Assembly (NCBI RefSeq): GCF_902506165.1
Contig: NZ_LR733817.1
Location: 1-64,000, forward strand
Reading direction: 5' to 3'
DNA from: Bosea sp. 29B
GTDB lineage: Bacteria; Pseudomonadota; Alphaproteobacteria; Rhizobiales; Beijerinckiaceae
Length of the DNA stretch: 64,000 nt
In this document: in pieces, positions 1 through 64,000 of the stretch
How positions within the stretch are numbered: the stretch's first letter is position 1
How the letters are laid out: the number at the start of each line of letters is the position of its first letter
Notes under the pieces: generated by a model
The model's database searches: none
Told to the model about the DNA's origin: nothing
What the model saw: only the letters and a program-made list of their open reading frames with translations
Translations under genes and position numbers: made by a program

Positions 1-2
1 CC

Positions 3-557
3 GCCCCGCCCCGCGACGGCCTGCTGACCCCGCAGCCGGCGGCCGAGCCGAGCCTGACCAGCGCCGCCCGCCCGGCCGCGATCGCGCAGACCCTGTTCGG
101 CCAGGCCGAGGCCGCGCTCGATCGCATCGCGCTCGCCCAGTACGCCTCGCTGCCGCCGGAGGCCGCGCGCCTCGACCAGCAGCCACCAGCGCGCTGGCTG
201 ACCGAGATCCCGCTCGCCTTGCCGAATGGCACCGCCGTGCTGCCGCTGGAGATCGAGCGCGATCCCCCGCAATCCGGCTCCGCCACGCCCGAGGCGCCGC
301 TCTGGCGCGTGCGCTTCGCGCTCGATGTCGAGCCGCTCGGGGCCTTGCAGGGCGTGGTCACGCTGCAAGGCCGCGCCATCGGCGTCTCCTTCTGGGCCGA
401 GCGCGAGGACACCAGCCGCCTGCTGCGTCAGGCGACTCCCGATCTGGAGACCTCGCTGCTCAGGTCGCGCTTCGACAGCGCCGAGTTCGAGGTCTTCACC
501 GGCCACCCGCAGCAGGCCAAGGCGGCCGCCGGCCAGTTCCTGGACCGCCGCTCATGA
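3..557 (+). CDS. FliK-like flagellar hook-length control protein, C-terminal part (5' truncated)
   Basis: The frame is open from the left edge of the window, so only the last 184 codons are present. The product is Ala/Pro-rich at first and then forms a compact region (from about base 219) resembling the C-terminal hook-type domain of FliK-family proteins: short beta-like segments such as WRVRFALDVEPLGALQGVV followed by a charged helix. FliK controls hook length and triggers the export switch through FlhB. The next gene, overlapping by 4 bases, encodes an FlhB-tail protein, which supports the flagellar assignment. The similarity is by pattern only and the N-terminus is not visible. Confidence 0.6.
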   Translation, partial: APPRDGLLTPQPAAEPSLTSAARPAAIAQTLFGQAEAALDRIALAQYASLPPEAARLDQQPPARWLTEIPLALPNGTAVLPLEIERDPPQSGSATPEAPLWRVRFALDVEPLGALQGVVTLQGRAIGVSFWAEREDTSRLLRQATPDLETSLLRSRFDSAEFEVFTGHPQQAKAAAGQFLDRRS

Positions 558-832
558 GCCAATCGCAACCGCTGCCGCTCGCCGTCGCGCTCGAATATGA
601 CGGTCAGGGCGCGCCGCGCGTCACCGCCAAGGGCCATGGCGTCGTCGCTGAAAAGATCATCGAGACTGCGCGCGAACATGACATCGCCATCGAGCAGAAC
701 GCAGCGCTCGCGCAGGCGCTCTCGGCGGTCGAGCTCGAAGACAGCATCCCCGAGGAGCTTTATCTCGCCACCGCGCAGGTGATCGCCTTCGTGCTCGGCC
801 TGCGCCGCCGTGGTGGCCCATCGCGCCCATGA
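554..832 (+). CDS. FlhB C-terminal-domain-like protein (EscU/YscU/HrcU family)
   Basis: 92 residues, ATGA overlap with the preceding fliK-like gene. It begins with LPLAVALEYDGQGAPRVTAKG and ends with the export-switch-like segment PEELYLATAQVIAFVLGLRR, matching the cytoplasmic C-terminal half of FlhB without the membrane part. Free-standing FlhB-tail proteins occur beside fliK in many proteobacteria and are thought to interact with the flagellar export gate. The autocleavage NPTH motif of full FlhB is absent, so it is probably not self-cleaving. The tight overlap suggests translational coupling with fliK and with the GNAT gene downstream. Confidence 0.8.
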   Translation: MSQSQPLPLAVALEYDGQGAPRVTAKGHGVVAEKIIETAREHDIAIEQNAALAQALSAVELEDSIPEELYLATAQVIAFVLGLRRRGGPSRP

Positions 833-1956
833 CCGCTTCGATCGCGGTCCGCCGCCTGCCGGCCGGGACCTATGGCGCTGTTTACGCCGAAGCCTTCGCC
901 GATCTCTGCCGGCGCGCCGAGGCGCCCAATCTGCATATGGCTCCGGCAGCCGTCGCGGCGGCCCTGAGCTTCGGCATCGCAAACGACGACATCGTCGTGC
1001 TGGCTGCCCATGCGTCCGACGGCGAAGACCTCCTCGGCCTTTGGGCCCTGCGTCGAACGCGCAGCCTCCACAGCGGTCTCGTCCCGGTCCTCGAAGCGCC
1101 GCTGGTGTCGCTCTACGAGGTGTCCTCGGCCCCGGTGCTCGATCGCGGGCGTGCGCATGACGCCGCCGCGGCCCTGATCCTGACCATCGCCGAGGCACCC
1201 GATCTGCCGAAGATCCTGAAGCTGCCGCTGCTGCCCATGCAGGGCAACGTCTTCGCCGCGCTCGAATCCGCGCTGGCGGCAACCGGCAGCTCCATCGCGA
1301 CCTTCGAGCGCTGGCAGCGGCCGATGCTGGTCCCGGAACCCGGCGACGACGCTGAGCGCTATCTGCGCCGCGCCCTCGGCCAGGGCTACAAGAAGCGCAT
1401 GCAGCAGCATCGCCAGCTGGAGAAGGCCGGCACGCTCGCCTATCAGCGCCATCGTGGCGCCGAAGCCATCGCCACGCTGGAGGATTTTCTCGCGCTTGAG
1501 GCGGCCGGCTGGAAAGGCCGTGGCGGCACCGCTCTTACCAGCCTGGCGCGCGACGGCGCCTATATCCGCGAGATCATCGGGAATTTCGCCGCCGCCGACG
1601 CCATCCGCGTCGACCTGCTCCGGCTGGACGACCAGCCCATCGCCGGCGGCCTGCTGCTCGACCTCGCCGGCCAGTCGCATTTCCTCAAGATCGCCTATGA
1701 CGAGGGCAAGGCCCGGCTCTCGCCCGGGCGGGCGCTCGCCATCGCGATGCTGCGTGCCGATTTCGCCGCGGGCCGCCCCTTCCTGCTCGACAGCGGCGCC
1801 GGCGACCGGGTCGATCCGTCTGCCTATCCCTGGGGCGAACGGCAGGAGATGGCGAATGCGATCGTCGCGCTCGCCGGCCACTCCGCCGCCCTGCCCAAGC
1901 TGGCCGCGGCAGCGCGCATGCGGCTGAGACACTGGCGCGACCGCAGCCCGCGTTGA
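829..1956 (+). CDS. GNAT-family N-acetyltransferase (BioF2/CelD-like)
   Basis: 375 residues, starting in an ATGA overlap with the flhB-like gene. The second half (about residues 180-340: RALGQGYKKRMQQHRQLEKAG, then FLALEAAGWKGRGGTAL, then a YDEGKARLSPGRALAIAMLR segment) has the look of the Acetyltransf_6/BioF2 domain found in CelD/BcsL-type enzymes, which acylate polysaccharides or peptides. The N-terminal half is a second, weaker GNAT-like fold. The substrate cannot be told from sequence. Its place between flagellar-export genes and a sugar-nucleotide epimerase leaves two options, surface polysaccharide or protein modification. Confidence 0.75.
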   Translation: MTASIAVRRLPAGTYGAVYAEAFADLCRRAEAPNLHMAPAAVAAALSFGIANDDIVVLAAHASDGEDLLGLWALRRTRSLHSGLVPVLEAPLVSLYEVSSAPVLDRGRAHDAAAALILTIAEAPDLPKILKLPLLPMQGNVFAALESALAATGSSIATFERWQRPMLVPEPGDDAERYLRRALGQGYKKRMQQHRQLEKAGTLAYQRHRGAEAIATLEDFLALEAAGWKGRGGTALTSLARDGAYIREIIGNFAAADAIRVDLLRLDDQPIAGGLLLDLAGQSHFLKIAYDEGKARLSPGRALAIAMLRADFAAGRPFLLDSGAGDRVDPSAYPWGERQEMANAIVALAGHSAALPKLAAAARMRLRHWRDRSPR

Positions 1957-2018
1957 CCGGGGCAGCAAGCTGCTCGATAGACGATGGACGAAACGCCGCG
2001 ACTGGCGCTAGGAGGATC

Positions 2019-3026
2019 ATGCGCGTTCTGGTGACGGGGGCGGCCGGCTTCATCGGCAACGAGACAGCCCGGGTTCTGCTCGAACGCGGCGACGAGGTCG
2101 TCGGCACCGACAATCTCAACGACTATTACGATCCGGCCCTGAAACAGGCGCGGCTCGCCCGCCTCGACGGCCGCAACCGCTTCAGCTTCGAAAAGCTCGA
2201 CCTCGCCGATCGCGACGGCATGGCCAGGCTCTTTGCCGAAGGGCGCTTCGAGCGCGTCGTCCATCTCGGCGCCCAGGCGGGCGTGCGCTTCTCGATCGAG
2301 AACCCGCAGGCCTATCTCGATTCCAATCTCACCGGCTTCGGCCATGTGCTGGAGGGCTGCCGCCGCAATGGCGTCGGGCACCTCGTCTACGCCTCGTCGA
2401 GCTCGGTCTACGGCGCCAACACCCGCACACCCTTCCGCGTCGAGGACAATGTCGACCATCCGGTCAGCCTCTACGCCGCGACCAAGAAGGCGAACGAGGG
2501 CATGGCTCATGCCTACAGCCATCTCTATGGGCTGCCGACCACGGGCCTGCGCTTCTTCACGGTCTATGGCCCCTGGGGCCGGCCCGACATGGCGCCGATG
2601 ATCTTCACCCGGAAGATCTTGGCCGGCGAGCCGATCGAGGTCTTCAACGAGGGCAAGCACGAGCGCGACTTCACCTATGTCGACGATATCGTCGAGGGCG
2701 TGGTGCGCGTGCTCGACCAGGTCGCTGCGCCCGACTCCGCCTGGTCGAGCGACGAGCCCGGCCCCGCCACCTCCTCTGCCCCCTGGCGGCTCTACAATAT
2801 CGGCAATTCCGATCCCGTGCCGCTGATGGACTTCATTGCCACGATCGAGCAGGCGCTCGGCAAAAAGGCGGTGATGGAGATGAGGCCGCGCCAGCCCGGC
2901 GACGTGCTGCGTACCGCCGCCGACGTCTCGGCGCTGGAGGCGGCCGTCGGCTTCCGCCCGCACACGCCGCTCGCCGACGGCATCGGTCGGATGGTGCGCT
3001 GGTATCGCGATTTCTACCGGGTTTGA
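2019..3026 (+). CDS. NAD-dependent epimerase, UDP-glucuronate 4-epimerase-like
   Basis: 335-residue extended short-chain dehydrogenase. The N-terminal Rossmann motif TGAAGFIG and the YAATKK catalytic Tyr/Lys pair are present, with the preceding SSSSVYG motif carrying the catalytic Ser. The stretch TDNLNDYYDPALKQARL and the later FTYVDDIVEGVVR are typical of the UDP-glucuronate/UDP-galacturonate epimerases (CapI/LpsL group), which make UDP-galacturonate for LPS or capsule. ATG at 2019 follows a perfect AGGAGG at 2010-2015, so I prefer it over the in-frame TTG at 1953. Substrate assignment is by family resemblance. manC about 800 bases downstream fits a polysaccharide role. Confidence 0.85.
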   Translation: MRVLVTGAAGFIGNETARVLLERGDEVVGTDNLNDYYDPALKQARLARLDGRNRFSFEKLDLADRDGMARLFAEGRFERVVHLGAQAGVRFSIENPQAYLDSNLTGFGHVLEGCRRNGVGHLVYASSSSVYGANTRTPFRVEDNVDHPVSLYAATKKANEGMAHAYSHLYGLPTTGLRFFTVYGPWGRPDMAPMIFTRKILAGEPIEVFNEGKHERDFTYVDDIVEGVVRVLDQVAAPDSAWSSDEPGPATSSAPWRLYNIGNSDPVPLMDFIATIEQALGKKAVMEMRPRQPGDVLRTAADVSALEAAVGFRPHTPLADGIGRMVRWYRDFYRV

Positions 3027-3046
3027 AACTCGATTGGACCAAACGA

Positions 3047-3160
3047 GCCCTCATCCTAAGGAGCCGCGAAGCGGCGTCTCGAAGGATGCTTCAGGAGGCT
3101 CCGGAATCCGCTAGAGCATCCTTCGAGACGCGATCTGCGATCGCTCCTCAGGATGAGGGC
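3047..3160. repeat. Nested intergenic palindrome (rhizobial type)
   Basis: Outer arms 3047-3057 and 3150-3160 (GCCCTCATCCT / AGGATGAGGGC) and inner arms 3077-3090 and 3115-3128 (TCTCGAAGGATGCT / AGCATCCTTCGAGA) form a long interrupted hairpin. The CTCATCCTGAGGAGC...TCTCGAAGGATG vocabulary is that of abundant intergenic repeats in Bradyrhizobium and related genomes. It sits between the epimerase and mog and may act as a transcript-end structure. Confidence 0.8.
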
Positions 3161-3195
3161 TGAGAAAAGTTCCGAACAGGCACAAAGGACGAACC

Positions 3196-3741
3196 ATGGC
3201 ATCGCCTGCGAAGATCGGCATCGTCACCGTCTCCGACCGCGCTTCGGCCGGCGTCTATGCCGACGAGGGCGGGCCGGCCATCCTCGACTATTTCAGCAAG
3301 GCATTGGCCAGCCCTTGGCAGGCGGTGACGCGTGTCATCCCCGACGAGCGCGCCGGCATCGCGCAGACGCTGACCGAGCTCGCCGACAAGGAAGGTTGCT
3401 GCCTGATCGTCACGACGGGCGGCACCGGCCCGGCCCCGCGTGACGTCACGCCGGAAGCGACCGAGGACGTGATCGACAAGCTGATGCCGGGCTTCGGCGA
3501 ACTGATGCGCCAGGTCAGCCTCGCCAAGGTGCCGACCGCGATCCTCTCGCGCCAGCTTGCCGGCATTCGCGGCAAGTCGCTGATCGTCAACCTGCCCGGC
3601 CGCCCGCGCGCCATCGCCGAATGCCTCGACGCGGTGATGCCGGCGATCCCCTACTGCATCGACCTGATCGAGGGCCCTTATATCGAAACCGACCCGGCGG
3701 TCGTCGTCGCGTTCCGGCCGGGGCAGAAGCCGAAAGGGTGA
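3196..3741 (+). CDS. mog: Molybdopterin adenylyltransferase (MogA)
   Basis: 181 residues, the usual length for Mog. The MoCF-binding fold shows IGIVTVSDRAS near the N-terminus, the TTGGTGPAPRDVTPEAT signature around residues 75-90, and the NLPGRPRAIAECL motif near residue 135. The enzyme adenylylates molybdopterin before molybdate insertion by MoeA, in the cytoplasm. The start at 3196 has AAAGGAC upstream. No other Mo-cofactor gene is adjacent, so it appears to be a stand-alone unit. Confidence 0.93.
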   Translation: MASPAKIGIVTVSDRASAGVYADEGGPAILDYFSKALASPWQAVTRVIPDERAGIAQTLTELADKEGCCLIVTTGGTGPAPRDVTPEATEDVIDKLMPGFGELMRQVSLAKVPTAILSRQLAGIRGKSLIVNLPGRPRAIAECLDAVMPAIPYCIDLIEGPYIETDPAVVVAFRPGQKPKG

Positions 3742-3845
3742 ACAATACCTCGACCGATACCACCCGCCTCTCCTTATGAGCGTTTATCGGATGGTAGCTT
3801 CACTGCTGTAGGACTAAACGGACCAGTTCCCGCCGGAAGTTCGAT

Positions 3846-5261
3846 ATGACTGCAAAGATCGTTCCCCTCGTCATGGCCGGCGGCTCCGGCACCCGGCTCT
3901 GGCCGCTCTCGCGCGACACCATGCCGAAGCAGTTCATCGCACTGCTGGATGATGGCCTCTCGACCTTCCAGGCGACGCTGCAGCGCCTGGTCGATCCAGC
4001 CTTCGGCGCGCCGATCGTCATCACCAACAATGATTTCCGCTTCATCGTCGCCGAGCAGATGCTGGCGCTCGGCATCAAGGGCGAGATCGTGCTCGAACCC
4101 GAGCGGCGCGATTCCGCCGCGGCCATCGCGGTCGGCACGGTCATGGCCGGCAAGCGCGACCCCGAGGCCGTCTGCGTCGCGCTCGCCTCCGACCATGTCG
4201 TGGGCGATACCGAAGCCTTCCGCCAGGACTGCAAGCGCGCCGCCCGCCTGGCCGCAACCGGCCTGATCATGACGCTCGGCATCAAGCCGACGCATCCGTC
4301 GACCGCCTATGGCTATCTCGCCCCCGGCGAGGCCTTGTCGGAGCCCGGTGCCAATCGCCTCTCCCGCTTCGTCGAGAAGCCGAAGTTCGATGTCGCCGAG
4401 AAATACGTCGCCGAAGGCTATCTCTGGAACAGCGGCAACTTCCTGTTCTCGGCCAAGACCATGCGCGAGGAGCTCTCGCGCCATGCCCCTGACGTGCTCT
4501 CGGCGGCCGAGGCCGCGGTCGACAAGGCGAGCCGGGACCTCGACTTCCTGCGGCTCGACCCCGACAGCTTCGGCAGGGCCACCAAGATCTCGATCGACTA
4601 TGCCGTGATGGAGCGCACCGCCCATGCAGGCATGCTCGCTGCTTCTTTCGACTGGTCCGATGTCGGCTCCTGGGATTCGATCCATGCGATCAAGCCGCAG
4701 GACGGCGACGGCAACGTGCTGGAGGGTCCGGCGGTCGCGCTCGATACCCGCCGCTCGCTGATCCGCAGCGAGGAGGTATTGACCACCGTGGTCGGGCTCG
4801 ACGACGTCGTCGTGGTCTCGACCCGCGATGCCGTGCTCGTCGCCTCGATGGCGGCGGCCGGCAAGGTCAAGACCCTGGTCGAGCAGATGAAGGCGGATGG
4901 GCGCCCGGAAGCCAGCGAGCATTTACGCATCTACCGGCCCTGGGGCTGGTATCAGCGCATCGACATCGGCGCCCGCTTCCAGGTCAAGCACATCCACGTC
5001 AAGGAGGGCGGCCAGCTCAGCCTGCAGAAGCATTTCCACCGCGCCGAGCACTGGGTCGTGGTGCGCGGCACGGCCGAGGTCACGCTCGATGACACCGTCC
5101 GCTTCGTTCACGAGAATGAGTCCGTCTATCTGCCGATCGGCTGCACGCACCGGCTGAAGAACCCCGGCAAGATCGGGCTCGAGCTGATCGAGGTCCAGGT
5201 CGGCAGCTACACCGGCGAGGACGACATCGTCCGCATCGAGGACATCTACGCGCGCAGTTGA
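3846..5261 (+). CDS. manC: Mannose-1-phosphate guanylyltransferase / mannose-6-phosphate isomerase
   Basis: 471 residues, the full length of the bifunctional type II enzyme. The N-terminal nucleotidyltransferase has MAGGSGTRLWPLSR with the pyrophosphorylase signature, followed by PKQF and the FVEKP motif (sugar-nucleotide binding) at about residues 175-180. The C-terminal cupin-type isomerase domain starts near RPWGWYQRID (about residue 365) and has QLSLQKHFHRAEHWVVV metal-binding residues. It makes GDP-mannose for LPS or exopolysaccharide. The region 3742-3845 contains no obvious terminator. Confidence 0.94.
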   Translation: MTAKIVPLVMAGGSGTRLWPLSRDTMPKQFIALLDDGLSTFQATLQRLVDPAFGAPIVITNNDFRFIVAEQMLALGIKGEIVLEPERRDSAAAIAVGTVMAGKRDPEAVCVALASDHVVGDTEAFRQDCKRAARLAATGLIMTLGIKPTHPSTAYGYLAPGEALSEPGANRLSRFVEKPKFDVAEKYVAEGYLWNSGNFLFSAKTMREELSRHAPDVLSAAEAAVDKASRDLDFLRLDPDSFGRATKISIDYAVMERTAHAGMLAASFDWSDVGSWDSIHAIKPQDGDGNVLEGPAVALDTRRSLIRSEEVLTTVVGLDDVVVVSTRDAVLVASMAAAGKVKTLVEQMKADGRPEASEHLRIYRPWGWYQRIDIGARFQVKHIHVKEGGQLSLQKHFHRAEHWVVVRGTAEVTLDDTVRFVHENESVYLPIGCTHRLKNPGKIGLELIEVQVGSYTGEDDIVRIEDIYARS

Positions 5262-5382
5262 GACCGTGTGCGGCCCCGATTGACGTGATTGTTCCCCATT
5301 TGGGGGGATACGGCGAGAACAGGACTCCATAGCCACGCCGAGTGGGCGATCTTACCCCGCTCTGGCCTCGAGGAGATTCCCG

Positions 5383-5646
5383 ATGCTCAAGCCCGCTGCT
5401 CTGCTGGCCGCAATCGCGGTCTTCCTGATGGCCATCGTACCGGCCGAGGCGGCCAGGTCCGCCTATAAAACCGGGATCGCAAGCGCCAAGAAGCGTGGGT
5501 TTTCCAACCGCAAATGCTACGCATCGGTCTTCGCGACCTACGCCACGCAGAACAGGCACAGCAAGTTCAGGGCGCCAGCCGGTACCAGCAAGGCGGCCAT
5601 CGGCTACAGGAACGAGCAGATGAGCAAATGCGGTATTTCGGTCTGA
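5383..5646 (+). CDS. Small secreted protein of unknown function
   Basis: 87 residues. A clear signal peptide (MLKPAALLAAIAVFLMAIVPAEAA) precedes a basic mature part of about 62 residues, rich in Lys, Arg, Ser and Tyr, with two cysteines (NRKCYAS and MSKCGIS) that could pair in the periplasm. A GAGGAG ribosome site lies about 8 bases before the ATG. I do not recognise the family. A TTCCCC-ATTT-GGGGGG palindrome-like element lies upstream at about 5292-5308. Confidence 0.65.
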   Translation: MLKPAALLAAIAVFLMAIVPAEAARSAYKTGIASAKKRGFSNRKCYASVFATYATQNRHSKFRAPAGTSKAAIGYRNEQMSKCGISV

Positions 5647-5811
5647 CGGCGCGGATCGAGCGCGTTCGCATCGAGGGCATCTCGGCGCGCAGTTGAGGGC
5701 GCTCAGGTCGGCGTCGATGGCGGCTCTTGTCCAAGGGCTGGCAGCGTCGCGAGCCCCCTCACCCCAGCACCCTCTCCCGCAAGGTGACGGGGATAGGGTG
5801 CTGCCTGCCCC

Positions 5812-6369
5812 TCAGTCCTTCGCCAGCTCCTGCCCGATCGCACGGATCAGTTCCGGCGAGAGCGGGTCCATCCGCGAGCTGAAACTGCCGACCAGGCTGC
5901 CGTCGCGGCCGATCAGGTATTTGTGGAAATTCCAGCTCGGCAACTCGCTCGGGCGCTGGTTGGCGGCCCAGCGATAGAACGGGTGGGCATCCGGCCCGCG
6001 CACCACGTTCTTCTGGGTGATCGGATAGTTCGCGCCATGGCTCTGGCGGACCGCTTCGGCGATCGCCGCGCCGTCGAGCGGCTCCTGCCCGCCGAAGTCA
6101 TTGCTCGGCACCGCGATCAGGACGAGGCCGCGCTCGCGATAGCGCTCCCAGAGCTGCTCCAACCCGGCGAATTGCCCGGCCAGCCCGCACTGCGTCGCCG
6201 TGTTGACGATCAGGATCGGCTTGTGGCGATAAGCCGAGAGCGGGATGCGCCCGCCTTCCGCCCGGTCGAAGCTGAAGGCGTAGGCATTGCCCTCTCCCTG
6301 CGCGGCGAGCGCCGGAGTAGCCGGTGCGAGCGCGAGCAAGGCGAGAATCTGGCGACGACTGAAGCGCAT
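5812..6369 (-). CDS. Secreted glutathione peroxidase (Cys type)
   Basis: 185 residues. The chosen start gives an N-terminal export signal with two arginines (MRFSRRQILALLALAPATPALA). The thioredoxin-like fold has the peroxidatic Cys in NTATQCGLAGQFAGLEQLW, the FGGQEP motif with the conserved Gln, and WNFHKYLIGRDG carrying the conserved Trp-Asn. The FPCNQF cysteine of many relatives is Ser here (VPSNDFGGQEP), and no obvious resolving Cys appears in the helix after it, which suggests a one-Cys mechanism. It probably reduces hydroperoxides in the periplasm. It is last in the minus-strand chemotaxis direction but separated from it by a strong terminator. Confidence 0.9.
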   Translation of the reverse strand: MRFSRRQILALLALAPATPALAAQGEGNAYAFSFDRAEGGRIPLSAYRHKPILIVNTATQCGLAGQFAGLEQLWERYRERGLVLIAVPSNDFGGQEPLDGAAIAEAVRQSHGANYPITQKNVVRGPDAHPFYRWAANQRPSELPSWNFHKYLIGRDGSLVGSFSSRMDPLSPELIRAIGQELAKD

Positions 6370-6441
6370 GGGCAAGCTCCGCGATGTTGCGAGGCTAAGG
6401 CCGATCGAGCCTACTCGCAAAGTAAGATATCCGCGAGCGAA

Positions 6442-6473
6442 AATGAAAAACGCCCCGGCGCGGGCCGGGGCGT
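6442..6473 (-). terminator. Intrinsic terminator after the CheY-like gene
   Basis: On the minus strand a perfect 9-bp GC stem (CGCCCCGGC at 6452-6460 pairing with GCCGGGGCG at 6465-6473, 4-base loop) is followed by TTTTTCATTTT. It closes the chemotaxis transcript between the second CheY-like gene and the glutathione peroxidase gene. Confidence 0.9.
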
Positions 6474-6500
6474 CGATCATTCGCCAGGGCCGCCGGCCGC

Positions 6501-6887
6501 TCAGCAGGCGAGCACCTTCTTCACGCGCACCTCGAGATCGCGCAGCTCATAGGGCTTCACGACATAATGGTCGGCGCCGTTGCTGGTCGCCTCGTCCATC
6601 TTGTCGACCGAGCGTTCCGAGGTCGCCATGATGATCTTGATCTGGTTGAGTTCCGGCACCGAGCGGATGGCGCGCAGGAGGTCGATGCCGCTCATCCCGT
6701 CCATGTTCCAGTCGAGCAGCAGCAGATCATAGCGCTTGGTCTGCATCTTCATCAGGGCCTCGCGGGCGTTCTCCGCCTCGTCGATGTCCTGGAACTCGAT
6801 CTGCTTGAGGAAATAGGTGGCAAGGCCACGCATGCTCTTCTGGTCGTCGACCACGAGGATGCGGTAGTCGCTTCTCGCCTTGGACAT
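6501..6887 (-). CDS. CheY-like single-domain response regulator
   Basis: 128 residues of receiver domain only. Acidic pocket VVDDQ near the N-terminus, phospho-acceptor Asp in LLLLDWNMDGMSG, conserved Thr in IMATSE and Lys in VVKPYELRD. ATG at 6887 has AGGAGAG upstream; a longer frame to 6956 is read through non-coding palindrome and is not used. Last gene of the chemotaxis cluster and likely a phosphate sink or motor-binding CheY paralogue. The aromatic switch residue is Tyr (HYVVKPY). Confidence 0.92.
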   Translation of the reverse strand: MSKARSDYRILVVDDQKSMRGLATYFLKQIEFQDIDEAENAREALMKMQTKRYDLLLLDWNMDGMSGIDLLRAIRSVPELNQIKIIMATSERSVDKMDEATSNGADHYVVKPYELRDLEVRVKKVLAC

Positions 6888-6901
6888 GGCAACTCTCCTA
6901 T

Positions 6902-6948
6902 AGCATCGGACCGAAAAATGGACTCCACTTTTCGGAGGAATCCGATGC
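6902..6948. repeat. Intergenic palindrome, GCATCGGA / CCGAAAAGTGG type
   Basis: Two nested inverted repeats: GCATCGGA (6903-6910) with TCCGATGC (6941-6948), and CCGAAAAATGG (6911-6921) with CCACTTTTCGG (6925-6935). The same style (CCGCAAAAGTGG...CCACTTTTGCGG) recurs at 20821-20848. It is a dispersed rhizobial intergenic element lying 15 bases before the CheY-like start, in the mRNA leader if transcription comes from cheB. Confidence 0.8.
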
Positions 6949-6961
6949 GATAACAATGTGA

Positions 6962-7003
6962 TAGATCATCGTGACCGCGTCCGTTCGGACGCGCGATGAT
7001 CTA
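6962..7003. repeat. Intergenic palindrome, GATCATC-GCGTCCG type, supplying the cheB stop codon
   Basis: Arms TAGATCATCG (6962-6971) and CGATGATCTA (6994-7003) enclose GCGTCCG/CGGACGC (6977-6983 / 6986-6992). The last three bases, CTA on the plus strand, are the TAG stop of cheB. A second copy at 48166-48205 has the same relation to another gene end. Confidence 0.8.
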
Positions 7004-8116
7004 TGCGGTGCGCTGCTGCGGGCGCTCGCCCAGCAGTGCCGCGATGGCGCCTCCGATCTGGTCGAGCGGCACGACCCGTTCGGCGGCGCCCAACTCGAAC
7101 GCGGCTTTCGGCATCCCGTTTACCACACAGGTCTCGCCACTTTGGATTAACGTCGCAGCGCCGGCTTTGCGCATGGCTAACAAACCGTCAGCGCCATCGC
7201 GGCCCATGCCGGTAAGCAGCACGCCGATCGCATGCGCCCCGAGCGCCCGGGCAACCGAATGGAACATCACGTCGACCGAGGGGCAGTGCCCGCTGACCAG
7301 CGGCGCCTCCTTGAGATGACAGATGAGCTCGCCGCGGCGCTCCTCGATCTCGAGATGCTTTGGGCCGCCCGGCGCCACGACCGCCATGCCCGGCCGAAGC
7401 CGCTCGCCATCGGCCGCCTCGCGCACGTCGAGCCCGGTCGCGGCCGAGAGCCGCGCGGCGAACTTGGCGGTGTAGCCCGCCGGCATGTGCTGCACCACGG
7501 CGATCGGCAGGCGCAAATGCGCGGCGTCGCGCATCACGGTCTGCACCGCCGGCACGCCGCCGGTCGAGGCGCCGATCGCGATCAGCGCGACCTTGCCGTG
7601 ATTGGCTGGCGCATGAGACGCCACCGTCGGCCTGACCGGCACGGCCATGGCCGACCGCTGTTGGGCCACGAGCCCCTTGGCGGCCGCCAGCATCCGCCGG
7701 CTGGCCGAGGCGCGCTGCAGCGCCGCGGCGACATGCTTCATGAAGCCTTCGAGCGTATGCGTTGACCCGTCCGGCTTCTCGATGAAGTCGATCGCGCCGA
7801 GCTCCAGCGCCTGGATGGTGTTGTCGGCGCCCGGCCCGCCGAAGGCAGAGACGATCAGCACCGGCAGCGGGTCCTGCTTCAGCACCCGCGCCAGCAGCTT
7901 GAGGCCGTGCCGGCCGGGCAGCTCGAGATCGAGCGTCAGGATGTCGGGCCGCAGGTCCTGGATCGCGTCCCAGCCCTCCTCGGCGCTGCCGGCGACGCCG
8001 ATCACCTGGAAGCCGGGCGTCGAGTTGATGATCTGCGTCATCAACTTCTGCATCAGCACGGAATCGTCGACGACGAGGACCTTCACCGGGCCGGCGGACG
8101 AGGTCAGCGGGCTCAT
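7001..8116 (-). CDS. cheB: Protein-glutamate methylesterase / glutamine deamidase CheB
   Basis: 371 residues. N-terminal receiver (VLVVDDSVL, phospho-Asp in ILTLDLELPGRHG) and C-terminal methylesterase with the catalytic Ser in AIGASTGGVPA, His in VVQHMPAGYTA and Asp in MGRDGADGL. It demethylates chemoreceptors for adaptation when phosphorylated by CheA. ATG at 8116 overlaps the cheD stop (ATGA); an in-frame GTG lies just upstream at 8119. The C-terminus ends inside an intergenic palindrome. Confidence 0.96.
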   Translation of the reverse strand: MSPLTSSAGPVKVLVVDDSVLMQKLMTQIINSTPGFQVIGVAGSAEEGWDAIQDLRPDILTLDLELPGRHGLKLLARVLKQDPLPVLIVSAFGGPGADNTIQALELGAIDFIEKPDGSTHTLEGFMKHVAAALQRASASRRMLAAAKGLVAQQRSAMAVPVRPTVASHAPANHGKVALIAIGASTGGVPAVQTVMRDAAHLRLPIAVVQHMPAGYTAKFAARLSAATGLDVREAADGERLRPGMAVVAPGGPKHLEIEERRGELICHLKEAPLVSGHCPSVDVMFHSVARALGAHAIGVLLTGMGRDGADGLLAMRKAGAATLIQSGETCVVNGMPKAAFELGAAERVVPLDQIGGAIAALLGERPQQRTA

Positions 8117-8709
8117 CACCAGATCTCCACTTCACCAGCCACCGGCTGGGTCTTGAGGCGGTTGAGGTAGGCCATCTCCTGCTCGCGCTCGGGATCGCGC
8201 GCCGCCTGCTGGACGTGCTGGACCCAGGCGCGCCCGGTCGCGGGCTGGTAGTGGATGCGGCGCGAACGTGTGCCGCCGACATCCCTGGATACCACCGGAA
8301 TGCCCTCGCGGGCGAGGAACTCGTTGACGAAGATGATGTTGCCCTCGCCGATCGCCAGCATGGTGGCGCCGGAGAGCACGCGCGCACCGCCGAAGACCTT
8401 GGCCTCGAGCTGGCCGCGCCTGGCGCCGCGCTTGAGCAGCCCGTTGATCAGCACTTCCATGGCAGTGTCGCCATAGCGCTCGCCGGCACTGGCGTCGGTG
8501 CCGCCATTGTTCTTCGGCAGCAGGAAATGGTTTAGCCCGCCGACGCCGATCTGCGGGTCGCGCATGCAGACTGAGACGCAGGAGCCGAGCACGGTGGCGA
8601 CGATCTCGTCCTTGGCCGAGGTGATCTCGTGCTCGCCCGGCGCAACCGTGATGATGGTCGCTTCGAAGCGCGGATCGAAATAGCGCCGTGAGGATCGGGT
8701 CAGGCTCAT
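8116..8709 (-). CDS. cheD: Chemoreceptor glutamine deamidase CheD
   Basis: 197 residues. The catalytic Cys lies in ATVLGSCVSVCMRD and the His in GGLNHFLLP, both hallmark CheD motifs; AKVFGG follows in the expected place. CheD deamidates receptor glutamines and, in some bacteria, interacts with CheC-type phosphatases; no cheC is visible here. ATGA overlap with cheR and with cheB indicates coupled translation. The C-terminal extension (about residues 165-197) is charged and less conserved. Confidence 0.95.
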   Translation of the reverse strand: MSLTRSSRRYFDPRFEATIITVAPGEHEITSAKDEIVATVLGSCVSVCMRDPQIGVGGLNHFLLPKNNGGTDASAGERYGDTAMEVLINGLLKRGARRGQLEAKVFGGARVLSGATMLAIGEGNIIFVNEFLAREGIPVVSRDVGGTRSRRIHYQPATGRAWVQHVQQAARDPEREQEMAYLNRLKTQPVAGEVEIW

Positions 8710-9557
8710 GGCGTGCGCTCGTAGATGGTGCGGCCGATCAGCCTGAGCTGGGGATGCGGCTGCGGCAGGGATTCGGAATGGCCGAGATAGAGGAAGCCGC
8801 CGGGCTGCAGCAGGGCGACATAGCGGTCGAGGATCGCGGCCTTGGTCGGTGTATCGAAATAGATGAAGACGTTGCGGCAGAAGATCACGTCGAACGGCCC
8901 CTTCATCGGCCAGCGCTCGATCAGGTTCAGCCGCTTGAAGGCGATGAGCCGCTTCAGGTCCTCGGCGATGCGGGCTTCGCCGCGGGAACTCTGGCCCTCC
9001 AGCCTGAGCAGCGGGCGTAAGTCCGCCGGCAGCCGGTCGAACTGCTCGGCCGGGTATTGCCCCGCCGCCGCCCGGTCGAGGATGTCAGTGTCGATGTCGG
9101 TCGCGAGGATCTTGAAGTCGAGATCGCTGCGATGGCCGATCACGTCGCGCGAGATCGCGGCGGCGCTGTAGGGCTCCTCGCCCGAGGAGCAGGCCGCCGA
9201 CCAGATCCGGATGCGCCCGCGCCGCCCTGCCCGCTCCTGGATCAGGCGCGGCAGCACGTCCTTGCGCAGGTGGTCGAAATGATGGCGCTCGCGGAAGAAG
9301 GCGGTGTGGTTGGTGGTGACCGCGTTGATCAGCTCGGGAATCTCGTCGCTCGCCGACGGCGTGCGCAGATAGGCGCAGTATTCCGCGATCGAGCCGAGGC
9401 CGAGCACCTTGACGCGCCGCGCCAGCCGGCCGCGCGCCATCGCCTCCTTGTGCTCGCGGATGACGATGCCGGCGTGCTCGTAGACCAGCTTGGCCACCAG
9501 GGCCATATCGTCCCGGCTGAGCGTGGTGTCTGACTGGACAGGTTGCGGGGCAAGCAT
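8706..9557 (-). CDS. cheR: Chemotaxis protein methyltransferase CheR
   Basis: 283 residues. N-terminal helical CheR domain (REHKEAMARGRLARRVKVLG), then the SAM-dependent catalytic domain with RIWSAACSSGEEPYSAA (SAM motif), LATDIDTDIL, and FDVIFCRNVFIYFD. It methylates receptor glutamates using S-adenosylmethionine. The TTNHTAFFRE segment is typical of the domain boundary. It overlaps cheD by four bases and starts 21 bases after the membrane receptor gene. Confidence 0.96.
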   Translation of the reverse strand: MLAPQPVQSDTTLSRDDMALVAKLVYEHAGIVIREHKEAMARGRLARRVKVLGLGSIAEYCAYLRTPSASDEIPELINAVTTNHTAFFRERHHFDHLRKDVLPRLIQERAGRRGRIRIWSAACSSGEEPYSAAAISRDVIGHRSDLDFKILATDIDTDILDRAAAGQYPAEQFDRLPADLRPLLRLEGQSSRGEARIAEDLKRLIAFKRLNLIERWPMKGPFDVIFCRNVFIYFDTPTKAAILDRYVALLQPGGFLYLGHSESLPQPHPQLRLIGRTIYERTP

Positions 9558-9578
9558 GCTCTGACTCTGTGGCGCGGC

Positions 9579-11501
9579 TTAGGACTCGACCCACTCATCC
9601 ATCCGGCCGCCACCGGCGACGCGGCGGCGCGGAGTGGCGGGGCGGGCTTCGGTGGAACGATGATGGTCCTGGCGGGCCGGCGCACGGCGCGGCTCGCTCA
9701 GTGCAGGGGCCGGCAGCGATCGTGCATGAGCCATCGGCCGCTCGAAGCGGAAGACGTCGGCGAGCTCGCGCAGCGCCTGTGTCTGCTCGGCGAGGCTCGC
9801 CGCCGCGCCGGCGCTCTGCTCGGCCAGTGCCGCATTCTGCTGCGTCGCCTCGTCCATCGCTGTGACGGAGCGGCTCATCGCGGCGATGTCGCCGGCCTGA
9901 CCGGCGCTCGCCTGCGAAATCTCCGACACCGTCGCCGAGACCTGCTCGACCGCCGTGACGATCTTGCCGAGCGTCTCGCCGGTCCGGCGCACCAGGCGCA
10001 CGCCTTCGGCAACCTGCGCATTTGAATTGGCGATCACGCCCTTGATGTCCTTGGCGGCCGTGGCCGAGCGCTGCGCCAAAGTGCGCACCTCGCTTGCGAC
10101 CACGGCGAAGCCCTTCCCGGCCTCACCGGCGCGGGCGGCCTCGACCGCAGCGTTCAGCGCCAGCAAGTTGGTCTGGAAGGCGATGCCGTCGATCACGGTG
10201 ACGATCTCGGCGATCCGCGCCGAGGACTGCTCCATCTGCCCGATCGCTGCGATCGTCTCGGCGACGACCTGCTGCCCGCTGCCGGCGACCGCCATCGCCT
10301 CGCCGGCGAGCTCAGTCGCGGCGCGCGAGCGGCCGGCGCTCTGCGTGATCGAGGCCGCGAGCTGGCCGGTGGTATCGGCCGTCTCTTCCAGGCCTGCAGC
10401 CGATTGTTCAGTGCGCCCGGCAAGGTCGACCGCGCCCGCCTTGATCTCCACCGCCGTCGCCGCGACATGCGCGGCTGCCAGCTGGATGCCGGAGACGGTC
10501 TGCGTCAGCCGTGCCAAAGTCTGGTTGAGCCCGGCCTTCAGCTCGCCGAGCCGCCCGTCATAGACGCCATCGATACGGCCCGTCAGATCCCCTTCGCTGA
10601 GGCCGGCCAGCACGGCGGCGAACTCGTCGGTGGCGGCCTCGACGATCGCGTTGATCTCGTTGACGCCCGTGGCGATGCGCTGCAGCGCCTCGGGCTTGCC
10701 GGCGAGCGGCACGCGCCGGGAGAAATCGCCCTCCGCCGCGGCGGCGACGACGGCCGCGACCTCGTCGGCGGCCCGCAACTCCTCGGTCAGCTCGCGCCAC
10801 TCGATCGTCGAGCCGAGCCTCTGGCCATCGGGCTGCGTCGTGACGGTCAGCGTCAGCCCGACCATGCGCCGGCCGAGCGCGACGCGCATCGCGCGCGCTT
10901 CGGGAATGCCTTGCGGGCCGGCGAACAGCTCCAGCACCTTGCCGAGCATGTCCTTGGCCGAGACACCCGGGAAGGCAGCGCGGAAATCCTCCTGCGCCTC
11001 GCTGAAGAACTTGAGCAGCGACTTGTTGACGTAGACGATCCGCCCGTTCGCATCGCAGACCATGATCGCGGTGCGGCAGCCGTCGAGGGCCGCCCGGATC
11101 CGCCCGGCCTCGACCGAGCTTTCCTGGACCTGGCGCAGAGCCCGCGAGAGCTGGCCGATCTCGTCGCGGCGGGCGAGCTCCGGCGTGGCGCCGGGCGCAC
11201 CCTCCGAGAGCTTCTCCATGCCTTCGCGCATCGCCATCATCGGCCGCGCCAGCGAACGGGCCACGAGCCAGCCAAGACCTGCCGCAACAGCCACGCCGGC
11301 GACGCCGAACGGCAAGGCCGTGCTTGCGAAACCCGACAGGGCCGCCTCGACCTGCTGGCTGGACAGGCCGATGGCGCCGAGCCGGGCGGTTGCGCTCTGC
11401 TGGACCGCGTATGCGACGAGCCCACCCGAAACGGCAGCGCCGCCGGCGAACAGCGCCGGCAGCTTGACCGAGAGTTTCGAGAAGGCGCCCAGCTGAGTCA
11501 T
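9579..11501 (-). CDS. Methyl-accepting chemotaxis protein with HAMP and PAS domains
   Basis: 640 residues. Two N-terminal hydrophobic segments (about residues 14-30 and 55-75) with only a short loop between them, so there is no large periplasmic sensor. A HAMP-like linker ([18 protein letters not shown]) follows, then a PAS domain (about residues 130-215, [20 protein letters not shown]), and then the signalling domain with the hairpin tip [20 protein letters not shown]. It probably senses an intracellular or membrane-linked cue. No C-terminal CheR-tethering pentapeptide is evident. It is encoded between cheW and cheR, so it is likely the dedicated receptor of this cluster. Confidence 0.93.
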
Positions 11502-11580
11502 CGGTTCTTTTTGTCTCTCAGGCGTTCCTGGCCATCATTCGGCATTCCGGCTGGGCGCTACCGGGCAAGGCCGACGACGC

Positions 11581-12084
11581 TCAGGCGACGCGCAGTTGCT
11601 TGTCCTGGTTGTCGCCGCCGTCGCGGATCACCGCGGCGAGGTCGAGCAAGGCGACGATCTCGGTGTCGAGCAGGACGAGGCCTTCGATCAGCCCGTGCTC
11701 GTCACGCTCCAGATCCGGCGCCGGCCGGACCGCGCTGACCGGCACGTCGACGATGTCGGAGACCGAGTCGACCAGCAAGCCGGCGGTCTTGTCCTCGACA
11801 TCGACGACGACGATCACATGGGTCGCGGTCGCCTCGGTGGAGCCGAGGCCGATCGCGGTGCGCAGATCGTAGACCGCCAGGATCACGCCGCGCAGGTTGA
11901 GGACACCGCGCACATGCGGGGCCGCATGCGGCAGCGGCGTCGTCGCCTGCCAGCCCTTGATCTCGCGGACCATGCCGACATCGATGCCGAAGGTGCGGTC
12001 GCCGACCCGGAAGGTGACGATCCGGCGCGCTGCGGACTCAGGCTGCGCCGAGGTGAAATGCTTTTCGCTGAGCTGCAGGGACAT
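11581..12084 (-). CDS. cheW: Chemotaxis adaptor CheW
   Basis: 167 residues forming a CheW/SH3-like fold: RIVTFRVGDRTFGIDVGMVREI, then HVRGVLNLRGVILAVYDLR around residues 60-80, and GLLVDSVSDIVDVP. CheW links receptors to CheA. It starts three bases after the cheA stop, indicating an operon. Slightly longer than minimal CheW because of a polar C-terminal tail. Confidence 0.95.
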   Translation of the reverse strand: MSLQLSEKHFTSAQPESAARRIVTFRVGDRTFGIDVGMVREIKGWQATTPLPHAAPHVRGVLNLRGVILAVYDLRTAIGLGSTEATATHVIVVVDVEDKTAGLLVDSVSDIVDVPVSAVRPAPDLERDEHGLIEGLVLLDTEIVALLDLAAVIRDGGDNQDKQLRVA

Positions 12085-12087
12085 GGT

Positions 12088-14397
12088 TCATCCAGCCAGT
12101 TTGAGTTCGGGAACGGGTTGGCGGACACCCGATGCGGCCAGGCGCAACATCGAGTCGACATCGAGAATGAGCGCGACGAGGCCGTCGCCCAGAATGGTCG
12201 CGGCGGAGGCGCCGTTGACCGTGCCGTAATTCGACTCGAGGCTCTTCACCACGACCTGCTGCTGCCCGACGATCTCGTCGACGGCGATGCCGACATTGCC
12301 GCCGCGCTCGGTCTCCGCGATGATGATGATGTTCTCGTCGCGCGTGCCGGCCGAGCCCATCACGGCCCCGAGCCGGTGGAGCGGCGTGATCTCGCCGCGC
12401 CAGCGCAGCACTTCCTGGCCGAAGGTCAGGTGCTCGATCGGCGTGTTGGCGAGGTGCTGCGTCTCGATCACGCTGGCGATCGGAATGACGTAGCGGTCGT
12501 CGCCGCAGCGGATCACCATGCCTTCGAGCACGGCGAGCGTCAGCGGCAAAGCGAGCGTGAACTTGCAGCCGCGACCGGGCTCGGAATCGACGCTGATGCG
12601 GCCGCCGAGCGATTCGACGTTGCGGCGCACCACGTCCATGCCGACGCCGCGGCCTGAGATGTCGCTGACCGCGTCCGCCGTCGACAGGCCGGCGGCGAAG
12701 ATCAGCTGGTCGATCTCTTCCGGCGCAAGCTTCTCGTCGGCACCGACGAGACCGCGGGATTTCGCCTTGGCCAGCAGCCTGTCGCGACCGATGCCGCGCC
12801 CGTCATCGGTGACCGAGATGACGATGCGGCCGGCGCGATGCTCGGCGATCAACCTGATCGTGCCTTCCGGGTTCTTGCCGGCGGCGATACGCTCCTCCGG
12901 TGTCTCGACGCCGTGATCCATCGAGTTGCGGATCATGTGGGTGAGCGGATCGGCCAGTTCCTCGATGATCGTCTTGTCGACCTCGGTGTTCTCGCCTTCG
13001 AGGACGAGCTTCACTTCCTTGCCGAGCGTCTGGGCGAGCTCGCGCACCAGGCGCGGCATGCGCTGGAACACCGCCTTCACCGGCTGGGCGCGCACCGCCA
13101 TGACATGGTCCTGCAATTCACGCGTCTGGCGCGACAGGGTCAGGATGCCTTCGGCGGTCTTGGCATAGACGTCATAGGGCAGCGAGCGCACGCATTCGAC
13201 CAGCATCGACTGGGTGATGACGATCTCGCCGACCAGGTTCATCAGCCGGTCGATGCGATCGAGATCGACACGCACGCTGACCGCCTGGCGCTGGCGCGCG
13301 GCGGCCTCGTTGGAGACGGGCCGCGCAGCCGCACGTGCCGCCGCCGGAGCAGTTGCGGTTGCAGGCGCAGCAGCGACCGGTGCCACCGCGGGCGCGGCGG
13401 CGGGCTGGATATCGGGCTGCGGCGCGGCGTCCGCGGCCGGCCCGAGCCGGGCAAGGATCGCCGACAGGTCGGCGGCGACATTCTGGGGCACCTCGGGAGC
13501 GGCGATGGGAGCCGGTGCGGCCACGGGCTCCGCCGCAGCTTCCGCCTCCGCCAGAACCTCGACCTCGAACTCCTCGTTGGCGAGGGTGAAGTCGAACTTC
13601 GCGACGATCTCGTCGGCGCTGAGCTCGGTGCGCATCATCACCGTGAAGCGCATATGGCAGTCGGTGACGTCGAGCGTCTCGAGCGGCGGCACATGGCTGA
13701 GGTCGCAGGAGACCGAGACGATCTCCTCCGCCGGCAGGATGCCGATCGCGACGCGCGGCTCGATCACGCGGCGGAACAGATCGGCTTCCGGCGTGATCTT
13801 GATGCGGACGTCGTGACCGGGCTTGCGAACGGGCTGGGCGGCGACGGGCTCGTCATCGTCCCAGCCGTCATTGGCCGCGGCTGGCGCTGCGGGAGCGCCC
13901 ATCTTGGCATCGACCATGGCGAGCAGGTTGCCGAGCGCAGCGATGCCGACGGGGGCATCGGCCGCAGGAGCAGCTGGAGGCGCGACAGGAGCAGCCGGGG
14001 CTGCGGGCGCAGCCGCCTTGGCCTGGCCGACCTGTTCGAGCGCAGCGAGAAGGTCGGGGCGAACCGGCGCAACCTCGTCGTTGCGGGCAGCGGCGACCAG
14101 ATCCGCGACGGCATCCGAGCAGCGCAGGAACAGGGTGAAGGGCGCATCCGCCAGCGCGACGCGGCCCGAGCGGAGATGGTCGAGCGCCGCCTCGAAGACA
14201 TGGGCGAAGCCGACGAGCTCGGTGCAGCCGAAGGCGCCGGCACCACCCTTGATCGAGTGGATGGCGCGGAAGGCGGCGTTGACGTCCTCGGAATCGGTCG
14301 AGCCCTCGTCGAGCGCCTGGAGTTTCTGCTCCAGCGCGCCGAGGAGCTCCTCGCACTCCTGGAAGAAGGTCTGCTTGAGTTCCGCCAGGGGATCCAT
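12088..14397 (-). CDS. cheA: Chemotaxis histidine kinase CheA
   Basis: 769 residues with full domain order: Hpt (P1) with phosphorylated His in FRAIHSIKGGAGAFG near residue 47; an Ala/Pro-rich linker; a second adapter domain (about residues 200-290, VRIKITPEADLF and later); another Ala-rich linker; P3 dimerisation helices (DLDRIDRLMNLVGEIVI); HATPase with NSMDHGVE, DDGRGI and GRGVGMDVV motifs; and a C-terminal CheW-like P5 domain. It phosphorylates CheY and CheB. The gene lies eight bases downstream of cheY. The linkers are unusually alanine-rich. Confidence 0.97.
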   Translation of the reverse strand: MDPLAELKQTFFQECEELLGALEQKLQALDEGSTDSEDVNAAFRAIHSIKGGAGAFGCTELVGFAHVFEAALDHLRSGRVALADAPFTLFLRCSDAVADLVAAARNDEVAPVRPDLLAALEQVGQAKAAAPAAPAAPVAPPAAPAADAPVGIAALGNLLAMVDAKMGAPAAPAAANDGWDDDEPVAAQPVRKPGHDVRIKITPEADLFRRVIEPRVAIGILPAEEIVSVSCDLSHVPPLETLDVTDCHMRFTVMMRTELSADEIVAKFDFTLANEEFEVEVLAEAEAAAEPVAAPAPIAAPEVPQNVAADLSAILARLGPAADAAPQPDIQPAAAPAVAPVAAAPATATAPAAARAAARPVSNEAAARQRQAVSVRVDLDRIDRLMNLVGEIVITQSMLVECVRSLPYDVYAKTAEGILTLSRQTRELQDHVMAVRAQPVKAVFQRMPRLVRELAQTLGKEVKLVLEGENTEVDKTIIEELADPLTHMIRNSMDHGVETPEERIAAGKNPEGTIRLIAEHRAGRIVISVTDDGRGIGRDRLLAKAKSRGLVGADEKLAPEEIDQLIFAAGLSTADAVSDISGRGVGMDVVRRNVESLGGRISVDSEPGRGCKFTLALPLTLAVLEGMVIRCGDDRYVIPIASVIETQHLANTPIEHLTFGQEVLRWRGEITPLHRLGAVMGSAGTRDENIIIIAETERGGNVGIAVDEIVGQQQVVVKSLESNYGTVNGASAATILGDGLVALILDVDSMLRLAASGVRQPVPELKLAG

Positions 14398-14405
14398 AGG
14401 CCGCC

Positions 14406-14765
14406 TCAGTTCTGGTAGCGCGCGACGAGGCCGAGCAGGGTGTTTGGCTCGAACGGCTTGACCATCCAGGCGCTGGCGCCGGCCCGGCGGCCTTCCGCCT
14501 TGATCTCGGCGCCGTTCTCGGTGGTCAGCACGATGATCGGGGTGTTCTGGCCGGCCGGGCGCGCGCGGCAGGCGCGCGTGAACTCGATGCCGTCCATGAT
14601 CGGCATGTTGAGGTCGGTGATGACGAGATCGGGCTTGAACTGGTCGAAGCGCGCCAGCCCCTCTTCGCCGTTCTCCGCCTCCGCCACCTCGTGGCCGGCA
14701 TTCCGCAGCGTCATGCTGAGCAGGCTGAGCAGAGTCTTGGTATCGTCGATCGCGAGGATCTTCAT
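14406..14765 (-). CDS. cheY: Response regulator CheY
   Basis: 119-residue receiver: AIDDTKTLLSLL acidic pocket, phospho-Asp in LVITDLNMPIMDG, Thr in IVLTTENG and Lys in WMVKPFEPNTLL. The length and the direct position upstream of cheA make it the main CheY of this cluster. The first acidic residue pair is Asp-Asp, as required for Mg binding. Confidence 0.94.
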   Translation of the reverse strand: MKILAIDDTKTLLSLLSMTLRNAGHEVAEAENGEEGLARFDQFKPDLVITDLNMPIMDGIEFTRACRARPAGQNTPIIVLTTENGAEIKAEGRRAGASAWMVKPFEPNTLLGLVARYQN

Positions 14766-14772
14766 CGCGGGA

Positions 14773-15171
14773 TCACTCCAGAACGAGAGCGCTTTGCGCC
14801 GGGTCGAACCCGATCGCTTGAAAAGACTGGCGGCACTCGTCCGAGGCCGCCTTGAGCGTGACGCTGAGGCCGCGCGCCTTGGCGCTGCTGGCAGCCGAAT
14901 GCAGGAGCTGGATCCACACGCTCGGAAACGGCCCGGCCTCGGCGCATTCGACCGCGATGCTCTCCTTCTGCTCCAGCGCGACGAGGAGCTGGTTACGGAA
15001 AGCAGCAGCCTCTGATCGGCCGAGGAAAGGCGGAAGGGAGACGGTGATGACCACGGCGGCGCGCCCTGTGTTTATTGACTGGGAAGCATCTCCGGGATTG
15101 GTAAAAATTTCGCTAACCGCCCCGGTTCGCGGCAAGGATTGTGACCGTTCCGCGGCAGCTTCGTTCAGCAT
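14773..15171 (-). CDS. STAS-domain protein in the chemotaxis operon
   Basis: 132 residues. A flexible N-terminal tail of about 45 residues precedes a STAS-like fold: VVITVSLPPFLGRSEAAAFRNQLL, then SIAVECAEAG, and a C-terminal GLSVTLKAASDECRQSFQAIGF helix. STAS proteins in alphaproteobacterial chemotaxis clusters are thought to modulate the kinase or adapt its output. The ATG at 15171 overlaps the stop of the preceding regulator by one base (TGATG). The expected Ser/Thr phosphosite position reads PFPSVWIQ, so regulation by phosphorylation is possible but unproven. Confidence 0.8.
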   Translation of the reverse strand: MLNEAAAERSQSLPRTGAVSEIFTNPGDASQSINTGRAAVVITVSLPPFLGRSEAAAFRNQLLVALEQKESIAVECAEAGPFPSVWIQLLHSAASSAKARGLSVTLKAASDECRQSFQAIGFDPAQSALVLE

Positions 15172-15638
15172 CAGAACAGACTGTTGCTGATCGCGCGCGG
15201 CACCAGCGAGATGCTGCCGTTCGCTTCCTTGTACTTGCGGGGTATGTTGATGATGCCCGAGAGGTGCAGCCAGAGATTGTTCGGCGAGATCGGCTTGATG
15301 ATGATCTCGTGCGCGCCGAGCTTGGCGGCCTGCACCACGGCGCGCCGGTCGGGCTTTTCCATCATCACCAGCACCGGTGCCTTGGCGAAGGGCGAGGTCT
15401 TGAAGGAGCGGATCGAGGCCAGGCACTTCACGCTGTCGCCGTCCGGCAGGTCCCAGTCGAGCATGACGATGTTGGGCTGCTTCTGGATGAAGGTCGTCGC
15501 CGCCGTAGCGAGATCGGCCGCCTCGAACACGCGCTGCAGCTGCGCCTGGTAGAGCATGGTACGGATGATGCGCCGATAGTGCGGGCTGGGATCGATCAGC
15601 AGCACCGAGAGATTGGGGAAGGATGGCGCGATATGCAT
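15171..15638 (-). CDS. Receiver-domain response regulator
   Basis: 155 residues. Receiver fold with SVLLIDPSPHYRRII, phospho-Asp in IVMLDWDLPDGDS, and IIKPISPNNLWLHL containing the conserved Lys. The acidic pocket has a single Asp followed by Pro (LIDPSP) rather than Asp-Asp, so Mg coordination may be altered. A C-terminal tail of about 30 residues is basic. Translationally coupled to the STAS gene, so the two probably act together. Confidence 0.88.
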   Translation of the reverse strand: MHIAPSFPNLSVLLIDPSPHYRRIIRTMLYQAQLQRVFEAADLATAATTFIQKQPNIVMLDWDLPDGDSVKCLASIRSFKTSPFAKAPVLVMMEKPDRRAVVQAAKLGAHEIIIKPISPNNLWLHLSGIINIPRKYKEANGSISLVPRAISNSLF

Positions 15639-15707
15639 GTCCGCAACTCGAAACTCGTACGCGACTAGGAACCTCGCACAGGACGGTTAAGGCTCCGCCC
15701 TACTCCT

Positions 15708-17162
15708 TCAGACGCTGAGCCCGAACCGGACCCCGCCCCAGTGCCGGCCCCTGACGACGATCGGCGCCGACAGATCCTCCATCACCAGGAAATTGCCGCC
15801 GCCCATGTCGCGCCGATAGGTCTGCAGCAGGAACGGTTTCTGGTTGCGCGCCGCGGCGAGGCCGGTGCGATCGTTGAAGATGCGCCGGTTGCGGCAATTG
15901 GCGTTGTTCCAGACCGGGTCCTGTCCCTGCGGCTGCGAATATTTGCGGTTGTGCGTCGGCAGGTAGCCGTTGCGGTCGACCGCCGCGCAGAAGACGATCC
16001 GCTTGCTCGCGGACAGCATCTTCTCCTGCACCGAAGGCAGCAGCCGGTCGGTCAGCTCGGTGAAACGGCTCATGAATTGCTGGGGGTCGCTGCCGGGAAT
16101 CGGCCTGTAGGCCTCGTCGAACAGGTCCGCCTGGCTGGCCTGGCCCGTCGCCAGCGCCTGCTCGAACAGGCCGGCGATCGCCGCCGACGCCTCGAGCGCG
16201 ATCTCGATCATGTCCGATTGCGGCGTGCGCACGCCTGAGTTCGCGATCGCGCCGAGCACCGCCTCGCTGGTCGAGACCAGCGACGCCCCGCGCCGGGCCG
16301 CGACCTCGAGATTGCGGCCGGACTGATCGACCCCGGCGGCCAGTCCCTTGATCTCGTCGCCGACCTGCGCGAACGCCGCCGCATTCTCGCGTGCCGGCGC
16401 CGAGATCGAGTCGATCTCCGAGATCAGCCCGGCCACCGAACGGCCGAAATGATCGAGCTCGCCGATCTGCTGCGAGATGCCCTGGCTCTCGTCGCTGGCG
16501 CGCCGCGCCGCCAGCGCATTCGCCTCGCTCTGCTTCGCCAGCTGATCGACGGTCGCGACCAGCGCGTCGAGCTGCTTGGCGCTGGCGGCCGTCGCGTCGC
16601 GTGTCTGCTCGGCGAGCTGCTTCACCGCAGCGGCGATCACCGCAAAGCCACGCCCGGCAGCGCCGCTGCGCGCCGCCTCGACGCCGGCATTGATCGAGAG
16701 CAGCTGGATCTCGCGCGTGATCGTCTGGATCGCCTCGCTGGCCTCGCGCGCCTTGTGGGCGCGGCCGACGGCCTCGTTCAGCGCCTGCGAGATCGATTGC
16801 GCACCGTCCGACAATTCGGCGATGTCGTTCTGTGCCGCATTCAGCCCCTGGCGGACCGCGCCGGTGACCCGCTCCAGCCCGCTCTTGACCACGGAGGCCG
16901 CCTGCTGGGCGGTATCGGCCGCCTGCTGGATCGCCTGGTTCGAGCGCGAGACCTGCTCGACCGAAGCGACGACGCGGTGCAAACCATCGGTCTGCCGGTC
17001 CAGCTCGGCGTTGACGTCGCCGACACGCCCGGAAATATCGGTGATCTCGGCGCTGAGCTTGCCGAAGCGTTCGGCGATCTCACGCACGGCCCGCGCTGCC
17101 GCTTCCGCCCCCGGAGCATCCTCATTGGCAGGATCAGGCAGCTTCAGGGCCTGGGCAAGCAT
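15708..17162 (-). CDS. Soluble methyl-accepting chemotaxis protein with C-terminal sensory domain
   Basis: 484 residues with no hydrophobic segment. The order is reversed from usual: the coiled-coil signalling domain comes first (hairpin tip around LLSINAGVEAARSGAAGRG, about residues 150-175) and the putative sensor is C-terminal (about residues 350-484), with motifs VDRNGYLPTHN, NCRNRRIFNDRTGL and LLQTYRRDMGGG. The conserved His, Arg and Tyr in that module suggest a small-ligand pocket, but I do not know the ligand. First gene of the chemotaxis operon, with GAAGGAAG upstream of the ATG. The hairpin reads SINAGVEAA instead of the more usual ALNAAVEAA. Confidence 0.88.
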   Translation of the reverse strand: MLAQALKLPDPANEDAPGAEAAARAVREIAERFGKLSAEITDISGRVGDVNAELDRQTDGLHRVVASVEQVSRSNQAIQQAADTAQQAASVVKSGLERVTGAVRQGLNAAQNDIAELSDGAQSISQALNEAVGRAHKAREASEAIQTITREIQLLSINAGVEAARSGAAGRGFAVIAAAVKQLAEQTRDATAASAKQLDALVATVDQLAKQSEANALAARRASDESQGISQQIGELDHFGRSVAGLISEIDSISAPARENAAAFAQVGDEIKGLAAGVDQSGRNLEVAARRGASLVSTSEAVLGAIANSGVRTPQSDMIEIALEASAAIAGLFEQALATGQASQADLFDEAYRPIPGSDPQQFMSRFTELTDRLLPSVQEKMLSASKRIVFCAAVDRNGYLPTHNRKYSQPQGQDPVWNNANCRNRRIFNDRTGLAAARNQKPFLLQTYRRDMGGGNFLVMEDLSAPIVVRGRHWGGVRFGLSV

Positions 17163-17540
17163 CGCTTGGCGCTTCCTTCTTGGAGTTATGCCCGCAGAAC
17201 CTAAAGGAACAGGGTAAATCCGCGGTTAAGCGGCAATCCGAGCAATCGAGCGAAGGCAGAGCGCATTCCCTTCCCCCCGCTTGCGGTGGGGAAGGGTTAG
17301 GGATGGGGGGACGGAAAACGGGGCTCGGCTGTTCTTTCATGTCGCGCCAAGCGGCACTGCCCCCCACCAACCCTCCCCACCGCAAGCGGGGGGAGGGCTT
17401 GCGCTCTCCCGCAGCCGCGAACAAACCTTTCACTCCCTTGCCTTGAAGCTGCGATCTTCCCGCCAAGCAACGCCCCGGTTCCCTCGGCTCGGCGCCGCGG
17501 CTAGGCTGGCGCCGCACGACAGCCTTGGGGCGGACGCCGC
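17163..17540. repeat. Gene-free interval holding a long inverted repeat
   Basis: The 378-base gap between the divergent chemotaxis operon and the LysR gene holds two arms, about 17268-17299 and 17367-17398, built on CCCCCGCTTGCGGTGGGGA(AG)GG and its complement. This is a dispersed rhizobial-type intergenic repeat. Promoters for both flanking operons must lie here, but I see no convincing consensus boxes. Confidence 0.7.
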
Positions 17541-18416
17541 TTGAACAGCCGACAGCTCGAAACCTTCGCCGCGGTCATGAAGGCCGGCACGATCTCGCGC
17601 GCCGCCGAGCTGCTCGGCGTCACCCAGCCCGGCGTCAGCCGCGCCATCGCCGAGCTGGAGAAATCGCTCGGCTTCCTGCTGTTCGACCGCATCCGCAACC
17701 GCATCGTCGCGACGCCCGAGGGCAAACTGTTCTATGCTCAGGTCCAGGCCTCCTTCCTCGGCATGGACACGCTGCGCGCCACCGCCGCCCGTATCCGCGA
17801 CCACGGCGCCGGCCAATTGCGCGTCGGCTCGCTCTCGGCGCTGGGCTCGTCGCTGGTGCCGCGGGCGGTACGCCGCTTCCGTGACAGGCGCCCGGAGATC
17901 GCGGTGACGCTGATGGTGCTGCCCTCGCGCGATGTCCGCGACGGCGTCGCCTCCGGCGCCTTCGATATCGGTCTTGCCGCAGACGAGATCGACGTCTCCG
18001 GCGTCCTTCATCAGCTCTTCGTCCAGCCGCGCGTGCTTTGCGCCCTGCCACTCGGCCATCCGCTTGCCGAGAAGGAGCTGATCGGCCCGGCCGACCTGCA
18101 CGACTTGCCCTTCATCGCTTATGTGCCGGAGGATCGCGCCCGCCAGCGGCTCGACCGCATCTTCGCGGAGGCCGGCGTCAAGCCGCGCATCGTCGTCGAG
18201 ACCATCTACGCCGCGACCGTCTGCGCCCTCGTCGCGGAAGGCGTCGGCGTCGGCCTGGTCAGTCCCTATGCGGTCGCCGGCGCCGATCCGACCCGGCTGG
18301 TGCTGCGCCCCTTCGAGCCGGAGGTGCAGAGCCGCAGCCTGCTGATCCTGCCGCTCGACCGGCCGAAATCGCAATTGGTGCGCGATTTCATCGACTGCCT
18401 GATGGAAGTGCGCTAG
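17541..18416 (+). CDS. LysR-family transcriptional regulator
   Basis: 291 residues from a TTG start (no better start in frame). N-terminal winged HTH: SRQLETFAAVMKAGTISRAAELLGVTQPGVSRAI; C-terminal periplasmic-binding-like effector domain from about residue 90. It resembles the OccR/opine-type branch, but the effector is unknown. It is followed, in the same direction, by a cystathionine beta-lyase gene and an amino-acid binding-protein gene, so it probably controls sulfur amino-acid or general amino-acid use. Only 101 bases separate it from the lyase. Confidence 0.9.
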   Translation: MNSRQLETFAAVMKAGTISRAAELLGVTQPGVSRAIAELEKSLGFLLFDRIRNRIVATPEGKLFYAQVQASFLGMDTLRATAARIRDHGAGQLRVGSLSALGSSLVPRAVRRFRDRRPEIAVTLMVLPSRDVRDGVASGAFDIGLAADEIDVSGVLHQLFVQPRVLCALPLGHPLAEKELIGPADLHDLPFIAYVPEDRARQRLDRIFAEAGVKPRIVVETIYAATVCALVAEGVGVGLVSPYAVAGADPTRLVLRPFEPEVQSRSLLILPLDRPKSQLVRDFIDCLMEVR

Positions 18417-18517
18417 CCCGCCAGGTCATAACATCCAGGCATCGAGCCATGAGTTTTGCCTGATTGCCGGCAAGGCCGCGCAGAGGGAACCTTTCTCCCA
18501 CGAAAGGACCTCTTCCC

Positions 18518-19702
18518 ATGCACGACGCGACCCGCAGCGTTCACCATCCCGTCGTCAACGAAGAGGGCTATGCCAGCCTCACCGTACCGACGCACCGCGC
18601 CTCGACCATCGTCTATCCCGACGCGGCCAGCTTCTTCGCCCGCAAGCATCGCGGCTTCGACGGTTATACCTACGGCCTGCACGGCACCCCGACGCACCGC
18701 ACACTCGAAGCGCAACTGACCGCGCTGCATGGCGGCGTGCGCACGGTCCTCGTCCCCTCCGGCCAGGCGGCGGTGACCATCGTCCTGCTCTCGGTACTGT
18801 TGCCGGGCGACAAGGTGCTGATCCCCGATCAGGTCTATCAGCCGGTGCGCAGCTTCTGCGAGGACTACCTGAAGCCGCGCGGCATCGATTACGGCGTCTA
18901 CGACCCGCTGATCGGCGCCGGCATCGCCGATCTGATCGACGACAAGGTCAAGCTGGTCTGGGTCGAGTCGCCGGGCTCGAACACGATGGAGGTGCAGGAT
19001 ATCCCCGCCATCGTGAAGGCGGCGAAGGCCAAGGGCGTGCTCGTCGGCTGCGACAACACCTGGGCGACGCCCTTGATCTTCAAGCCGCTGGCCCATGGCG
19101 TCGATTTCGCCTGCGAGGCGCTGACCAAATATGTCGGCGGCCATTCCGACCTGCTGCTCGGCTCGATCACCGTCGCCGACCTTGGCTTGCGCGAGAAACT
19201 GAAGGAGACGCTGCGCGGCCTCGGCGTCGGCGTCTCGCCCGACGAATGCCAGCTCGCTCTGCGCGGCCTGGAAACCCTGGCGCTGCGCCTTGCCCACATG
19301 GGCAAGGTCTCCGAGGACTTCGCCCGGCGCCTGACCCGCTCACCCGCAGTCGAGACCGTGCTGCACCCGGCCCTGCCCTCCTGCCCCGGCCATGAATTCT
19401 GGAAGCGCGACATGGGCCGCTCGTCAGGTGTGTTCAGCGTCGTCCTGAAGCCGGTGCCGCATGCTCTGCTGGAAAAGGCGCTCTCGGCGCTCCGGGTCTT
19501 CGCCATCGGCGCGTCCTGGGGCGGCACGCGCAGCCTGATCGCGCCGCTGGCACCCGAGGGCGACCGCACTGTCGTGCCGTGGCCGCATCAGGGCCCGTCA
19601 CTGCGGATCAGTGTCGGCCTCGAGGATCCGGACGACCTCTGGAACGACCTCGACGCACTGCTGATCGCGCTGGAACAGCCGGCGACCGCCAAGGTCGCCT
19701 GA
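18518..19702 (+). CDS. metC: Cystathionine beta-lyase (PLP-dependent)
   Basis: 394 residues of the Cys/Met-metabolism PLP family. Seen: YTYGLHGTPTHRTLE near the N-terminus, the cofactor region VPSGQAAVTIVLLSVL, VESPGSNTMEVQDI, and the PLP-binding Lys in CEALTKYVGGHSDLLLGS. ATG at 18518 follows GAAAGGACC; an upstream in-frame ATG at 18464 lacks such a site. It cleaves cystathionine to homocysteine, pyruvate and ammonia; related cysteine-S-conjugate lyases cannot be excluded. It sits between a LysR regulator and an amino-acid binding protein. Confidence 0.9.
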   Translation: MHDATRSVHHPVVNEEGYASLTVPTHRASTIVYPDAASFFARKHRGFDGYTYGLHGTPTHRTLEAQLTALHGGVRTVLVPSGQAAVTIVLLSVLLPGDKVLIPDQVYQPVRSFCEDYLKPRGIDYGVYDPLIGAGIADLIDDKVKLVWVESPGSNTMEVQDIPAIVKAAKAKGVLVGCDNTWATPLIFKPLAHGVDFACEALTKYVGGHSDLLLGSITVADLGLREKLKETLRGLGVGVSPDECQLALRGLETLALRLAHMGKVSEDFARRLTRSPAVETVLHPALPSCPGHEFWKRDMGRSSGVFSVVLKPVPHALLEKALSALRVFAIGASWGGTRSLIAPLAPEGDRTVVPWPHQGPSLRISVGLEDPDDLWNDLDALLIALEQPATAKVA

Positions 19703-19793
19703 GGCAGGACGACGAAAGACGACGAACGCGGCGGGGCAGCGTCTCTGCCGCGACGGGAGAGCTTTGCCTGAAAACAACAACAGGGGATCTATG

Positions 19794-20813
19794 ATGAAAC
19801 GGACCTTGCTAAGTCTCGTTGCCGCGCTGGCGCTCGCTGCCGGTTTTTCGGCGCCCGCTTCCGCCGACACGCTCCAGATGATCCGCGAGCGCGGCAAGAT
19901 CATCTGCGGCACCAGCCCCGGCGTCGCCGGCTTCTCGACGCAGGACGCCAACGGCCGCTGGGGTGGCTTCGACATCGACATCTGCCGGGCGCTCGCCGCG
20001 GTGATCTTCAACGACACCGAGAAGGCCGGCTTCGTCTCGCTGACCTCGAAAGACCGCTTGATCGCGCTGCAGGCCGGCGAGATCGACGTGCTGCCGCGCA
20101 CGACGACCTGGACGCTGTCGCGCAATGCCGGCCAGGGCGTCACCTTCACCACCGTCAACTACTATGACGGCCAGGGCTTCATGGTCTCGAAGAAGCTCGG
20201 CGTCTCCTCCGCCGCCCAGCTCGGCGGCGCCTCGGTCTGCGTCGCCCAGGGCACGACCAGCGAGCTCAACCTCGCCGACTATTTCCGCAAGCTCGGCGTG
20301 AAATACGAGGCTGCCGCCTTCGGAACATCCGAAGAAGCTCTCAAGGCCTACGAATCCGGCCGCTGCGATGCCTACACCACCGACATCTCGGCCCTCTCGG
20401 CCGTCAGGATGAAGCTGCAGGACCTCGACGATCACGTCATCCTGCCGGAGGTGGTCTCGAAGGAGCCTCTCGGCCCCTGGGTCCGCACCGGCGACGAGAC
20501 CTGGTTCAACCTGGTGCGCTGGACCGTCCTCGCCCTGATCAACGCCGAGGAGCTCGGCATCACAAAGGCCAATGTCCAGGAGATGCTGAAATCCTCGAAC
20601 CCCGAGGTGAAGCGCTTCCTCGGCCTCGACGGCAAGATGGGCGAGGCGATGGGCGTCACGAACGACTGGGTCGTGCACATCATCTCGGCCGTCGGCAATT
20701 ACGGCGAGAGCTTCGAGCGCCATCTCGGCAAGAGCTCGCGCCTGCAGCTGGCGCGCGGCCCGAACGAGCTCTGGAGCAAGGGCGGCATCCAGTACAGCCC
20801 GCCATTCCGCTGA
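19794..20813 (+). CDS. General L-amino-acid ABC transporter substrate-binding protein (AapJ/BztA-like)
   Basis: 339 residues with signal peptide (MKRTLLSLVAALALAAGFSAPASA). The mature protein has IICGTSPGVAGFSTQDANGRWGGFDIDICRALAAV, the type I solute-binding signature, and TTTWTLSRNAGQGVTFTTVNYYDGQGF characteristic of the AapJ/BztA group. ATG-ATG doublet at 19791/19794; the second has better spacing from AGGGG. No permease or ATPase gene follows, so it must use components encoded elsewhere. Its TGA stop is shared with the start of an intergenic palindrome. Confidence 0.92.
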   Translation: MKRTLLSLVAALALAAGFSAPASADTLQMIRERGKIICGTSPGVAGFSTQDANGRWGGFDIDICRALAAVIFNDTEKAGFVSLTSKDRLIALQAGEIDVLPRTTTWTLSRNAGQGVTFTTVNYYDGQGFMVSKKLGVSSAAQLGGASVCVAQGTTSELNLADYFRKLGVKYEAAAFGTSEEALKAYESGRCDAYTTDISALSAVRMKLQDLDDHVILPEVVSKEPLGPWVRTGDETWFNLVRWTVLALINAEELGITKANVQEMLKSSNPEVKRFLGLDGKMGEAMGVTNDWVVHIISAVGNYGESFERHLGKSSRLQLARGPNELWSKGGIQYSPPFR

Positions 20814-20910
20814 GCATGTTCCGCAAAAGTGGGCACCACTTTTGCGGCAAGAACATGCTCAACCTTTTGATTTTGCGCGAATTCTCTTCGTTCAGCCGAG
20901 TCCGGCTGAA
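20812..20910. repeat. Composite intergenic palindrome
   Basis: Nested arms GAGCATGTT (20812-20820) / AACATGCTC (20852-20860) and CCGCAAAAGTGG (20821-20832) / CCACTTTTGCGG (20837-20848), then a second hairpin TTCAGCCG (20891-20898) / CGGCTGAA (20903-20910). Same style as 6902-6948. It begins inside the stop codon of the binding-protein gene and may serve as its 3' structure. Confidence 0.8.
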
Positions 20911-21002
20911 CGGAAAGCGCGCTAGGCGGCGCGGTGGGCACACGGAACTGCCGGGCTTCCCGGCAGTTGTAGACTCCGTTGCATCACCAAGGAGTACTGA
21001 CC

Positions 21003-21449
21003 GTGCCCGCCATCAAATCTCTCTTCGCCGGCGCTGCTGCGCTTGCCCTCGTTACCGGCACGGCCGTGGCCCAGCCGCGAACGCTGGGTCCGCAGACCGG
21101 TACGGTCAAGATCGAGCAGATCTCGGTCGCCTTCCTGGCCTCCGGCGAGCTCGGCGGCGGCACCTTCACCTATCGCGGCCGCTCCTATCCGATCTCGGTC
21201 GGCGGGCTCGGCATCGGCGGCATCGGCGCCGCACGCGTCGTCGCCAGCGGACGCGTCTACGGCCTGACCACACGCAACGACCTGGCAGGTCCCTATGTCC
21301 AGCTCAAGGAAGGCTGGGCCGTCGGCCGCGCCGGCCAGGGCCGCGTCTGGCTCAAGAACGACAAGGGCGTGACCCTCAGCCTCGACACCCGTCGCCAGGG
21401 CCTGCAGGCCACGATCGGCGCCGACGGCGTGGTGATCGCGTTCAAGTAG
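21003..21449 (+). CDS. Secreted glycine-rich protein of unknown function
   Basis: 148 residues from GTG at 21003, 8 bases after AAGGAG. The signal peptide (PAIKSLFAGAAALALVTGTAVAQ) precedes a soluble, glycine-rich, probably all-beta domain (FTYRGRSYPISVGGLGIGGIGAARVVASGRVYGL...). No catalytic motif is recognised. A similar Gly-spaced beta pattern occurs in YSC84/EipA-like envelope proteins, but the match is too weak to name. A perfect hairpin follows 30 bases after the stop. Confidence 0.7.
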   Translation: MPAIKSLFAGAAALALVTGTAVAQPRTLGPQTGTVKIEQISVAFLASGELGGGTFTYRGRSYPISVGGLGIGGIGAARVVASGRVYGLTTRNDLAGPYVQLKEGWAVGRAGQGRVWLKNDKGVTLSLDTRRQGLQATIGADGVVIAFK

Positions 21450-21479
21450 GCGAGACCGCCGACAGCAAGGCACTTAATG

Positions 21480-21503
21480 GCGGCCGGGCAAATGCCCGGC
21501 CGC
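21480..21503. terminator. Hairpin between convergent genes
   Basis: GCGGCCGGGCA (21480-21490) and TGCCCGGCCGC (21493-21503) are perfect complements; on the plus strand TCTCGTTT follows. It probably ends the secreted-protein transcript and may also stop the LysR transcript arriving from the other side. Confidence 0.7.
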
Positions 21504-21509
21504 TCTCGT

Positions 21510-22421
21510 TTAGCGGCTCTCGGCGTCCAGCCGCGCATACTCCGTCGCGAGAAAATCGAGCAGCGCCCTGACCGAGGGCAGCAAGCCGCGCCGAGACGGA
21601 AAAACGGCATGGATGATGCCGGCCCGCGGCGCCCAGTCCGGCAGGACATGCACCAGCTTCCCCGCCTTGATGTCCTGGGTCACCACCATGGTCGGCATCT
21701 GCACGACGCCGACACCCTGCAGCGCGGCATGGCGCAGCGCCACCATGTCCTCGGTGACGAAGCGCGGCTGGTGGCGGATGCTGGCCTCGGCGCCATCAGG
21801 CCCCTGCAGCCGCCATTCATGGCTCTGCTGCGTCCCGCCCCATGACAGGCTCGGCAAAGCGCCGATATCCGCCGGGACGAGGGCGCGCCCGAGCTGTGTC
21901 AGCAATTGCGGCGCCGCAACCAGGCATTGCCGGCTCTCGGCCAGCACCTTCATCACCAGTTCGCTTTCCTCCAAAGGCGGGAAACGCACTCTGATCGCGA
22001 TGTCGAAGCCCTCGCGGATCACGTCGACGCGCCGATTGGTGCTTTCCAGCTGCACCTCGACCTTCGGGCAGGCAGCGAGGAAGCGGGCGATCATCGCCCC
22101 GACCTGGAAATAGAGCACGGCCGAGGGACAAGCGACGCGCACCACGCCCTGCGGCGCGGCTCGGACCCGGTCGATCGCCTCCTGCGCCGCCTCGGCCTCG
22201 ACCAGCATGGCGAGGCAATGCCGGTGATATTCCCGGCCGATCTCGGTGACCGCAAAGCGCCGGGTCGAGCGCTGCACCAGCCTGACTCCGAGCCGCTCCT
22301 CCAGCAATGCGAGGCGTCGGCTCAGGCGCGAGCGCGGCATGCCCATGGCGCGGGCGGCGGCGGCGAAGCCCTGATGCTCGACCACCTGGGCGAAGAAATA
22401 GAGGTCGTTCAGGTCCTGCAT
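21510..22421 (-). CDS. LysR-family regulator of the pirin/wrbA operon
   Basis: 303 residues. HTH in LNDLYFFAQVVEHQGFAAAARAMGMPRSRLSRRLALLEERLG; effector domain starts near GVVRVACPSAVLYF. It belongs to the AaeR/CrgA-type branch (DLYFFAQVV opening, GEGF-type pocket). ATG at 22421; the longer frame to 22529 runs into the divergent promoter and is not used. It is transcribed away from the pirin-hydrolase-wrbA-acetyltransferase genes, the classic arrangement of a LysR activator and its target, likely responding to a quinone or electrophile. Confidence 0.92.
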   Translation of the reverse strand: MQDLNDLYFFAQVVEHQGFAAAARAMGMPRSRLSRRLALLEERLGVRLVQRSTRRFAVTEIGREYHRHCLAMLVEAEAAQEAIDRVRAAPQGVVRVACPSAVLYFQVGAMIARFLAACPKVEVQLESTNRRVDVIREGFDIAIRVRFPPLEESELVMKVLAESRQCLVAAPQLLTQLGRALVPADIGALPSLSWGGTQQSHEWRLQGPDGAEASIRHQPRFVTEDMVALRHAALQGVGVVQMPTMVVTQDIKAGKLVHVLPDWAPRAGIIHAVFPSRRGLLPSVRALLDFLATEYARLDAESR

Positions 22422-22432
22422 CGCGCCACCAT

Positions 22433-22488
22433 TGTCCTGCCAGTAGGACAGAGTGGCTGAACTATGCCGGCTACTGCGCTCTCTGTCC
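22433..22488. promoter_or_regulatory. LysR-type operator region in the divergent promoter
   Basis: The half-site GGACAGAG/CTCTGTCC occurs three times: TGTCCT-N6-AGGACA (22433-22450) is a perfect inverted repeat, and GGACAGAG (22446-22453) is matched by CTCTGTCC (22481-22488). Location between divergent LysR and pirin starts fits a regulator-binding and activation site. Confidence 0.65.
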
Positions 22489-22545
22489 CACCAATAATCT
22501 CTTCGACAACACAGCGCCGCACGGCGCATCCGAGGAGATCAGGCC

Positions 22546-23427
22546 ATGCGACAGGTTCGCGGCATCTACAGCAGCCCCACCGCCCATTGGGTCGGCGACG
22601 GCTTTCCCGTCCGCTCGATGTTCTCGCACGCCGCCCAGGGCGAGCATGTCAGCCCCTTCCTGCTGCTCGACCATGCCGGCCCGGCCGAGTTCGCTCCGAC
22701 GGAGAAGCCTCGCGGCGTCGGCGTCCACCCGCATCGCGGCTTCGAGACCGTCACCATCGTCTACCAGGGCGAGGTCGAGCATCGCGATTCCACCGGCCAG
22801 GGCGGCCTGATCGGCCCCGGCGACGTGCAGTGGATGACCGCGGCTTCCGGCATCCTGCACGAGGAATTCCACTCGCAGGCCTTCACCCGCTCGGGCGGCA
22901 CGCTCGACATGGTCCAGCTCTGGGTCAACCTGCCGGCGAAGGACAAGAGCGCCGCCCCCGGCTACCAGGCCCTGCTCGACAGGGACATTCCCGCGGTCGC
23001 GCTGCCGGATGGCGCCGGCACGCTGCGTGTCATCGCCGGCGACTATCAGGGCCATGCCGGCCCGGCCCGGACCTTCACCCCGATAGACATCTGGGACCTC
23101 CGTCTGAAGCGCGACGGGCAAACCTCGCTCGCTTTGCCGGAAGGGCGCACCCTCGGCATCGTCGTCCTGCGTGGCAACGTCCTGATCAACGGCGCCGACA
23201 AGGCCCGCGAAGCCCAGTTCGTGCTGTTAGATCGCACTGGCGGCGAAGCGACGATCGAGGCCGAGACCGACGCCACCGTCCTCGTCCTCAGCGGCGAGCC
23301 GATCGATGAGCCTGTCGCGATGCATGGCCCCTTCGTCATGAACACCCGCGACGAGATCCGCCAGGCCATGGCCGATTTCCAGAACGGTCGCTTCGGCAAG
23401 ATCCCGGCCAGCAAGACTCCGGCCTGA
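22546..23427 (+). CDS. Pirin-family protein (possible quercetin 2,3-dioxygenase)
   Basis: 293 residues. Bicupin with the metal ligands of pirin in HPHRGFETVTIVYQGEVEHRDSTG (two His and a third at HRD) and the Glu/His pair in SGILHEEFHSQ. Bacterial pirins such as YhhW are Fe-dependent quercetinases; others act as regulators, so the true substrate is open. The C-terminal half contains the second, metal-free cupin (LDRTGGEATIEAETDATVLVLSGEPI). First gene after the LysR divergent promoter. Confidence 0.93.
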   Translation: MRQVRGIYSSPTAHWVGDGFPVRSMFSHAAQGEHVSPFLLLDHAGPAEFAPTEKPRGVGVHPHRGFETVTIVYQGEVEHRDSTGQGGLIGPGDVQWMTAASGILHEEFHSQAFTRSGGTLDMVQLWVNLPAKDKSAAPGYQALLDRDIPAVALPDGAGTLRVIAGDYQGHAGPARTFTPIDIWDLRLKRDGQTSLALPEGRTLGIVVLRGNVLINGADKAREAQFVLLDRTGGEATIEAETDATVLVLSGEPIDEPVAMHGPFVMNTRDEIRQAMADFQNGRFGKIPASKTPA

Positions 23428-23488
23428 CGCCGGCACCGGCGCTGTCCGCCGCCGCGATGCCGGACATCCACGTTCACGGAGAACGACC

Positions 23489-24115
23489 ATGACCAAGCCC
23501 TATACCCGCCTCGACAAGGACAAGGCCGCCGTCCTGCTGGTCGACCACCAGGCCGGCCTGCTCTCGCTGGTCCGCGACATCGACCCGGACAAGTTCAAGA
23601 ACGACGTGCTGGCGCTGGCCGACCTCGCCAAATACTTCAAGCTGCCGACGATCCTGACCACCAGCTTCGAGGATGGCCCGAACGGCCCGCTCGTCCCCGA
23701 GCTCAAGCAGACCTTCCCGGATGCGCCGTTCATCCCGCGCCCCGGCCAGATCAACGCCTGGGACAATGAGGACTTCGTTAAGGCGGTGAAGGCGACCGGG
23801 CGAAAGCAGCTCATCATCGCCGGTGTCGTCACCGAGGTCTGCGTCGCCTTCCCGGCGCTGGCCGCGATCGAGGCCGGCTTCGACGTCTTCGTCGTCACCG
23901 ACGCGTCCGGCACCTTCAACGAGATCACCCGCCAGTCGGCCTGGCAGCGCATGTCGGATGCAGGCGCCCAGCTGATGACCTGGTTCGGCGTCGCCTGCGA
24001 ACTGCACCGCGACTGGCGCAACGATGTCGAGGGGTTAGGGGCGCTCTTCTCGAACCACATCCCCGACTATCGCAACCTGATCACCAGCTACACCACCGTC
24101 TCGCAGCGCGGCTGA
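23489..24115 (+). CDS. Isochorismatase-family hydrolase (YcaC-like)
   Basis: 208 residues. Cysteine-hydrolase fold with catalytic Asp in [13 protein letters not shown], Lys in the middle ([16 protein letters not shown]) and nucleophile Cys in [15 protein letters not shown]. The extended C-terminus ([14 protein letters not shown]) is typical of the YcaC subgroup, whose substrate is not established. It lies 61 bases after pirin with a GGAGAACGACC ribosome site, so it is probably in one operon with pirin and wrbA. Confidence 0.92.
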
Positions 24116-24162
24116 ACTGTCACGCTCGTGAGTGGACAACTGTCTTAGCAGGCTCAACCTGG

Positions 24163-24189
24163 GCTGCCGGACGTTCGCGCTCCGGCAGC
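24163..24189 (+). other. Hairpin in the wrbA leader
   Basis: GCTGCCGGA (24163-24171) and TCCGGCAGC (24181-24189) form a 9-bp stem with a 9-base loop, 25 bases before the wrbA start. No T-run follows on the plus strand, so it is more likely a processing or stability element than a terminator. Confidence 0.5.
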
Positions 24190-24213
24190 TCGCCCCCAAG
24201 AAGGACGATTTCG

Positions 24214-24813
24214 ATGACGAAGGTTCTGGTTCTCTACTATTCGAGCTACGGCCATATCGAGACGATGGCGCAGGCCGTCGCTGAAGGGGTGCGCGAGGCC
24301 GGCGCCGAGGCGGTGATCAAGCGCGTGCCCGAGCTCGTCCCCGAGGAGGTCGCCCGCAAGTCCGGCTTCAAGCTCGATCAGGCCGCGCCGATCGCCACAG
24401 TCGACGAGCTTCCCGATTACGACGCGATCATCCTCGGCGTCCCCACCCGCTTCGGCAACATGCCGGCGCAGATGAAGAACTTCCTCGACCAGACCGGCGG
24501 CCTCTGGTTCCAGGGCAAGCTCATCGGCAAGGTTGGCAGCGTCTTCACCTCGACCGCGACCCAGCATGGCGGCCAGGAGAGCACAATCCTCTCGACCCAT
24601 ACCGTGCTGCTGCATCAGGGCATGGTCATCGTCGGCCTGCCCTACAGCTTCCAGGGCCAGATGACGCTGGCGGAAATCACCGGCGGCTCGCCCTATGGCG
24701 CCAGCACCATCGCCGCCGGCGACGGCTCGCGCAAACCTTCGGAGAACGAGCTCGCCGGAGCGCGTTATCAGGGCAAGCACGTCGCCGGGATCGCTGCCAA
24801 GCTGGCCGGCTGA
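24214..24813 (+). CDS. wrbA: NAD(P)H:quinone oxidoreductase WrbA
   Basis: 199 residues, canonical length. Flavodoxin-like FMN site [20 protein letters not shown] at the N-terminus, [22 protein letters not shown], and [12 protein letters not shown] typical of WrbA. It performs two-electron reduction of quinones, avoiding semiquinone radicals, in the cytoplasm. Its position behind pirin and a hydrolase under a LysR regulator suggests inducible quinone detoxification. AAGAAGGACG lies upstream of the start. Confidence 0.95.
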
Positions 24814-24839
24814 CGCCCGGACGCACCCCAACCGACTCC

Positions 24840-24866
24840 GCGGCCCGGCGTTGCAGCCCGGGCCGC
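24840..24866 (+). terminator. Terminator-like hairpin after wrbA
   Basis: GCGGCCCGG (24840-24848) and CCGGGCCGC (24858-24866) form a 9-bp GC stem followed by CTTGTCTT on the plus strand. The U-run is weak, so read-through into the small acetyltransferase gene is likely. Confidence 0.6.
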
Positions 24867-24949
24867 CTTGTCTTGGACCGCCCGGCTGAACAGACTGCCG
24901 ATATGCCGGCAACCGCAACGGCGGCAACGCAGCCAGAGAGGATCGTCAG

Positions 24950-25228
24950 ATGGACACCCGCGTCGTCGACCGCCCTGACCAGAACCGTTTCGAACTCGCG
25001 ATCGGCGACGAGCTCGCCCTCGCCTATTACAAGCTCGATGGCAACCGCGTCGTGCTGACGCACACCGAGGTGCCGCAGGCCTTGTCCGGCCAGGGCATCG
25101 GCTCGCGCCTGGCGAAAGGCGTCTTCGAGCAGATCCGCGCCTCGGGCCGCAAGGTCGTGCCGCGCTGCTCCTTCATGGCCGGCTGGGTCAGCCGCCACCC
25201 GGAATATGACGACATCGTCGTGGGGTGA
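24950..25228 (+). CDS. Small GNAT-like N-acetyltransferase (YjdJ/NATD1 type)
   Basis: 92 residues, the minimal GNAT fold (PF14542-like). CoA-binding loop LSGQGIGSRLAKG and the family-typical VPRCSFMAGWVSRHPEYDDIV at the C-terminus, with a Cys in place of the more usual CPF/CSF motif that may be catalytic. Substrate unknown. It begins 136 bases after wrbA and completes the LysR-controlled group. AGAGAGGATC before the start is the likely ribosome site. Confidence 0.88.
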   Translation: MDTRVVDRPDQNRFELAIGDELALAYYKLDGNRVVLTHTEVPQALSGQGIGSRLAKGVFEQIRASGRKVVPRCSFMAGWVSRHPEYDDIVVG

Positions 25229-25262
25229 GGCGGCCAGGCAAGAGCAGCAGGCTGCAAGCTGT

Positions 25263-25302
25263 TTCCCAGGATGGGAATTTCTACTTGTTCCCAATTTGGG
25301 AA
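25263..25302. promoter_or_regulatory. Paired operators upstream of higBA
   Basis: Two 15-bp palindromes, TTCCCAGGATGGGAA (25263-25277) and TTCCCAATTTGGGAA (25288-25302), have centres 25 bp apart and end 18 bases before the higB ATG. This is the expected layout for HigA (XRE family) autorepression. A degenerate relative, TTCCCC-ATTT-GGGGGGA, lies at about 5292-5308. Confidence 0.8.
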
Positions 25303-25319
25303 AATGTTACAGAGCACTC

Positions 25320-25616
25320 ATGCAGGTGATCTCGCGCAAGACCCTGAAGGAATTCTGGGAGCGTGAGCCGCGTGCGGAAATGCCGTTGAGAACCTGGTAC
25401 GCCATCGCCGACAAAGCTGCATGGGCAGGCCCGGCCGACATCAAGGCTCAGTTCGGGACGACGGTCGACTTCGTCGGCGACAATCGCGTCATCTTCGATA
25501 TCGGCGGCAACAAATATCGGCTGATCGTCCACTTCGCCTATGCCTATCGAAGGGCTCTCATCAAGTTCGTGGGAACCCATAAGGACTACGACAGAATCGA
25601 CCCGGAGACCGTGTGA
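25320..25616 (+). CDS. higB: HigB-family mRNA interferase toxin
   Basis: 98 residues of the RelE-like HigB family (PF09907): VISRKTLKEFWEREPRAEMPLRTWYAI at the N-terminus and IGGNKYRLIVHFAYAYRRALIKFVGTHKDYDRI at the C-terminus, holding the basic and His residues used for ribosome-dependent mRNA cleavage. ATG at 25320 is placed just after the paired operators; the longer frame crosses them. The stop overlaps the antitoxin start (TGATG). The toxin-before-antitoxin order is characteristic of higBA. Confidence 0.93.
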   Translation: MQVISRKTLKEFWEREPRAEMPLRTWYAIADKAAWAGPADIKAQFGTTVDFVGDNRVIFDIGGNKYRLIVHFAYAYRRALIKFVGTHKDYDRIDPETV

Positions 25617-25996
25617 TGCAGATGGACATTCGTGCGATCCGCACCGAAGCGGACTATGCGTGGGCGGTCGACGAGATCGCCCGCTATTTCGACGACCAGC
25701 CCACGCCCGGCACCCCCGAGGCTGCCCGCTTCGATGTGCTGGCCGACCTGCTCAAGGTCTACGAGGACAGGCACCATCCGATCGAGGCGCCTGATCCGGT
25801 CGAGATGATCAAGCAGTGGATGGAGCTCCGCCAGTTGACGCAAAGAGACCTTGCAGCGCTCATCGGGTCGAAGTCCCGCGCCTCCGAAATCCTCAACCGC
25901 AAGCGCGCCCTGACCATGGAAATGGTCTTCAAGCTCAACCGCGAATGGCACATTCCGGCCGATATCCTGGTCGCCCCCTATCATTTGGCGGCGTGA
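25616..25996 (+). CDS. higA: HigA-family antitoxin (XRE HTH)
   Basis: 126 residues. The N-terminal half (AIRTEADYAWAVDEIARYFDDQPTPGTPEAARFDVLADLL) is the HigA toxin-binding region. The C-terminal HTH_XRE is at about residues 60-115: MELRQLTQRDLAALIGSKSRASEILNRKRALTMEMVFKLN. Start by TGATG overlap with higB; ATG at 25622 is an alternative. It neutralises HigB and should repress the operon through the palindromes upstream. No metal or protease-tag motif is seen. Confidence 0.93.
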   Translation: MQMDIRAIRTEADYAWAVDEIARYFDDQPTPGTPEAARFDVLADLLKVYEDRHHPIEAPDPVEMIKQWMELRQLTQRDLAALIGSKSRASEILNRKRALTMEMVFKLNREWHIPADILVAPYHLAA

Positions 25997-26119
25997 CGAC
26001 GGAGCTGGATGGCATCTCGGCGCGATCGGACCTGGGAGCAAGACAGCCCTCGCATGGTCGTCCCATTTCCGGCTCGCCGGGCCGTTGCCGCTGCGCCCGG
26101 CGGATGCTAGGCCTGCCGC

Positions 26120-26195
26120 GGGCCGGTAGCTCAATGGTTAGAGCTCGCTGCTCATAACAGCGCCGGTGCCGGTTCGAGTCCGGCCCGGCCCACCA
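26120..26195 (+). tRNA. tRNA with CAT anticodon (Met, possibly Ile2)
   Basis: Full cloverleaf: acceptor GGGCCGG (26120-26126) pairs with CCGGCCC (26185-26191), D-stem GCTC/GAGC, anticodon stem CGCTG/CAGCG around loop CTCATAA (anticodon CAT at 26153-26155), T-arm GCCGG-TTCGAGT-CCGGC, discriminator A and encoded CCA (26193-26195). The G1-C72 pair and lack of three G-C pairs in the anticodon stem exclude initiator tRNA. Elongator Met is most likely; a lysidine-modified Ile2 cannot be excluded by sequence alone. Confidence 0.95.
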
Positions 26196-26215
26196 CCTTT
26201 CGGGCGGCAACGCCC

Positions 26216-27208
26216 TCACGCCCCGCCGATCAGGATGCCGGCCGCCAGCACCAGCGCGCCGCCGAGCACGACCTGGAATGTCGCGCGGGCGAAGGGCGTT
26301 TCCATGTAGCGGTTCTGGATCCAGACGATCGCCCAGAGCTCGATGAAAACGACCACCAGTGCGATCGCCGTCGCCGTCCAGAAGGACGGGATCAGATAGG
26401 GCAAGGCATGGCCAAGACCGCCGAGCGCGGTCATCACGCCGGACGCCAGCCCGCGTTTCCAGGGCGAACCGCGGCCGGAAAGCTTGCCGTCGTCATGCGC
26501 CGCCTCGGTGAAGCCCATCGAGATGCCGGCGCCGATCGAGGCGGACAGGCCGACCAGGAAGGTTGTCCACGGGTTTTGGGTGGCGAAGGCCGTGGCGAAG
26601 ATCGGCGCCAGCGTCGAGACCGAGCCGTCCATCAGCCCGGCGAGGCCCGGCTGCACCCAGGTCAGCAGAAATTGCCGGTGCGCGGCGGCGTCCTCCGTCG
26701 AAGCGGCCTCGCCCTTGAGATGGTCCTCGGCGAGTTCTTCCGCCTTGCTCTCATGGCCGGCCTCGGCTCGCGCCAGGTCGCCGAGCAGGCCACGCGTCTC
26801 AGCATCCGTGCTGCGGCCGGCGGCAGCGACATAGAAGTCGCGCGCCTGGCGCTCCATCGCCGCCGCCTCCTCGCGGATGCGATCGAGCCCGAGCGTCTCG
26901 ACCAGCCAGACCGGCCGGCGCTGGTAGAAATCGGCGACATGCTCGCGCCGGATCGGCACCACCACTTCGCCGAAGCGGCGGCGGTAGTCGTCGAGCAGGC
27001 GGCGGCGGTGCTCGTCCTCCTCGCCCGCCATGCCGTCGAAAACCGCCGCCGAAGCCGGGTAGTCCCTACGCAGCCTTTCGGCATAGACGGCGTAGATGCG
27101 GCCGTCCTCCTCTTCCGAGGCGATCGCCAGCGCCAGGATCTCGCGCTCGCTCAGGCTGTCGAAGCGGCGCCGGCCACTCAGGCCGGCGGGCAGGAACCGA
27201 GATAGCAT
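26216..27208 (-). CDS. mbfA: Membrane-bound ferritin / iron exporter MbfA
   Basis: 330 residues. N-terminal erythrin/ferritin-like di-iron domain (about residues 15-165) with ligands in ASEEEDGRIYAVYAERL, GEEDEHRRRL and the second pair of helices (ARAEAGHESKAEEL). C-terminal VIT1/CCC1-type domain (about residues 180-330) with LMDGSVSTLAPIF and several transmembrane segments. In Bradyrhizobium and Agrobacterium, MbfA exports iron and protects from H2O2, and is repressed by Irr. An exact ICE-type palindrome lies just upstream of the start here. Confidence 0.95.
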   Translation of the reverse strand: MLSRFLPAGLSGRRRFDSLSEREILALAIASEEEDGRIYAVYAERLRRDYPASAAVFDGMAGEEDEHRRRLLDDYRRRFGEVVVPIRREHVADFYQRRPVWLVETLGLDRIREEAAAMERQARDFYVAAAGRSTDAETRGLLGDLARAEAGHESKAEELAEDHLKGEAASTEDAAAHRQFLLTWVQPGLAGLMDGSVSTLAPIFATAFATQNPWTTFLVGLSASIGAGISMGFTEAAHDDGKLSGRGSPWKRGLASGVMTALGGLGHALPYLIPSFWTATAIALVVVFIELWAIVWIQNRYMETPFARATFQVVLGGALVLAAGILIGGA

Positions 27209-27218
27209 CGCAGTCTCC

Positions 27219-27235
27219 TTTAGAATGATTCTAAA
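27219..27235 (-). promoter_or_regulatory. ICE box (Irr binding site) of mbfA
   Basis: TTTAGAATGATTCTAAA, a perfect 17-bp palindrome, matches the iron control element consensus for Irr in rhizobia. It ends about 10 bases before the mbfA ATG and touches the AAAGGAG ribosome site, so the transcript start must be very close and binding would repress. Repression under low iron is the expected outcome. Confidence 0.88.
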
Positions 27236-27276
27236 ATATAGATCGCACTATGCTCCCGCAAGCCGCGCCAAACGCA

Positions 27277-27304
27277 ACGCCCCCCGCCTTGCGGCGGAGG
27301 GCGT
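27277..27304 (-). terminator. Hairpin downstream of the large chemoreceptor gene
   Basis: ACGCCCCCCGCC (27277-27288) is complementary, with one G-T type exception, to GGCGGAGGGCGT (27293-27304). Read on the minus strand it follows the chemoreceptor stop at 27341 and precedes the mbfA promoter; the following TTGCGTTTGG is only weakly U-rich. Confidence 0.55.
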
Positions 27305-27340
27305 CGTAATGTCCGGCGATATCTTATGCGTTTCGCGCGG

Positions 27341-29743
27341 TCAGGCCGCCCGTGCCTGCTCGTGTCCGTGCTCGGCTGCCCCGCCCTCGCGGAAGCTGAA
27401 GCGCGAGATGTGCTCGGTGAGCGAACGGGTCTGCTCGTCGGTGAGGGCGAGCGCGGCATTGGTCTCCTCGACCAGCGCCGCGTTCTGATGCGCCATGGTG
27501 CCGATGCCGTCGATCTCCTTGTTGATCGTCGAGACGTCGCTGGCCTGGCCGCGGGCGGTCTGCGAGATGCCGTTCATCAGCGCCGAGAGATCGTTGACCG
27601 AGGTCAGGATGCTGCCGAACACGGCCGAGCTCTGCTCGACTAGGCCGACGCCGACCTTGACGTCGCCATGGGCGGCCTCGACCAGCTTCTTGACGTCGTT
27701 CGAGGCGTCGGCCGAGCGTTTGGCGAGGCTGCGCACCTCGCTGGCGACCACCGCGAAACCCTTGCCGGCATCACCGGCGCGGGCCGCTTCCACAGCCGCA
27801 TTCAGCGCCAGGAGGTTGGTCTGGAAGGCGATCTCGTCGATCATCGAGATCACCTCCGAGATCTTGCTGGAGGAGGTGCGGATGCGCTGCATCGCCTCCA
27901 ATGCCGAGGCGACGACCTGCTCGCCCTGCTGGGCGCGCTCCTCGGCGCTCTGGGCCATGCCGACGGCGGCGGCGGCATCCTTGGCGGTTTTCTGGACATT
28001 GCTGGCGAAGGCACCGAGCTGGTTGGTCGCGACCGAGACGGCGTTGCTTTCCTCGCTGGTGCGCTCGGCGAGGTCGGTGACGCCGTCGAGGATCTCGCTG
28101 GTCGCGCTGCGCACCGCAGAGACGGTCTCCGAAAGGCGTGCCAGCGTGCTCTCGAACTCGCCGGCGAGGCTGTTGGTGCCGTTCTTGAGTTCGGCGAAGG
28201 CGCCCTGGTAGCGGCCCTCGACGCGGGCGACCAGATGACCGTCCGAGAGGTGGCCGAGGACCTCGCAGGTCTCGGACAGACCGGTCTGGACGGTCTCGAG
28301 CAGCTCGTTGACTGAAGCTGCCAGCGCATTGAGCTCGGCATCGGCGAAAGTGGCGTCGACCCGGCGGCTGAAATCGCCCTGCGCCGCTGCAGCGACGACG
28401 ACGCCGAAGGCTTCGCCGAGCTCGGCCATCATCTGGCGGCGCTGCTCCTGGGCGCGCTCCTCATCCTCGACCTTGGCGAGTTCGGCGGCGCGCAACGCCA
28501 CCGCATTGTCGCGGAAGAGCAGCACGCTCTTCGAGATGTCGGCGATCTCGTCATTGCCTTTCGTGTCGACGACCGTCTCGAGCTGACCGTCGGCGATCGC
28601 CTTGGTCGCGGCCCAGAGCTTGTTGAGGCGGCCGACGATCTGGCGCCGGACATAGAACAGCGACAGCGCCAGCGCGACGAGAAGCGAACCGAGGCCGATC
28701 ATGCCGAGCCAGAGCTTGCTGGTCTCGATCAGCTCTTTCGTCGAGCCGACGGCGGCTTGCGCCTCGCCGCGCGCGCCCTGCACCAGGGCATCGACCTCGC
28801 GGCGCAGCTGCGCCGCAGCCTGGTCGACCTCCTTGAGGCCGCGGTTGATGCCCTCGCGGGTGGTGATGTCGCGGTTGCGGATGTCGACCAGCCCGTCGCT
28901 GCCTTCGCCGATCGCGATCAGGTCCTCGACCGTCTTGGCCCGCGCCTTGTTGGCGGTAATCTTCTCGGCGTCCGCGAGCAGCGTCCGCAGCCGGTAGGCG
29001 ATGCCGTTGAAACGCTCGCGGGCGAGGCTCAGCTTCTCCTTGTCGTTGATCTGCGCGATCTCGCGGAGAACGCCGACCATCTCGTTGACATTGGCCTGCA
29101 GGGTGCGGGCCAGGTCGAAGATCGCGAAGTCGCGGTCCATCAGCGTCTTGACTGCACCGGTCAACGCCTCGCCCGAGAGCGCGGCGAGATCGTCGAGGCC
29201 GAAGGTCACCGCGAATTTGGCCTGCTCGGCCTCGCCGCTGGCGGCCTTGACGAAGGCCTCATAGGCTGTGCCGAGCTTCTCCAGTGCGGCAGCGCCTTCG
29301 GAGGCGTTGCGCAGACGCTCGCCGGTCAGGTCGTTGATGTCGTTGATCTGGCGCGAGAGACCGTCGAGCGCGGCCTGCGCCTTCTTGTTGTCGACATTGC
29401 CCTGCTCGCCGATCTTGCGGACGAGGTCGAACTGCCGAGCCTCGACCTTGTCGAACTCGCCGGTCAGCGCCGCGCGTTCGCGTACGGTCTGGACCTCCAT
29501 GAAGCGCGGCGCCAGCGCGGTCGAGGCCGTCGCCGCCTGCGAGAGCTCGAGCGCCAGCTCGACCACCGGCATCTTGCGCTCGACCATCTCGGCGACGGTG
29601 CTGCCGACCCGGCCATAGGAGAACCAGGCGACCAGCGACGCCGCGATCGTCAACACCGTCAGGACGCCGAGCGCGGCATAGATCCGCGCTGCGATCCCGA
29701 TGCGCGAGCCCTTCTGGCGCGCAGGCTTTCCAGTCTTCGACAT
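27341..29743 (-). CDS. Methyl-accepting chemotaxis protein with large helical sensor and tandem HAMP
   Basis: 800 residues. First membrane segment near residues 20-45 ([21 protein letters not shown]), then a long helical periplasmic region to about residue 350, second membrane segment [26 protein letters not shown] ([24 protein letters not shown]), and the cytoplasmic signalling domain with the tip [23 protein letters not shown] at 29743 has CAGGAG upstream; the frame continues to 29920 without a site. The helical sensor resembles HBM/4-helix ligand-binding modules; the ligand is unknown. It stands alone, away from the che cluster, and will feed into it or into another Che system. Confidence 0.92.
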
Positions 29744-30102
29744 TGACGCGGTACTCCTGAAGGCATCCCCGGCAGCGCGGCGCTGGCCGGGATCGGACGC
29801 GGACATGGGGGCAGGCAGCCGACGACGGTCAGCCGGGGAATGGAAATGATCTTGATGATGAGCGACAGCGGCTCGTCGGCGCGGCGCCCTGTTGCGGCGA
29901 CGGCGCGAGCCAAGCTTCATGCGCCGACGGATGACGGCGGCCGATCATGCAGGACCTCCCAGCCCCTTGCAGAGCGGTCCCGATGGACCGATCGCCGGCA
30001 GAATTGCGGAGGTCCGCTTAAAGAACGCTTAAGTTGCCGGATTCTTCTGAATCACTCGGCGATGGGGCCGGTTCACGTCTCGTTAGGGTTTTGCCTCCGG
30101 CC
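29744..30102. other. Gene-free interval between chemoreceptor and thioesterase
   Basis: 359 bases with no supportable gene on either strand. Both neighbours are on the minus strand, so the region must contain the chemoreceptor promoter. A direct look shows only CGCTTAAGTTGCCGG and CAGGAG near the start; no clear -35/-10 pair or repeat was found. Confidence 0.5.
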
Positions 30103-30507
30103 TCACCCCGCCGACGGCACCGGGCGCGGCCTGCCCTCGTCGTCGATCGCGACGAAGGTGAAGGTCGCATCGGTGACCTTCTCGTGCAGCGTAGTGCGGA
30201 AGCGCTTGGCCCAGGCCTCGACCTGGATCTTCATCGAGGTCCGTCCGACCGACTTCACCGAGGTGTAGACGCTGAGCACGTCGCCGACCTTGACCGGGCG
30301 GATGAAGGTCATCGCCTCGACCGCGACGGTGACCACGCGGCCCTGCGCCCGGTCGACCCCGGCGATGCCGCCGGCCTGGTCCATGCGCGACATCACCCAG
30401 CCGCCGAAGATGTCGCCATTGGCGTTGGTGTCCGCCGGCATGGCGATGGTGCGCACGGTCAAGGTGCCGCAGGGCTCTTCGGCGGGTTTCACACCAGGCT
30501 CAGTCAT
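30103..30507 (-). CDS. Acyl-CoA thioesterase (YciA-like hotdog)
   Basis: 134 residues from ATG at 30507. Hotdog fold with NANGDIFGGWVMSRMDQAGGIAG containing the catalytic Asn/Asp region, AVEAMTFIRPVKVGDVLSVY, and SMKIQVEAWAKRF, all typical of YciA/ACOT enzymes that hydrolyse acyl-CoAs in the cytoplasm. Chain-length preference cannot be inferred. It overlaps the upstream small membrane-protein gene by eight bases, suggesting co-transcription. Confidence 0.92.
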   Translation of the reverse strand: MTEPGVKPAEEPCGTLTVRTIAMPADTNANGDIFGGWVMSRMDQAGGIAGVDRAQGRVVTVAVEAMTFIRPVKVGDVLSVYTSVKSVGRTSMKIQVEAWAKRFRTTLHEKVTDATFTFVAIDDEGRPRPVPSAG

Positions 30508-30862
30508 CGTTGGCCTTCCCCTCTTCGATATGGAAGGAGTGGAGCACACGATGCAGGATCGGCGCCAGCACGAAGCCGGTGGCGATCACCACAAACAGGC
30601 CCGAGAAGATCGCATAGAGGCCGGCGAAGAGCTTGCCGGCATCGGTCTTCAGCTCGGCCACCGGCCCCATGCCGGAGAGGATCATCGCCGCGTTGACGAA
30701 GGCATCGATCCCGCTCATGCCTTCGCTGGCGGCATAGCCGATCATGCCAATGGCGAGCCCGACGACGGTGAGCGCGAGCCAAAGCAGAATCGCTCGCCCC
30801 AGACGCAGGGCGAAGCGCCGGATCGGGACCAGGCGTTCGTGACGACGCTCGAATTGTAGCAT
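30500..30862 (-). CDS. Small membrane protein, two-pore ion-channel-like
   Basis: 120 residues from ATG at 30862 (an in-frame ATG at 30907 is possible). A basic N-terminus is followed by one membrane span (AILLWLALTVVGLAIGMIGYAA), a loop containing SGMGPVAELKTDAGKLFAG, and a second span (LYAIFSGLFVVIATGFVLAPILHRVLHSFH). This two-helix layout with a short pore-like loop is that of Ion_trans_2-like bacterial proteins, but the GYG filter is absent, so channel function is uncertain. Acidic tail EEGKANDD. Confidence 0.75.
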   Translation of the reverse strand: MLQFERRHERLVPIRRFALRLGRAILLWLALTVVGLAIGMIGYAASEGMSGIDAFVNAAMILSGMGPVAELKTDAGKLFAGLYAIFSGLFVVIATGFVLAPILHRVLHSFHIEEGKANDD

Positions 30863-30942
30863 GGATTCATCCCGCCCGATCTTGAGCCCAACTTGGCCTA
30901 CCCGCATGCTGCGTCAAGCCATTGCAGCCAAGGAGAAGCGCG

Positions 30943-31362
30943 ATGAGCACACCACCGCCGATGATCTGCATCTCGCTGCGCTATGCGAACGCGCCGCGCA
31001 TCTATGACTGGCTGATCGAGGCCTTCGGCTTCGAGAAGCACGCCGCCTATTATTCCGACGACGGCAAGACCCTGCTGCATGGCGAGCTGCGCATGGGCGA
31101 GAGCTTCGTCATGCTTGGCTCGTCCGAGAACAACGTGTTCGGCAAGCTGGTCTCGCGTCCGGCCGAGCTCGGCGGCACCACCGCTTCGCCCTATATCGCG
31201 ACGACGGACATCGATACGCTCTGCGAGCGGGCCCGGGCAGCGGGAGCGGAAATCTGCATGGAGCCGACCGACCAGCCCTATGGCAGCCGCGACTTCATCT
31301 GCAAGGACCCGGAAGGGCATGTCTGGTGCTTCGGAACCTATCGGCCTGCTTCTGATCACTAA
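30943..31362 (+). CDS. VOC-family (glyoxalase-like) protein
   Basis: 139 residues, single vicinal-oxygen-chelate domain of the PhnB/bleomycin-resistance-like group: ISLRYANAPRIYDWLIEAFGFEKHAAY at the N-terminus, GESFVMLGSS in the middle and SRDFICKDPEGHVWCFGTYRP at the C-terminus. Metal-binding residues are incomplete relative to glyoxalase I, so the reaction is not clear. GGAGAAG precedes the ATG. It is divergent from the small membrane-protein gene. Confidence 0.85.
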   Translation: MSTPPPMICISLRYANAPRIYDWLIEAFGFEKHAAYYSDDGKTLLHGELRMGESFVMLGSSENNVFGKLVSRPAELGGTTASPYIATTDIDTLCERARAAGAEICMEPTDQPYGSRDFICKDPEGHVWCFGTYRPASDH

Positions 31363-31370
31363 GGATCAAA

Positions 31371-31724
31371 ATGCGCGCAAGACCCTATACCGAATATTGT
31401 CAGGCGTTTTCACTACTGCGCCCTGAACGGGAGACTGAGACGAAGCTCAACCGCCTCGTCAACTCCATCACGAAAAATGACACGAACCGTATTCTGGCCC
31501 AGCTCTACGCAGTTTATTCAAAGCTCCCGCCCATCGATGAAGGACCACACCAACTTGAAGGCGCATTCGATAAAGAGCTACGTCAGATCGAGCATCTACA
31601 CGAGAGCCTAAGAGAGCTCATACACTCGCGAGACAGCTCGATCCCGATTGTGATGCAAATCGAGCTCTGCAGGTGCCTACGTTGGATCTATGAGCGAAAG
31701 CGGTCGCTCGAACCGAGGATGTAG
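31371..31724 (+). CDS. Hypothetical protein with atypical base composition
   Basis: 117 residues, starting eight bases after the VOC stop with AAGGATC upstream. Predicted mostly helical and charged (PERETETKLNRLVNSITKNDTNRILAQLYAVYSKL, then EHLHESLRELIHSRDS). Codon usage is visibly less GC-biased than the neighbours, suggesting recent acquisition. No known domain recognised. It ends one base from the convergent MFS gene. Confidence 0.6.
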   Translation: MRARPYTEYCQAFSLLRPERETETKLNRLVNSITKNDTNRILAQLYAVYSKLPPIDEGPHQLEGAFDKELRQIEHLHESLRELIHSRDSSIPIVMQIELCRCLRWIYERKRSLEPRM

Positions 31725-31725
31725 T

Positions 31726-32949
31726 CTACGCCACCGCCAGCTTCGGCCGCGCCTTCATCATCAGCCAGCAGACGATCGAGAGGTTGATCAGGTTCCAGGC
31801 GAGACCGTTGAGGAAGGCGAGCCGGTAGGACGAGGTCGCGTCGAAGATCAGGCCGGAGACCCAGCCGCCGAAGGCCATGCCGAACACCGTCGCCGACATG
31901 ACGACGCCGATGCGCACGCCCGCCTCGCGCGGCGGCATGTAGTCGCGGATGATCACCGCATACATCGGCACGATCCCGCCCTGGAACAGACCGAAGATGC
32001 CAGTGACGATGAAGAGCGAGCTCAGCCCGTCGAACCAGAGGTAGAGGAAGAGCGCCATGCCCTGCATCACCGAGGACAAAGCGAGCGTCGCCGTGCCGCC
32101 GATCTTGTCGGCGACGAAGCCCGAGCTGATCCGGCTGACGATGCCGAGCGCCATCATCACCGTCAGCATCTCGGCGCCGCGGGCGACGCCGTAGCCGAGG
32201 TCGCTGCAATAGGCGACGATATGGACCTGCGGCATCGACATCGCGACGCAGCAACAGAAGCCGGCCACGACCAGGAGCAGCTGCAGTTGGTTCGGCGACA
32301 GCCCGAGGCTGCCGCGCGCGCCGGCGCTCGTCGCCTCGGCCGCCGCGATGCTCGCCGCATTCGGTCGGCGCCGGAACAGCGGCGCGAGCGGCAGCATCAC
32401 CACCAGGCAGGCGATGCCCAGCCAAAGATGCGTCGTCCGCAGCCCGTGCGTTTCGACGCCCCAGTTGATCAGCTGCGGCCAGAACATGCCGGCGAGATAG
32501 CTGCCCGACGCGCCGAAGACGACGGCAAGGCCACGATAGCGCCGGAACCAGTGCGAGAGATCCGCGATCAGCGGCGAGAATCCGGTCGCGGCGCCGAGCC
32601 CGATCAGGAAGCCATGCGCCAGCGCGAACTGCCAGAGCGACCCGGCGATCGACGCGAGGGCATAACCGCTGCACAGCAACAGCGCGCCTAGCACGATCGG
32701 CCAGACGATCCCGAAACGGTCGGCCAGCCGGCCCATGGCGATGTTGCCGACGCCGAAGCCGATCATCGCAAAGGTGTAGGGCAGCGAGGCATCGGCGCGC
32801 ATCACGCCGAATTCCTGCTGAACCGCCGTCACCACCACGACCGCCGACCAGGAACCGACGCAGGCGATCGTCCCGACCAGCAGGGCAAGCCCCAGCCTCA
32901 TCCAGGCATAGGCAGAATCCGGCGCATAGCGCGCATCCTGGGCGTTCAT
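31726..32949 (-). CDS. MFS transporter (OFA-like)
   Basis: 407 residues with about 12 membrane spans. The first half has GVGNIAMGRLADRFG (MFS motif A) and GFLIGLGAATGFSPLIADLSHWF; the second half has SRISSGFVADKIGG, its pseudo-symmetric counterpart. Resemblance to the oxalate/formate antiporter group (OFA) suggests a monocarboxylate substrate, but no ligand residues can be assigned. Cysteine-rich stretch GFCCCVAMSM is unusual. No regulator is adjacent. Confidence 0.88.
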   Translation of the reverse strand: MNAQDARYAPDSAYAWMRLGLALLVGTIACVGSWSAVVVVTAVQQEFGVMRADASLPYTFAMIGFGVGNIAMGRLADRFGIVWPIVLGALLLCSGYALASIAGSLWQFALAHGFLIGLGAATGFSPLIADLSHWFRRYRGLAVVFGASGSYLAGMFWPQLINWGVETHGLRTTHLWLGIACLVVMLPLAPLFRRRPNAASIAAAEATSAGARGSLGLSPNQLQLLLVVAGFCCCVAMSMPQVHIVAYCSDLGYGVARGAEMLTVMMALGIVSRISSGFVADKIGGTATLALSSVMQGMALFLYLWFDGLSSLFIVTGIFGLFQGGIVPMYAVIIRDYMPPREAGVRIGVVMSATVFGMAFGGWVSGLIFDATSSYRLAFLNGLAWNLINLSIVCWLMMKARPKLAVA

Positions 32950-33194
32950 GTTTCCTCGCCGCGCTAGAGCCGGATCCGATCAGGTTGACTCAAGCCGATC
33001 GGTGAATCCGTCTCTCACTTTAAGCCTGGAGAACGATCTTCTCTCCGCCCGAGCATTAGGCAGCACGCTCGTTCGCCACAAGCGCATCGGCGGCGGGCCG
33101 ATGCGGCGCAGATGTGGGGGCGGCCTGCGTTCTCGTCGACCGCGCTTGCATCATACGGCGAGGCCGGCATGCTCGGCACCCGACCGGAGGGGCA

Positions 33195-34211
33195 ATGGCC
33201 AGGATCTGCATCTACGGCGCCGGCGCGATCGGCTGCTATCTCGGCGGGCGGCTCGCTGCCGGCAGCGCTGACGTCGATTTCATCGGCCGCCCGGGCGTTG
33301 GCGAGGAACTCGGGCAGCACGGCCTGGCGCTGACGCATTATGACGGCCGCGACTGGCGCGTTCCGCCAGAGACGATCGCCTTCTCGACCGAGCCGGGGGC
33401 CGCCGCGGCGGCCGACCTCATCCTCGTCACCGTGAAGTCGGGCGCGACCGCGCAAGCCGCGGGCGAGCTTGCCACCCTGGCTGCACCGAACGCCGTCGTG
33501 ATCAGCTTCCAGAACGGCATTGGCAATGCCGATACGCTGCGCGCCGCCCTGCCCGGCCGCAGCGTGCTCGCCGGCATGGTGCCGTTCAATGTCATCAGGC
33601 GCGGTCCCGGCGCCTTCCATCAGGCGTCTGAAGGCGAGCCCGAGGTCGAGGACGCAGCCGCGCTCGCGCCTTTCCTCGCCGATTTCACCCGCGCCGGTTT
33701 CGCCTTGCGCCGGCACCGCGACATGCCGCCGGTGCAATGGGCCAAGCTGCTCCTCAACCTCAACAACGCCGTCAACGCCCTCTCCGCCCTGCCCTTGCAG
33801 CAGGAACTGGCGCAGCGCGCCTATCGTCGCTGCCTGGCGTTGGCGCAGGCCGAAGCCCTAGCCTTGCTGAAGCAGGCGGGGATACAGCCCGCGCGGCTGA
33901 CGCCACTGCCGGCCGCCTGGATCCCGGCGCTGCTGCGCCTGCCTGATGCGCTCTTCGCGCGGTTAGCCCGCAAGATGCTGGCGATCGATCCGTCAGCCCG
34001 CTCCTCCATGGCCGACGATCTCGCCGCCGGACGCAGGACCGAGGTCGACTGGATCAATGGCGAGGTGGTCAGGCTGGCCGACCGGCTCGGGCGGCGGGCG
34101 CCGGTCAATGCGCGCCTGATATCGCTGATCAAGGCGGCGGAATCCGACAGTGCGCGCTGGAGCGGCGAGGCCCTGCTTGTCGAACTGCAGGCGAACGCCA
34201 AGCGGAACTAG
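33195..34211 (+). CDS. panE: 2-dehydropantoate 2-reductase-like oxidoreductase
   Basis: 338 residues. N-terminal NADP fold ICIYGAGAIGCYLGGRLA; middle VPFNVIRR; PanE-typical AKLLLNLNNAVNALS with the catalytic Lys, and RTEVDWINGEVVRLADRLGRRAPVN near the C-terminus. It reduces ketopantoate to pantoate for CoA synthesis. ATG at 33195 follows GGAGGGG; an earlier in-frame GTG/ATG lacks a site. Because many alphaproteobacteria carry several PanE-like paralogues, a different 2-keto-acid substrate is possible. Confidence 0.87.
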   Translation: MARICIYGAGAIGCYLGGRLAAGSADVDFIGRPGVGEELGQHGLALTHYDGRDWRVPPETIAFSTEPGAAAAADLILVTVKSGATAQAAGELATLAAPNAVVISFQNGIGNADTLRAALPGRSVLAGMVPFNVIRRGPGAFHQASEGEPEVEDAAALAPFLADFTRAGFALRRHRDMPPVQWAKLLLNLNNAVNALSALPLQQELAQRAYRRCLALAQAEALALLKQAGIQPARLTPLPAAWIPALLRLPDALFARLARKMLAIDPSARSSMADDLAAGRRTEVDWINGEVVRLADRLGRRAPVNARLISLIKAAESDSARWSGEALLVELQANAKRN

Positions 34212-34216
34212 CTAGC

Positions 34217-35431
34217 TCAGCCCTTGCGGCCGGTCAGGTCGGCATATTGCTCGGCCGGCAGCGGGCGGCCGAGCATATAGCCCTGCATGTAGTTGCAGCC
34301 TTCGTCGATCAGGAAGTCGAGCTGCTCGCGCGTCTCGACACCCTCGGCCACCACCTCGATGTCGAGCGCATGGCCAAGCGCGATGACGGCGCGCGTGATC
34401 GCCGCGGCCTCCGAGGCGACGCCGAGATTGGCGACGAAGCTGCGGTCGATCTTCAGCGTCGAGAGCGGGAACATGTGGAGATAGGAGAGCGAGGAATAGC
34501 CTGTGCCGAAATCGTCGAGCGCGATGCGCACGCCGAGCGCCTTGATCCGGTGCAGCACCAGCATGGTGCGATCAAAATCGGTGATCATCACCCCTTCGGT
34601 GATCTCGAGCTCGAGCCGCTCCGGCTCCAGCCCGGTCTCGACCAGCACCTCGTCGATCAGCGCCGGCAGGTCACCATGGCGGAACTGCAGCGGCGAGACG
34701 TTGACGGCGATGCGCAGCGGCTTTGCCCAGCTCGCCGCCTCGGTGCAGGCCTGGCACAGCAGCTCGCGCGCCAGCGGCAGGATCAGCCCGCTCGCCTCTG
34801 CCGCCGGGATGAACTCGGATGGCGGGATCACGCCGCGCTCGGGATGAACCCAGCGCGCCAGCGCCTCGAAGCCTGTCAGGTTGCCAGCCGCCGAAAAGAC
34901 CGGCTGGTAGTGCAGATGCAGTTGCTTCTGCGCGATCGCGGCTGCAAGATCTTCGGCAAGGTGATGAGCAGACGCAGCCGCATCGACGCCGGTTTGCGGC
35001 CCGCTGCTGACGTCGACCATCACGTTGACCGCGCCGGTGAGCTTGCCTTGCGCATCGTAGAGCGGCGTCGGCAGCGGCATGAAGCGCACGCGGCTGCCAT
35101 CGGGCCGCTCGGCCAGCGCCTCGATGCCACGGACCACGCGCCTCTCGCGCAGCGCCACGGCCAGCGGGCAGTCCTCATGCGCCAGCGGCGAACCGTCGAT
35201 CTGGAAGAGCCGATGGGCGATGCACCAACGGTCTTGCCCGAGCTGGGGTTGCCGCCCGACGAGCCGGGCAGCCGCCTGATTGAAATAGGTCACGTGTCCG
35301 TCGGCATCCGTCGCGTAGAGCGCGAGCGGCAATTGCGCCACGACCTCCCGGAACCAACTGTCATCAGCGGCGGCGCCCTGCACACTCGCAGGCTCGTCCG
35401 GCTTCTGGCTGCCGGGGGGATTGGGAGGCAT
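34217..35431 (-). CDS. PAS-EAL cyclic-di-GMP phosphodiesterase
   Basis: 404 residues. PAS domain at about residues 28-140 (ALYATDADGHVTYFNQAAARLVG). EAL domain at about 160-400 with the catalytic set: GFEALARW, AVNVSPLQF, ELEITEGVM, LDDFGTGYSSLSYL, TLKIDRSFV, VVAEGVET, CNYMQGYMLGRP. All metal and general-base residues appear present, so it should hydrolyse c-di-GMP and favour motility over biofilm. No GGDEF domain. The sensor is a soluble PAS, so the input is cytoplasmic. Confidence 0.95.
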   Translation of the reverse strand: MPPNPPGSQKPDEPASVQGAAADDSWFREVVAQLPLALYATDADGHVTYFNQAAARLVGRQPQLGQDRWCIAHRLFQIDGSPLAHEDCPLAVALRERRVVRGIEALAERPDGSRVRFMPLPTPLYDAQGKLTGAVNVMVDVSSGPQTGVDAAASAHHLAEDLAAAIAQKQLHLHYQPVFSAAGNLTGFEALARWVHPERGVIPPSEFIPAAEASGLILPLARELLCQACTEAASWAKPLRIAVNVSPLQFRHGDLPALIDEVLVETGLEPERLELEITEGVMITDFDRTMLVLHRIKALGVRIALDDFGTGYSSLSYLHMFPLSTLKIDRSFVANLGVASEAAAITRAVIALGHALDIEVVAEGVETREQLDFLIDEGCNYMQGYMLGRPLPAEQYADLTGRKG

Positions 35432-35703
35432 GCAAGGGATCTCGATACGGCGAACAACGTAATGGCATCAAAGCCGGAAAAACCGAATAAAGTTTTAAAT
35501 GGCGAAGGCGAATCCAATACCGCAGCGCAATAGCTGCTCCCACGAAGGCGGAAAGCAGCGGAAGCCGCCGTATTAATTGATTCAAATTTGCGCAATGTCC
35601 CAAGGAAAACGTAATGGATGCGCAGATTTAAAATTTTGAATCAATACTGATCCAATGAATTTTGAAACAAGCTCCATGATTAAAACAGGGATTACCCGAA
35701 TTC
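35432..35703. other. AT-rich gene-free interval
   Basis: 272 bases of markedly lower GC than the surroundings, with runs such as TTAAAATTTTGAATC. It separates two minus-strand genes and probably contains the EAL gene promoter. A 24-codon frame starting at 35462 has no ribosome site and is not called. Confidence 0.5.
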
Positions 35704-35991
35704 CTATTTGAACAGGCGTTCGCCCTGTTCGTCGATCAGCTGCCGGGCCTTGACGATGGCGAACTCGGCCGCCTCGTCGGCGCCCGGGAAGCGGTCAGCC
35801 CGGATGAAGCGATGGCTCTTCACCTCGCCGTCGATCTCCTTCTCGATCACCCCGGACAATTGCTGCTGCCCGCCCTCCGCGAACGGCGTCGCATGGATGG
35901 TGAAGCCCTTGTACTCGATGGTCTTCAGCGGCCCGGCGGGCGTAGCCGGCTTGGCCTCCTTGCGGCCGAACAGGGATTTGAGGAAAGACAT
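35704..35991 (-). CDS. HlyU-domain protein
   Basis: 95 residues: MSFLKSLFGRKEAKPATPAG, then a compact domain EYKGFTIHATPFAEGGQQQLSGVIEKEIDGEVKSHRFIRAD characteristic of the HlyU family. In Vibrio the unrelated ArsR-type HlyU is a regulator; this short family, common in Rhizobiales, has no proven role. ATG at 35991 has CGGAGC upstream. The longer open frame to 36138 crosses the divergent promoter and is rejected. Confidence 0.85.
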   Translation of the reverse strand: MSFLKSLFGRKEAKPATPAGPLKTIEYKGFTIHATPFAEGGQQQLSGVIEKEIDGEVKSHRFIRADRFPGADEAAEFAIVKARQLIDEQGERLFK

Positions 35992-36218
35992 GGCGCGCTC
36001 CGTGTGACCGGCGCTGTATAGCGCAGATGCGGCCTGCTTGGCCAAGAGCCTCGGCATGTGAAGGGCGACGGACCTCCGTACCTGAGGAATCCTCCATCGC
36101 GCTCCTCGCCTCTGGCGCAGCGGCGCCTGCGTCACCATGTCCTAGTGAGACAGGGCGGAAAAGCCGAGCCCGTCCACCCTTCGTGCCCGCCTTGGCCCGC
36201 TCTGTCGCAGGAGCAGCC

Positions 36219-36533
36219 ATGACGCGCTTCCTCAAATTCTGCCTGCCGATCCTGCTGGCATTGCCATTGTCGCCCGGCGCAGTTCAGGCTCAGGCACGTC
36301 CGGGCATTCCTTGCGCCGAGCGCAGCATGGCGACGAGCCAGCTGCATGAACTTTATGGCGAGCGCCTGATCGGCTACGGCCTCGCCTCGAATGGCAGCGT
36401 GATCGAGCTCTTCGCCGCTCCGAACGGTTCCTTCACCCTGTTCGCCACCTTGCCCGACGGCATCAGCTGCCTGATCGCCACCGGCCAGTCCTGGGAGCCG
36501 CCGCCGGAGCCGGAGTACTACGCCGGGCGGTGA
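36219..36533 (+). CDS. Secreted protein of unknown function
   Basis: 104 residues with a signal peptide (MTRFLKFCLPILLALPLSPGAVQAQA). The mature domain of about 75 residues includes two cysteines (GIPCAERS and ISCLIA) and the pattern LYGERLIGYGLASNGSVIELFAAPNGSFTLFATLPDG, similar to small Rhizobiales periplasmic proteins with no assigned function. GCAGGAGCAGCC precedes ATG 36219. Ends in PPPEPEYY. Confidence 0.75.
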   Translation: MTRFLKFCLPILLALPLSPGAVQAQARPGIPCAERSMATSQLHELYGERLIGYGLASNGSVIELFAAPNGSFTLFATLPDGISCLIATGQSWEPPPEPEYYAGR

Positions 36534-36632
36534 CTGGCCCGCTTCGGGCAGCCTGGTCCCGGAGCTCGTCCTGGCGCGTCGCCCCCCTTCCCCGATTTTC
36601 GTCACAGCTCACCTTGCGAGGCTTGCTTCTCT

Positions 36633-36667
36633 CCATAATAATACCATACGGTATGGTACTATTATGG
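36633..36667. promoter_or_regulatory. Large palindrome, probable TetR operator
   Basis: CCATAATAATACCATAC and GTATGGTACTATTATGG form an imperfect 35-bp palindrome with 16 of 17 arm positions matched; the core TACCATACGGTATGGTA is perfect. It ends inside the ribosome-binding site of the next gene. The TetR gene of the same operon is the obvious regulator, giving autorepression. Confidence 0.75.
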
Positions 36668-36675
36668 AGGCCGAC

Positions 36676-37047
36676 ATGAACATCTGGCTCGCCCTTGCCG
36701 CCGCGCTCGCGGCGGTTACCACCCTGATCCACGCCATTATCGGCGGCCGGGAGATCGCAGCGCCGCTGCTGGCGACAGAGCGGCTGCACGCGGTACCGAA
36801 ATTCACCATGTATTATTGCTGGCATCTGGTGACGATCGTGCTCGCCGCACTGGCCTTGGCCTTCGGCCTCGTCGCGACCGGCCAGGGCAGCCGCGACCTC
36901 GCGCTCTTCGCCACGGTCGGCGCCGCGCTGTTCTGTCTCTGGAGCCTCGGCATGATCGGCCTGTTCCGCCTGCGCATCGCGCATTTCCCGCAATGGGCGC
37001 TGTTCGCCGCGATCACGGTGAGCGGCACGATCGGCCTGTGGCAGTGA
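36676..37047 (+). CDS. Four-helix membrane protein of unknown function
   Basis: 123 residues with four predicted membrane spans: MNIWLALAAALAAVTTLIHAI, a second near TMYYCWHLVTIVLAALALAFGL, a third LALFATVGAALFCLWSLGMIGL and a fourth WALFAAITVSGTIGLW. The conserved-looking HAIIGGREIAAPLL in the first loop resembles small membrane proteins of unknown role. GGAGG at 36666-36670 precedes the ATG. The stop overlaps the TetR start. Confidence 0.8.
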   Translation: MNIWLALAAALAAVTTLIHAIIGGREIAAPLLATERLHAVPKFTMYYCWHLVTIVLAALALAFGLVATGQGSRDLALFATVGAALFCLWSLGMIGLFRLRIAHFPQWALFAAITVSGTIGLWQ

Positions 37048-37607
37048 CCTCCCCTGCCCCGCGCCGCTTCCGCCTGAACGACTGGCTCGCGCTCGGCCTC
37101 GACGCCCTCGCCGAGCAGGGACCGGCAGGGCTGACCATCGAGGCGCTCTGCCGCCGCGCCGGCAAGACCAAGGGCTCGTTCTATGCGCATTTCCCGGCGA
37201 TCGAGGCTTATCTCGCCGCCCTCGCCGCGCATTGGCGCGAGAGTCATACCCTTCGCCTGATGCAGGAGGCCGACGGGGTCGAAGCGGCACAGGACCGCCT
37301 GATCGCGCTCGACCGAATGGCGCTCGCCCTCGATGTCCGCATCGAGCAGGGCATGCGCCGGCTCGCCCAGCTCGACGCCGGCGTCGGCGCGACCTGTGCC
37401 GAGGTCGACCGCGAGCGCATCGCCTATCTGGAGAAGCTCCACGGCGAGAGCGGACGCTTCACGCCGGAGGAAGCTCTCGCGCTCGCCCGCGTCGAATACG
37501 CCGCCTATATCGGCTTCCAGCAGCTCGATCTCGGCCTGTCGCCGCAGGAGTTGCACGATTGCTACAGCACTTTCATGCGGCTGCTCGTCCGGCCCAAGAA
37601 CGGCTGA
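37044..37607 (+). CDS. TetR/AcrR-family regulator
   Basis: 187 residues from GTG at 37044, overlapping the membrane-protein stop (GTGA). HTH in LALGLDALAEQGPAGLTIEALCRRAGKTKGSFYAHFPAIEAYL, with a C-terminal helical ligand domain. Translational coupling and the palindrome at the operon head make it the likely autorepressor, controlling its own membrane partner. The inducer is unknown. Confidence 0.9.
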   Translation: MTSPAPRRFRLNDWLALGLDALAEQGPAGLTIEALCRRAGKTKGSFYAHFPAIEAYLAALAAHWRESHTLRLMQEADGVEAAQDRLIALDRMALALDVRIEQGMRRLAQLDAGVGATCAEVDRERIAYLEKLHGESGRFTPEEALALARVEYAAYIGFQQLDLGLSPQELHDCYSTFMRLLVRPKNG

Positions 37608-37611
37608 CGGC

Positions 37612-38037
37612 TTAGGCCAGGTGCAGCACGACCTCGCGCCGGTGCGGGCTGGTCCGGTGCTCGAACAGGTAGATCCCTTGCCAGGTGCCGAGCGCGAGCC
37701 GGCCACCGCTCACCGGGATCGACAGCGACACTGGCAGCATCGCCGCCTTGATATGGGCCGGCATATCGTCCGGACCTTCGGCGCGGTGCGTGAGATAGGC
37801 CATCGTCCGATCGTCTGCCGGTGGCACCAACCGGGCGAAGAAGGCGGACAAGTCACGCTGCACATCCGGATCGGCATTCTCCTGGATCAGGAGCGAGCAG
37901 GAGGTATGGCGCACGAACAGCGTCAGCAGACCGACATCGACCGCCGCCTCGCGCACGAAGCGGGCGACCGCGTCGGTGAATTCGTAGAGCCCCGCTCCGC
38001 GCGTCTCGATCGCGAGGCGGCTTTGCTTGCCAGCCAT
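37612..38037 (-). CDS. YjbQ-family protein (UPF0047, secondary thiamine-phosphate synthase)
   Basis: 141 residues, family length. Motifs: FTDAVARFVREAAVDVGLLTLFVRHTSCSLLIQENADPDVQRDL, then RAEGPDDMPAHIKAAMLP and GTWQGIYLFEHRTSPHRREV. His and Glu in the HTSCSLLIQE and HIK motifs form the presumed metal site. YjbQ proteins show weak thiamine-phosphate synthase activity; the physiological role is not settled. The start overlaps the stop of the LysE-family gene by one base. Confidence 0.92.
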   Translation of the reverse strand: MAGKQSRLAIETRGAGLYEFTDAVARFVREAAVDVGLLTLFVRHTSCSLLIQENADPDVQRDLSAFFARLVPPADDRTMAYLTHRAEGPDDMPAHIKAAMLPVSLSIPVSGGRLALGTWQGIYLFEHRTSPHRREVVLHLA

Positions 38038-38648
38038 TACCGCTCGGTCAGCGCCAGCTTGGCGCCGAGCGCGACGAAGGCCGCCGCGAAGGTGCGCCGC
38101 AGCCAGGCCATCACCGCCGGCCGGCTCACCACCTTGTCGCGCATCGCCGCCGCGAACAGGCCGTAGAGCGCGAAGACGACGAAGGTCATCGCCATGAACA
38201 CGCCCGAGAGTTCGAGCATGCGCGCCATCGGGCTCGCCTCGCCCGCGGCGATGAACTGCGGCAGGAAGGCGACGAAGAAGATCGACAGCTTCGGATTGAG
38301 CACGTTGAGCGCAAGGCCGTCGACCAGCACGCGCCAGGCCGAGCGCTCGTCGGCCGCAGCTTCGACGCTGAGCGCGCCCTGCTCCTTCAGCGTCTGCCAC
38401 GCCATCCAGAGCAGATAGGCGACGCCGGCGTATTTGACGATCGAGAAGGCGAGCGCGCTGGCATGCAGCAGTGCAGCAAGGCCCATCATCGCGGCGATCA
38501 GATGCGGCACGATGCCGAGCGTGCAGGCGAAGGAGGCGAGCAGGCTGGCCTTGGCCCCGCGCGTCAGCCCGGCGGCGATGGTGTAGATCGCGCCCGTCCC
38601 GGGCGAAGCGACGATGATCAGCGAGGTCAGCAGGAATTCGAGGGACAC
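38037..38648 (-). CDS. LysE/RhtB-family translocator
   Basis: 203 residues, about six membrane spans. SLEFLLTSLIIVASPGTGAIYTIAAGLTRGAKASLLAS is the family hallmark (PGP-type motif appears as PGTG), and YLLWMAWQTLKEQG, GLALNVLNPKLSIFFVAFLPQF follow. It exports amino acids such as threonine or homoserine-like compounds; the substrate is unknown. GTG at 38648 follows GGAG by seven bases. Confidence 0.93.
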   Translation of the reverse strand: MSLEFLLTSLIIVASPGTGAIYTIAAGLTRGAKASLLASFACTLGIVPHLIAAMMGLAALLHASALAFSIVKYAGVAYLLWMAWQTLKEQGALSVEAAADERSAWRVLVDGLALNVLNPKLSIFFVAFLPQFIAAGEASPMARMLELSGVFMAMTFVVFALYGLFAAAMRDKVVSRPAVMAWLRRTFAAAFVALGAKLALTER

Positions 38649-38712
38649 AGCTTCACTCCAGCTCCAGCGACGCTGCCGGAGCCGCATCGATATCCCGGTC
38701 GCGGACGCCTTG

Positions 38713-38988
38713 CTAGCCCAGCCCCTCGAAGATGCCGCCGATGACAGTGACGACGACCTCGCCGGTCGCGACCACAGCGGTCCCGGCGCCTTCGATCACG
38801 GTTCCGACGGCCTTGACCGCAACGCCGACTGCCTCGATCGAGACATTGCTGGCGATATCGAGGACGCCATCGACGATATCGCCAGCAGCCGAACCTTCCT
38901 CTTCCTGCTTCTTCGCCTGGGGCGGAAGATTGGCCTGCAGTGCCGCTTTGGCGGCCTCGATCTCGTCGGCGCTCGGGATACCGGCCAT
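38713..38988 (-). CDS. Small protein with glycine-zipper-like hydrophobic C-terminus
   Basis: 91 residues from ATG at 38988, 6 bases after GGAGGAG. The N-terminal half is polar (PSADEIEAAKAALQANLPPQAKKQEEEG). The C-terminal half is hydrophobic and rich in Gly, Val and Ala with repeated spacing (EAVGVAVKAVGTVIEGAGTAVVATGEVVVTVIGGIF), suggesting membrane insertion or self-assembly. No family recognised. Bacteriocin-like or membrane-packing roles are both conceivable. Confidence 0.6.
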   Translation of the reverse strand: MAGIPSADEIEAAKAALQANLPPQAKKQEEEGSAAGDIVDGVLDIASNVSIEAVGVAVKAVGTVIEGAGTAVVATGEVVVTVIGGIFEGLG

Positions 38989-39213
38989 CTCTGCTCCTCC
39001 AAGGGAAGCCCCGATCATGAGGCTCACCTTAGCAGAACTGTGGCGGCCAGGGCCGATTCTGCTTGCCTCGGACACAAACGCGCCGTAAGGGCGGCGCTGC
39101 GTCCCTAAGGGACGGCCGTAAGCGTCTCACGTCAGGCAACGCATCCCCCCGGCTCAGCGCCGCCAGGATGCCAGAAGGCCACGCCGGCTGAGCCTGTCCT
39201 TACGGATGTTCCC

Positions 39214-39459
39214 ATGAATCCTTTCCGCAGACTACCGGCGCGCTATGGCGCGCTCGTCACCCCGTTGATCCTGTCGGGCCTGATGACACTGATCGTCTCG
39301 GGGATCTCGACCCTGCGCGTGCTCGGCCCGACGCCGGCCTTCCTGCAGGGTTGGCCCGTTGCCTGGGGCCTGTCCTGGCTGATCGCCTTCCCGGTGCTGC
39401 TGCTGGCGCTGCCGGTGGCGCGCCGGCTCACGGCGATGCTGGTCGCGCCGGCGGGCTGA
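39214..39459 (+). CDS. DUF2798 membrane protein
   Basis: 81 residues with two membrane spans: APLVTPLILSGLMTLIVSGISTLR-like first helix (residues 13-35) and WGLSWLIAFPVLLLALPVARRL second helix, typical of the DUF2798 family. Function unknown. Short basic N-terminus, mature C-terminus RLTAMLVAPAG. Confidence 0.85.
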   Translation: MNPFRRLPARYGALVTPLILSGLMTLIVSGISTLRVLGPTPAFLQGWPVAWGLSWLIAFPVLLLALPVARRLTAMLVAPAG

Positions 39460-39474
39460 GCCCGGGCGATGTGC

Positions 39475-40662
39475 TCAGCGCGTCCGCGCGATGTCGTGGA
39501 CCGCGGCGAGCAGGCGCTCGATGTCCTGCTCGCTCGTGAGATAGCTGATGGAGGCGCGCACTATGCCGGCGAGCCCGCGTGCCTCCATGTCGAACGGCGT
39601 GTAGGCGGGCCCGTTCGCCCCGACCGAAATCCCGGCGCTCGCAAGCCGGTTCTTGACTGCGTTGACGTCGAGGTCACCGACGGTGAAGGACACCAGCCCG
39701 GACCGCTGCTGCCCGAGATCGTGGATGGCGACGCCGTCGATGGCCGCGAGCTCGCCCCGCAACTGCTTTGCGGTCAGGTCGATCTGGTCCCGGATCGCAG
39801 GCACGCCGAGCGCCAGCGCCTCATGGAGCGCGACGCCGAGCCCCAGCAGCAGGGCGACCGCGTGCTCGCTCGTCTCGAAGATCCGCGCATCGCCGCGCGG
39901 TGCGGGTCCCTGTTCCGTCCATGGCGCGGACAGGACATCCGAGAACACCGGGTCGAGCCGCTGCCGGAGTGAAGCCCGGACATAGAGGATCGCGGTTCCG
40001 CGCGGGCCGCGCAGATGCTTTCGTCCGGCGCCCTTGAGCACGTCGCAGCCGACCGCCTCGACATCGACGGGTATCTGGCCGAGCGCCTGCCCAGCATCGA
40101 CGAAATAGGGGATGCCAGCCGCACGCGTCACCCGGCCGACTGCCACAGCGTCGTTGATCAGGCCGCCATTAGCCGGCAGCCAGGTCAGGGCGACGAGACG
40201 GACGCGCCCGTCGATCATGCCTGCGAGCGCATCGGGATCGACCGAGCCGTCCTCGCGGCAGGGGATCATCTCGATCCGCGCGCCGGACCGCGCCGCCGCG
40301 CGCTGCATCGTCGCGAGGTTGCCGCCCCATTCCTGGCGCCCGACCAGAATGCGGTCGCCGGCGCGCAACGGCGGCAGGGCGGCGAAAGCGAGCCCCCAGC
40401 CGGCGGAGCCGCTGGACGTGAAGGCGATCTCCGCGGGCGTTGCATTGAGAAGGCGCGCGGCATCGGCGCGCGCCTGATCCAGCCTGCCCTGGACCGCGAC
40501 GCTGGCCTCATGCGGGCCATAAAGAGCCTCGCTCTTGAGCTGCTCGGTCACAGCGGCGAGCGTGGCGGCGGACATCAGCGAGGCGCCGGCATGATTGAAG
40601 TGGATGCAGGTCGCGCAGCCCGGCGTTGCGGCGCGGAGAGCTTCGATATCGAGGCGCCCCAT
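39475..40662 (-). CDS. Class V aminotransferase-fold PLP enzyme (EgtE-like)
   Basis: 395 residues. N-terminal CIHFNHAGASLMSAATLAAV; PLP pocket with FTSSGSAGWGLAFA; DAGQALGQIPVDVEAVGCD; and the Schiff-base Lys in KGAGRKHLRGPRGTAILYV. The overall pattern is that of the cysteine desulfurase/EgtE branch (C-S lyase of ergothioneine synthesis), but the egtB/egtD genes are not adjacent, so the substrate is open. An upstream in-frame GTG (40716) would add 18 residues. Divergent from a LysR gene. Confidence 0.85.
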   Translation of the reverse strand: MGRLDIEALRAATPGCATCIHFNHAGASLMSAATLAAVTEQLKSEALYGPHEASVAVQGRLDQARADAARLLNATPAEIAFTSSGSAGWGLAFAALPPLRAGDRILVGRQEWGGNLATMQRAAARSGARIEMIPCREDGSVDPDALAGMIDGRVRLVALTWLPANGGLINDAVAVGRVTRAAGIPYFVDAGQALGQIPVDVEAVGCDVLKGAGRKHLRGPRGTAILYVRASLRQRLDPVFSDVLSAPWTEQGPAPRGDARIFETSEHAVALLLGLGVALHEALALGVPAIRDQIDLTAKQLRGELAAIDGVAIHDLGQQRSGLVSFTVGDLDVNAVKNRLASAGISVGANGPAYTPFDMEARGLAGIVRASISYLTSEQDIERLLAAVHDIARTR

Positions 40663-40874
40663 TACCGAACCTGCACCGGCTGGGCCACGGCAGGCAGGGC
40701 ATGTCCGAATATCCACAGGCGGTCAGCGATCATCATCGTCGAAATCCTTTCGCTCCCGACGATGACAGCGCGGCTGATGTCTGACCAATTCGAAACGCTC
40801 CGCGCTGCGATCGATCTGGCTCATGGGTGGAGCCTGCTCTAAGGCTTTGCACCTGATGATCGGACACCCACGAC

Positions 40875-41798
40875 ATGCGCTCCTCGCTCGTCCTGCCGCC
40901 GCTCCATGCACTGCGCGCCTTCGAAGCGGTCGGCCGTCTCCTCAGCTTCCGTCGTGCCGGCGAGGAATTGCTGATCACGCAAAGTGCCGTCAGCCATCAC
41001 GTCCGGACCCTGGAAGAGGCGCTGGGAACCATGCTGTTCGAGCGCAGGGGGCGCAGCATCGCCTTGACCACGGCAGGCGCACGCTATCTCGACTGCATAT
41101 CGCAGGCCTTCGCCATGGTCGCCGACGGAACCCGCGAGGTCCGCTCGCACGCCACTCGCCAGCTGTTGACGGTGAGCCTGCTGCCATCCTTCGCCGCCAA
41201 CTGGCTGGTGTCTCGTCTCGACGATTTCCGCACCGCCTATCCGCAGATCGACCTCGTCCTCGACCCGACGCTGAACCAGGCCAACCTCGCGGCCGGAGAG
41301 GCGGATGTCGCCATTCGCTACGGCGTCGGCGAGTGGCCAGGCTTGCGCTGCGAGTTGCTTGCCACCGAACGGCTCATGCCCGTCATGAGCCCGGAGCTGG
41401 CGGTGCGCCAGCCGCTCGCCCGGACTGACGACATTCTCGCCCATACCCTGTTGACCAGCCACCGCCCCACCGAATGGGAGGCCTGGTCCCGGTACGCAGC
41501 CGTCGACCTCGCCTCAGGCCGCCGGCTGCAGCTGACGGACTACAACATCGTCCTGCAGGCCGCGCTCAATGGTCAGGGCGTCGCTATGGGCCGGAGCCTT
41601 CTGGTCGCCGACTACCTGCGTCGCGGCGCGCTGGTCGCGCCATTGCCGGGCTTTGCGACCGCGACGGGGCTTGGCTACTGGGCAGTGCTGCCCGGCAGCG
41701 GCGCAGGCAAACCGGCTGCGACGATGTTCGTGAACTGGCTCAGGCGTGAAATCGCTGAGGCCGGATCCGCGGGAAGGCAATCGCTCCCGCCAAAATGA
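40875..41798 (+). CDS. LysR-family regulator (GcvA-like)
   Basis: 307 residues. HTH: PPLHALRAFEAVGRLLSFRRAGEELLITQSAVSHHVRTLEEALG, the PPL.ALRAFE opening being typical of the GcvA branch. Effector domain includes LVLDPTLNQANLAAGEADVAIRYGVGEWPG. Divergent from the PLP-enzyme gene, with 212 bases between starts, so it probably controls that gene. The 3' end shares a terminator with rpoD. Confidence 0.92.
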   Translation: MRSSLVLPPLHALRAFEAVGRLLSFRRAGEELLITQSAVSHHVRTLEEALGTMLFERRGRSIALTTAGARYLDCISQAFAMVADGTREVRSHATRQLLTVSLLPSFAANWLVSRLDDFRTAYPQIDLVLDPTLNQANLAAGEADVAIRYGVGEWPGLRCELLATERLMPVMSPELAVRQPLARTDDILAHTLLTSHRPTEWEAWSRYAAVDLASGRRLQLTDYNIVLQAALNGQGVAMGRSLLVADYLRRGALVAPLPGFATATGLGYWAVLPGSGAGKPAATMFVNWLRREIAEAGSAGRQSLPPK

Positions 41799-41822
41799 AA
41801 CGGGGCGCTAAAGCGCCCCGTT
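41799..41822. terminator. Bidirectional terminator between LysR gene and rpoD
   Basis: AACGGGGCGCT (41799-41809) pairs with AGCGCCCCGTT (41812-41822), a perfect 11-bp arm palindrome. On the minus strand it is followed by TTTCATTTTGG, a usable U-tract for rpoD; on the plus strand it directly follows the LysR stop. Confidence 0.85.
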
Positions 41823-41833
41823 AGAACTCCGCC

Positions 41834-43846
<2,013 letters not shown>

Positions 43847-44036
43847 CAATCAGCGCTCCACCATCTTGCGCGCCGGTGCTCTGGCTCCGACGCATAAAAG
43901 GGCGCCGCGGCAGCCATCGCTGCCGCGCACCCACCCAACTCATCCGCCGTAGATAGCACCGACCATCGTTGATGAATCGTGCACCATCCTCAAAGCCGTC
44001 CTCGAATCTGCCGACGAAAGCAACGGGCCGGCCTGG

Positions 44037-45932
44037 TCACTTCTCCGGATTCGCCTCGGTCCCCTCGATCGTCTCGAGGCGAGCCTTGACGTCCTTCATC
44101 CAGGCGAAATTGGCTTCCGTTGGTTCGTCAGCCAATGCGCGTTCGGCTGCCTTCAGCTCGCTATGTAGCGTGCGTGCGCGATGATGCAAGACGAGAGCCT
44201 GACGAATCGAATCAAAAACCGATTCAGGATCAGCCGTTTGCGCGAGTTTCAGCCGCTCGGCCGGCTGGGTGACGGCGAGCAGCGCCGCCCTCGCTTCCGC
44301 GACGCGGGTCTGCTCCAGCCTGCGCTCGAACGCCTCCTGGTCGAAGCTGCCATCAAAGGCCGCTTCGACGAGCGCCTGGCGGAAACGCTCGGCCGCAGTC
44401 CCATCGAGCGCAAGCTCGGCGATCTCGTCGACGCAGCGCATGACGAGGTCCGGATGGCTCGCAAGAGCCAGCAGGATGAACGCCTCACGCGTGTTCTCGC
44501 CGTGCCGGCGCTGCATCATCTGCGAACTGGCGAGTTGCGGGCTCGGCCGCACCAGCGACAGCGGCGGCCGTTCGGGGCCACGCGGAAAGCCGCGCCCACC
44601 ACCGCGCGCATTGCCGCCGCCGAATCCGTTCTGGCGTCGGCTCTCGAACCGCTCCTGCTGCGGCGGCGCGAAGAGCTGGCCGAGCCGCTCGTCGATCTCG
44701 CGGCGATAATGCCGGCGCGTCGCCTCGTCGCGAATTAGGCCGAGCGGCTCCTTCAGCCTGCGCTCGAAGGCGGCGCGCCGCTCGGGCGTGTCGAGCTGGC
44801 TCGCCTCGAACTCGCGGGCCCAGAGCATGTCGACAAGCGGCTTGGCCGAACCGATCACCTCGGCGACCGCGGGCTTGCCGCCCGAGCGCGCAAGATCGTC
44901 CGGGTCCTGCCCTTCCGGCAGCAGCGCGAAGGAAAGCGAGCGCCCCGGCTCCAGCATCGGCAGTGCGAGGTCGATCGCCCGGCCCGCCGCCTTGCGGCCG
45001 GCCTTGTCGCCATCGAGGCAGATCACCGGTTCGCCCGCCATACGCCAGAGTAGCGCCAACTGGTCCTCGGTCAGCGCTGTGCCGAGCGGCGCCACTACCT
45101 GCGGGAAGCCGGCAAGCGTCATGGCGATGACGTCGACATAGCCTTCGACCACGATCACCTGGCCAGTGTCGTGCGCAGCCTTTCGGGCATTGTGGTGGTT
45201 GAACAACAGTCCGCCCTTGTGGAAGAGCGGCGTCTCCGGCGAATTCAGATATTTCGCGGGAACATCGGCGCTCATCGCCCGACCACCGAAGGCGATCACC
45301 CGGCCGCGCGCATCGTGGATCGGGAACATGACTCGGTCGCGGAAGCGGTCATAGGGCACGGCGATCTCCTCGCCATGCACCAGGAGCCCCGTCTCCATCA
45401 TCGCATCGGCGCCGACGCCCTTGCCGGCGAGATGGTCGCGCAGCGCGAAGCGGTCCGGAGGGGCATAACCCATGCGGAAGAGCTGGCGCGCCTGGCCTTC
45501 CAGCCCACGGCCCGACAGGTAGCGCCGCGCCAGCCCGCCACGCTCCGATTGCAGCTCAGCCTCGAAGAAGCGCGCCGCCAGCTCGACGACCTCGTGCAGC
45601 CCCTTGCGCTTCTCCTCCTGTACCTGCGCCTCGACGGAGACCTTCGGCAAGATGACGCCAGCCTCGGAAGCGAGCTTCTCGACCGCCTCCGGGAAGGAGA
45701 GCCCTTCGGTCTCCATCACGAATTTGAAGATGTCGCCGTTCTTGCCGGACGAGAAATCGAAGAACGAGCCCTTCTGGTCGTTGACGAAGAAGGACGGCGT
45801 CTTCTCGGCGTTGAAGGGCGAAAGCCCCTTCCATTCGCGGCCGGCCTTGGAGAGGCGCACGCGCTTACCCACGACCGCCGAGACTGGCAGCCGCGCCTTG
45901 ATCTCCTCAAGGACGGAGGGCGGGAACTTCAT
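44037..45932 (-). CDS. dnaG: DNA primase DnaG (lacking the zinc ligands)
   Basis: 631 residues. The N-terminal CHC2 domain reads WKGLSPFNAEKTPSFFVNDQ then KGSFFDFSSGKNGDI: the Cys/His/Cys/Cys ligands of the classical zinc ribbon are replaced by Ser, Asn, Asp and Ser. The TOPRIM core is intact (VIVVEGYVDVIAMTLAGF, ICLDGDKAGRKAAGRA), as is RYLSGRGLEGQ. The C-terminal DnaB-interaction domain is long and low-complexity (RRQNGFGGGNARGGGRG). It synthesises primers at the replication fork. It pairs with rpoD in an ancestral macromolecular-synthesis arrangement (without rpsU). Confidence 0.97.
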   Translation of the reverse strand: MKFPPSVLEEIKARLPVSAVVGKRVRLSKAGREWKGLSPFNAEKTPSFFVNDQKGSFFDFSSGKNGDIFKFVMETEGLSFPEAVEKLASEAGVILPKVSVEAQVQEEKRKGLHEVVELAARFFEAELQSERGGLARRYLSGRGLEGQARQLFRMGYAPPDRFALRDHLAGKGVGADAMMETGLLVHGEEIAVPYDRFRDRVMFPIHDARGRVIAFGGRAMSADVPAKYLNSPETPLFHKGGLLFNHHNARKAAHDTGQVIVVEGYVDVIAMTLAGFPQVVAPLGTALTEDQLALLWRMAGEPVICLDGDKAGRKAAGRAIDLALPMLEPGRSLSFALLPEGQDPDDLARSGGKPAVAEVIGSAKPLVDMLWAREFEASQLDTPERRAAFERRLKEPLGLIRDEATRRHYRREIDERLGQLFAPPQQERFESRRQNGFGGGNARGGGRGFPRGPERPPLSLVRPSPQLASSQMMQRRHGENTREAFILLALASHPDLVMRCVDEIAELALDGTAAERFRQALVEAAFDGSFDQEAFERRLEQTRVAEARAALLAVTQPAERLKLAQTADPESVFDSIRQALVLHHRARTLHSELKAAERALADEPTEANFAWMKDVKARLETIEGTEANPEK

Positions 45933-46055
45933 GGCTTCCTATCTGGCTGCTGCGGACCTGCTTGCCAACCACGGAAACCGCCGATGCCGGGCTTATGGTC
46001 CATATCCACAGCAAGGCTCACATGATAAAGAAAATCTCGAAAAAGGAAGAAAGCT

Positions 46056-46334
46056 GTGGCGCTCAACATCAAGGACCCGGAAACGGAGAAAGCGGTACGT
46101 CAACTGGCGCGCCGGCGCGGACTCAGTCTTACAGAGGCCGTGCGCATGGCCGTCAGGAGCGAGCTCGACAAGGACGAATTGTCCGAGGAAGAGAAGGCGC
46201 GGAGGGTCGCTGCTGCTCACGCCTGGATGAAGGAATTCTACCAGAAGTACGGCATCAAGCCGGCTGAGCGTTCCATGACCAAGGAAGAGATGGACGATAT
46301 CGTCGGTTATGACGAGAATGGAATGTGGGGATGA
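46056..46334 (+). CDS. vapB: VapB-family antitoxin (Rv0623-like)
   Basis: 92 residues from GTG at 46056, preceded by AAAAGGAAGAAAG. The N-terminus MALNIKDPETEKAVRQLARRRGLSLTEAVRMAVRSEL is a ribbon-helix-helix DNA-binding domain; the C-terminal part (AAAHAWMKEFYQKYGIKPAERSMTKEEMDD) is the toxin-binding tail. It should neutralise VapC and autoregulate. The gene is divergent from dnaG. Confidence 0.93.
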   Translation: MALNIKDPETEKAVRQLARRRGLSLTEAVRMAVRSELDKDELSEEEKARRVAAAHAWMKEFYQKYGIKPAERSMTKEEMDDIVGYDENGMWG

Positions 46335-46717
46335 TCGTCATCGACGCTTCGGCAGTCGTCGCGATCATAACCGGCGAACATGATGCTCAAGCCCTGCTCG
46401 AACGCATCGCTCTCGCCTCGCATCGTTGTATCTCGGCCACCAATCTGCTGGAAGCACGGCTCGTCCTCGAACTCGGCCGTGGTCTCGAATCGATTCTGCT
46501 GAACAATCTCCTGTCTCGGTGGCAGATCGAGATCATGCCGTTCGAGGCAGAAGACGTCGAGTTCGCCTTCGAGGCCTACCGGCGCTACGGCAAAGGCCGC
46601 CATCCCGCCAAGCTGAACATGGGCGACTGCGCGGCCTACGCCTTGGCCAAGTCGCGCGGCTGGCCTTTGCTCTATAAGGGCGAGGATTTCGCGCAGACCG
46701 ATATCGAGCGGGCCTGA
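46331..46717 (+). CDS. vapC: VapC-family PIN-domain ribonuclease toxin
   Basis: 128 residues. PIN acidic residues: D in MIVIDASAVVAIITGE, E in SATNLLEARLVLEL, D in LNMGDCAAYALAKSRGWPLLYKGEDFAQTD. ATGA overlap with vapB. The HPAKLNMGDCAAYALA motif is typical of the vapC group. Cleaves RNA (often tRNA or rRNA). Its TGA shares a base with the following LysR start, an unusual three-gene coupling. Confidence 0.95.
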   Translation: MIVIDASAVVAIITGEHDAQALLERIALASHRCISATNLLEARLVLELGRGLESILLNNLLSRWQIEIMPFEAEDVEFAFEAYRRYGKGRHPAKLNMGDCAAYALAKSRGWPLLYKGEDFAQTDIERA

Positions 46718-47643
46718 TGGCGCCCGCGGTCGAGACACGGCTGCTGCGCCAGTTCATCGCCGTCGCTGAGGAATTGAACTTCCATCGCGCGGCCGAGCGC
46801 CTGCACATGGCACAGCCGCCGCTCAGCCAGGCGATCCGCAAGCTCGAGGATGTGCTCGGCTTGTCTCTGTTCGAGCGCAGCAACCGCAGCGTGGCGCTGA
46901 CGCTCGCCGGCGCGACCTTCCTCGTCAGCGCCCGGCGCGTCCTCGCTCAGCTCGAGGATGGCATCCGCGAAGCACAGGCCGTCGCCGCGGGCCAGGCCGG
47001 CAGGCTCGCGATCAGCTTCGTCGGCACCGCCCATGAGCTGCTGCCTCTGGCGCTGCGCCGCTTTCGCGCCGAATTCCCCGGCATCGAGCTCGTCCTGCGC
47101 GAGGCGACCACGGGCGAGCAGATCGCGGCGATCACCGCGGGCGAGGCCGATATCGGCCTGATGCGCCAGCCCGGCATCATGGTAGCCCAGCTTGCCAGCG
47201 AAACCCTGCTGCGCGAGCCGATCCTGGCCGCGCTGCCGGATGACCACCCCCTCGCCGCAAAGGAGAGTATTCCCCTCGCCGCCCTCGCCGGCACCGATTT
47301 CATCGGCACGCCACGCCAGCTCGGCATCGGCTTCCACGACCAGATCATCGGGCTCTGCCGGCTCGCCGGCTTCTCGCCGCGCATCGTCCAGGAAGCCCGG
47401 CAGATGCAGACCATCGCCAGCCTGGTCGCGAGCGGGCTCGGCGTCGCGCTGATCCCAGGGTCCTTGGCGCTGATGCCGCGCGCCGGGGTCGCCTTCCGGC
47501 CGATCACCGTCGAGGCGCCACTGCAGATGACCCATATCGAGCTGATCGCCGCCTGGGACGCGACGCGTCATTCGCTGGCGCGCGACAACTTCCTCGCCGT
47601 GCTCAGGCAGGTGGCTCGCGATATGCAGCAGATATCAAACTAG
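46717..47643 (+). CDS. LysR-family regulator coupled to vapBC
   Basis: 308 residues. HTH: ETRLLRQFIAVAEELNFHRAAERLHMAQPPLSQAIRKLEDVLG, as in the BenM/CatM branch; effector domain from GRLAISFVGTAHELLPLAL. ATG overlaps the vapC stop by one base (TGATG), so it is very probably translated from the vapBC message. Regulatory target unknown; the first NIPSNAP gene follows 76 bases on and is a candidate. Confidence 0.92.
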   Translation: MAPAVETRLLRQFIAVAEELNFHRAAERLHMAQPPLSQAIRKLEDVLGLSLFERSNRSVALTLAGATFLVSARRVLAQLEDGIREAQAVAAGQAGRLAISFVGTAHELLPLALRRFRAEFPGIELVLREATTGEQIAAITAGEADIGLMRQPGIMVAQLASETLLREPILAALPDDHPLAAKESIPLAALAGTDFIGTPRQLGIGFHDQIIGLCRLAGFSPRIVQEARQMQTIASLVASGLGVALIPGSLALMPRAGVAFRPITVEAPLQMTHIELIAAWDATRHSLARDNFLAVLRQVARDMQQISN

Positions 47644-47719
47644 TACGAACAATATATTTTACCGCAGAGATCCCGGCTGGCAACCTCTCCTCGACAGCAA
47701 CAGCAGGAGTGTCTTCGCC

Positions 47720-48136
47720 ATGCCACACCGCTTGCGACGATGGGGCCTGATCGCCGCGGCCCTGACCGCGGCCGCCCTCTTCACCATCCCGACCTCGGCA
47801 ACCGAACGAGCGACCATGATCGAGCAATTGCGCATCTACGAGATCTTCGAGAGCAACAAGGAGGCCTTTCACGCCCGCTTCCGCGACCACGCCGCCCGCA
47901 TCATGAAGACCTATGGCTTCGACATCGCGGCGATGTGGGAGGCCAGGACCAAGGACCGTACCGAATTCATCTACGTCCTGCGCTGGCCCGACGAGGCGAC
48001 CATGCGCCAGAGCTGGGCCCGCTTCATGCAGGACGCAGAGTGGTCTGCGATCAAGGACCGCACCTCCGCCGAGCACGGCCGCCTGGTCGGCGGGATCGAG
48101 GAGCGGGTGATGCAGCGCACGAGCTATTCGCCTTGA
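47720..48136 (+). CDS. NIPSNAP-family protein with signal peptide
   Basis: 138 residues. N-terminal hydrophobic segment (LIAAALTAAALFTIPTSATERA) resembling a signal peptide, then one NIPSNAP dimeric alpha/beta-barrel domain from IEQLRIYEIFESNKEAFHARFRDHAARIMKTYGFDIAAMWE. A second in-frame ATG at about 47816 would give a form without signal. It is a clear paralogue of the gene at 50589-50915 (shared LRI.EIFE.NK.AFHARFRDHA.RIM). NIPSNAP proteins have no established bacterial biochemistry. Confidence 0.85.
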   Translation: MPHRLRRWGLIAAALTAAALFTIPTSATERATMIEQLRIYEIFESNKEAFHARFRDHAARIMKTYGFDIAAMWEARTKDRTEFIYVLRWPDEATMRQSWARFMQDAEWSAIKDRTSAEHGRLVGGIEERVMQRTSYSP

Positions 48137-48165
48137 GCAGCCAGCGCCCCACAGCATCGAAGATC

Positions 48166-48205
48166 GATCACCTTTATCGCGTCCGATTGGACGCGCGGTG
48201 ATCTA
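48166..48205. repeat. Second GATCACC-GCGTCC palindrome, supplying a stop codon
   Basis: GATCACC (48166-48172) / GGTGATC (48197-48203) enclose GCGTCC (48179-48184) / GGACGC (48189-48194). The CTA at 48203-48205 is the TAG stop of the minus-strand gene. Sequence and placement match the copy at 6962-7003. Confidence 0.8.
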
Positions 48206-48700
48206 AGGGCACTGCAGCGGATCGTCCGCCAGGGCCTTCGCCACACCTTCGGTCGGCAGCAGGACGGCGGCGTCGCCGGCCCGCAATTCGATCCGCTTCG
48301 CATCGCGTAAGGCTGCCACAACCGGCTTCATCTGCGCGGCGCCGAAACTGCCGTCGGGTTTCCAGGTCAGCTCGACCTCGTCGATACCCGCCTGGGCCGT
48401 GACCGGCACGCGCGTCACCTTGCCGTCAGCCACGATCTCGACCGCCGACGGCAAGGCGTCCTTGAGCTGCGTCTTGGGCAGGACGGCCATCAGATAGGGG
48501 CCGCTCGCAATCGCCGGATTGGCCCGGGCCGCCGCCGCATCGCCGCAATAGAAGGTGAGCCGCGTCCCGTCGGCGCCGCTCACCCCGGCATAGGAGGTGC
48601 CCATCTGGTAGCCGGTGCCCCAGCCCTCTGATTGAGCAAGCGCAGCCGGGCCTTGCAAGGCGAGACCGAGCGCGACGACAACGATCGACCGTTTCGACAT
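48203..48700 (-). CDS. Secreted protein of unknown function
   Basis: 165 residues. Signal peptide MSKRSIVVVALGLALQGPAALAQ. The mature domain has two cysteines (LTFYCGDAAAA and terminal DDPLQCP) and a beta-rich pattern with VTAQAGIDEVELTWKPDGSFGAAQMKPVVAALRDAK. It resembles Rhizobiales periplasmic proteins of unknown role. GGAGG lies upstream of the ATG on the minus strand (ribosome site). It ends within a palindrome. Confidence 0.75.
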   Translation of the reverse strand: MSKRSIVVVALGLALQGPAALAQSEGWGTGYQMGTSYAGVSGADGTRLTFYCGDAAAARANPAIASGPYLMAVLPKTQLKDALPSAVEIVADGKVTRVPVTAQAGIDEVELTWKPDGSFGAAQMKPVVAALRDAKRIELRAGDAAVLLPTEGVAKALADDPLQCP

Positions 48701-48758
48701 CGGAAGCCTCCTTTGCCGAAAGGCTGCCCGTCGATCTGGCGAAAATGCCGCCCGCGGA

Positions 48759-49220
48759 TCAGCCGCCCAGCAACTGCTTCACCATAGGGGAGACCTTGGC
48801 GAAGTCCATCTGGCCGGCATAGGCGGCGCGCAGCGCGCCGATGACCTTGCCCATGTCCTTGACGGCGGATGCGCCGGTCTCGGCGATGACCTCCTCGATC
48901 GCTCCCCTGATCTCCTCGTCGCTCATCTGCTTGGGCAGATAGGAGGAGATCACCGCGACCTCGGCGCGCTCGCCGTCGGCGAGCTCGGGGCGGCCATTGG
49001 CGTCGTAGATCGCGATCGATTCCTGGCGCTGCTTGATCATCTTCTGCAGCAAGGCGAGGATCTCGTCGGCCGTGGCCTCGCCCTTGCCGGCCCCGCGTGC
49101 CTCGATGTCCTTGTCCTTCAGCGCGGCCTGGACCAGGCGGATGGCGGCGACCTTGCCCTTCTCGCCGGCCTTCATCGCGGTCTTGAGGTCGGCAGTGAAC
49201 TGCTCGCGCAGAGTGGACAT
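48759..49220 (-). CDS. GatB/YqeY-domain protein
   Basis: 153 residues (ATG 49220; an upstream in-frame ATG at 49241 lies without a ribosome site). YqeY fold: STLREQFTADLKTAMKAGEKGKVAAIRLVQAALKDKDIEARG, then KMIKQRQESIAIYDANGRPELADGERAEVAVISSYLPKQMSD, and GASAVKDMGKVIGALRAAYAGQMDFAKVSPMVKQLL. Similar to the tail of GatB (tRNA amidotransferase); function in tRNA biology is inferred. Divergent from carA, a conserved neighbour in Hyphomicrobiales. Confidence 0.95.
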   Translation of the reverse strand: MSTLREQFTADLKTAMKAGEKGKVAAIRLVQAALKDKDIEARGAGKGEATADEILALLQKMIKQRQESIAIYDANGRPELADGERAEVAVISSYLPKQMSDEEIRGAIEEVIAETGASAVKDMGKVIGALRAAYAGQMDFAKVSPMVKQLLGG

Positions 49221-49353
49221 GATGTTACGAACCTTCTTCATTCATTGACGGGGCGCGGCCGCCTGATTAAGGCTCGCGCTCCAGACCGGCAGCGCCGTTT
49301 CGCGCAGCCTTCACGCTTGCCGCAGCTTCCAGCGGCCTGGACGAGACATAGAC

Positions 49354-50574
49354 ATGACCGCTCACGAAGGAAACCCCGCCACCCAGGGCTGGCAAGAGGG
49401 CTGGGTCGAGCCGCGCGCGACTGCCGTGCTGGTGCTGGCCGACGGCACGGTGCTCGAAGGCTTCGGCCTCGGCGCGACCGCGCAGGCTCCCGGCGAGGTC
49501 TGCTTCAACACGGCGATGACCGGCTATCAGGAAATCCTGACCGACCCGTCCTATGCCGGGCAGATCATCACCTTCACCTTCCCGCATATCGGCAATGTCG
49601 GCGTCAACGAAGAGGACACCGAGACGGTCAATGCCGCCGCCTCCTCCGGCGTGCGCGGCATCGTGCTGCATGCCGAGGTGACGCAGCCCTCGAACTGGCG
49701 CTCGGCGAAGCATCTCGACGCCTGGCTCAAGGCCCGCAACATCGTCGGCATCTGCGGCGTCGATACCCGCGCCCTGACCGCGCTGATCCGCGAGAACGGC
49801 ATGCCCAACGCCGTCATCGCCCATGATCCGGCCGGCAATTTCGACATCGAGGCCCTGAAGAAGGAGGCCGCGGCCCTGCCCGACATGGCCGGGCTCGACC
49901 TCGTACCGCTCGTCGCCGCGACCCAGCGCTATGACTGGGAGGAGACGCCCTGGCAGTGGCCGCGCGGCTACGGCAAGCGCGAGAGCGCGGCGCACCGCGT
50001 TGTCGCGATCGACTACGGCGTCAAGCGCAACATCCTGCGCCTGCTGGCCAAGGCCGGCTGCGAGGTCGAGGTCGTGCCCTCGACAGCCTCGGCCAAGGAT
50101 ATCCTCGCCCTCAATCCCGATGGCGTCTTCCTGTCGAACGGCCCGGGCGACCCGGCCGCGACCGGCGAATACGCCGTGCCGGTGATCAGGGAACTGCTCG
50201 ACCGCAAGATCCCGACCTTCGGCATCTGCCTCGGCCACCAGATGATGGCGCTGGCCATCGGTGGCCAGACCATGAAGATGAAGCAGGGCCATCACGGCGC
50301 CAATCATCCGGTCCAGGACAAGACCACCGGCAAGGTCGAGATCGTTTCGATGAACCACGGCTTCGCCGTCGACCCGGCGACGCTGCCGGCCAACGCGACC
50401 GAGACCCATGTTTCGCTCTTCGACGGCTCGAACTGCGGCATTGCCCTGAACGACCGGCCGGCCTTCAGTGTCCAGCACCATCCGGAGGCTTCGCCGGGGC
50501 CGCAGGACAGCCACTACCTCTTCACTCGCTTCGTCGAGCTGATGGAGGCGGAGAAGGCGAAGAAGGCCGCCTGA
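49354..50574 (+). CDS. carA: Carbamoyl-phosphate synthase small chain CarA
   Basis: 406 residues. N-terminal CPSase_sm_chain domain (ATAVLVLADGTVLEGFGLGA, TDPSYAGQIITFTFPHIGNVG) and C-terminal class I glutamine amidotransferase with nucleophile Cys in TFGICLGHQMMALA and catalytic His-x-Glu in FSVQHHPEASPG. It supplies ammonia to CarB for arginine and pyrimidine synthesis. carB is not adjacent. The next gene starts 14 bases downstream. Confidence 0.97.
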   Translation: MTAHEGNPATQGWQEGWVEPRATAVLVLADGTVLEGFGLGATAQAPGEVCFNTAMTGYQEILTDPSYAGQIITFTFPHIGNVGVNEEDTETVNAAASSGVRGIVLHAEVTQPSNWRSAKHLDAWLKARNIVGICGVDTRALTALIRENGMPNAVIAHDPAGNFDIEALKKEAAALPDMAGLDLVPLVAATQRYDWEETPWQWPRGYGKRESAAHRVVAIDYGVKRNILRLLAKAGCEVEVVPSTASAKDILALNPDGVFLSNGPGDPAATGEYAVPVIRELLDRKIPTFGICLGHQMMALAIGGQTMKMKQGHHGANHPVQDKTTGKVEIVSMNHGFAVDPATLPANATETHVSLFDGSNCGIALNDRPAFSVQHHPEASPGPQDSHYLFTRFVELMEAEKAKKAA

Positions 50575-50588
50575 TCACGGAGGGTGCC

Positions 50589-50915
50589 ATGATCCACCAG
50601 TTGCGCATCAATGAGATCTTCGAGCGCAACAAGGCGGCATTCCACGCCCGCTTCCGTGATCATGCCAGCCGGATCATGGCTCGCCACGGCTTCCGCATCC
50701 TGTCGATGTGGGAGACGCGCAGCGCTGATCGTACCGAGTTCGCCTATCTCCTCGCCTGGCCCGACCTCGAGACCAAGGCGGCGCGCTGGGCGAGCTTCAT
50801 GGCCGACGCCGAATGGATCGAGATCAGGCGCATCAGCGTCATCGAGCACGGCGACCTCGTCGGCGCGATCGAGGACCGCGTGCTGCTGCCGACCGACTAT
50901 TCCCCGCCGCTGTAG
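50589..50915 (+). CDS. NIPSNAP-family protein, cytosolic paralogue
   Basis: 108 residues, one NIPSNAP domain starting at IHQLRINEIFERNKAAFHARFRDHASRIM. About half of the aligned residues are identical by eye to the gene at 47720-48136, but this copy has no signal peptide. CGGAGGG precedes the ATG and it sits 14 bases after carA, so co-transcription is likely. Role unknown. Confidence 0.88.
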   Translation: MIHQLRINEIFERNKAAFHARFRDHASRIMARHGFRILSMWETRSADRTEFAYLLAWPDLETKAARWASFMADAEWIEIRRISVIEHGDLVGAIEDRVLLPTDYSPPL

Positions 50916-50928
50916 TTGGCCGCTGTGA

Positions 50929-50957
50929 TTGACAGGGCGACGCGCCCGCGCTTTATG
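50929..50957 (+). promoter_or_regulatory. Sigma-70-type promoter of the tyrosine-leader transcript
   Basis: TTGACA (50929-50934), 17-base spacer, TTTATG (50952-50957). The -35 is perfect and the spacing ideal; the -10 is a weaker match. Seven bases downstream is the leader ATG at 50964, so the RNA could start at its own start codon, as reported for leaderless rhizobial trpL. Confidence 0.65.
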
Positions 50958-50963
50958 CGCGCC

Positions 50964-51014
50964 ATGACCTTTGCCTGCCTGCTCGCCCGCAACTATTACG
51001 CGCCGTCCTCATAG
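50964..51014 (+). CDS. Putative Tyr-Tyr leader peptide of the prephenate-dehydrogenase gene
   Basis: A 16-codon frame MTFACLLARNYYAPSS ending in TAG at 51012-51014. Two consecutive Tyr codons (TAT TAC, 50994-50999) occur near its end, 90 bases before the tyrA-like start. No ribosome-binding site precedes it, consistent with a leaderless start immediately after the predicted promoter. The tandem regulatory amino acid, position and following pairing segments are those expected of a ribosome-mediated attenuator, read here as tyrosine control. Not experimentally supported. Confidence 0.6.
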   Translation: MTFACLLARNYYAPSS

Positions 51015-51058
51015 AAGGCGGTCGCACTCCCATGCTCAACCGCCGCGCTGGCGGTTGA
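51001..51058 (+). promoter_or_regulatory. Candidate attenuator pairing segments
   Basis: Segment 1 CGCC (51001-51004) can pair with segment 2 GGCG (51017-51020); segment 2 GGCGGT (51017-51022) can instead pair with segment 3 ACCGCC (51039-51044); segment 3 pairs with segment 4 in a perfect 9-bp stem TCAACCGCC (51036-51044) / GGCGGTTGA (51050-51058). A ribosome stalled on the Tyr codons would cover segment 1. The 3-4 hairpin is followed by ATTCAGG rather than a U-run, which weakens the terminator reading. A tiny frame MLNRRAGG also occupies the hairpin. Confidence 0.55.
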
Positions 51059-51104
51059 ATTCAGGCAGTCACCCGGCATCGCGGCCCTCCCCAAGGACAA
51101 CGCG

Positions 51105-51944
51105 ATGCTTATCCCGAACACCACCAATCCTTCCGTCGGCCTGATGGGCTTTGGCGCCTTCGGCCGCCTGGTCGCCCGTCACCTCAAGCCGCATTGCCGC
51201 CTGCTCGCCTTCGATCCGGCGCTGCCGGCCGATGCAGCCGCCGGCGGCATCATCGCCGCCGATCCGGCCGAGATCGCCGCCTGCGACATCATCATCCTCG
51301 CCGTACCCGTCGCCGCCCTCTCCGAGGCGATCGCGACCTTGCGCCCGCATCTGCGCGCCGGCGCGATCGTCGTCGATGTCGGCTCGGTCAAGATCGGCCC
51401 GGCCATGACCATGCTTGCCGAGCTGCCCGAGGACGTCGAGATCGTCGGCACGCATCCGCTCTTCGGGCCGCAGAGCGGGCGCGACGGCATTGCCGGCCTC
51501 AAGATCGCGATCTGCCCGATCCGAGGCCGCAGTGCCTGGCGCATCGCCGCCTTCCTGCGCCAAGTGCTGCGCCTCAAGGTCATCATGACCACGCCGGAAG
51601 CTCACGATCGCGAAGCGGCAATGGTCCAGGGCCTGACCCATCTGATCGCCAAGATCCTGGTCCGGATGGAGCCGCTGCCGCGCCGCATGACCACGGCGAG
51701 CTTCGACCTGCTGATGCGCGCGACCGAAATGGTGCGCCATGACAGCCCGGCGGTCTTCCTTGCCATCGAGCAGGCCAACCCGCATGCGCGGCCGGTGCGC
51801 GATCGCTTCTTCGCGCTCGCCGAGGAGATGCGGGCGCATCTGGACGGGGCCCGGCAATCTCTCGCGAGGACAGAAGAACCATCGGCGGCTCGGCCGTCGG
51901 CACCTGTCACGGAACTGGCTGGCGGGCTGCCCTATCCGTCGTAG
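51105..51944 (+). CDS. Prephenate/arogenate dehydrogenase family protein
   Basis: 279 residues. NAD-binding VGLMGFGAFGRLVARHLK; VVDVGSVKIGPAMTMLAELP; the family hallmark GTHPLFGPQSG with catalytic His; and AHDREAAMVQGLTHLIAKIL. It oxidises prephenate or arogenate for tyrosine synthesis. The C-terminal ACT domain found in some relatives is absent. AAGGACAACGCG precedes the ATG. The Tyr leader upstream supports the assignment. Convergent with, and overlapping by 13 bases, the propeller-PLC gene. Confidence 0.92.
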   Translation: MLIPNTTNPSVGLMGFGAFGRLVARHLKPHCRLLAFDPALPADAAAGGIIAADPAEIAACDIIILAVPVAALSEAIATLRPHLRAGAIVVDVGSVKIGPAMTMLAELPEDVEIVGTHPLFGPQSGRDGIAGLKIAICPIRGRSAWRIAAFLRQVLRLKVIMTTPEAHDREAAMVQGLTHLIAKILVRMEPLPRRMTTASFDLLMRATEMVRHDSPAVFLAIEQANPHARPVRDRFFALAEEMRAHLDGARQSLARTEEPSAARPSAPVTELAGGLPYPS

Positions 51945-53980
51945 CAGTCTCGACCGTTCCCGCGCATGAAGTAGGCGCTTGGAAAGTCCCGGTAGTTGGA
52001 CGTCGCGGCGTTGACCATCTGGGTGACGGTGAGAGCGGGATAGGCGTTGGTCGGATAGGTCACGTTGATGTAATCGAACAGTGACCAGCCGAACGATGTA
52101 GGCCGGTTCGCGAGCACGCCGAGATATTCCAGCAGCCTGCCCTGGATGTTGAGCTTGCCGACGCCCAGATAGGTCGAGCTCCCGAAATTGATCAGCATTT
52201 CGCCGCGCTGGCGCGGCTGCTTCACCGCGTCGATGAAGAGCTGGAACTTCGTGCTCCACGGATCGATCAGCGGCAAGCCCTTGTAGCGATCCTGAATGTA
52301 GACACGAAACTGGCGCTTGTCGGTTGGCTCCAGCCAAAACCCGTCCCGATTATCGCCGAAGTTCATCGGCACGCCGAGGGAAAGGTCCTCATTGATGCGA
52401 TTGATCAGGTAGATCTTCCCCATCGCCTCGCTGAGATGAGGGATATCGGACTTGTTGACGATCACAGGATAGGCCTGCAGCACTGCACGCAGCGCGTCAT
52501 AGACGGCAGCTCCGTATCGACCCGGATCGACGCTGTTCCAGTCGTCGATCTTCAACGACATCACCAGAAACTCCCAGGTCCGCGAGGACAGGAAAGCACG
52601 GCACTCGTCCAGCAGTGACACGAAGGACTGATACTCGTTGATCGGGGTGCCGCCGCTGTGTGGCCCGTGGCAGGTCACGAATGTGAAGGTCGAGTCCGAT
52701 TTCTGCACCTTCAGCCTGACATCGAGAACGCGAACACCGGCCTCGAGCTGCTGCGTGATCGACATGTTGTGGCAGGCATAGGCCGTCGTCGGCAGCCAGG
52801 TGTTGATCGCCGCGCTGTCATGCGTCCCCATCAGGCTGATGTCGCAGATCAAGGGGTCGAGGATCGGCGAAGGCTGATCGCCGCCGCTTCTGGCGGGGAC
52901 GGCCGCCACTGCCCCGGGGCCGACCTTGGCCACCATCCCACCCTTGACCGCGCCTCCTCCTGCTGGGGCGGGCATCGGCTTGGTGTGCATGTCCATGGTC
53001 TGCTGGACCCGGTAGCCGGTCGTCACGACCGGATCCGGGAACGGCATCAGACTCAGACCCGGGCCGAAGCTGGATTCGGGATTGATCATGCCGGACCGGC
53101 TCGCGATCGACACGTCGCCCGACCAGCTGCTGCCGTCGAACCAGGATATGAAGATCGCAGGGTTGCCGCGCCCGCGATAGGCCAGCCAGAGCTTGTTGTC
53201 GAAGACCAGAAGATTGGGAGCATTATCGGTGCGGGCATCAAGATGCCCGGCCTGGTCGGAAAGCTTCTGGTCGCCCGACCAGGTGCTCCCGTCGAGCCAG
53301 GAGATGAAGAGACCGTCCTTCTGGGCGCCCTTGTAGATCAGGACGAGCCTGTCGTTGAAGACAGCCGCGGCAGGCCCTCGATCCGACCAGGGGTCGATCC
53401 CGCCCGGCAATTCGCTGATCGGTTTGTCGCCGTCCCAATCGCCGCCGTCGAACCAGGCTGCGTAGAGTTTCACGACACCGGCGCCCTTGTAGATCAGGTA
53501 GAGCTTATTGTTGAAGACAACGGCCGTGGGAGGCTGGTCCGACTTCACCGTGCTGCCGGACTTCGTGCCGATCGGGATATCGCCATGCCACTGCCAGCCG
53601 TCGAACCAGGAGCCGTAGATGGTCGTGCTTCCGGCTCCGACATAGAACATGTACAGAAGGTCATTGTAGACGACCAGAGTCGGCGCCTGGTCTGTCTTAG
53701 GGTCGACCTCTCTTGAAAGATCACTGATTTTCTGGTCGCTACCCCAGGTCACCCCGTCAAAGAACGACATGAATATATTGCTACCGAGATGGCCGTTATA
53801 AACCATCAAAATCCGATTATTATACAGGCAAGCAGCCGGCGCGCTTTTCGTCTTGGGAGTTATGCCACCGCGCTGGCTTGATATGCTCGTGTCGCCCGCC
53901 CACGTCGTCCCATCATAGATGCTCGTGAATATCTCCGTGCTCTCGCCCTTGCCCCTATAAAACAGCCCCAGCTTCGGCAT
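51932..53980 (-). CDS. Six-repeat beta-propeller fused to a PI-PLC X domain
   Basis: 682 residues in two halves. Residues about 4-314 are six copies of a 52-residue unit with the pattern LYLIYKGAG...LYAAWFDG...W.GD..IS.....P.TD..P...VFNN, which should fold as a six-bladed propeller of the sialidase/fucolectin style. A Gly/Ala/Pro linker (about 335-370) leads to a phosphatidylinositol phospholipase C X-like domain with catalytic His387 in LMGTHDSAAINTW and His438/His441 in TCHGPHSGG, plus GVRVLDVRLK. No signal peptide is apparent. Base composition is lower in GC than its neighbours. Predicted to bind a glycan or surface ligand and cleave a phosphoinositide-like or GPI-like bond; this is inference. 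Confidence 0.85.
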   Translation of the reverse strand: MPKLGLFYRGKGESTEIFTSIYDGTTWAGDTSISSQRGGITPKTKSAPAACLYNNRILMVYNGHLGSNIFMSFFDGVTWGSDQKISDLSREVDPKTDQAPTLVVYNDLLYMFYVGAGSTTIYGSWFDGWQWHGDIPIGTKSGSTVKSDQPPTAVVFNNKLYLIYKGAGVVKLYAAWFDGGDWDGDKPISELPGGIDPWSDRGPAAAVFNDRLVLIYKGAQKDGLFISWLDGSTWSGDQKLSDQAGHLDARTDNAPNLLVFDNKLWLAYRGRGNPAIFISWFDGSSWSGDVSIASRSGMINPESSFGPGLSLMPFPDPVVTTGYRVQQTMDMHTKPMPAPAGGGAVKGGMVAKVGPGAVAAVPARSGGDQPSPILDPLICDISLMGTHDSAAINTWLPTTAYACHNMSITQQLEAGVRVLDVRLKVQKSDSTFTFVTCHGPHSGGTPINEYQSFVSLLDECRAFLSSRTWEFLVMSLKIDDWNSVDPGRYGAAVYDALRAVLQAYPVIVNKSDIPHLSEAMGKIYLINRINEDLSLGVPMNFGDNRDGFWLEPTDKRQFRVYIQDRYKGLPLIDPWSTKFQLFIDAVKQPRQRGEMLINFGSSTYLGVGKLNIQGRLLEYLGVLANRPTSFGWSLFDYINVTYPTNAYPALTVTQMVNAATSNYRDFPSAYFMRGNGRDCYDG

Positions 53981-54046
53981 GGTGAGTCTCCCGAATCTCA
54001 ACCTCTGCGAGAGAGATGAGACCGAGCGCAACCGGCGTCAATTCGA

Positions 54047-54066
54047 GTGTGAACCGGTGTTCACAC
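54047..54066. promoter_or_regulatory. Palindrome upstream of the propeller-PLC gene
   Basis: GTGTGAAC (54047-54054), CGGT, GTTCACAC (54059-54066): a perfect inverted repeat about 66 bases before the PLC start (minus strand) and just beyond the LysR gene. Either a transcription-factor operator or a mild hairpin; the GTGTGAAC half-site is not one I recognise. Confidence 0.5.
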
Positions 54067-54092
54067 CCACAACCAAACCTCGCACGTTCGTT

Positions 54093-55025
54093 TCAGGCCG
54101 CCTTCGCCTCCTGCCTGAGGAACCCCGCGAGCTTGCCCGCCGACAGCCCGGCCTCATGGGCGATCCTTGCCGCCAATGCCATGGCAGCCGGGCGCGGCTG
54201 ACCCATCGGCCGGTCGAGCCAATAGGAGACCGGATTGAGCGCTGTACGCCGATCGACCCTGACGACCCGCCCGGCATCGACCTGCGCCTGCGCCAGCGGC
54301 GGTCGCGATAGCGCCACGCCGAGTCCGCTGGCGGCGGCGTCGAGCACGAGGTTGTAGTCCTCGAACCTCCGGTCCTGCTGGCGCGGCCGGAAGTCGAGCC
54401 CCTGCGCATTGAACCAGGCGCGCCAGCCGGCGGCGTCCGAATCATGGATCAATGGCTGGTCGAGGAAGCGCTCCGGCTTGCCCTCACCGATCGCCTTGGC
54501 CAGCTCCGGCGAGGCAACCGGATAGCACCACTCCTCGAACAGCTGCACCGAGACCCGGCCCGGCGTGCCGCCCCGGCCGCAGCGAATGGCAAGGTCGATG
54601 CCCTCCTCCTCGAGATCGACCTTGCGATGGTCGACCTGCAGCATGATCCGCACGGCGGGATCGCCACTCTCCAGAAGCTGCCAGCGTGGCATCAGCCAGA
54701 GCGAGCAGACCGACGGCGTCGCGCTGAAGCGCACCACCGCCGCCCCGCGCGGCTCGCTCCACCGGTCGGATGAATCGGCGAAGACCGAGAAGGCCTCCTG
54801 CGTGCGCTGGAACAGGCGTTGCCCCTCCGGTGTCAGCGCGACGCCGCGCGCCTGGCGCTCGAAAACGCGCAGGCCAAGCCAGTGCTCGAGCTTGGCGACC
54901 TGCCGCGAGATCGCGCCATGGGTGAGGTTCAGCGCCTCGGCCGCGGCCGAGAAACTGCCGGAGCGGGCAGCGGCCTCGAAGGCGCGCAGCGTGTCTAATG
55001 GCGGAAGTGGCGAGTTGTGATCCAT
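54093..55025 (-). CDS. LysR-family regulator (GcvA-like)
   Basis: 310 residues. [47 protein letters not shown]; effector domain from [19 protein letters not shown]. It is divergent from an EamA exporter, 92 bases apart, its likely target. An in-frame GTG at 55031 is an alternative start. The propeller-PLC gene lies downstream on the same strand and could be read from the same transcript. Confidence 0.92.
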
Positions 55026-55117
55026 ACTCACAGCTCGTCATTGAATTACTCGTTTGTCAATCAGCTCGCCGAAGCGCTTATCCGAAGGCGAACCGTCACC
55101 AGCCTTTGAGGCCTGCC

Positions 55118-56017
55118 ATGACAACCGTCCCCTCCGCCGCGTCCTCCCGGCCCGGCTCCACCCTCGACGCCATGCTACTCTTCACCATCCCCTTCACCGT
55201 GATCGCCTGGGCTTCGTCCTTCCCGGCGATCCGGGCCGGTCTTGCCGGCTTCGGCGCCCTCGAACTCGCCGCCCTGCGCTTTGCCATCGCCGGCGTCTTC
55301 GCCGCGCTCTTCCTGATCGTGACGCGCCCGAAGCTGCCCGAGCGCGCCGACATCTGGCGCTTCCTCACCGGCGGCATCGTCTTCATCGCGCTCTATGCGA
55401 TCTTCCTCAATCTCGGCCAGCGCGTCGTTCCGGCGGGCGCGGCGAGCTTCATCATCAACACCAACCCGATCATGACGGCGGCGCTCGCCATGCTGGTCCT
55501 GAACGAGCGTTTCAGCGCGCTGGCGTGGGCCGGCACGGCACTGGCCTTCGCCGGCATCGGCGTCATCGCTGTCGGCAACGGGCTCGACCTCAACATCGGC
55601 GTCAGCGTCCTGCTGATCCTCGGCGCCGCCCTGTGCAATTCAGTCTCGACCGTGGTGCAGAAGCCGCTCTTCGCCCGCCACAAGCCGCTCACGGTCGCGG
55701 CCTGGAACATGGCGCTCGGCGGGCTCGCGCTGACGCCCTTCCTGCCCGGCGCGCTGGAGCAACTGCCGGCCGCCCCGGCGCAGGCGATCTGGTCGGTGGT
55801 CTGGCTCGCTCTGGTCTCGAGCGTCGTCGCCTACGGCACCTGGGCGATCACCCTGTCGCGCCTGCCGGCCGCCCGCGCCGCCAATTTCCAGTACTGCGTG
55901 CCGCCGGCGGCGATGCTGATCAGCTTCCTCTGGCTCGGCGAGGTCCCGACCACGCTCGGCCTGATCGGCGGCGCCATGGCGCTGGCCGGCGTCGTGCTCG
56001 TCAACCTGAAGCGCTGA
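55118..56017 (+). CDS. EamA-family (DMT) transporter
   Basis: 299 residues with ten predicted membrane spans in two EamA repeats: [24 protein letters not shown]..., [30 protein letters not shown], and the second repeat [50 protein letters not shown]. Drug/metabolite exporters of this type have diverse substrates. ATG at 55118 is internal to a longer frame. Likely controlled by the divergent LysR. Confidence 0.92.
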
Positions 56018-56079
56018 AGCCATCGCCATTCTCGGGCGGCGCACAGCGCTGACCCGGGAATCTCATGACGAGAAGGCGC

Positions 56080-56127
56080 AGGCCGGAGCCCCCTCCGGCC
56101 TGAGATGCTCGGGTCAAGCCCGAGCAT
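56080..56127. repeat. Intergenic hairpin pair after the EamA gene
   Basis: AGGCCGGA (56080-56087) / TCCGGCCT (56094-56101) and ATGCTCGGG (56105-56113) / CCCGAGCAT (56119-56127). The second is the common rhizobial element with TCAA in its loop; a relative appears at 58009-58022. In the 319-base gap it is followed by the cupin operators. Confidence 0.75.
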
Positions 56128-56238
56128 GACGTGCCTTCACTGACCACCTTGCACTCCCGCCCGGCTTGCTTCGATTCCCAGGATCGTTGCCGGCGCAGGC
56201 GATCGACATGGTCTTCCGCTGCCCGTCGCTCGCTGAGA

Positions 56239-56307
56239 TATCTTGGCACAAAGATAATTATCTTGACGGAAAGATATCTCTCAGCTAGATATCTTTCCGT
56301 CAAGGTA
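56239..56307. promoter_or_regulatory. Three TATCTT-N6-AAGATA operators before the cupin gene
   Basis: Copies at 56239-56256, 56259-56276 and 56290-56307 (the last ends AAGGTA). Starts are 20 and 31 bases apart, i.e. about two and three helical turns. The second and third also form a perfect 18-bp inverted repeat (56262-56279 / 56287-56304). This is a MarR- or DtxR-style cluster 30 bases before the cupin ATG. Confidence 0.8.
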
Positions 56308-56336
56308 AATTGACGCGATCAGCCAGGGAGGCAGTC

Positions 56337-56672
56337 ATGTTCAACGTCCTTCGGTCCGAAGATCAGCAGCGCGGCGCCAATCGCACGGTGCGTTTCGAAG
56401 GCGAAGCGCTCGGCGGCCCGGTCTCGTTCTTCATCGTCGACGCCGAGCCGGGCCAGGGCTCGATGCTGCACGTCCACCCCTATTCCGAGACCTGGATCGT
56501 CCGGAAGGGCGAGGCCGAGTTCACTGTCGGTGGTGAACGGACACGGGGCTATCCCGGCGACGTCGTCGTCGCCGCGCCCGACATCCCGCATCGCTTCGAG
56601 AATGTCGGCGACGGCCGACTGGAGCTGATCTGCGTCCACCCGAACGGGCGGATTCTGCAGCAGAATCTCTGA
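56337..56672 (+). CDS. Single-domain cupin protein
   Basis: 111 residues. Cupin motif 1 in LHVHPYSETWIVRKGEAEFTVGG (two His, Glu) and motif 2 in GDVVVAAPDIPHRFENVG (His), with metal site intact. Such small cupins bind metals and catalyse varied reactions; no specific role can be given. GGGAGG lies before the ATG. Expression is probably controlled by three tandem operators upstream. Confidence 0.88.
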   Translation: MFNVLRSEDQQRGANRTVRFEGEALGGPVSFFIVDAEPGQGSMLHVHPYSETWIVRKGEAEFTVGGERTRGYPGDVVVAAPDIPHRFENVGDGRLELICVHPNGRILQQNL

Positions 56673-56770
56673 GGCTCATTCCTTGAGATGGAAGACCGGC
56701 GACGATGCGCCTATCACCGCGCATCGCCTGCGAGCCCAGAAGGACCAGGCCGTCATCTTCCATCACGCTG

Positions 56771-56881
56771 TCATCCCGGACAAGCGGCGGAGCCGCGCCG
56801 ATCCGGGACCCATTCCTGAGCCTATTGGAATAAGGCTCCGGAATGGGCCCCGGGTCTCCCTGCGGTCGCCCGGGACGACCC
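56771..56881. repeat. Long interspersed repeat of the CATCCCGGACAAGCGGCG type
   Basis: Contains TCATCCCGGACAAGCGGCGG, the arms GGGACCCATTCCTGAGCC and its complement GGCTCCGGAATGGGCCCC around TATTGGAATAA, and ends with CCGGGTC...GACCCG. A known vocabulary for abundant intergenic elements in rhizobia-like genomes. Lies between cupin and SRPBCC genes. Confidence 0.8.
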
Positions 56882-56937
56882 GCGCCTTTTTCAGCAAGAA
56901 AGCGCCGGCGTCGTTGCATTCATGACCGACCGGGCTC

Positions 56938-57429
56938 TCAGGCCCGCAGGTGCCCAGCCTTGATGTACTCGACCATCTGGCCGACCACAGTGCCCCATCC
57001 CTCGTGGAAGCCCATCTCTTCATGCTGCTTGCGGCTGGCATCGCTGCCATGGATGGCGACGGCCCGGTAATGCGTGCCGTTGCCGTCCCTGGCGAGGTCG
57101 AGGATGGCGGTGAAGAACGGATTCGGCGAAGGCCGATAACCACCGAGGAGCGTGTCGGTCATGATCAGCCGCTCCAGCGGCTTCACCTCAAGATAGCACT
57201 GCGTGTTGGCGAATTCCTGGCCCTCGGGCGAGCGCATGGTGAAGTTGATCGCGCCGCCGGGACGCAGGTCGAGGTCCAGGGCGGAGATCGTCCACGGCTT
57301 GGGCGCGAACCAGTTACGCAGGTGCTCTGGCGTCGTCCAGGCACGCCAAACCAGCTCGACCGGGACGTCGAGCTTGCGTTCGAGCACGAGGTCGAGCTCG
57401 GGATTGATCGTGATCGCAGGCAAGGTCAT
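56938..57429 (-). CDS. SRPBCC/AHSA1-family protein
   Basis: 163 residues. Fold signature: LVLERKLDVPVELVWRAWTTPEHLRNWFAPKPWTIS near the N-terminus and a long C-terminal helix HEEMGFHEGWGTVVGQMVEYIKAG. This is the START-like lipid or hydrophobic-ligand binding superfamily, often paired with ArsR regulators. ATG overlaps the arsR stop by four bases. Ligand unknown. Confidence 0.9.
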   Translation of the reverse strand: MTLPAITINPELDLVLERKLDVPVELVWRAWTTPEHLRNWFAPKPWTISALDLDLRPGGAINFTMRSPEGQEFANTQCYLEVKPLERLIMTDTLLGGYRPSPNPFFTAILDLARDGNGTHYRAVAIHGSDASRKQHEEMGFHEGWGTVVGQMVEYIKAGHLRA

Positions 57430-57797
57430 TTGTTCTCTTCCTCCTTCAGGCTCATGACATAGGCGTCGAAGCGGTCGAGCCGGCGCGCCCACACATTGCG
57501 CTGGCGCCCGAGCCAATCCTCGGCGAGCTTCAATTGGTCGGCGGCCAGTTCGTAGGTCCTGACCCGCCCGGCCTTGTGCGAGCGCACCAGGCCGCTGGTT
57601 TCGAGCACCTTCAGATGCTCGACGAAGGACGGCAGGGCCATCTTGTAGGGCGCAGCGAGCTCGCTCACCGAGGCCGGCCGCGCTGTCAGGCGCTCCAGCA
57701 CATTGCGCCGCGTCGGATCCGACAGAGCCCGGAAGATCTGGTCCACGATGACGGCACTGGCCGCCTGTGGTGCGTTGGATCCGATGTGCGGTGTCAC
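57426..57797 (-). CDS. ArsR-family regulator
   Basis: 123 residues from GTG at 57797, 6 bases after GAGGGGGA; a TTG at 57845 would be a poorer start. HTH: DQIFRALSDPTRRNVLERLTARPASVSELAAPYKMALPSFVEHLKVLETSGLV. The metal-binding ELCVCDL motif is missing, as in the ArsR-SRPBCC pairs. It is translationally coupled to the SRPBCC gene and probably autoregulates through a palindrome upstream. Confidence 0.92.
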   Translation of the reverse strand: MTPHIGSNAPQAASAVIVDQIFRALSDPTRRNVLERLTARPASVSELAAPYKMALPSFVEHLKVLETSGLVRSHKAGRVRTYELAADQLKLAEDWLGRQRNVWARRLDRFDAYVMSLKEEENK

Positions 57798-57846
57798 GAT
57801 GTCCCCCTCGGCCCCTTCGCCGGCGGCATCGATAGCGGGACTCAAT

Positions 57847-57866
57847 ACTTAGGTCAATTCCTTAGT
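57847..57866 (-). promoter_or_regulatory. Candidate ArsR operator
   Basis: ACTTAGG-N6-CCTTAGT (57847-57853 and 57860-57866), an inverted repeat with one mismatch, about 50 bases before the arsR GTG start, in an AT-rich promoter stretch. Confidence 0.6.
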
Positions 57867-57931
57867 TTTGCAAATTACCGATGCCATGCGAACAGAACCA
57901 TTCATTGAAGCAAGGGGTTCCCACTCCTCTC

Positions 57932-58024
57932 CGTCATGGTCGGGCTTGTCCCGACCATCCACGTCTTTCGTCGGTGAGAATGGTGCCCAAGACGTGGATG
58001 CTCGCCACAAGGGCGAGCATGACG
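57932..58024. repeat. Interspersed repeat of the GTCATGGTCGGGCTTGTCC type
   Basis: Starts with CGTCATGGTCGGGCTTGTCC, has paired CATCCACGTCTT / AAGACGTGGATG arms and ends with ATGCTCGCC-ACAA-GGGCGAGCAT. Same family style as the elements at 56105-56127 and 56771-56881. Confidence 0.8.
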
Positions 58025-58440
58025 GTCGAGCGGACGGGGACAAATCCCCAATCAATCCCCGCCCCCGAAACCTGGCTTATGCTTCTCCCCGTCCCGCCCG
58101 AACCGAGGGGGCTTCGCGAGGCATCATGAGGCCGGGCGGGAGAGCGGTGTTTCGTGGCGAAAGGACCGTTGCGGGTCCAAAGTAGCTGCGGAGGGTTGTC
58201 GTCGTTCGGGACATGCGGTCCCGGTCCCGCCGGACATAAACAGATGACGGCAATTCATAGAGAACCGCGCGCGGGGTTCGGGCAGTGGCCAGTGACGCTG
58301 CTTCGACATCATCGACATCGACATTCGGCACGCAGCCGTCGACTGCGACGCCGCCTGGCCCCGCGCCCTCCCTCGGATGGCGTCCAGCATCGAACCCTCG
58401 CGGCGGAAGCCGGCGGGGTGCTTTTTCTCGTCGGCCCGCC
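58025..58440. other. Gene-free, hairpin-rich interval beside the IMPase gene
   Basis: No gene can be supported. Stems seen: TCCCGCCCG (58092-58100) / CGGGCGGGA (58133-58141), GGACC (58163-58167) / GGTCC (58174-58178), CGGGAC (58207-58212) / GTCCCG (58218-58223), and a competing long-range CCCGAAC (58097-58103) / GTTCGGG (58204-58210). Together with the 57798-57931 promoter region and the repeat, this makes 643 bases without a coding gene. A structured RNA is possible. Confidence 0.5.
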
Positions 58441-59247
58441 TCAGCCTTCCGCGAACAACCGCCGCTGCAGCTCGTCCCACAGCTCGGGCGTTTGCGCAGC
58501 CAGGATGCCGAAGCCTTGCTCGGCCGGCTTGTAGGGACGCCCGTCGAAGCGGGCCGCCCGGCCGCCGGCCTCTTCGAGAAAAAGCGTGCCGGGCGCATGG
58601 TCCCAGGGCAGTCCGCGCCAGAACATCACGAAATGCTGCTCGCCGCGCACGATCGCCGGATATTCCTCGCCGGCGCAATGCATCCCCGGCGTGATGGCAA
58701 GATCCCGGCCATTGGCCTTGACCCGCGCCGTGATCTCGGCCGGCAGGAAGCGGGTCAGCACGCCGCCGCGCAGCCCGGTCCATTGCGGCGCCTGCGCAAC
58801 CCTGACGCGCTCACCATCGACCCAGGCGCCCGAACCACGCTCGGCGACATGGAGCGTCCCGGTCGCCGGGCTCAGCATCCAGGAGGCGACGGGCTCGCCC
58901 TCGCGCAGCAGCGCCACCATCATCGAGAAGCACGGGCTGCCCTTGATGAAATTGGCGGTGCCGTCGACGGGATCGACGACGAAGACCGTGCCCTCGCCCA
59001 GCCCCTGCAACAGCTCCGGCTGCGCCGAGACCGCCTCCTCGCCGATTACCCGCGATCCCGGCAGCAGCGCCGGCAGCCGGAGATTGAGCAGCCGCTCGGC
59101 CTCTTCGTCGGCGATCGTGACCTCTTCGCCCGGCGATTTCACCCGGACTTCCGACTCCGCCAGCTTGCGGAAGCGCGGCATCACCACCTCGGCCGCGACC
59201 TCGCGCAGCAGGTCGGAGACCTGCCCGATCAGCTCTTGTCCAACCAT
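58441..59247 (-). CDS. Inositol monophosphatase-family protein
   Basis: 268 residues. Metal-site motifs: GEEAVSAQPELLQGLGEG with Glu-Glu, VVDPVDGTANFIKG (DPxDGT) and WDHAPGTLFLEEAGG. The family includes inositol monophosphatases, histidinol-phosphate phosphatases and bisphosphate nucleotidases; the substrate is not decidable here. ATG at 59247 has GGGGC upstream and follows the CFA-synthase-like stop by two bases, so the two are in one operon. Confidence 0.92.
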   Translation of the reverse strand: MVGQELIGQVSDLLREVAAEVVMPRFRKLAESEVRVKSPGEEVTIADEEAERLLNLRLPALLPGSRVIGEEAVSAQPELLQGLGEGTVFVVDPVDGTANFIKGSPCFSMMVALLREGEPVASWMLSPATGTLHVAERGSGAWVDGERVRVAQAPQWTGLRGGVLTRFLPAEITARVKANGRDLAITPGMHCAGEEYPAIVRGEQHFVMFWRGLPWDHAPGTLFLEEAGGRAARFDGRPYKPAEQGFGILAAQTPELWDELQRRLFAEG

Positions 59248-59249
59248 CG

Positions 59250-60506
59250 TCAGAAGCCCCGCTTTTCCAGCTCGGCTTCGGCGTCGGTGATGTAGTCCCG
59301 GATCACCGGGACGGCGCTCTTGTGCGGGCCGAGCAGCAGCTGGAAGACCATGTCGCCGCCGATGTCGAAGGAGATCGAGCAGGCGGAGAGGTAGAACTCC
59401 CACATCCGCGCAAAGCGCTCGCCCAGCATCGTCACCACCTCCGGCCGGTGCGCCATGAAGCGCTCGCGCCAGGCTTCCAGCGTCCAGTGGTAGTGCCGAC
59501 GCCAGAACTCGCAGTCGGAATGCCAGAGCCCGGTCTGCTCGACTGCGGCGAAGACCTCCGACAGCGCCGGGGCGTAGCCGCCGGGGAAGATGTACTTGTC
59601 GAAGAACGGGCCGGTGAAACCGGGCGGGCCGACGCGGCCGATGCAGTGCACGAGCGCGATCCCGTCGGGGGTGAGCAGGTCGCGGATCTTCTCGAAATAT
59701 TCGAGGTAATGCGCGACGCCGACATGCTCCATCATGCCGACCGAGACGACGCGGTCGAAGCTGCCGGTCAGCTCGCGATAGTCCTTGTTGATGAAGCTGA
59801 CGGCATCGCCGACGCCGGCCGCCTCGGCGCGCTTCTGGGCGGCCGCCATCTGGTCGGGTGAGACGTTGAGGCCGGTGACCTTCGCCCCGCAGGCCTTGGC
59901 GAGATAGATCGAAAGCTCGCCCCAGCCCGAGCCGATATCGAGCACGCGCATGCCCGGCTCGATCTTCAGCTTGGCGGCAAGGTGCCGGAGCTTGGCCTTT
60001 TGCGCAGCTTCAAGCCCGACCTCGGGGCTGTGCCAATAGGCGCAGGAATAGGTCATCGTCTCGTCAAGCCAGAGCCGATAGAACTCGGTCGGGATGTCGT
60101 AGTGGTGCTTGACCTTCTTGCCGGCGACGCCGAGCGGGTTGTGCATCCGCCAGCGCCGGATTTTGAAACGGATCTTGCGGATCGCCGCCTGCAGCGGGTG
60201 CTTGCGCAATTCGCTGCGCTGGATCCAGAACAGCGTCAGGAGGTCGTGGATGGTCGAGCCGTCCTCGAATTCGATCCGCTCATCCATATAGCCTTCGGCC
60301 AGCGCCAGCTCGGGATTGAGGAAGAGCTCGCGCTCGATCTTGCTATCCTTGAAACGCACCGTCACCTCGCCGGCGACGACGGGCTTGCCGGCGAAGACGA
60401 ACTCGGTCCGGCCAGGCCCGAAGACATGCCGCGTTCCGTCCGGCGCAATGACGGTCAAGCGGCCCTTGCGGATCGAGCGCTTCAAGAGTTTCGGCAACAG
60501 CAGCAT
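59250..60506 (-). CDS. Cyclopropane-fatty-acyl-phospholipid synthase-like methyltransferase
   Basis: 418 residues. N-terminal region (ERELFLNPELALAEGYMDERIEFEDG) and the CFA-type hallmark HYDIPTEFYRLWLDETMTYSCAYW, SAM motif RVLDIGSGWGELSIYLAK, and VSVGMMEHVG, FFDKYIFPGGYAP, CSISFDIGG. It transfers a methylene from SAM to unsaturated phospholipid acyl chains, or a related reaction. The start at 60506 lacks a strong ribosome site. Shares an operon with the IMPase gene. Confidence 0.92.
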   Translation of the reverse strand: MLLLPKLLKRSIRKGRLTVIAPDGTRHVFGPGRTEFVFAGKPVVAGEVTVRFKDSKIERELFLNPELALAEGYMDERIEFEDGSTIHDLLTLFWIQRSELRKHPLQAAIRKIRFKIRRWRMHNPLGVAGKKVKHHYDIPTEFYRLWLDETMTYSCAYWHSPEVGLEAAQKAKLRHLAAKLKIEPGMRVLDIGSGWGELSIYLAKACGAKVTGLNVSPDQMAAAQKRAEAAGVGDAVSFINKDYRELTGSFDRVVSVGMMEHVGVAHYLEYFEKIRDLLTPDGIALVHCIGRVGPPGFTGPFFDKYIFPGGYAPALSEVFAAVEQTGLWHSDCEFWRRHYHWTLEAWRERFMAHRPEVVTMLGERFARMWEFYLSACSISFDIGGDMVFQLLLGPHKSAVPVIRDYITDAEAELEKRGF

Positions 60507-60652
60507 GGTCGGGCAGGCTCCGGTCGGTCGCGCGCAGGCTATTGGCTCGCCAGCCGTGCCGTAAACCCCGCATGCAATCAACCTGCTCTGCATACACGGC
60601 GCGGCCATGCTAAGGGCTAGCCGCGAAGGCGCCCCCTCGAAACGGAGACCCG

Positions 60653-61357
60653 ATGTCCTGGCGTGATTTCTGGAACGGCGAGCACGCGATCTACGTCTCG
60701 GATCGCCACAAGGCCCTGCATTATCGCCGCATCGCGCAGGATATCGCCGCCGCCGTACCCTCCAGGGACGCAAGCGTGCTCGATGTCGGCTGCGGCGAGG
60801 CGCTCTCGGCCGATCTCGTCGCCGCGGCGACTGGCAGGCTGATTCTCTGTGAGGCCGCCCCGACCGTCCGCGAGAAACTGAGAGCCCGCTTCGGCGCGCT
60901 CACCAATCTCTCGGTCGTCTCGCCGGAAGAGGTCGAGGCGCTGCCGGATGATTCGCTCGATCTCGTCGTCGCCAATTCGCTGATCCAGTATCTCGGCGAA
61001 GACGAGCTGAAGCGGGCGCTGGCGACCTGGCTCACCAAGCTCAAGCCCGGCGGCGAGCTCATCCTCGCTGACGTGATCCCGCCCGACCTCTCGCCGTTGA
61101 CCGATGCGACCGAACTGCTCGGCTTCGCCTGGCGCGGCGGCTTCTTCGTCGCGGCGCTCGGCGGCCTCGTCCGCACCGTCTTCTCGGACTATCGCAAGCT
61201 GCGCGCCCAATATGGGCTGTCGACCTACAGCGCCGTCGGCATCACTGCGCTCATTGAAGCCGCCGGCTTCAAGGGCGTCACACGCCGTACCAATTTCGGC
61301 CATAACCCGCACCGCATGGCCTTCTCGGCCAGGAAGCAGCTCATACCGGAGGTTTGA
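60653..61357 (+). CDS. Class I SAM-dependent methyltransferase
   Basis: 234 residues. SAM motif I VLDVGCGEALSADLVAAA, acidic LCEAAP, VANSLIQYLGEDEL and LKPGGELILADVIPPDL. Later motifs resemble ubiquinone/menaquinone-type enzymes but are not specific. GGAGACCCG is upstream. It is followed, four bases away, by a small membrane-protein gene with a GGAGG site, suggesting cotranscription. Confidence 0.9.
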   Translation: MSWRDFWNGEHAIYVSDRHKALHYRRIAQDIAAAVPSRDASVLDVGCGEALSADLVAAATGRLILCEAAPTVREKLRARFGALTNLSVVSPEEVEALPDDSLDLVVANSLIQYLGEDELKRALATWLTKLKPGGELILADVIPPDLSPLTDATELLGFAWRGGFFVAALGGLVRTVFSDYRKLRAQYGLSTYSAVGITALIEAAGFKGVTRRTNFGHNPHRMAFSARKQLIPEV

Positions 61358-61361
61358 CGCC

Positions 61362-61859
61362 ATGACCTCGCTCGCGCTCGCTCTCACCGTCGTCACATTG
61401 GCTCTGGCCGGCGCCATGGTCGGCTTCTTCTACGCCTATTCGATGTCGGTGATGTGGGCGCTCGACGCGGTCGATCCGAAGGCCGCGATCGCGTCGATGC
61501 AGAGCATCAACATCGTCGTGCGCAACGCCATCTTCTTCCCGGCCTTCTTCGGCACGCCGGTGGTGGCGCTGGTGGCGGCCGGGCTCTGGTGGAAGGCGGG
61601 CGCCGGGCAGGTCGCGCTGCTGCTGGCGCTCGCCGCCATCATCTATCTGGCCGGCACCTTCCTCGTCACTATCGTCGCCAATGTGCCGATGAACGAGGCG
61701 CTCGCCATCGCGACGATTCCCACCGATCCCGAGCAGGCACGGACGCTCTGGCGGAATTATTCCGGCCCGTGGACGCTGTGGAACCATGTCCGCACGGTCG
61801 CTAGCTTTGCGAGCCTGCTGCTGGTCGGCTGGGCGCTCTACGCCGCCGGGCAGGCCTGA
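61362..61859 (+). CDS. DUF1772 membrane protein (anthrone-oxygenase-like)
   Basis: 165 residues with four membrane spans: LALALTVVTLALAGAMVGFFYAYSMSVMW, FFPAFFGTPVVALVAAGLWW, VALLLALAAIIYLAGTFLVTIVANVPMNEAL and the C-terminal WNHVRTVASFASLLLVGWALY. The VANVPMNEAL and WNHVR motifs are characteristic of DUF1772. Fungal relatives are anthrone oxygenases; activity here is unknown. Convergent with the GtrA gene at the very next base. Confidence 0.88.
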   Translation: MTSLALALTVVTLALAGAMVGFFYAYSMSVMWALDAVDPKAAIASMQSINIVVRNAIFFPAFFGTPVVALVAAGLWWKAGAGQVALLLALAAIIYLAGTFLVTIVANVPMNEALAIATIPTDPEQARTLWRNYSGPWTLWNHVRTVASFASLLLVGWALYAAGQA

Positions 61860-62264
61860 TCACGCCCCTTCGCGATCGGCGAAGGAGAAGAATTTGTGCC
61901 CTGCGAAGGTGAAGATCATCACGATCAGCGTGGTGACGACCTGCATCGGCAGATAGGGCAGCCCGGCGACCTTGACGAAGAGGTGCATCAGCACGCCGGT
62001 GAGCAGGAAGCCGCCGAAGGCGATCAGGCTAAAGCGCCAGCTCGCCTCGCCATGGCTCCGCGTCGCCTCGAAGGTCAGCCAGCGGTTCAGCGCGTAGGAG
62101 ACGACGCCGCCGAGCACGAACCCGGCGAGCGAGGCGGCAACCGGATCGGCCCCGCCGAGTTCGACCAGGCCGATCAGTAGCCCATAATGCGCGACCGCCG
62201 CCATCACGCCCGAAAAGGCATAGGCGATGACCTGGCGCGTGTGGCGGGGAAGACGGTTCAGCAT
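61860..62264 (-). CDS. GtrA-family membrane protein
   Basis: 134 residues, four membrane spans: VIAYAFSGVMAAVAHYGLLIGLVEL, AASLAGFVLGGVVSYALNRWLTF, WRFSLIAFGGFLLTGVLMHLFVKV and MQVVTTLIVMIFTFAGHKFFSF. The YALNRWLTF and HKFFSF motifs are GtrA hallmarks. These small flippases or accessory proteins move lipid-linked sugars for LPS or teichoic decoration. The start codon lies inside a 14-bp inverted repeat. Confidence 0.92.
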   Translation of the reverse strand: MLNRLPRHTRQVIAYAFSGVMAAVAHYGLLIGLVELGGADPVAASLAGFVLGGVVSYALNRWLTFEATRSHGEASWRFSLIAFGGFLLTGVLMHLFVKVAGLPYLPMQVVTTLIVMIFTFAGHKFFSFADREGA

Positions 62265-62293
62265 CCGGGATGCCTATACCCCGGATGCTGAAC
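62256..62293 (-). promoter_or_regulatory. 14-bp palindrome covering the gtrA start codon
   Basis: GTTCAGCATCCGGG (62256-62269) and CCCGGATGCTGAAC (62280-62293) with a 10-base spacer. On the minus-strand RNA the gtrA AUG (62264-62262) lies in the 3' arm and the AGG ribosome-site candidate in the loop. It is also 17 bases after the aztD stop, so it may act as a transcript end too. Confidence 0.75.
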
Positions 62294-62309
62294 GGAAGCC
62301 TACGGCCAA

Positions 62310-63608
62310 TCAGCCCGCATCGCTGCCGGCAAGATTGGCCGGCATGCCCTCGACCGGCAGGTCGAGCGCCTGCTTCAGCGTCTCGAGGTTGTATTCGCGG
62401 ATGCGGCCGTTCGTGGGGTCGCTGACATAGGCGCTGCCGCCGACCACCGCGAGCGAGGGCGTCGGCGTCTTGGCTCCATACTGGCAGTCGAAGGCCGGCA
62501 CGGCGTCGAAGCTGGCGAGCTCCTTCCAGGCGGCGACGTCATAGACCCGGAGCTTGCCGTCCGGTGTCAGATTGGCGAGCCGCCGGCCATTGGCGGAGAG
62601 CTCGAACTGGCAGGCCGACTGGCCGCCCGGCACCGACAGGACATCGGCCGAGGTCAGCGACTTGGCGGTCGGGTCGACCCGGAGCAGCCCGTCATAGGGC
62701 GAGGTCTTGCCGTAATTGGCGACCATGAACTTTGCTCCCGCCTTCGCCTTGATCGCGCTGATCCGGCGCTCGTCGGGATAGGCGAGCTTGTGCGCGCCGA
62801 ACTTGCCGCCGGCCTGCGACAGCACCAGCATCCCGCCGCCCTCCCCCTCGGCGCAGCCGAAGACATGGCGGCCATCGGCCGCGGCATGGCCGTGATAGAG
62901 CTTGCAGGAGGCGTCGGCCTTGGCCGGATCGTTGAAGCTGGCGAGCCTGGCCCAGCTGCCCTTCGTCCGGTCGAGGATCTCGAAGCCATCCGGCCGCGAC
63001 GAGGCGCTCTTGTCCTCGCCCTTCACGTAGACCGGGTTCGGCACCGACATCAGCCAGCGCCCCTCGCCCATCGGCACGACGATGCCGTGCTGCGGCCCCG
63101 GACTCAGCCATTCCGTCAGCTGCGGCTTGTCCTTGGCGAGATCGTTGATCACGACCAGCACCGCCTTCGCCGTGCTCTGCCCGTCCCAGGGACGGATGCC
63201 GTCATAGAACAAAGCGAGCTGGCCATGACCGGAGATGACATGGGCCGGCTTCTGGCCAGTCAGCACGAGGTCGACGAGCTTCACCGGCCCCTTCTCGATG
63301 TCGTTGTGGTCGCCATGCGACTCGATCGTCAGGCCGGTATCGAGGAAGCGGATCGTGCCGGCATCGTCGCCGGTCTTGATCACCACGAAACGGCCACCCT
63401 GCGCGGTAGCGAAGCCGGGATTGGCCTTGGGCACGTCGAAGCTGTGCGTGACCTCGCCGGTGTCGAGGTCGAGCACGCGCACGACCGGCTTTTCGTGATC
63501 GGCGAAGACCAGCCGGCCGCGCAGCACGGCGTGGTCATGGGCGAACGCCGGCAGGCTCGACAGCACGGCGGATATGGCGAGCGAGGACAACAGGGAAAGC
63601 GAACGCAT
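62310..63608 (-). CDS. AztD-like periplasmic zinc-metallochaperone
   Basis: 432 residues with signal peptide (MRSLSLLSSLAISAVLSSLPAFA). The mature protein is a beta-propeller of the type seen in AztD, the zinc-delivering protein of the AztABCD importer: GLTIESHGDHNDIEKGPVKL, PAHVISGHGQLALFYDG, GPQHGIVVPMGEGRWLMSVPNPVY and LYHGHAAADGRHVFGC provide the clustered His/Asp ligands. ATG-ATG doublet at 63611/63608; the second has better spacing from GGAG. A COG0523 GTPase gene precedes it. No aztABC is visible, so the assignment is by motif. Confidence 0.85.
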   Translation of the reverse strand: MRSLSLLSSLAISAVLSSLPAFAHDHAVLRGRLVFADHEKPVVRVLDLDTGEVTHSFDVPKANPGFATAQGGRFVVIKTGDDAGTIRFLDTGLTIESHGDHNDIEKGPVKLVDLVLTGQKPAHVISGHGQLALFYDGIRPWDGQSTAKAVLVVINDLAKDKPQLTEWLSPGPQHGIVVPMGEGRWLMSVPNPVYVKGEDKSASSRPDGFEILDRTKGSWARLASFNDPAKADASCKLYHGHAAADGRHVFGCAEGEGGGMLVLSQAGGKFGAHKLAYPDERRISAIKAKAGAKFMVANYGKTSPYDGLLRVDPTAKSLTSADVLSVPGGQSACQFELSANGRRLANLTPDGKLRVYDVAAWKELASFDAVPAFDCQYGAKTPTPSLAVVGGSAYVSDPTNGRIREYNLETLKQALDLPVEGMPANLAGSDAG

Positions 63609-63643
63609 CATGGTCTCCAGGGCGGACGGGAAAGGGGGAGGTC

Positions 63644-64000
63644 TCAGGCGGCGGTGGCGCGGCGCCAGGCCGGGAACGGGTCGGGCAAATCGCGATAGCG
63701 CTCGGGCTTGAAGGCGATGGTCGGGGTCTCGCCGAGCAGACAGGCATCGAGCCCGGCGCGGATAGCGCGCTCGTCCATGCCGGCACCGATGAAAACCAGC
63801 TCTTGGCGGCGATCGCCCCAAACCGAGTGCCAGTGCCGGTTCAGAATCGCCTTCCATTCCGGATGGTCAGGCCAGCGCGGGCGCGGCACGGCGGCCCACC
63901 AGAAGCCCATCGCCTCGGTCCGGCAGATGCTGCCTGCAAGCGACATCTCGCCGACCCATTCGGGCCGCGTCGCCAGCCAGAAATGGCCCTTGGCGCGGAT
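63644..64000 (-). CDS. COG0523/CobW-family GTPase, C-terminal part (cut by the window)
   Basis: The frame is open to the right edge, leaving the last 118 codons plus stop. It shows the CobW_C domain: HFWLATRPEWVGEMSLAGSIC, WWAAVPRPRWP, RRQELVFIGAGMDERAIRAGLDACLL. In this superfamily the GTPase loads metal into target proteins. With an AztD-like gene 35 bases downstream this looks like a zinc-homeostasis unit, probably the ZigA/YciC type. The N-terminal GTPase domain lies outside the window. Confidence 0.9.
   Translation of the reverse strand: MRAKGHFWLATRPEWVGEMSLAGSICRTEAMGFWWAAVPRPRWPDHPEWKAILNRHWHSVWGDRRQELVFIGAGMDERAIRAGLDACLLGETPTIAFKPERYRDLPDPFPAWRRATAA

Follow-up and report, generated by a model that had tools for sequence, protein, structure and literature searches.

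What controls the tyrA-like gene that, in Bosea sp. 29B, follows a short reading frame with two adjacent tyrosine codons? The locus lies within the window analysed here, a stretch of 64,000 nucleotides (contig NZ_LR733817.1, positions 1 to 64,000), and an earlier note, made from the letters of this stretch, had read it as trp-type attenuation transferred to tyrosine. We conclude that the leader is probably a tyrosine-sensing, ribosome-mediated attenuator of a prephenate dehydrogenase gene, with translation initiation as its output in Bosea; a shortage of tyrosine would then turn the gene on.

The identity of the downstream gene, previously given as prephenate dehydrogenase, holds at the level of homology. 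Its product matches Pfam PDH_N (E 2.5e-17), with PDH_C also among the matches and no ACT domain found by Pfam, and a profile of 19 orthologues has solved prephenate dehydrogenases as its top matches (5t9f, E 9.2e-39). The leader therefore stands before its cognate tyrosine-biosynthetic gene, as the attenuator class requires. Counting against the proposal, the same genome (6.3 Mb) also has a canonical prephenate/arogenate dehydrogenase, tyrC (PRK07502, at C1:3381068); a scan of the 300 nt upstream of this second gene revealed no tandem-Tyr sequence.

The surroundings of the locus deserve a brief description. Two NIPSNAP-type genes (47720-48136 and 50589-50915), 62% identical over 106 residues and the second with a Pfam NIPSNAP match, flank carA; in loci L003 and L004 the apparent end of carA lies directly 5' of the leader, and the second NIPSNAP copy was not found in the locus. 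Convergent with tyrA, on the minus strand, is an ORF of 699 amino acids (51932-54031), with no Pfam match and a weak CV39L lectin match (NCBIfam E 2e-7, under the cut-off); the MGTHDSAA stretch in its second half presumably recalls PI-PLC-like enzymes.

The elements to which the argument refers, with positions in the window, are as follows.

50929-50934, plus strand: -35 element TTGACA, by direct reading; the search for the 108 leaders compared below was anchored on TTGAC.
50952-50957, plus strand: -10-like element TTTATG, by direct reading; relatives have TTTAAG and similar hexamers.
50964-51014, plus strand: predicted leaderless uORF MTFACLLARNYYAPSS, 16 codons, with ATG at 50964 and stop codon TAG at 51012-51014.
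50965-50977, plus strand: segment 0, the 5' end of the uORF (TGAC and TGCCTG), predicted by minimum-energy folding and the swap test to pair with 51062-51071 (CAGGCAGTCA) when the leader is ribosome-free.
50994-50999, plus strand: tandem Tyr codons TAT TAC, from direct reading and the counts in 108 leaders.
51003-51009, plus strand: segment 1, CCGTCCT, partner of segment 2, paired in 90.5% of cells in Bosea.
51016-51022, plus strand: segment 2, AGGCGGT, partner of 1 or 3; swap test not significant.
51024-51035, plus strand: small stem 2a within the 2:3 hairpin (51024-51026 with 51033-51035), its 3 pairs possible in 21/21 aligned leaders.
51036-51044, plus strand: segment 3, TCAACCGCC, partner of 2 or 4, from the alignment.
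51050-51058, plus strand: segment 4, GGCGGTTGA, partner of 3 or, together with 51042-51049, of segment 5.
51042-51085, plus strand: alternative 4:5 helix, in which 51042-51058 faces 51069-51085 with 14 paired positions and 3 mismatched ones.
51075-51109, plus strand: 5:6 hairpin (51075-51083, GGCATCGCG, with 51101-51109, CGCGATGCT), which closes the tyrA start codon.
51093-51097, plus strand: putative tyrA Shine-Dalgarno (SD) sequence AAGGA, from position and sequence.
51105-51944, plus strand: tyrA-like gene, prephenate dehydrogenase homologue of 279 amino acids, from Pfam and profile search.

Direct reading bore out the 5' architecture claimed earlier, namely TTGACA, a 17-base spacer, TTTATG and the ATG of a 16-codon Tyr-Tyr frame, as well as GGCGGT (51017-51022), ACCGCC (51039-51044) and the 9-bp stem between segments 3 and 4. 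There is a further in-frame ATG at 50955, but it falls within the -10 hexamer; the tyrA-like start at 51105 is 90 nt past the uORF stop. A promoter and terminator scan of 50500-51200 returned no plus-strand site, and it misses TTTATG because its sigma-70 rule requires the second hexamer to have A as its second base and T as its sixth. Among the 70 leaders with 35-nt spacing, T occupies -12 in 87% and A occupies -9 in 67%.

From these elements the following mechanism can be proposed. Transcription would start on the AUG of the leaderless 16-codon uORF. First, with Tyr-tRNA plentiful (OFF), the ribosome would reach the stop codon and cover segment 2, and 3:4 would form; segment 5, left free, would pair with segment 6, that is, the tyrA start codon and its surrounding bases. 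Second, with Tyr-tRNA scarce (ON), the ribosome would halt on the Tyr codons, masking segment 1 and not segment 2; 2:3 would then form, the free segment 4 would take segment 5, segment 6 would open and tyrA would be translated. Third, with no ribosome on the leader, segment 0 would pair downstream and the RNA would remain OFF. Judging by the usual ribosome footprint, the geometry is suitable: a ribosome with a Tyr codon in its A site would end just before segment 2, and one at the stop codon would cover it. We infer that the ribosome stalls, that 2:3 forms, that the helices refold in this order and that the system responds to tyrosine; for other parts of the proposal the comparison of relatives provides support.

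The leader and the gene are present together in 20 of the 24 other Bosea genomes. Alignment of the resulting 21 leaders, our own included, shows no variation in TATTACGC, in the cores of segments 3 and 4 or in most of the 3' segment. The distance from the start of TTGAC to the uORF ATG is 35 nt in 19 leaders and 36 nt in 2, with the second in-frame ATG used for L001, L003, L004 and L006. Orthologues from other genera, down to about 44% identity, show the same arrangement. Of 80 named orthologues, 67 are preceded by a Tyr uORF according to a script, including those of Chelatococcus, Mesorhizobium, Brucella-named species, Methylobacterium, Roseomonas, Thalassospira and Jhaorihella; in three more (L128, L148, L152) a leader is visible by eye, with its ATG somewhat farther away, and the remaining 10 comprise four records from Brevundimonas, two from Rhodoblastus, two Caulobacter-related ones and two others. 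Matches of the CM search at L082, L083 and L085-L090 were dropped, as the gene does not follow and there is no such uORF.

For the comparisons below we used 108 distinct leaders, obtained from 163 candidate loci by removing 31 identical copies and 24 loci without a leader by script; this is a lower count, since by eye at least L075, L076, L077, L084, L128, L148, L152, L173 and L219 among the 24 carry one. Gene starts were assigned by rule, as the first ATG or GTG at least 80 nt past the uORF. Leaders with CATCGCGG are termed Bosea-type (n=42, one Thalassospira, L138, included). Within the search window of 34-38 nt, the ATG or GTG lies 35 nt after TTGAC in 70 leaders, 36 nt in 19, and 34, 37 or 38 nt in 19; a few loci have the uORF ATG at about 39 nt. 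This conserved promoter-to-ATG spacing supports the predicted leaderless start.

We then considered the Tyr codons, whose persistence in relatives had been named as a check on the original proposal. Of the 108 leaders, 104 have TAT as their first Tyr codon and 4 have TAC; it is followed by a second Tyr codon in 102 (TAC in 86, TAT in 16). In 105 leaders the first Tyr codon stands six codons ahead of the stop, although the stretch of peptide preceding it differs in length. Outside these codons, Tyr accounts for 3 of 1546 uORF residues. The presence of Tyr is itself given by construction, as the script required at least one after residue 7, but nothing in the script imposed the tandem, the spacing or the synonymous swaps. 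The Tyr-Tyr codons are thus kept with TAT/TAC exchanges and at a fixed distance from the stop, a pattern that fits translation rather than a binding pocket. Some leaders retain a single Tyr, as YS, YR, YH or YP; in L171, L141, L152 and L137, from the Methylobacterium group and Acetobacteraceae, the second Tyr codon has been lost and the rest kept, which may reflect either regulation by a single codon or decay.

Two alternatives bear on this pattern. First, the RNA might sense tyrosine or tRNA directly, as a metabolite-binding or T-box-like element, the uORF being incidental; T-boxes as a class bind tRNA and are not known to carry a uORF. That the 21 Bosea leaders have long invariant stretches would suit such an element, but synonymous exchange and the fixed distance to the stop would not, and Rfam returned no match in the leader at the gathering score (its only match in the window being a tRNA at 26120-26192) and, at E <= 5, three weak matches near it, all under their gathering scores and none relevant. 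We regard direct sensing as most improbable. Second, the nascent peptide could arrest the ribosome at YYAP, or the queuosine state of tRNA-Tyr could be read instead of its charging. The frequency of Tyr-x-x-Pro and the bias towards TAT first and TAC next are in keeping with this idea, which is nevertheless very unlikely, given that the peptide ahead of Tyr-Tyr differs between genera and that TAC and TAT swap at both codons.

The evidence for the helices is uneven. The fold of the whole leader is more stable than that of shuffled sequences (z = -3.84), and the 3:4 hairpin, with 98.4% of its cells paired in the 21 Bosea leaders, is the stable one that had been foreseen. As to 4:5, RNAalifold picked it unprompted on the Bosea alignment; all its 14 pairs hold in 21/21 leaders; and variation falls on 3/3 mismatched positions versus 1/14 paired ones (Fisher p 0.006). 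Across genera, exchanging partners between leaders weakens this helix, namely -23.8 kcal/mol for cognate and -20.0 kcal/mol for swapped segments (n=25, segments that do not overlap), a difference reached in 0/20000 permutations, although here and in the other swap tests the permutations ignore relatedness and the probabilities are rough. The 5:6 hairpin (z -3.37) behaves likewise, with -17.2 versus -12.9 kcal/mol (n=28, 0/20000), and again 0/20000 when one Bosea is kept (25 leaders). Its outer counted pair varies among G-C, G-U and A-U and holds in 20/21 leaders (failing in L021), which ties the first base of tyrA codon 2 to segment 5; its inner UCC/GGA pairs bases of the tyrA SD. Failures concern the innermost counted pair in 11/21 and one pair in L017.

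Segment 0 gives a different picture in the two sets of leaders. In other genera it pairs with the linker after segment 2 (-17.5 versus -14.7, 46 leaders, 0/20000), and in Bosea-type leaders with the linker between segments 4 and 5, before segment 5 (-11.3 versus -9.9, n=23, 0/20000), where the linker between segments 2 and 3, meant as a control, also gave p 0.0015. Sequence comparison supports the leaderless spacing, the Tyr codons, their fixed distance to the stop and helices 5:6 and 4:5, and, less firmly, the role of segment 0.

The 1:2 and 2:3 pairings, on which the switch would turn, can be formed in many leaders, but without covariation beyond chance across genera: the swap tests gave p 0.56 and p 0.106, respectively, and p 0.56 and p 0.79 once terminator-type leaders were added. 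Within the 21 Bosea leaders, 1:2, 3:4 and 5:6 taken together have 7 doubly changed cells versus 2.8, and a covariation score, that exceed all 500 shuffles, whereas the counts of pairs with double changes (2 versus 2.0) and of additional pair types (7 versus 8.0) are not above shuffles; two of five measures in all exceed every shuffle. Thus, of the conservation anticipated in relatives, that of the Tyr codons was found, and compensatory change in 1:2 and 2:3 was not significant across genera; the 2:3 alternative is possible in sequence, with no significant covariation. The pairing of CGCC with GGCG put forward earlier is one register of helix 1:2, but folding and alignment prefer CCGTC(CT) (51003-51009) with (A)GGCGG (51016-51021).

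If initiation is the output, the tyrA start should be found in structure, and in the predicted folds it is. The start codon is closed (probability unpaired < 0.15) in 41/42 Bosea-type leaders, the sole exception being the Thalassospira L138, in 15/55 other sequestration-type leaders and in 5/21 tyrS controls, these controls being the tyrS loci, 21 of 30, for which a start as well as an SD was obtained. At the same threshold, closure of the SD core is seen in 35/55 of the other sequestration-type leaders versus 1/21 controls, and either start or SD in 41/42 Bosea-type, 43/55 other, 4/11 terminator-type and 6/21 control loci. The partner of segment 5 therefore moves, across genera, from the AUG to the SD. 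For all 108 leaders, start-codon accessibility is 0.25 versus 0.38 in shuffles, and that of the whole SD-to-start window hardly departs from them (0.34 versus 0.39). The 4:5 helix is an alternative pairing that, from its sequence, could free this start.

The energies of the competing states are compatible with a switch set by segment 1: summed helix energies in the window are -33.0 for OFF and -26.5 for ON, and -26.4 and -26.5, respectively, when segment 1 is unavailable. Equilibrium folding of the 21 Bosea leaders in three ribosome states left the start codon closed, with OFF favoured, in all of them. In transcripts ending before segment 6 with the ribosome stalled at Tyr (L041, L156 and L223 skipped), 2:3 reaches 3 expected pairs in 4/42 Bosea-type and 21/52 other leaders; once the ribosome is at the stop, no leader attains this. 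For 4:5, the mark of 5 pairs is passed or equalled in 6/42 and 25/52 when stalled and in 11/42 and 23/52 at the stop, so this helix by itself does not distinguish the stalled state. The E. coli trp leader (NC_000913.3), treated in the same way, kept 6.7-6.9 expected 3:4 pairs in every state. As this proven attenuator also stays in 3:4, the equilibrium test is blind to such switches and cannot decide; a switch in Bosea would need kinetic trapping.

Termination is the obvious competitor of initiation as the output, and the lack of a U-tract after the last hairpin had been recognized from the start as the weak point of the proposal. That lack is real: the eight bases after the 3:4 stem of the window, ATTCAGGC, contain 2 T, and an intrinsic terminator at this hairpin was rejected for want of a U-tract. 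It is also explained if the output here is probably translation. Of the original trp-type reading, then, the Tyr-Tyr uORF, the 3:4 hairpin and the cognate gene stand, while transcription termination as the output in this genome is not supported, the pairings running on to 5:6.

A terminator at 3:4 that works without a good U-tract has, all the same, some arguments on its side, as leaders of the same gene in a sister clade combine a similar uORF with a GC-rich hairpin and a T-run (11 leaders of more distant orthologues, for example GCCGCCGCATGGCGGC-GTTTTCATTT). Moreover, at least 4 T follow the stem within eight bases in 16/55 other sequestration-type leaders and in 3/42 Bosea-type ones, L138 and L171 being the clearest cases, and the border between the two leader types is not sharp. 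Yet 39 of the 42 Bosea-type leaders have at most 3 T there (4 in L013 and L118, 6 in L138), and termination at 3:4 leaves the conserved segments 5 and 6 unexplained, which makes it an unlikely reading for Bosea. Comparably doubtful is an OFF state that permits Rho-dependent termination in 51069-51092; the C-richness of this stretch invites the idea, by inference, but it gives no account of why segment 5 pairs with the start codon and codon 2 in Bosea and with the SD in other genera.

With control of translation initiation as the preferred output in Bosea, we placed the two leader types on a protein tree with 75 members, 64 of the sequestration and 11 of the terminator type, in which every fifth of the 42 Bosea-type sequences was kept. 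The types lie on either side of a single branch (support 100/99), which implies one change of output versus a shuffled mean of 10.5, on a tree whose bootstrap is not settled and some of whose branches are long; being unrooted, it gives no direction for the exchange. Bosea groups with Roseomonas, near Thalassospira, with weak support (84/48 and 90/88), and this grouping, which does not follow order, hints that leader and gene were transferred jointly.

The leader does not generally accompany tyrS: 30 tyrS loci from 61 genomes of the order had no Tyr-Tyr uORF after a TTGAC-like box. In one genome of genus g149 (L079, 1501-1663), a leaderless uORF, MITSRATFFNYYTPSP, and a U-run terminator recognized by eye do precede tyrS, an arrangement that favours the Tyr-sensing reading as such and again speaks for termination at 3:4 as considered above. 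In Bosea itself, a TTGAC-like box precedes the ATG of tyrS (L175, own genome, C1:5474944) by 35 nt, and the tyrS mRNA may be leaderless. On balance, and with some reserve, we favour the view that one leaderless Tyr sensor serves two outputs in sister clades, either a U-tract terminator or a chain of six helix-forming segments through which the place where the ribosome has stalled is relayed over about 100 nt to the next start codon, and that sensor and gene appear to move between alphaproteobacterial orders as one cassette.

If this is correct, a tyrosine attenuator acts on translation initiation in one clade and on termination in its sister, providing a natural series for studying how expression platforms are exchanged under a kept sensor, with a prediction that a single reporter could test. 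Since the amino acid attenuators in the literature compared here are mostly terminators, it would also suggest that terminator-based screens overlook such leaders. Our literature search, which lay mostly outside subscription journals, found no tyrosine leader-peptide attenuator, which does not prove absence; within the accessible portions of the literature, the phrase tyrosine attenuation matched Enterococcus tyrS only.

Among known systems, the E. coli trpL leader has a leader peptide with tandem cognate codons near its stop and segments that pair as 1:2, 2:3 and 3:4. The Bosea leader resembles it in its late tandem cognate codons, in its candidate counterparts of these segments and in keeping 3:4 in every state of the equilibrium test, and differs in responding, as proposed, to tyrosine, in its predicted leaderless uORF, in lacking the U-tract terminator and in having two further segments that reach the start codon. 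Mycobacteria have leaderless poly-cysteine uORF attenuators that sense the amino acid and affect operon expression; unlike the Bosea tyrosine leader, these involve cysteine and belong to Actinobacteria.

The closest cases, as far as the accessible parts of the cited sources go, come from other alphaproteobacteria and from Corynebacterium. First, trpL/rnTrpL of Sinorhizobium meliloti is a leaderless trp attenuator whose terminator releases an sRNA (PMC7298713, PMC10117765); the Bosea uORF is likewise, by prediction, at the 5' end of the RNA, but with tyrosine in place of tryptophan and translation proposed in place of transcription termination. Second, the uORFC-8-2 motif before cysS in Rhodobacterales also has tandem cognate codons late in a short uORF, but it concerns cysteine and ends in a run of U, that is, a terminator (PMC8632094), which the Bosea leader lacks. 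Third, the aroR leader (Phe-Tyr-Phe) before aroF of Corynebacterium glutamicum shares a Tyr codon in a leader peptide ahead of an aromatic-pathway operon; in contrast to the tyrosine reading of the Bosea leader, Phe limitation raises its transcription and Tyr availability does not, according to the accessible part of a review (PMC11802643). Finally, and with the same restriction to the accessible text, ermC-type translational attenuation and the T-boxes of actinobacterial ileS that hide the SD in a hairpin share with the Bosea leader, as proposed, an output at translation initiation (PMC2965389, PMC1262725), although ermC, unlike the proposed tyrosine sensor, has no amino acid specificity.
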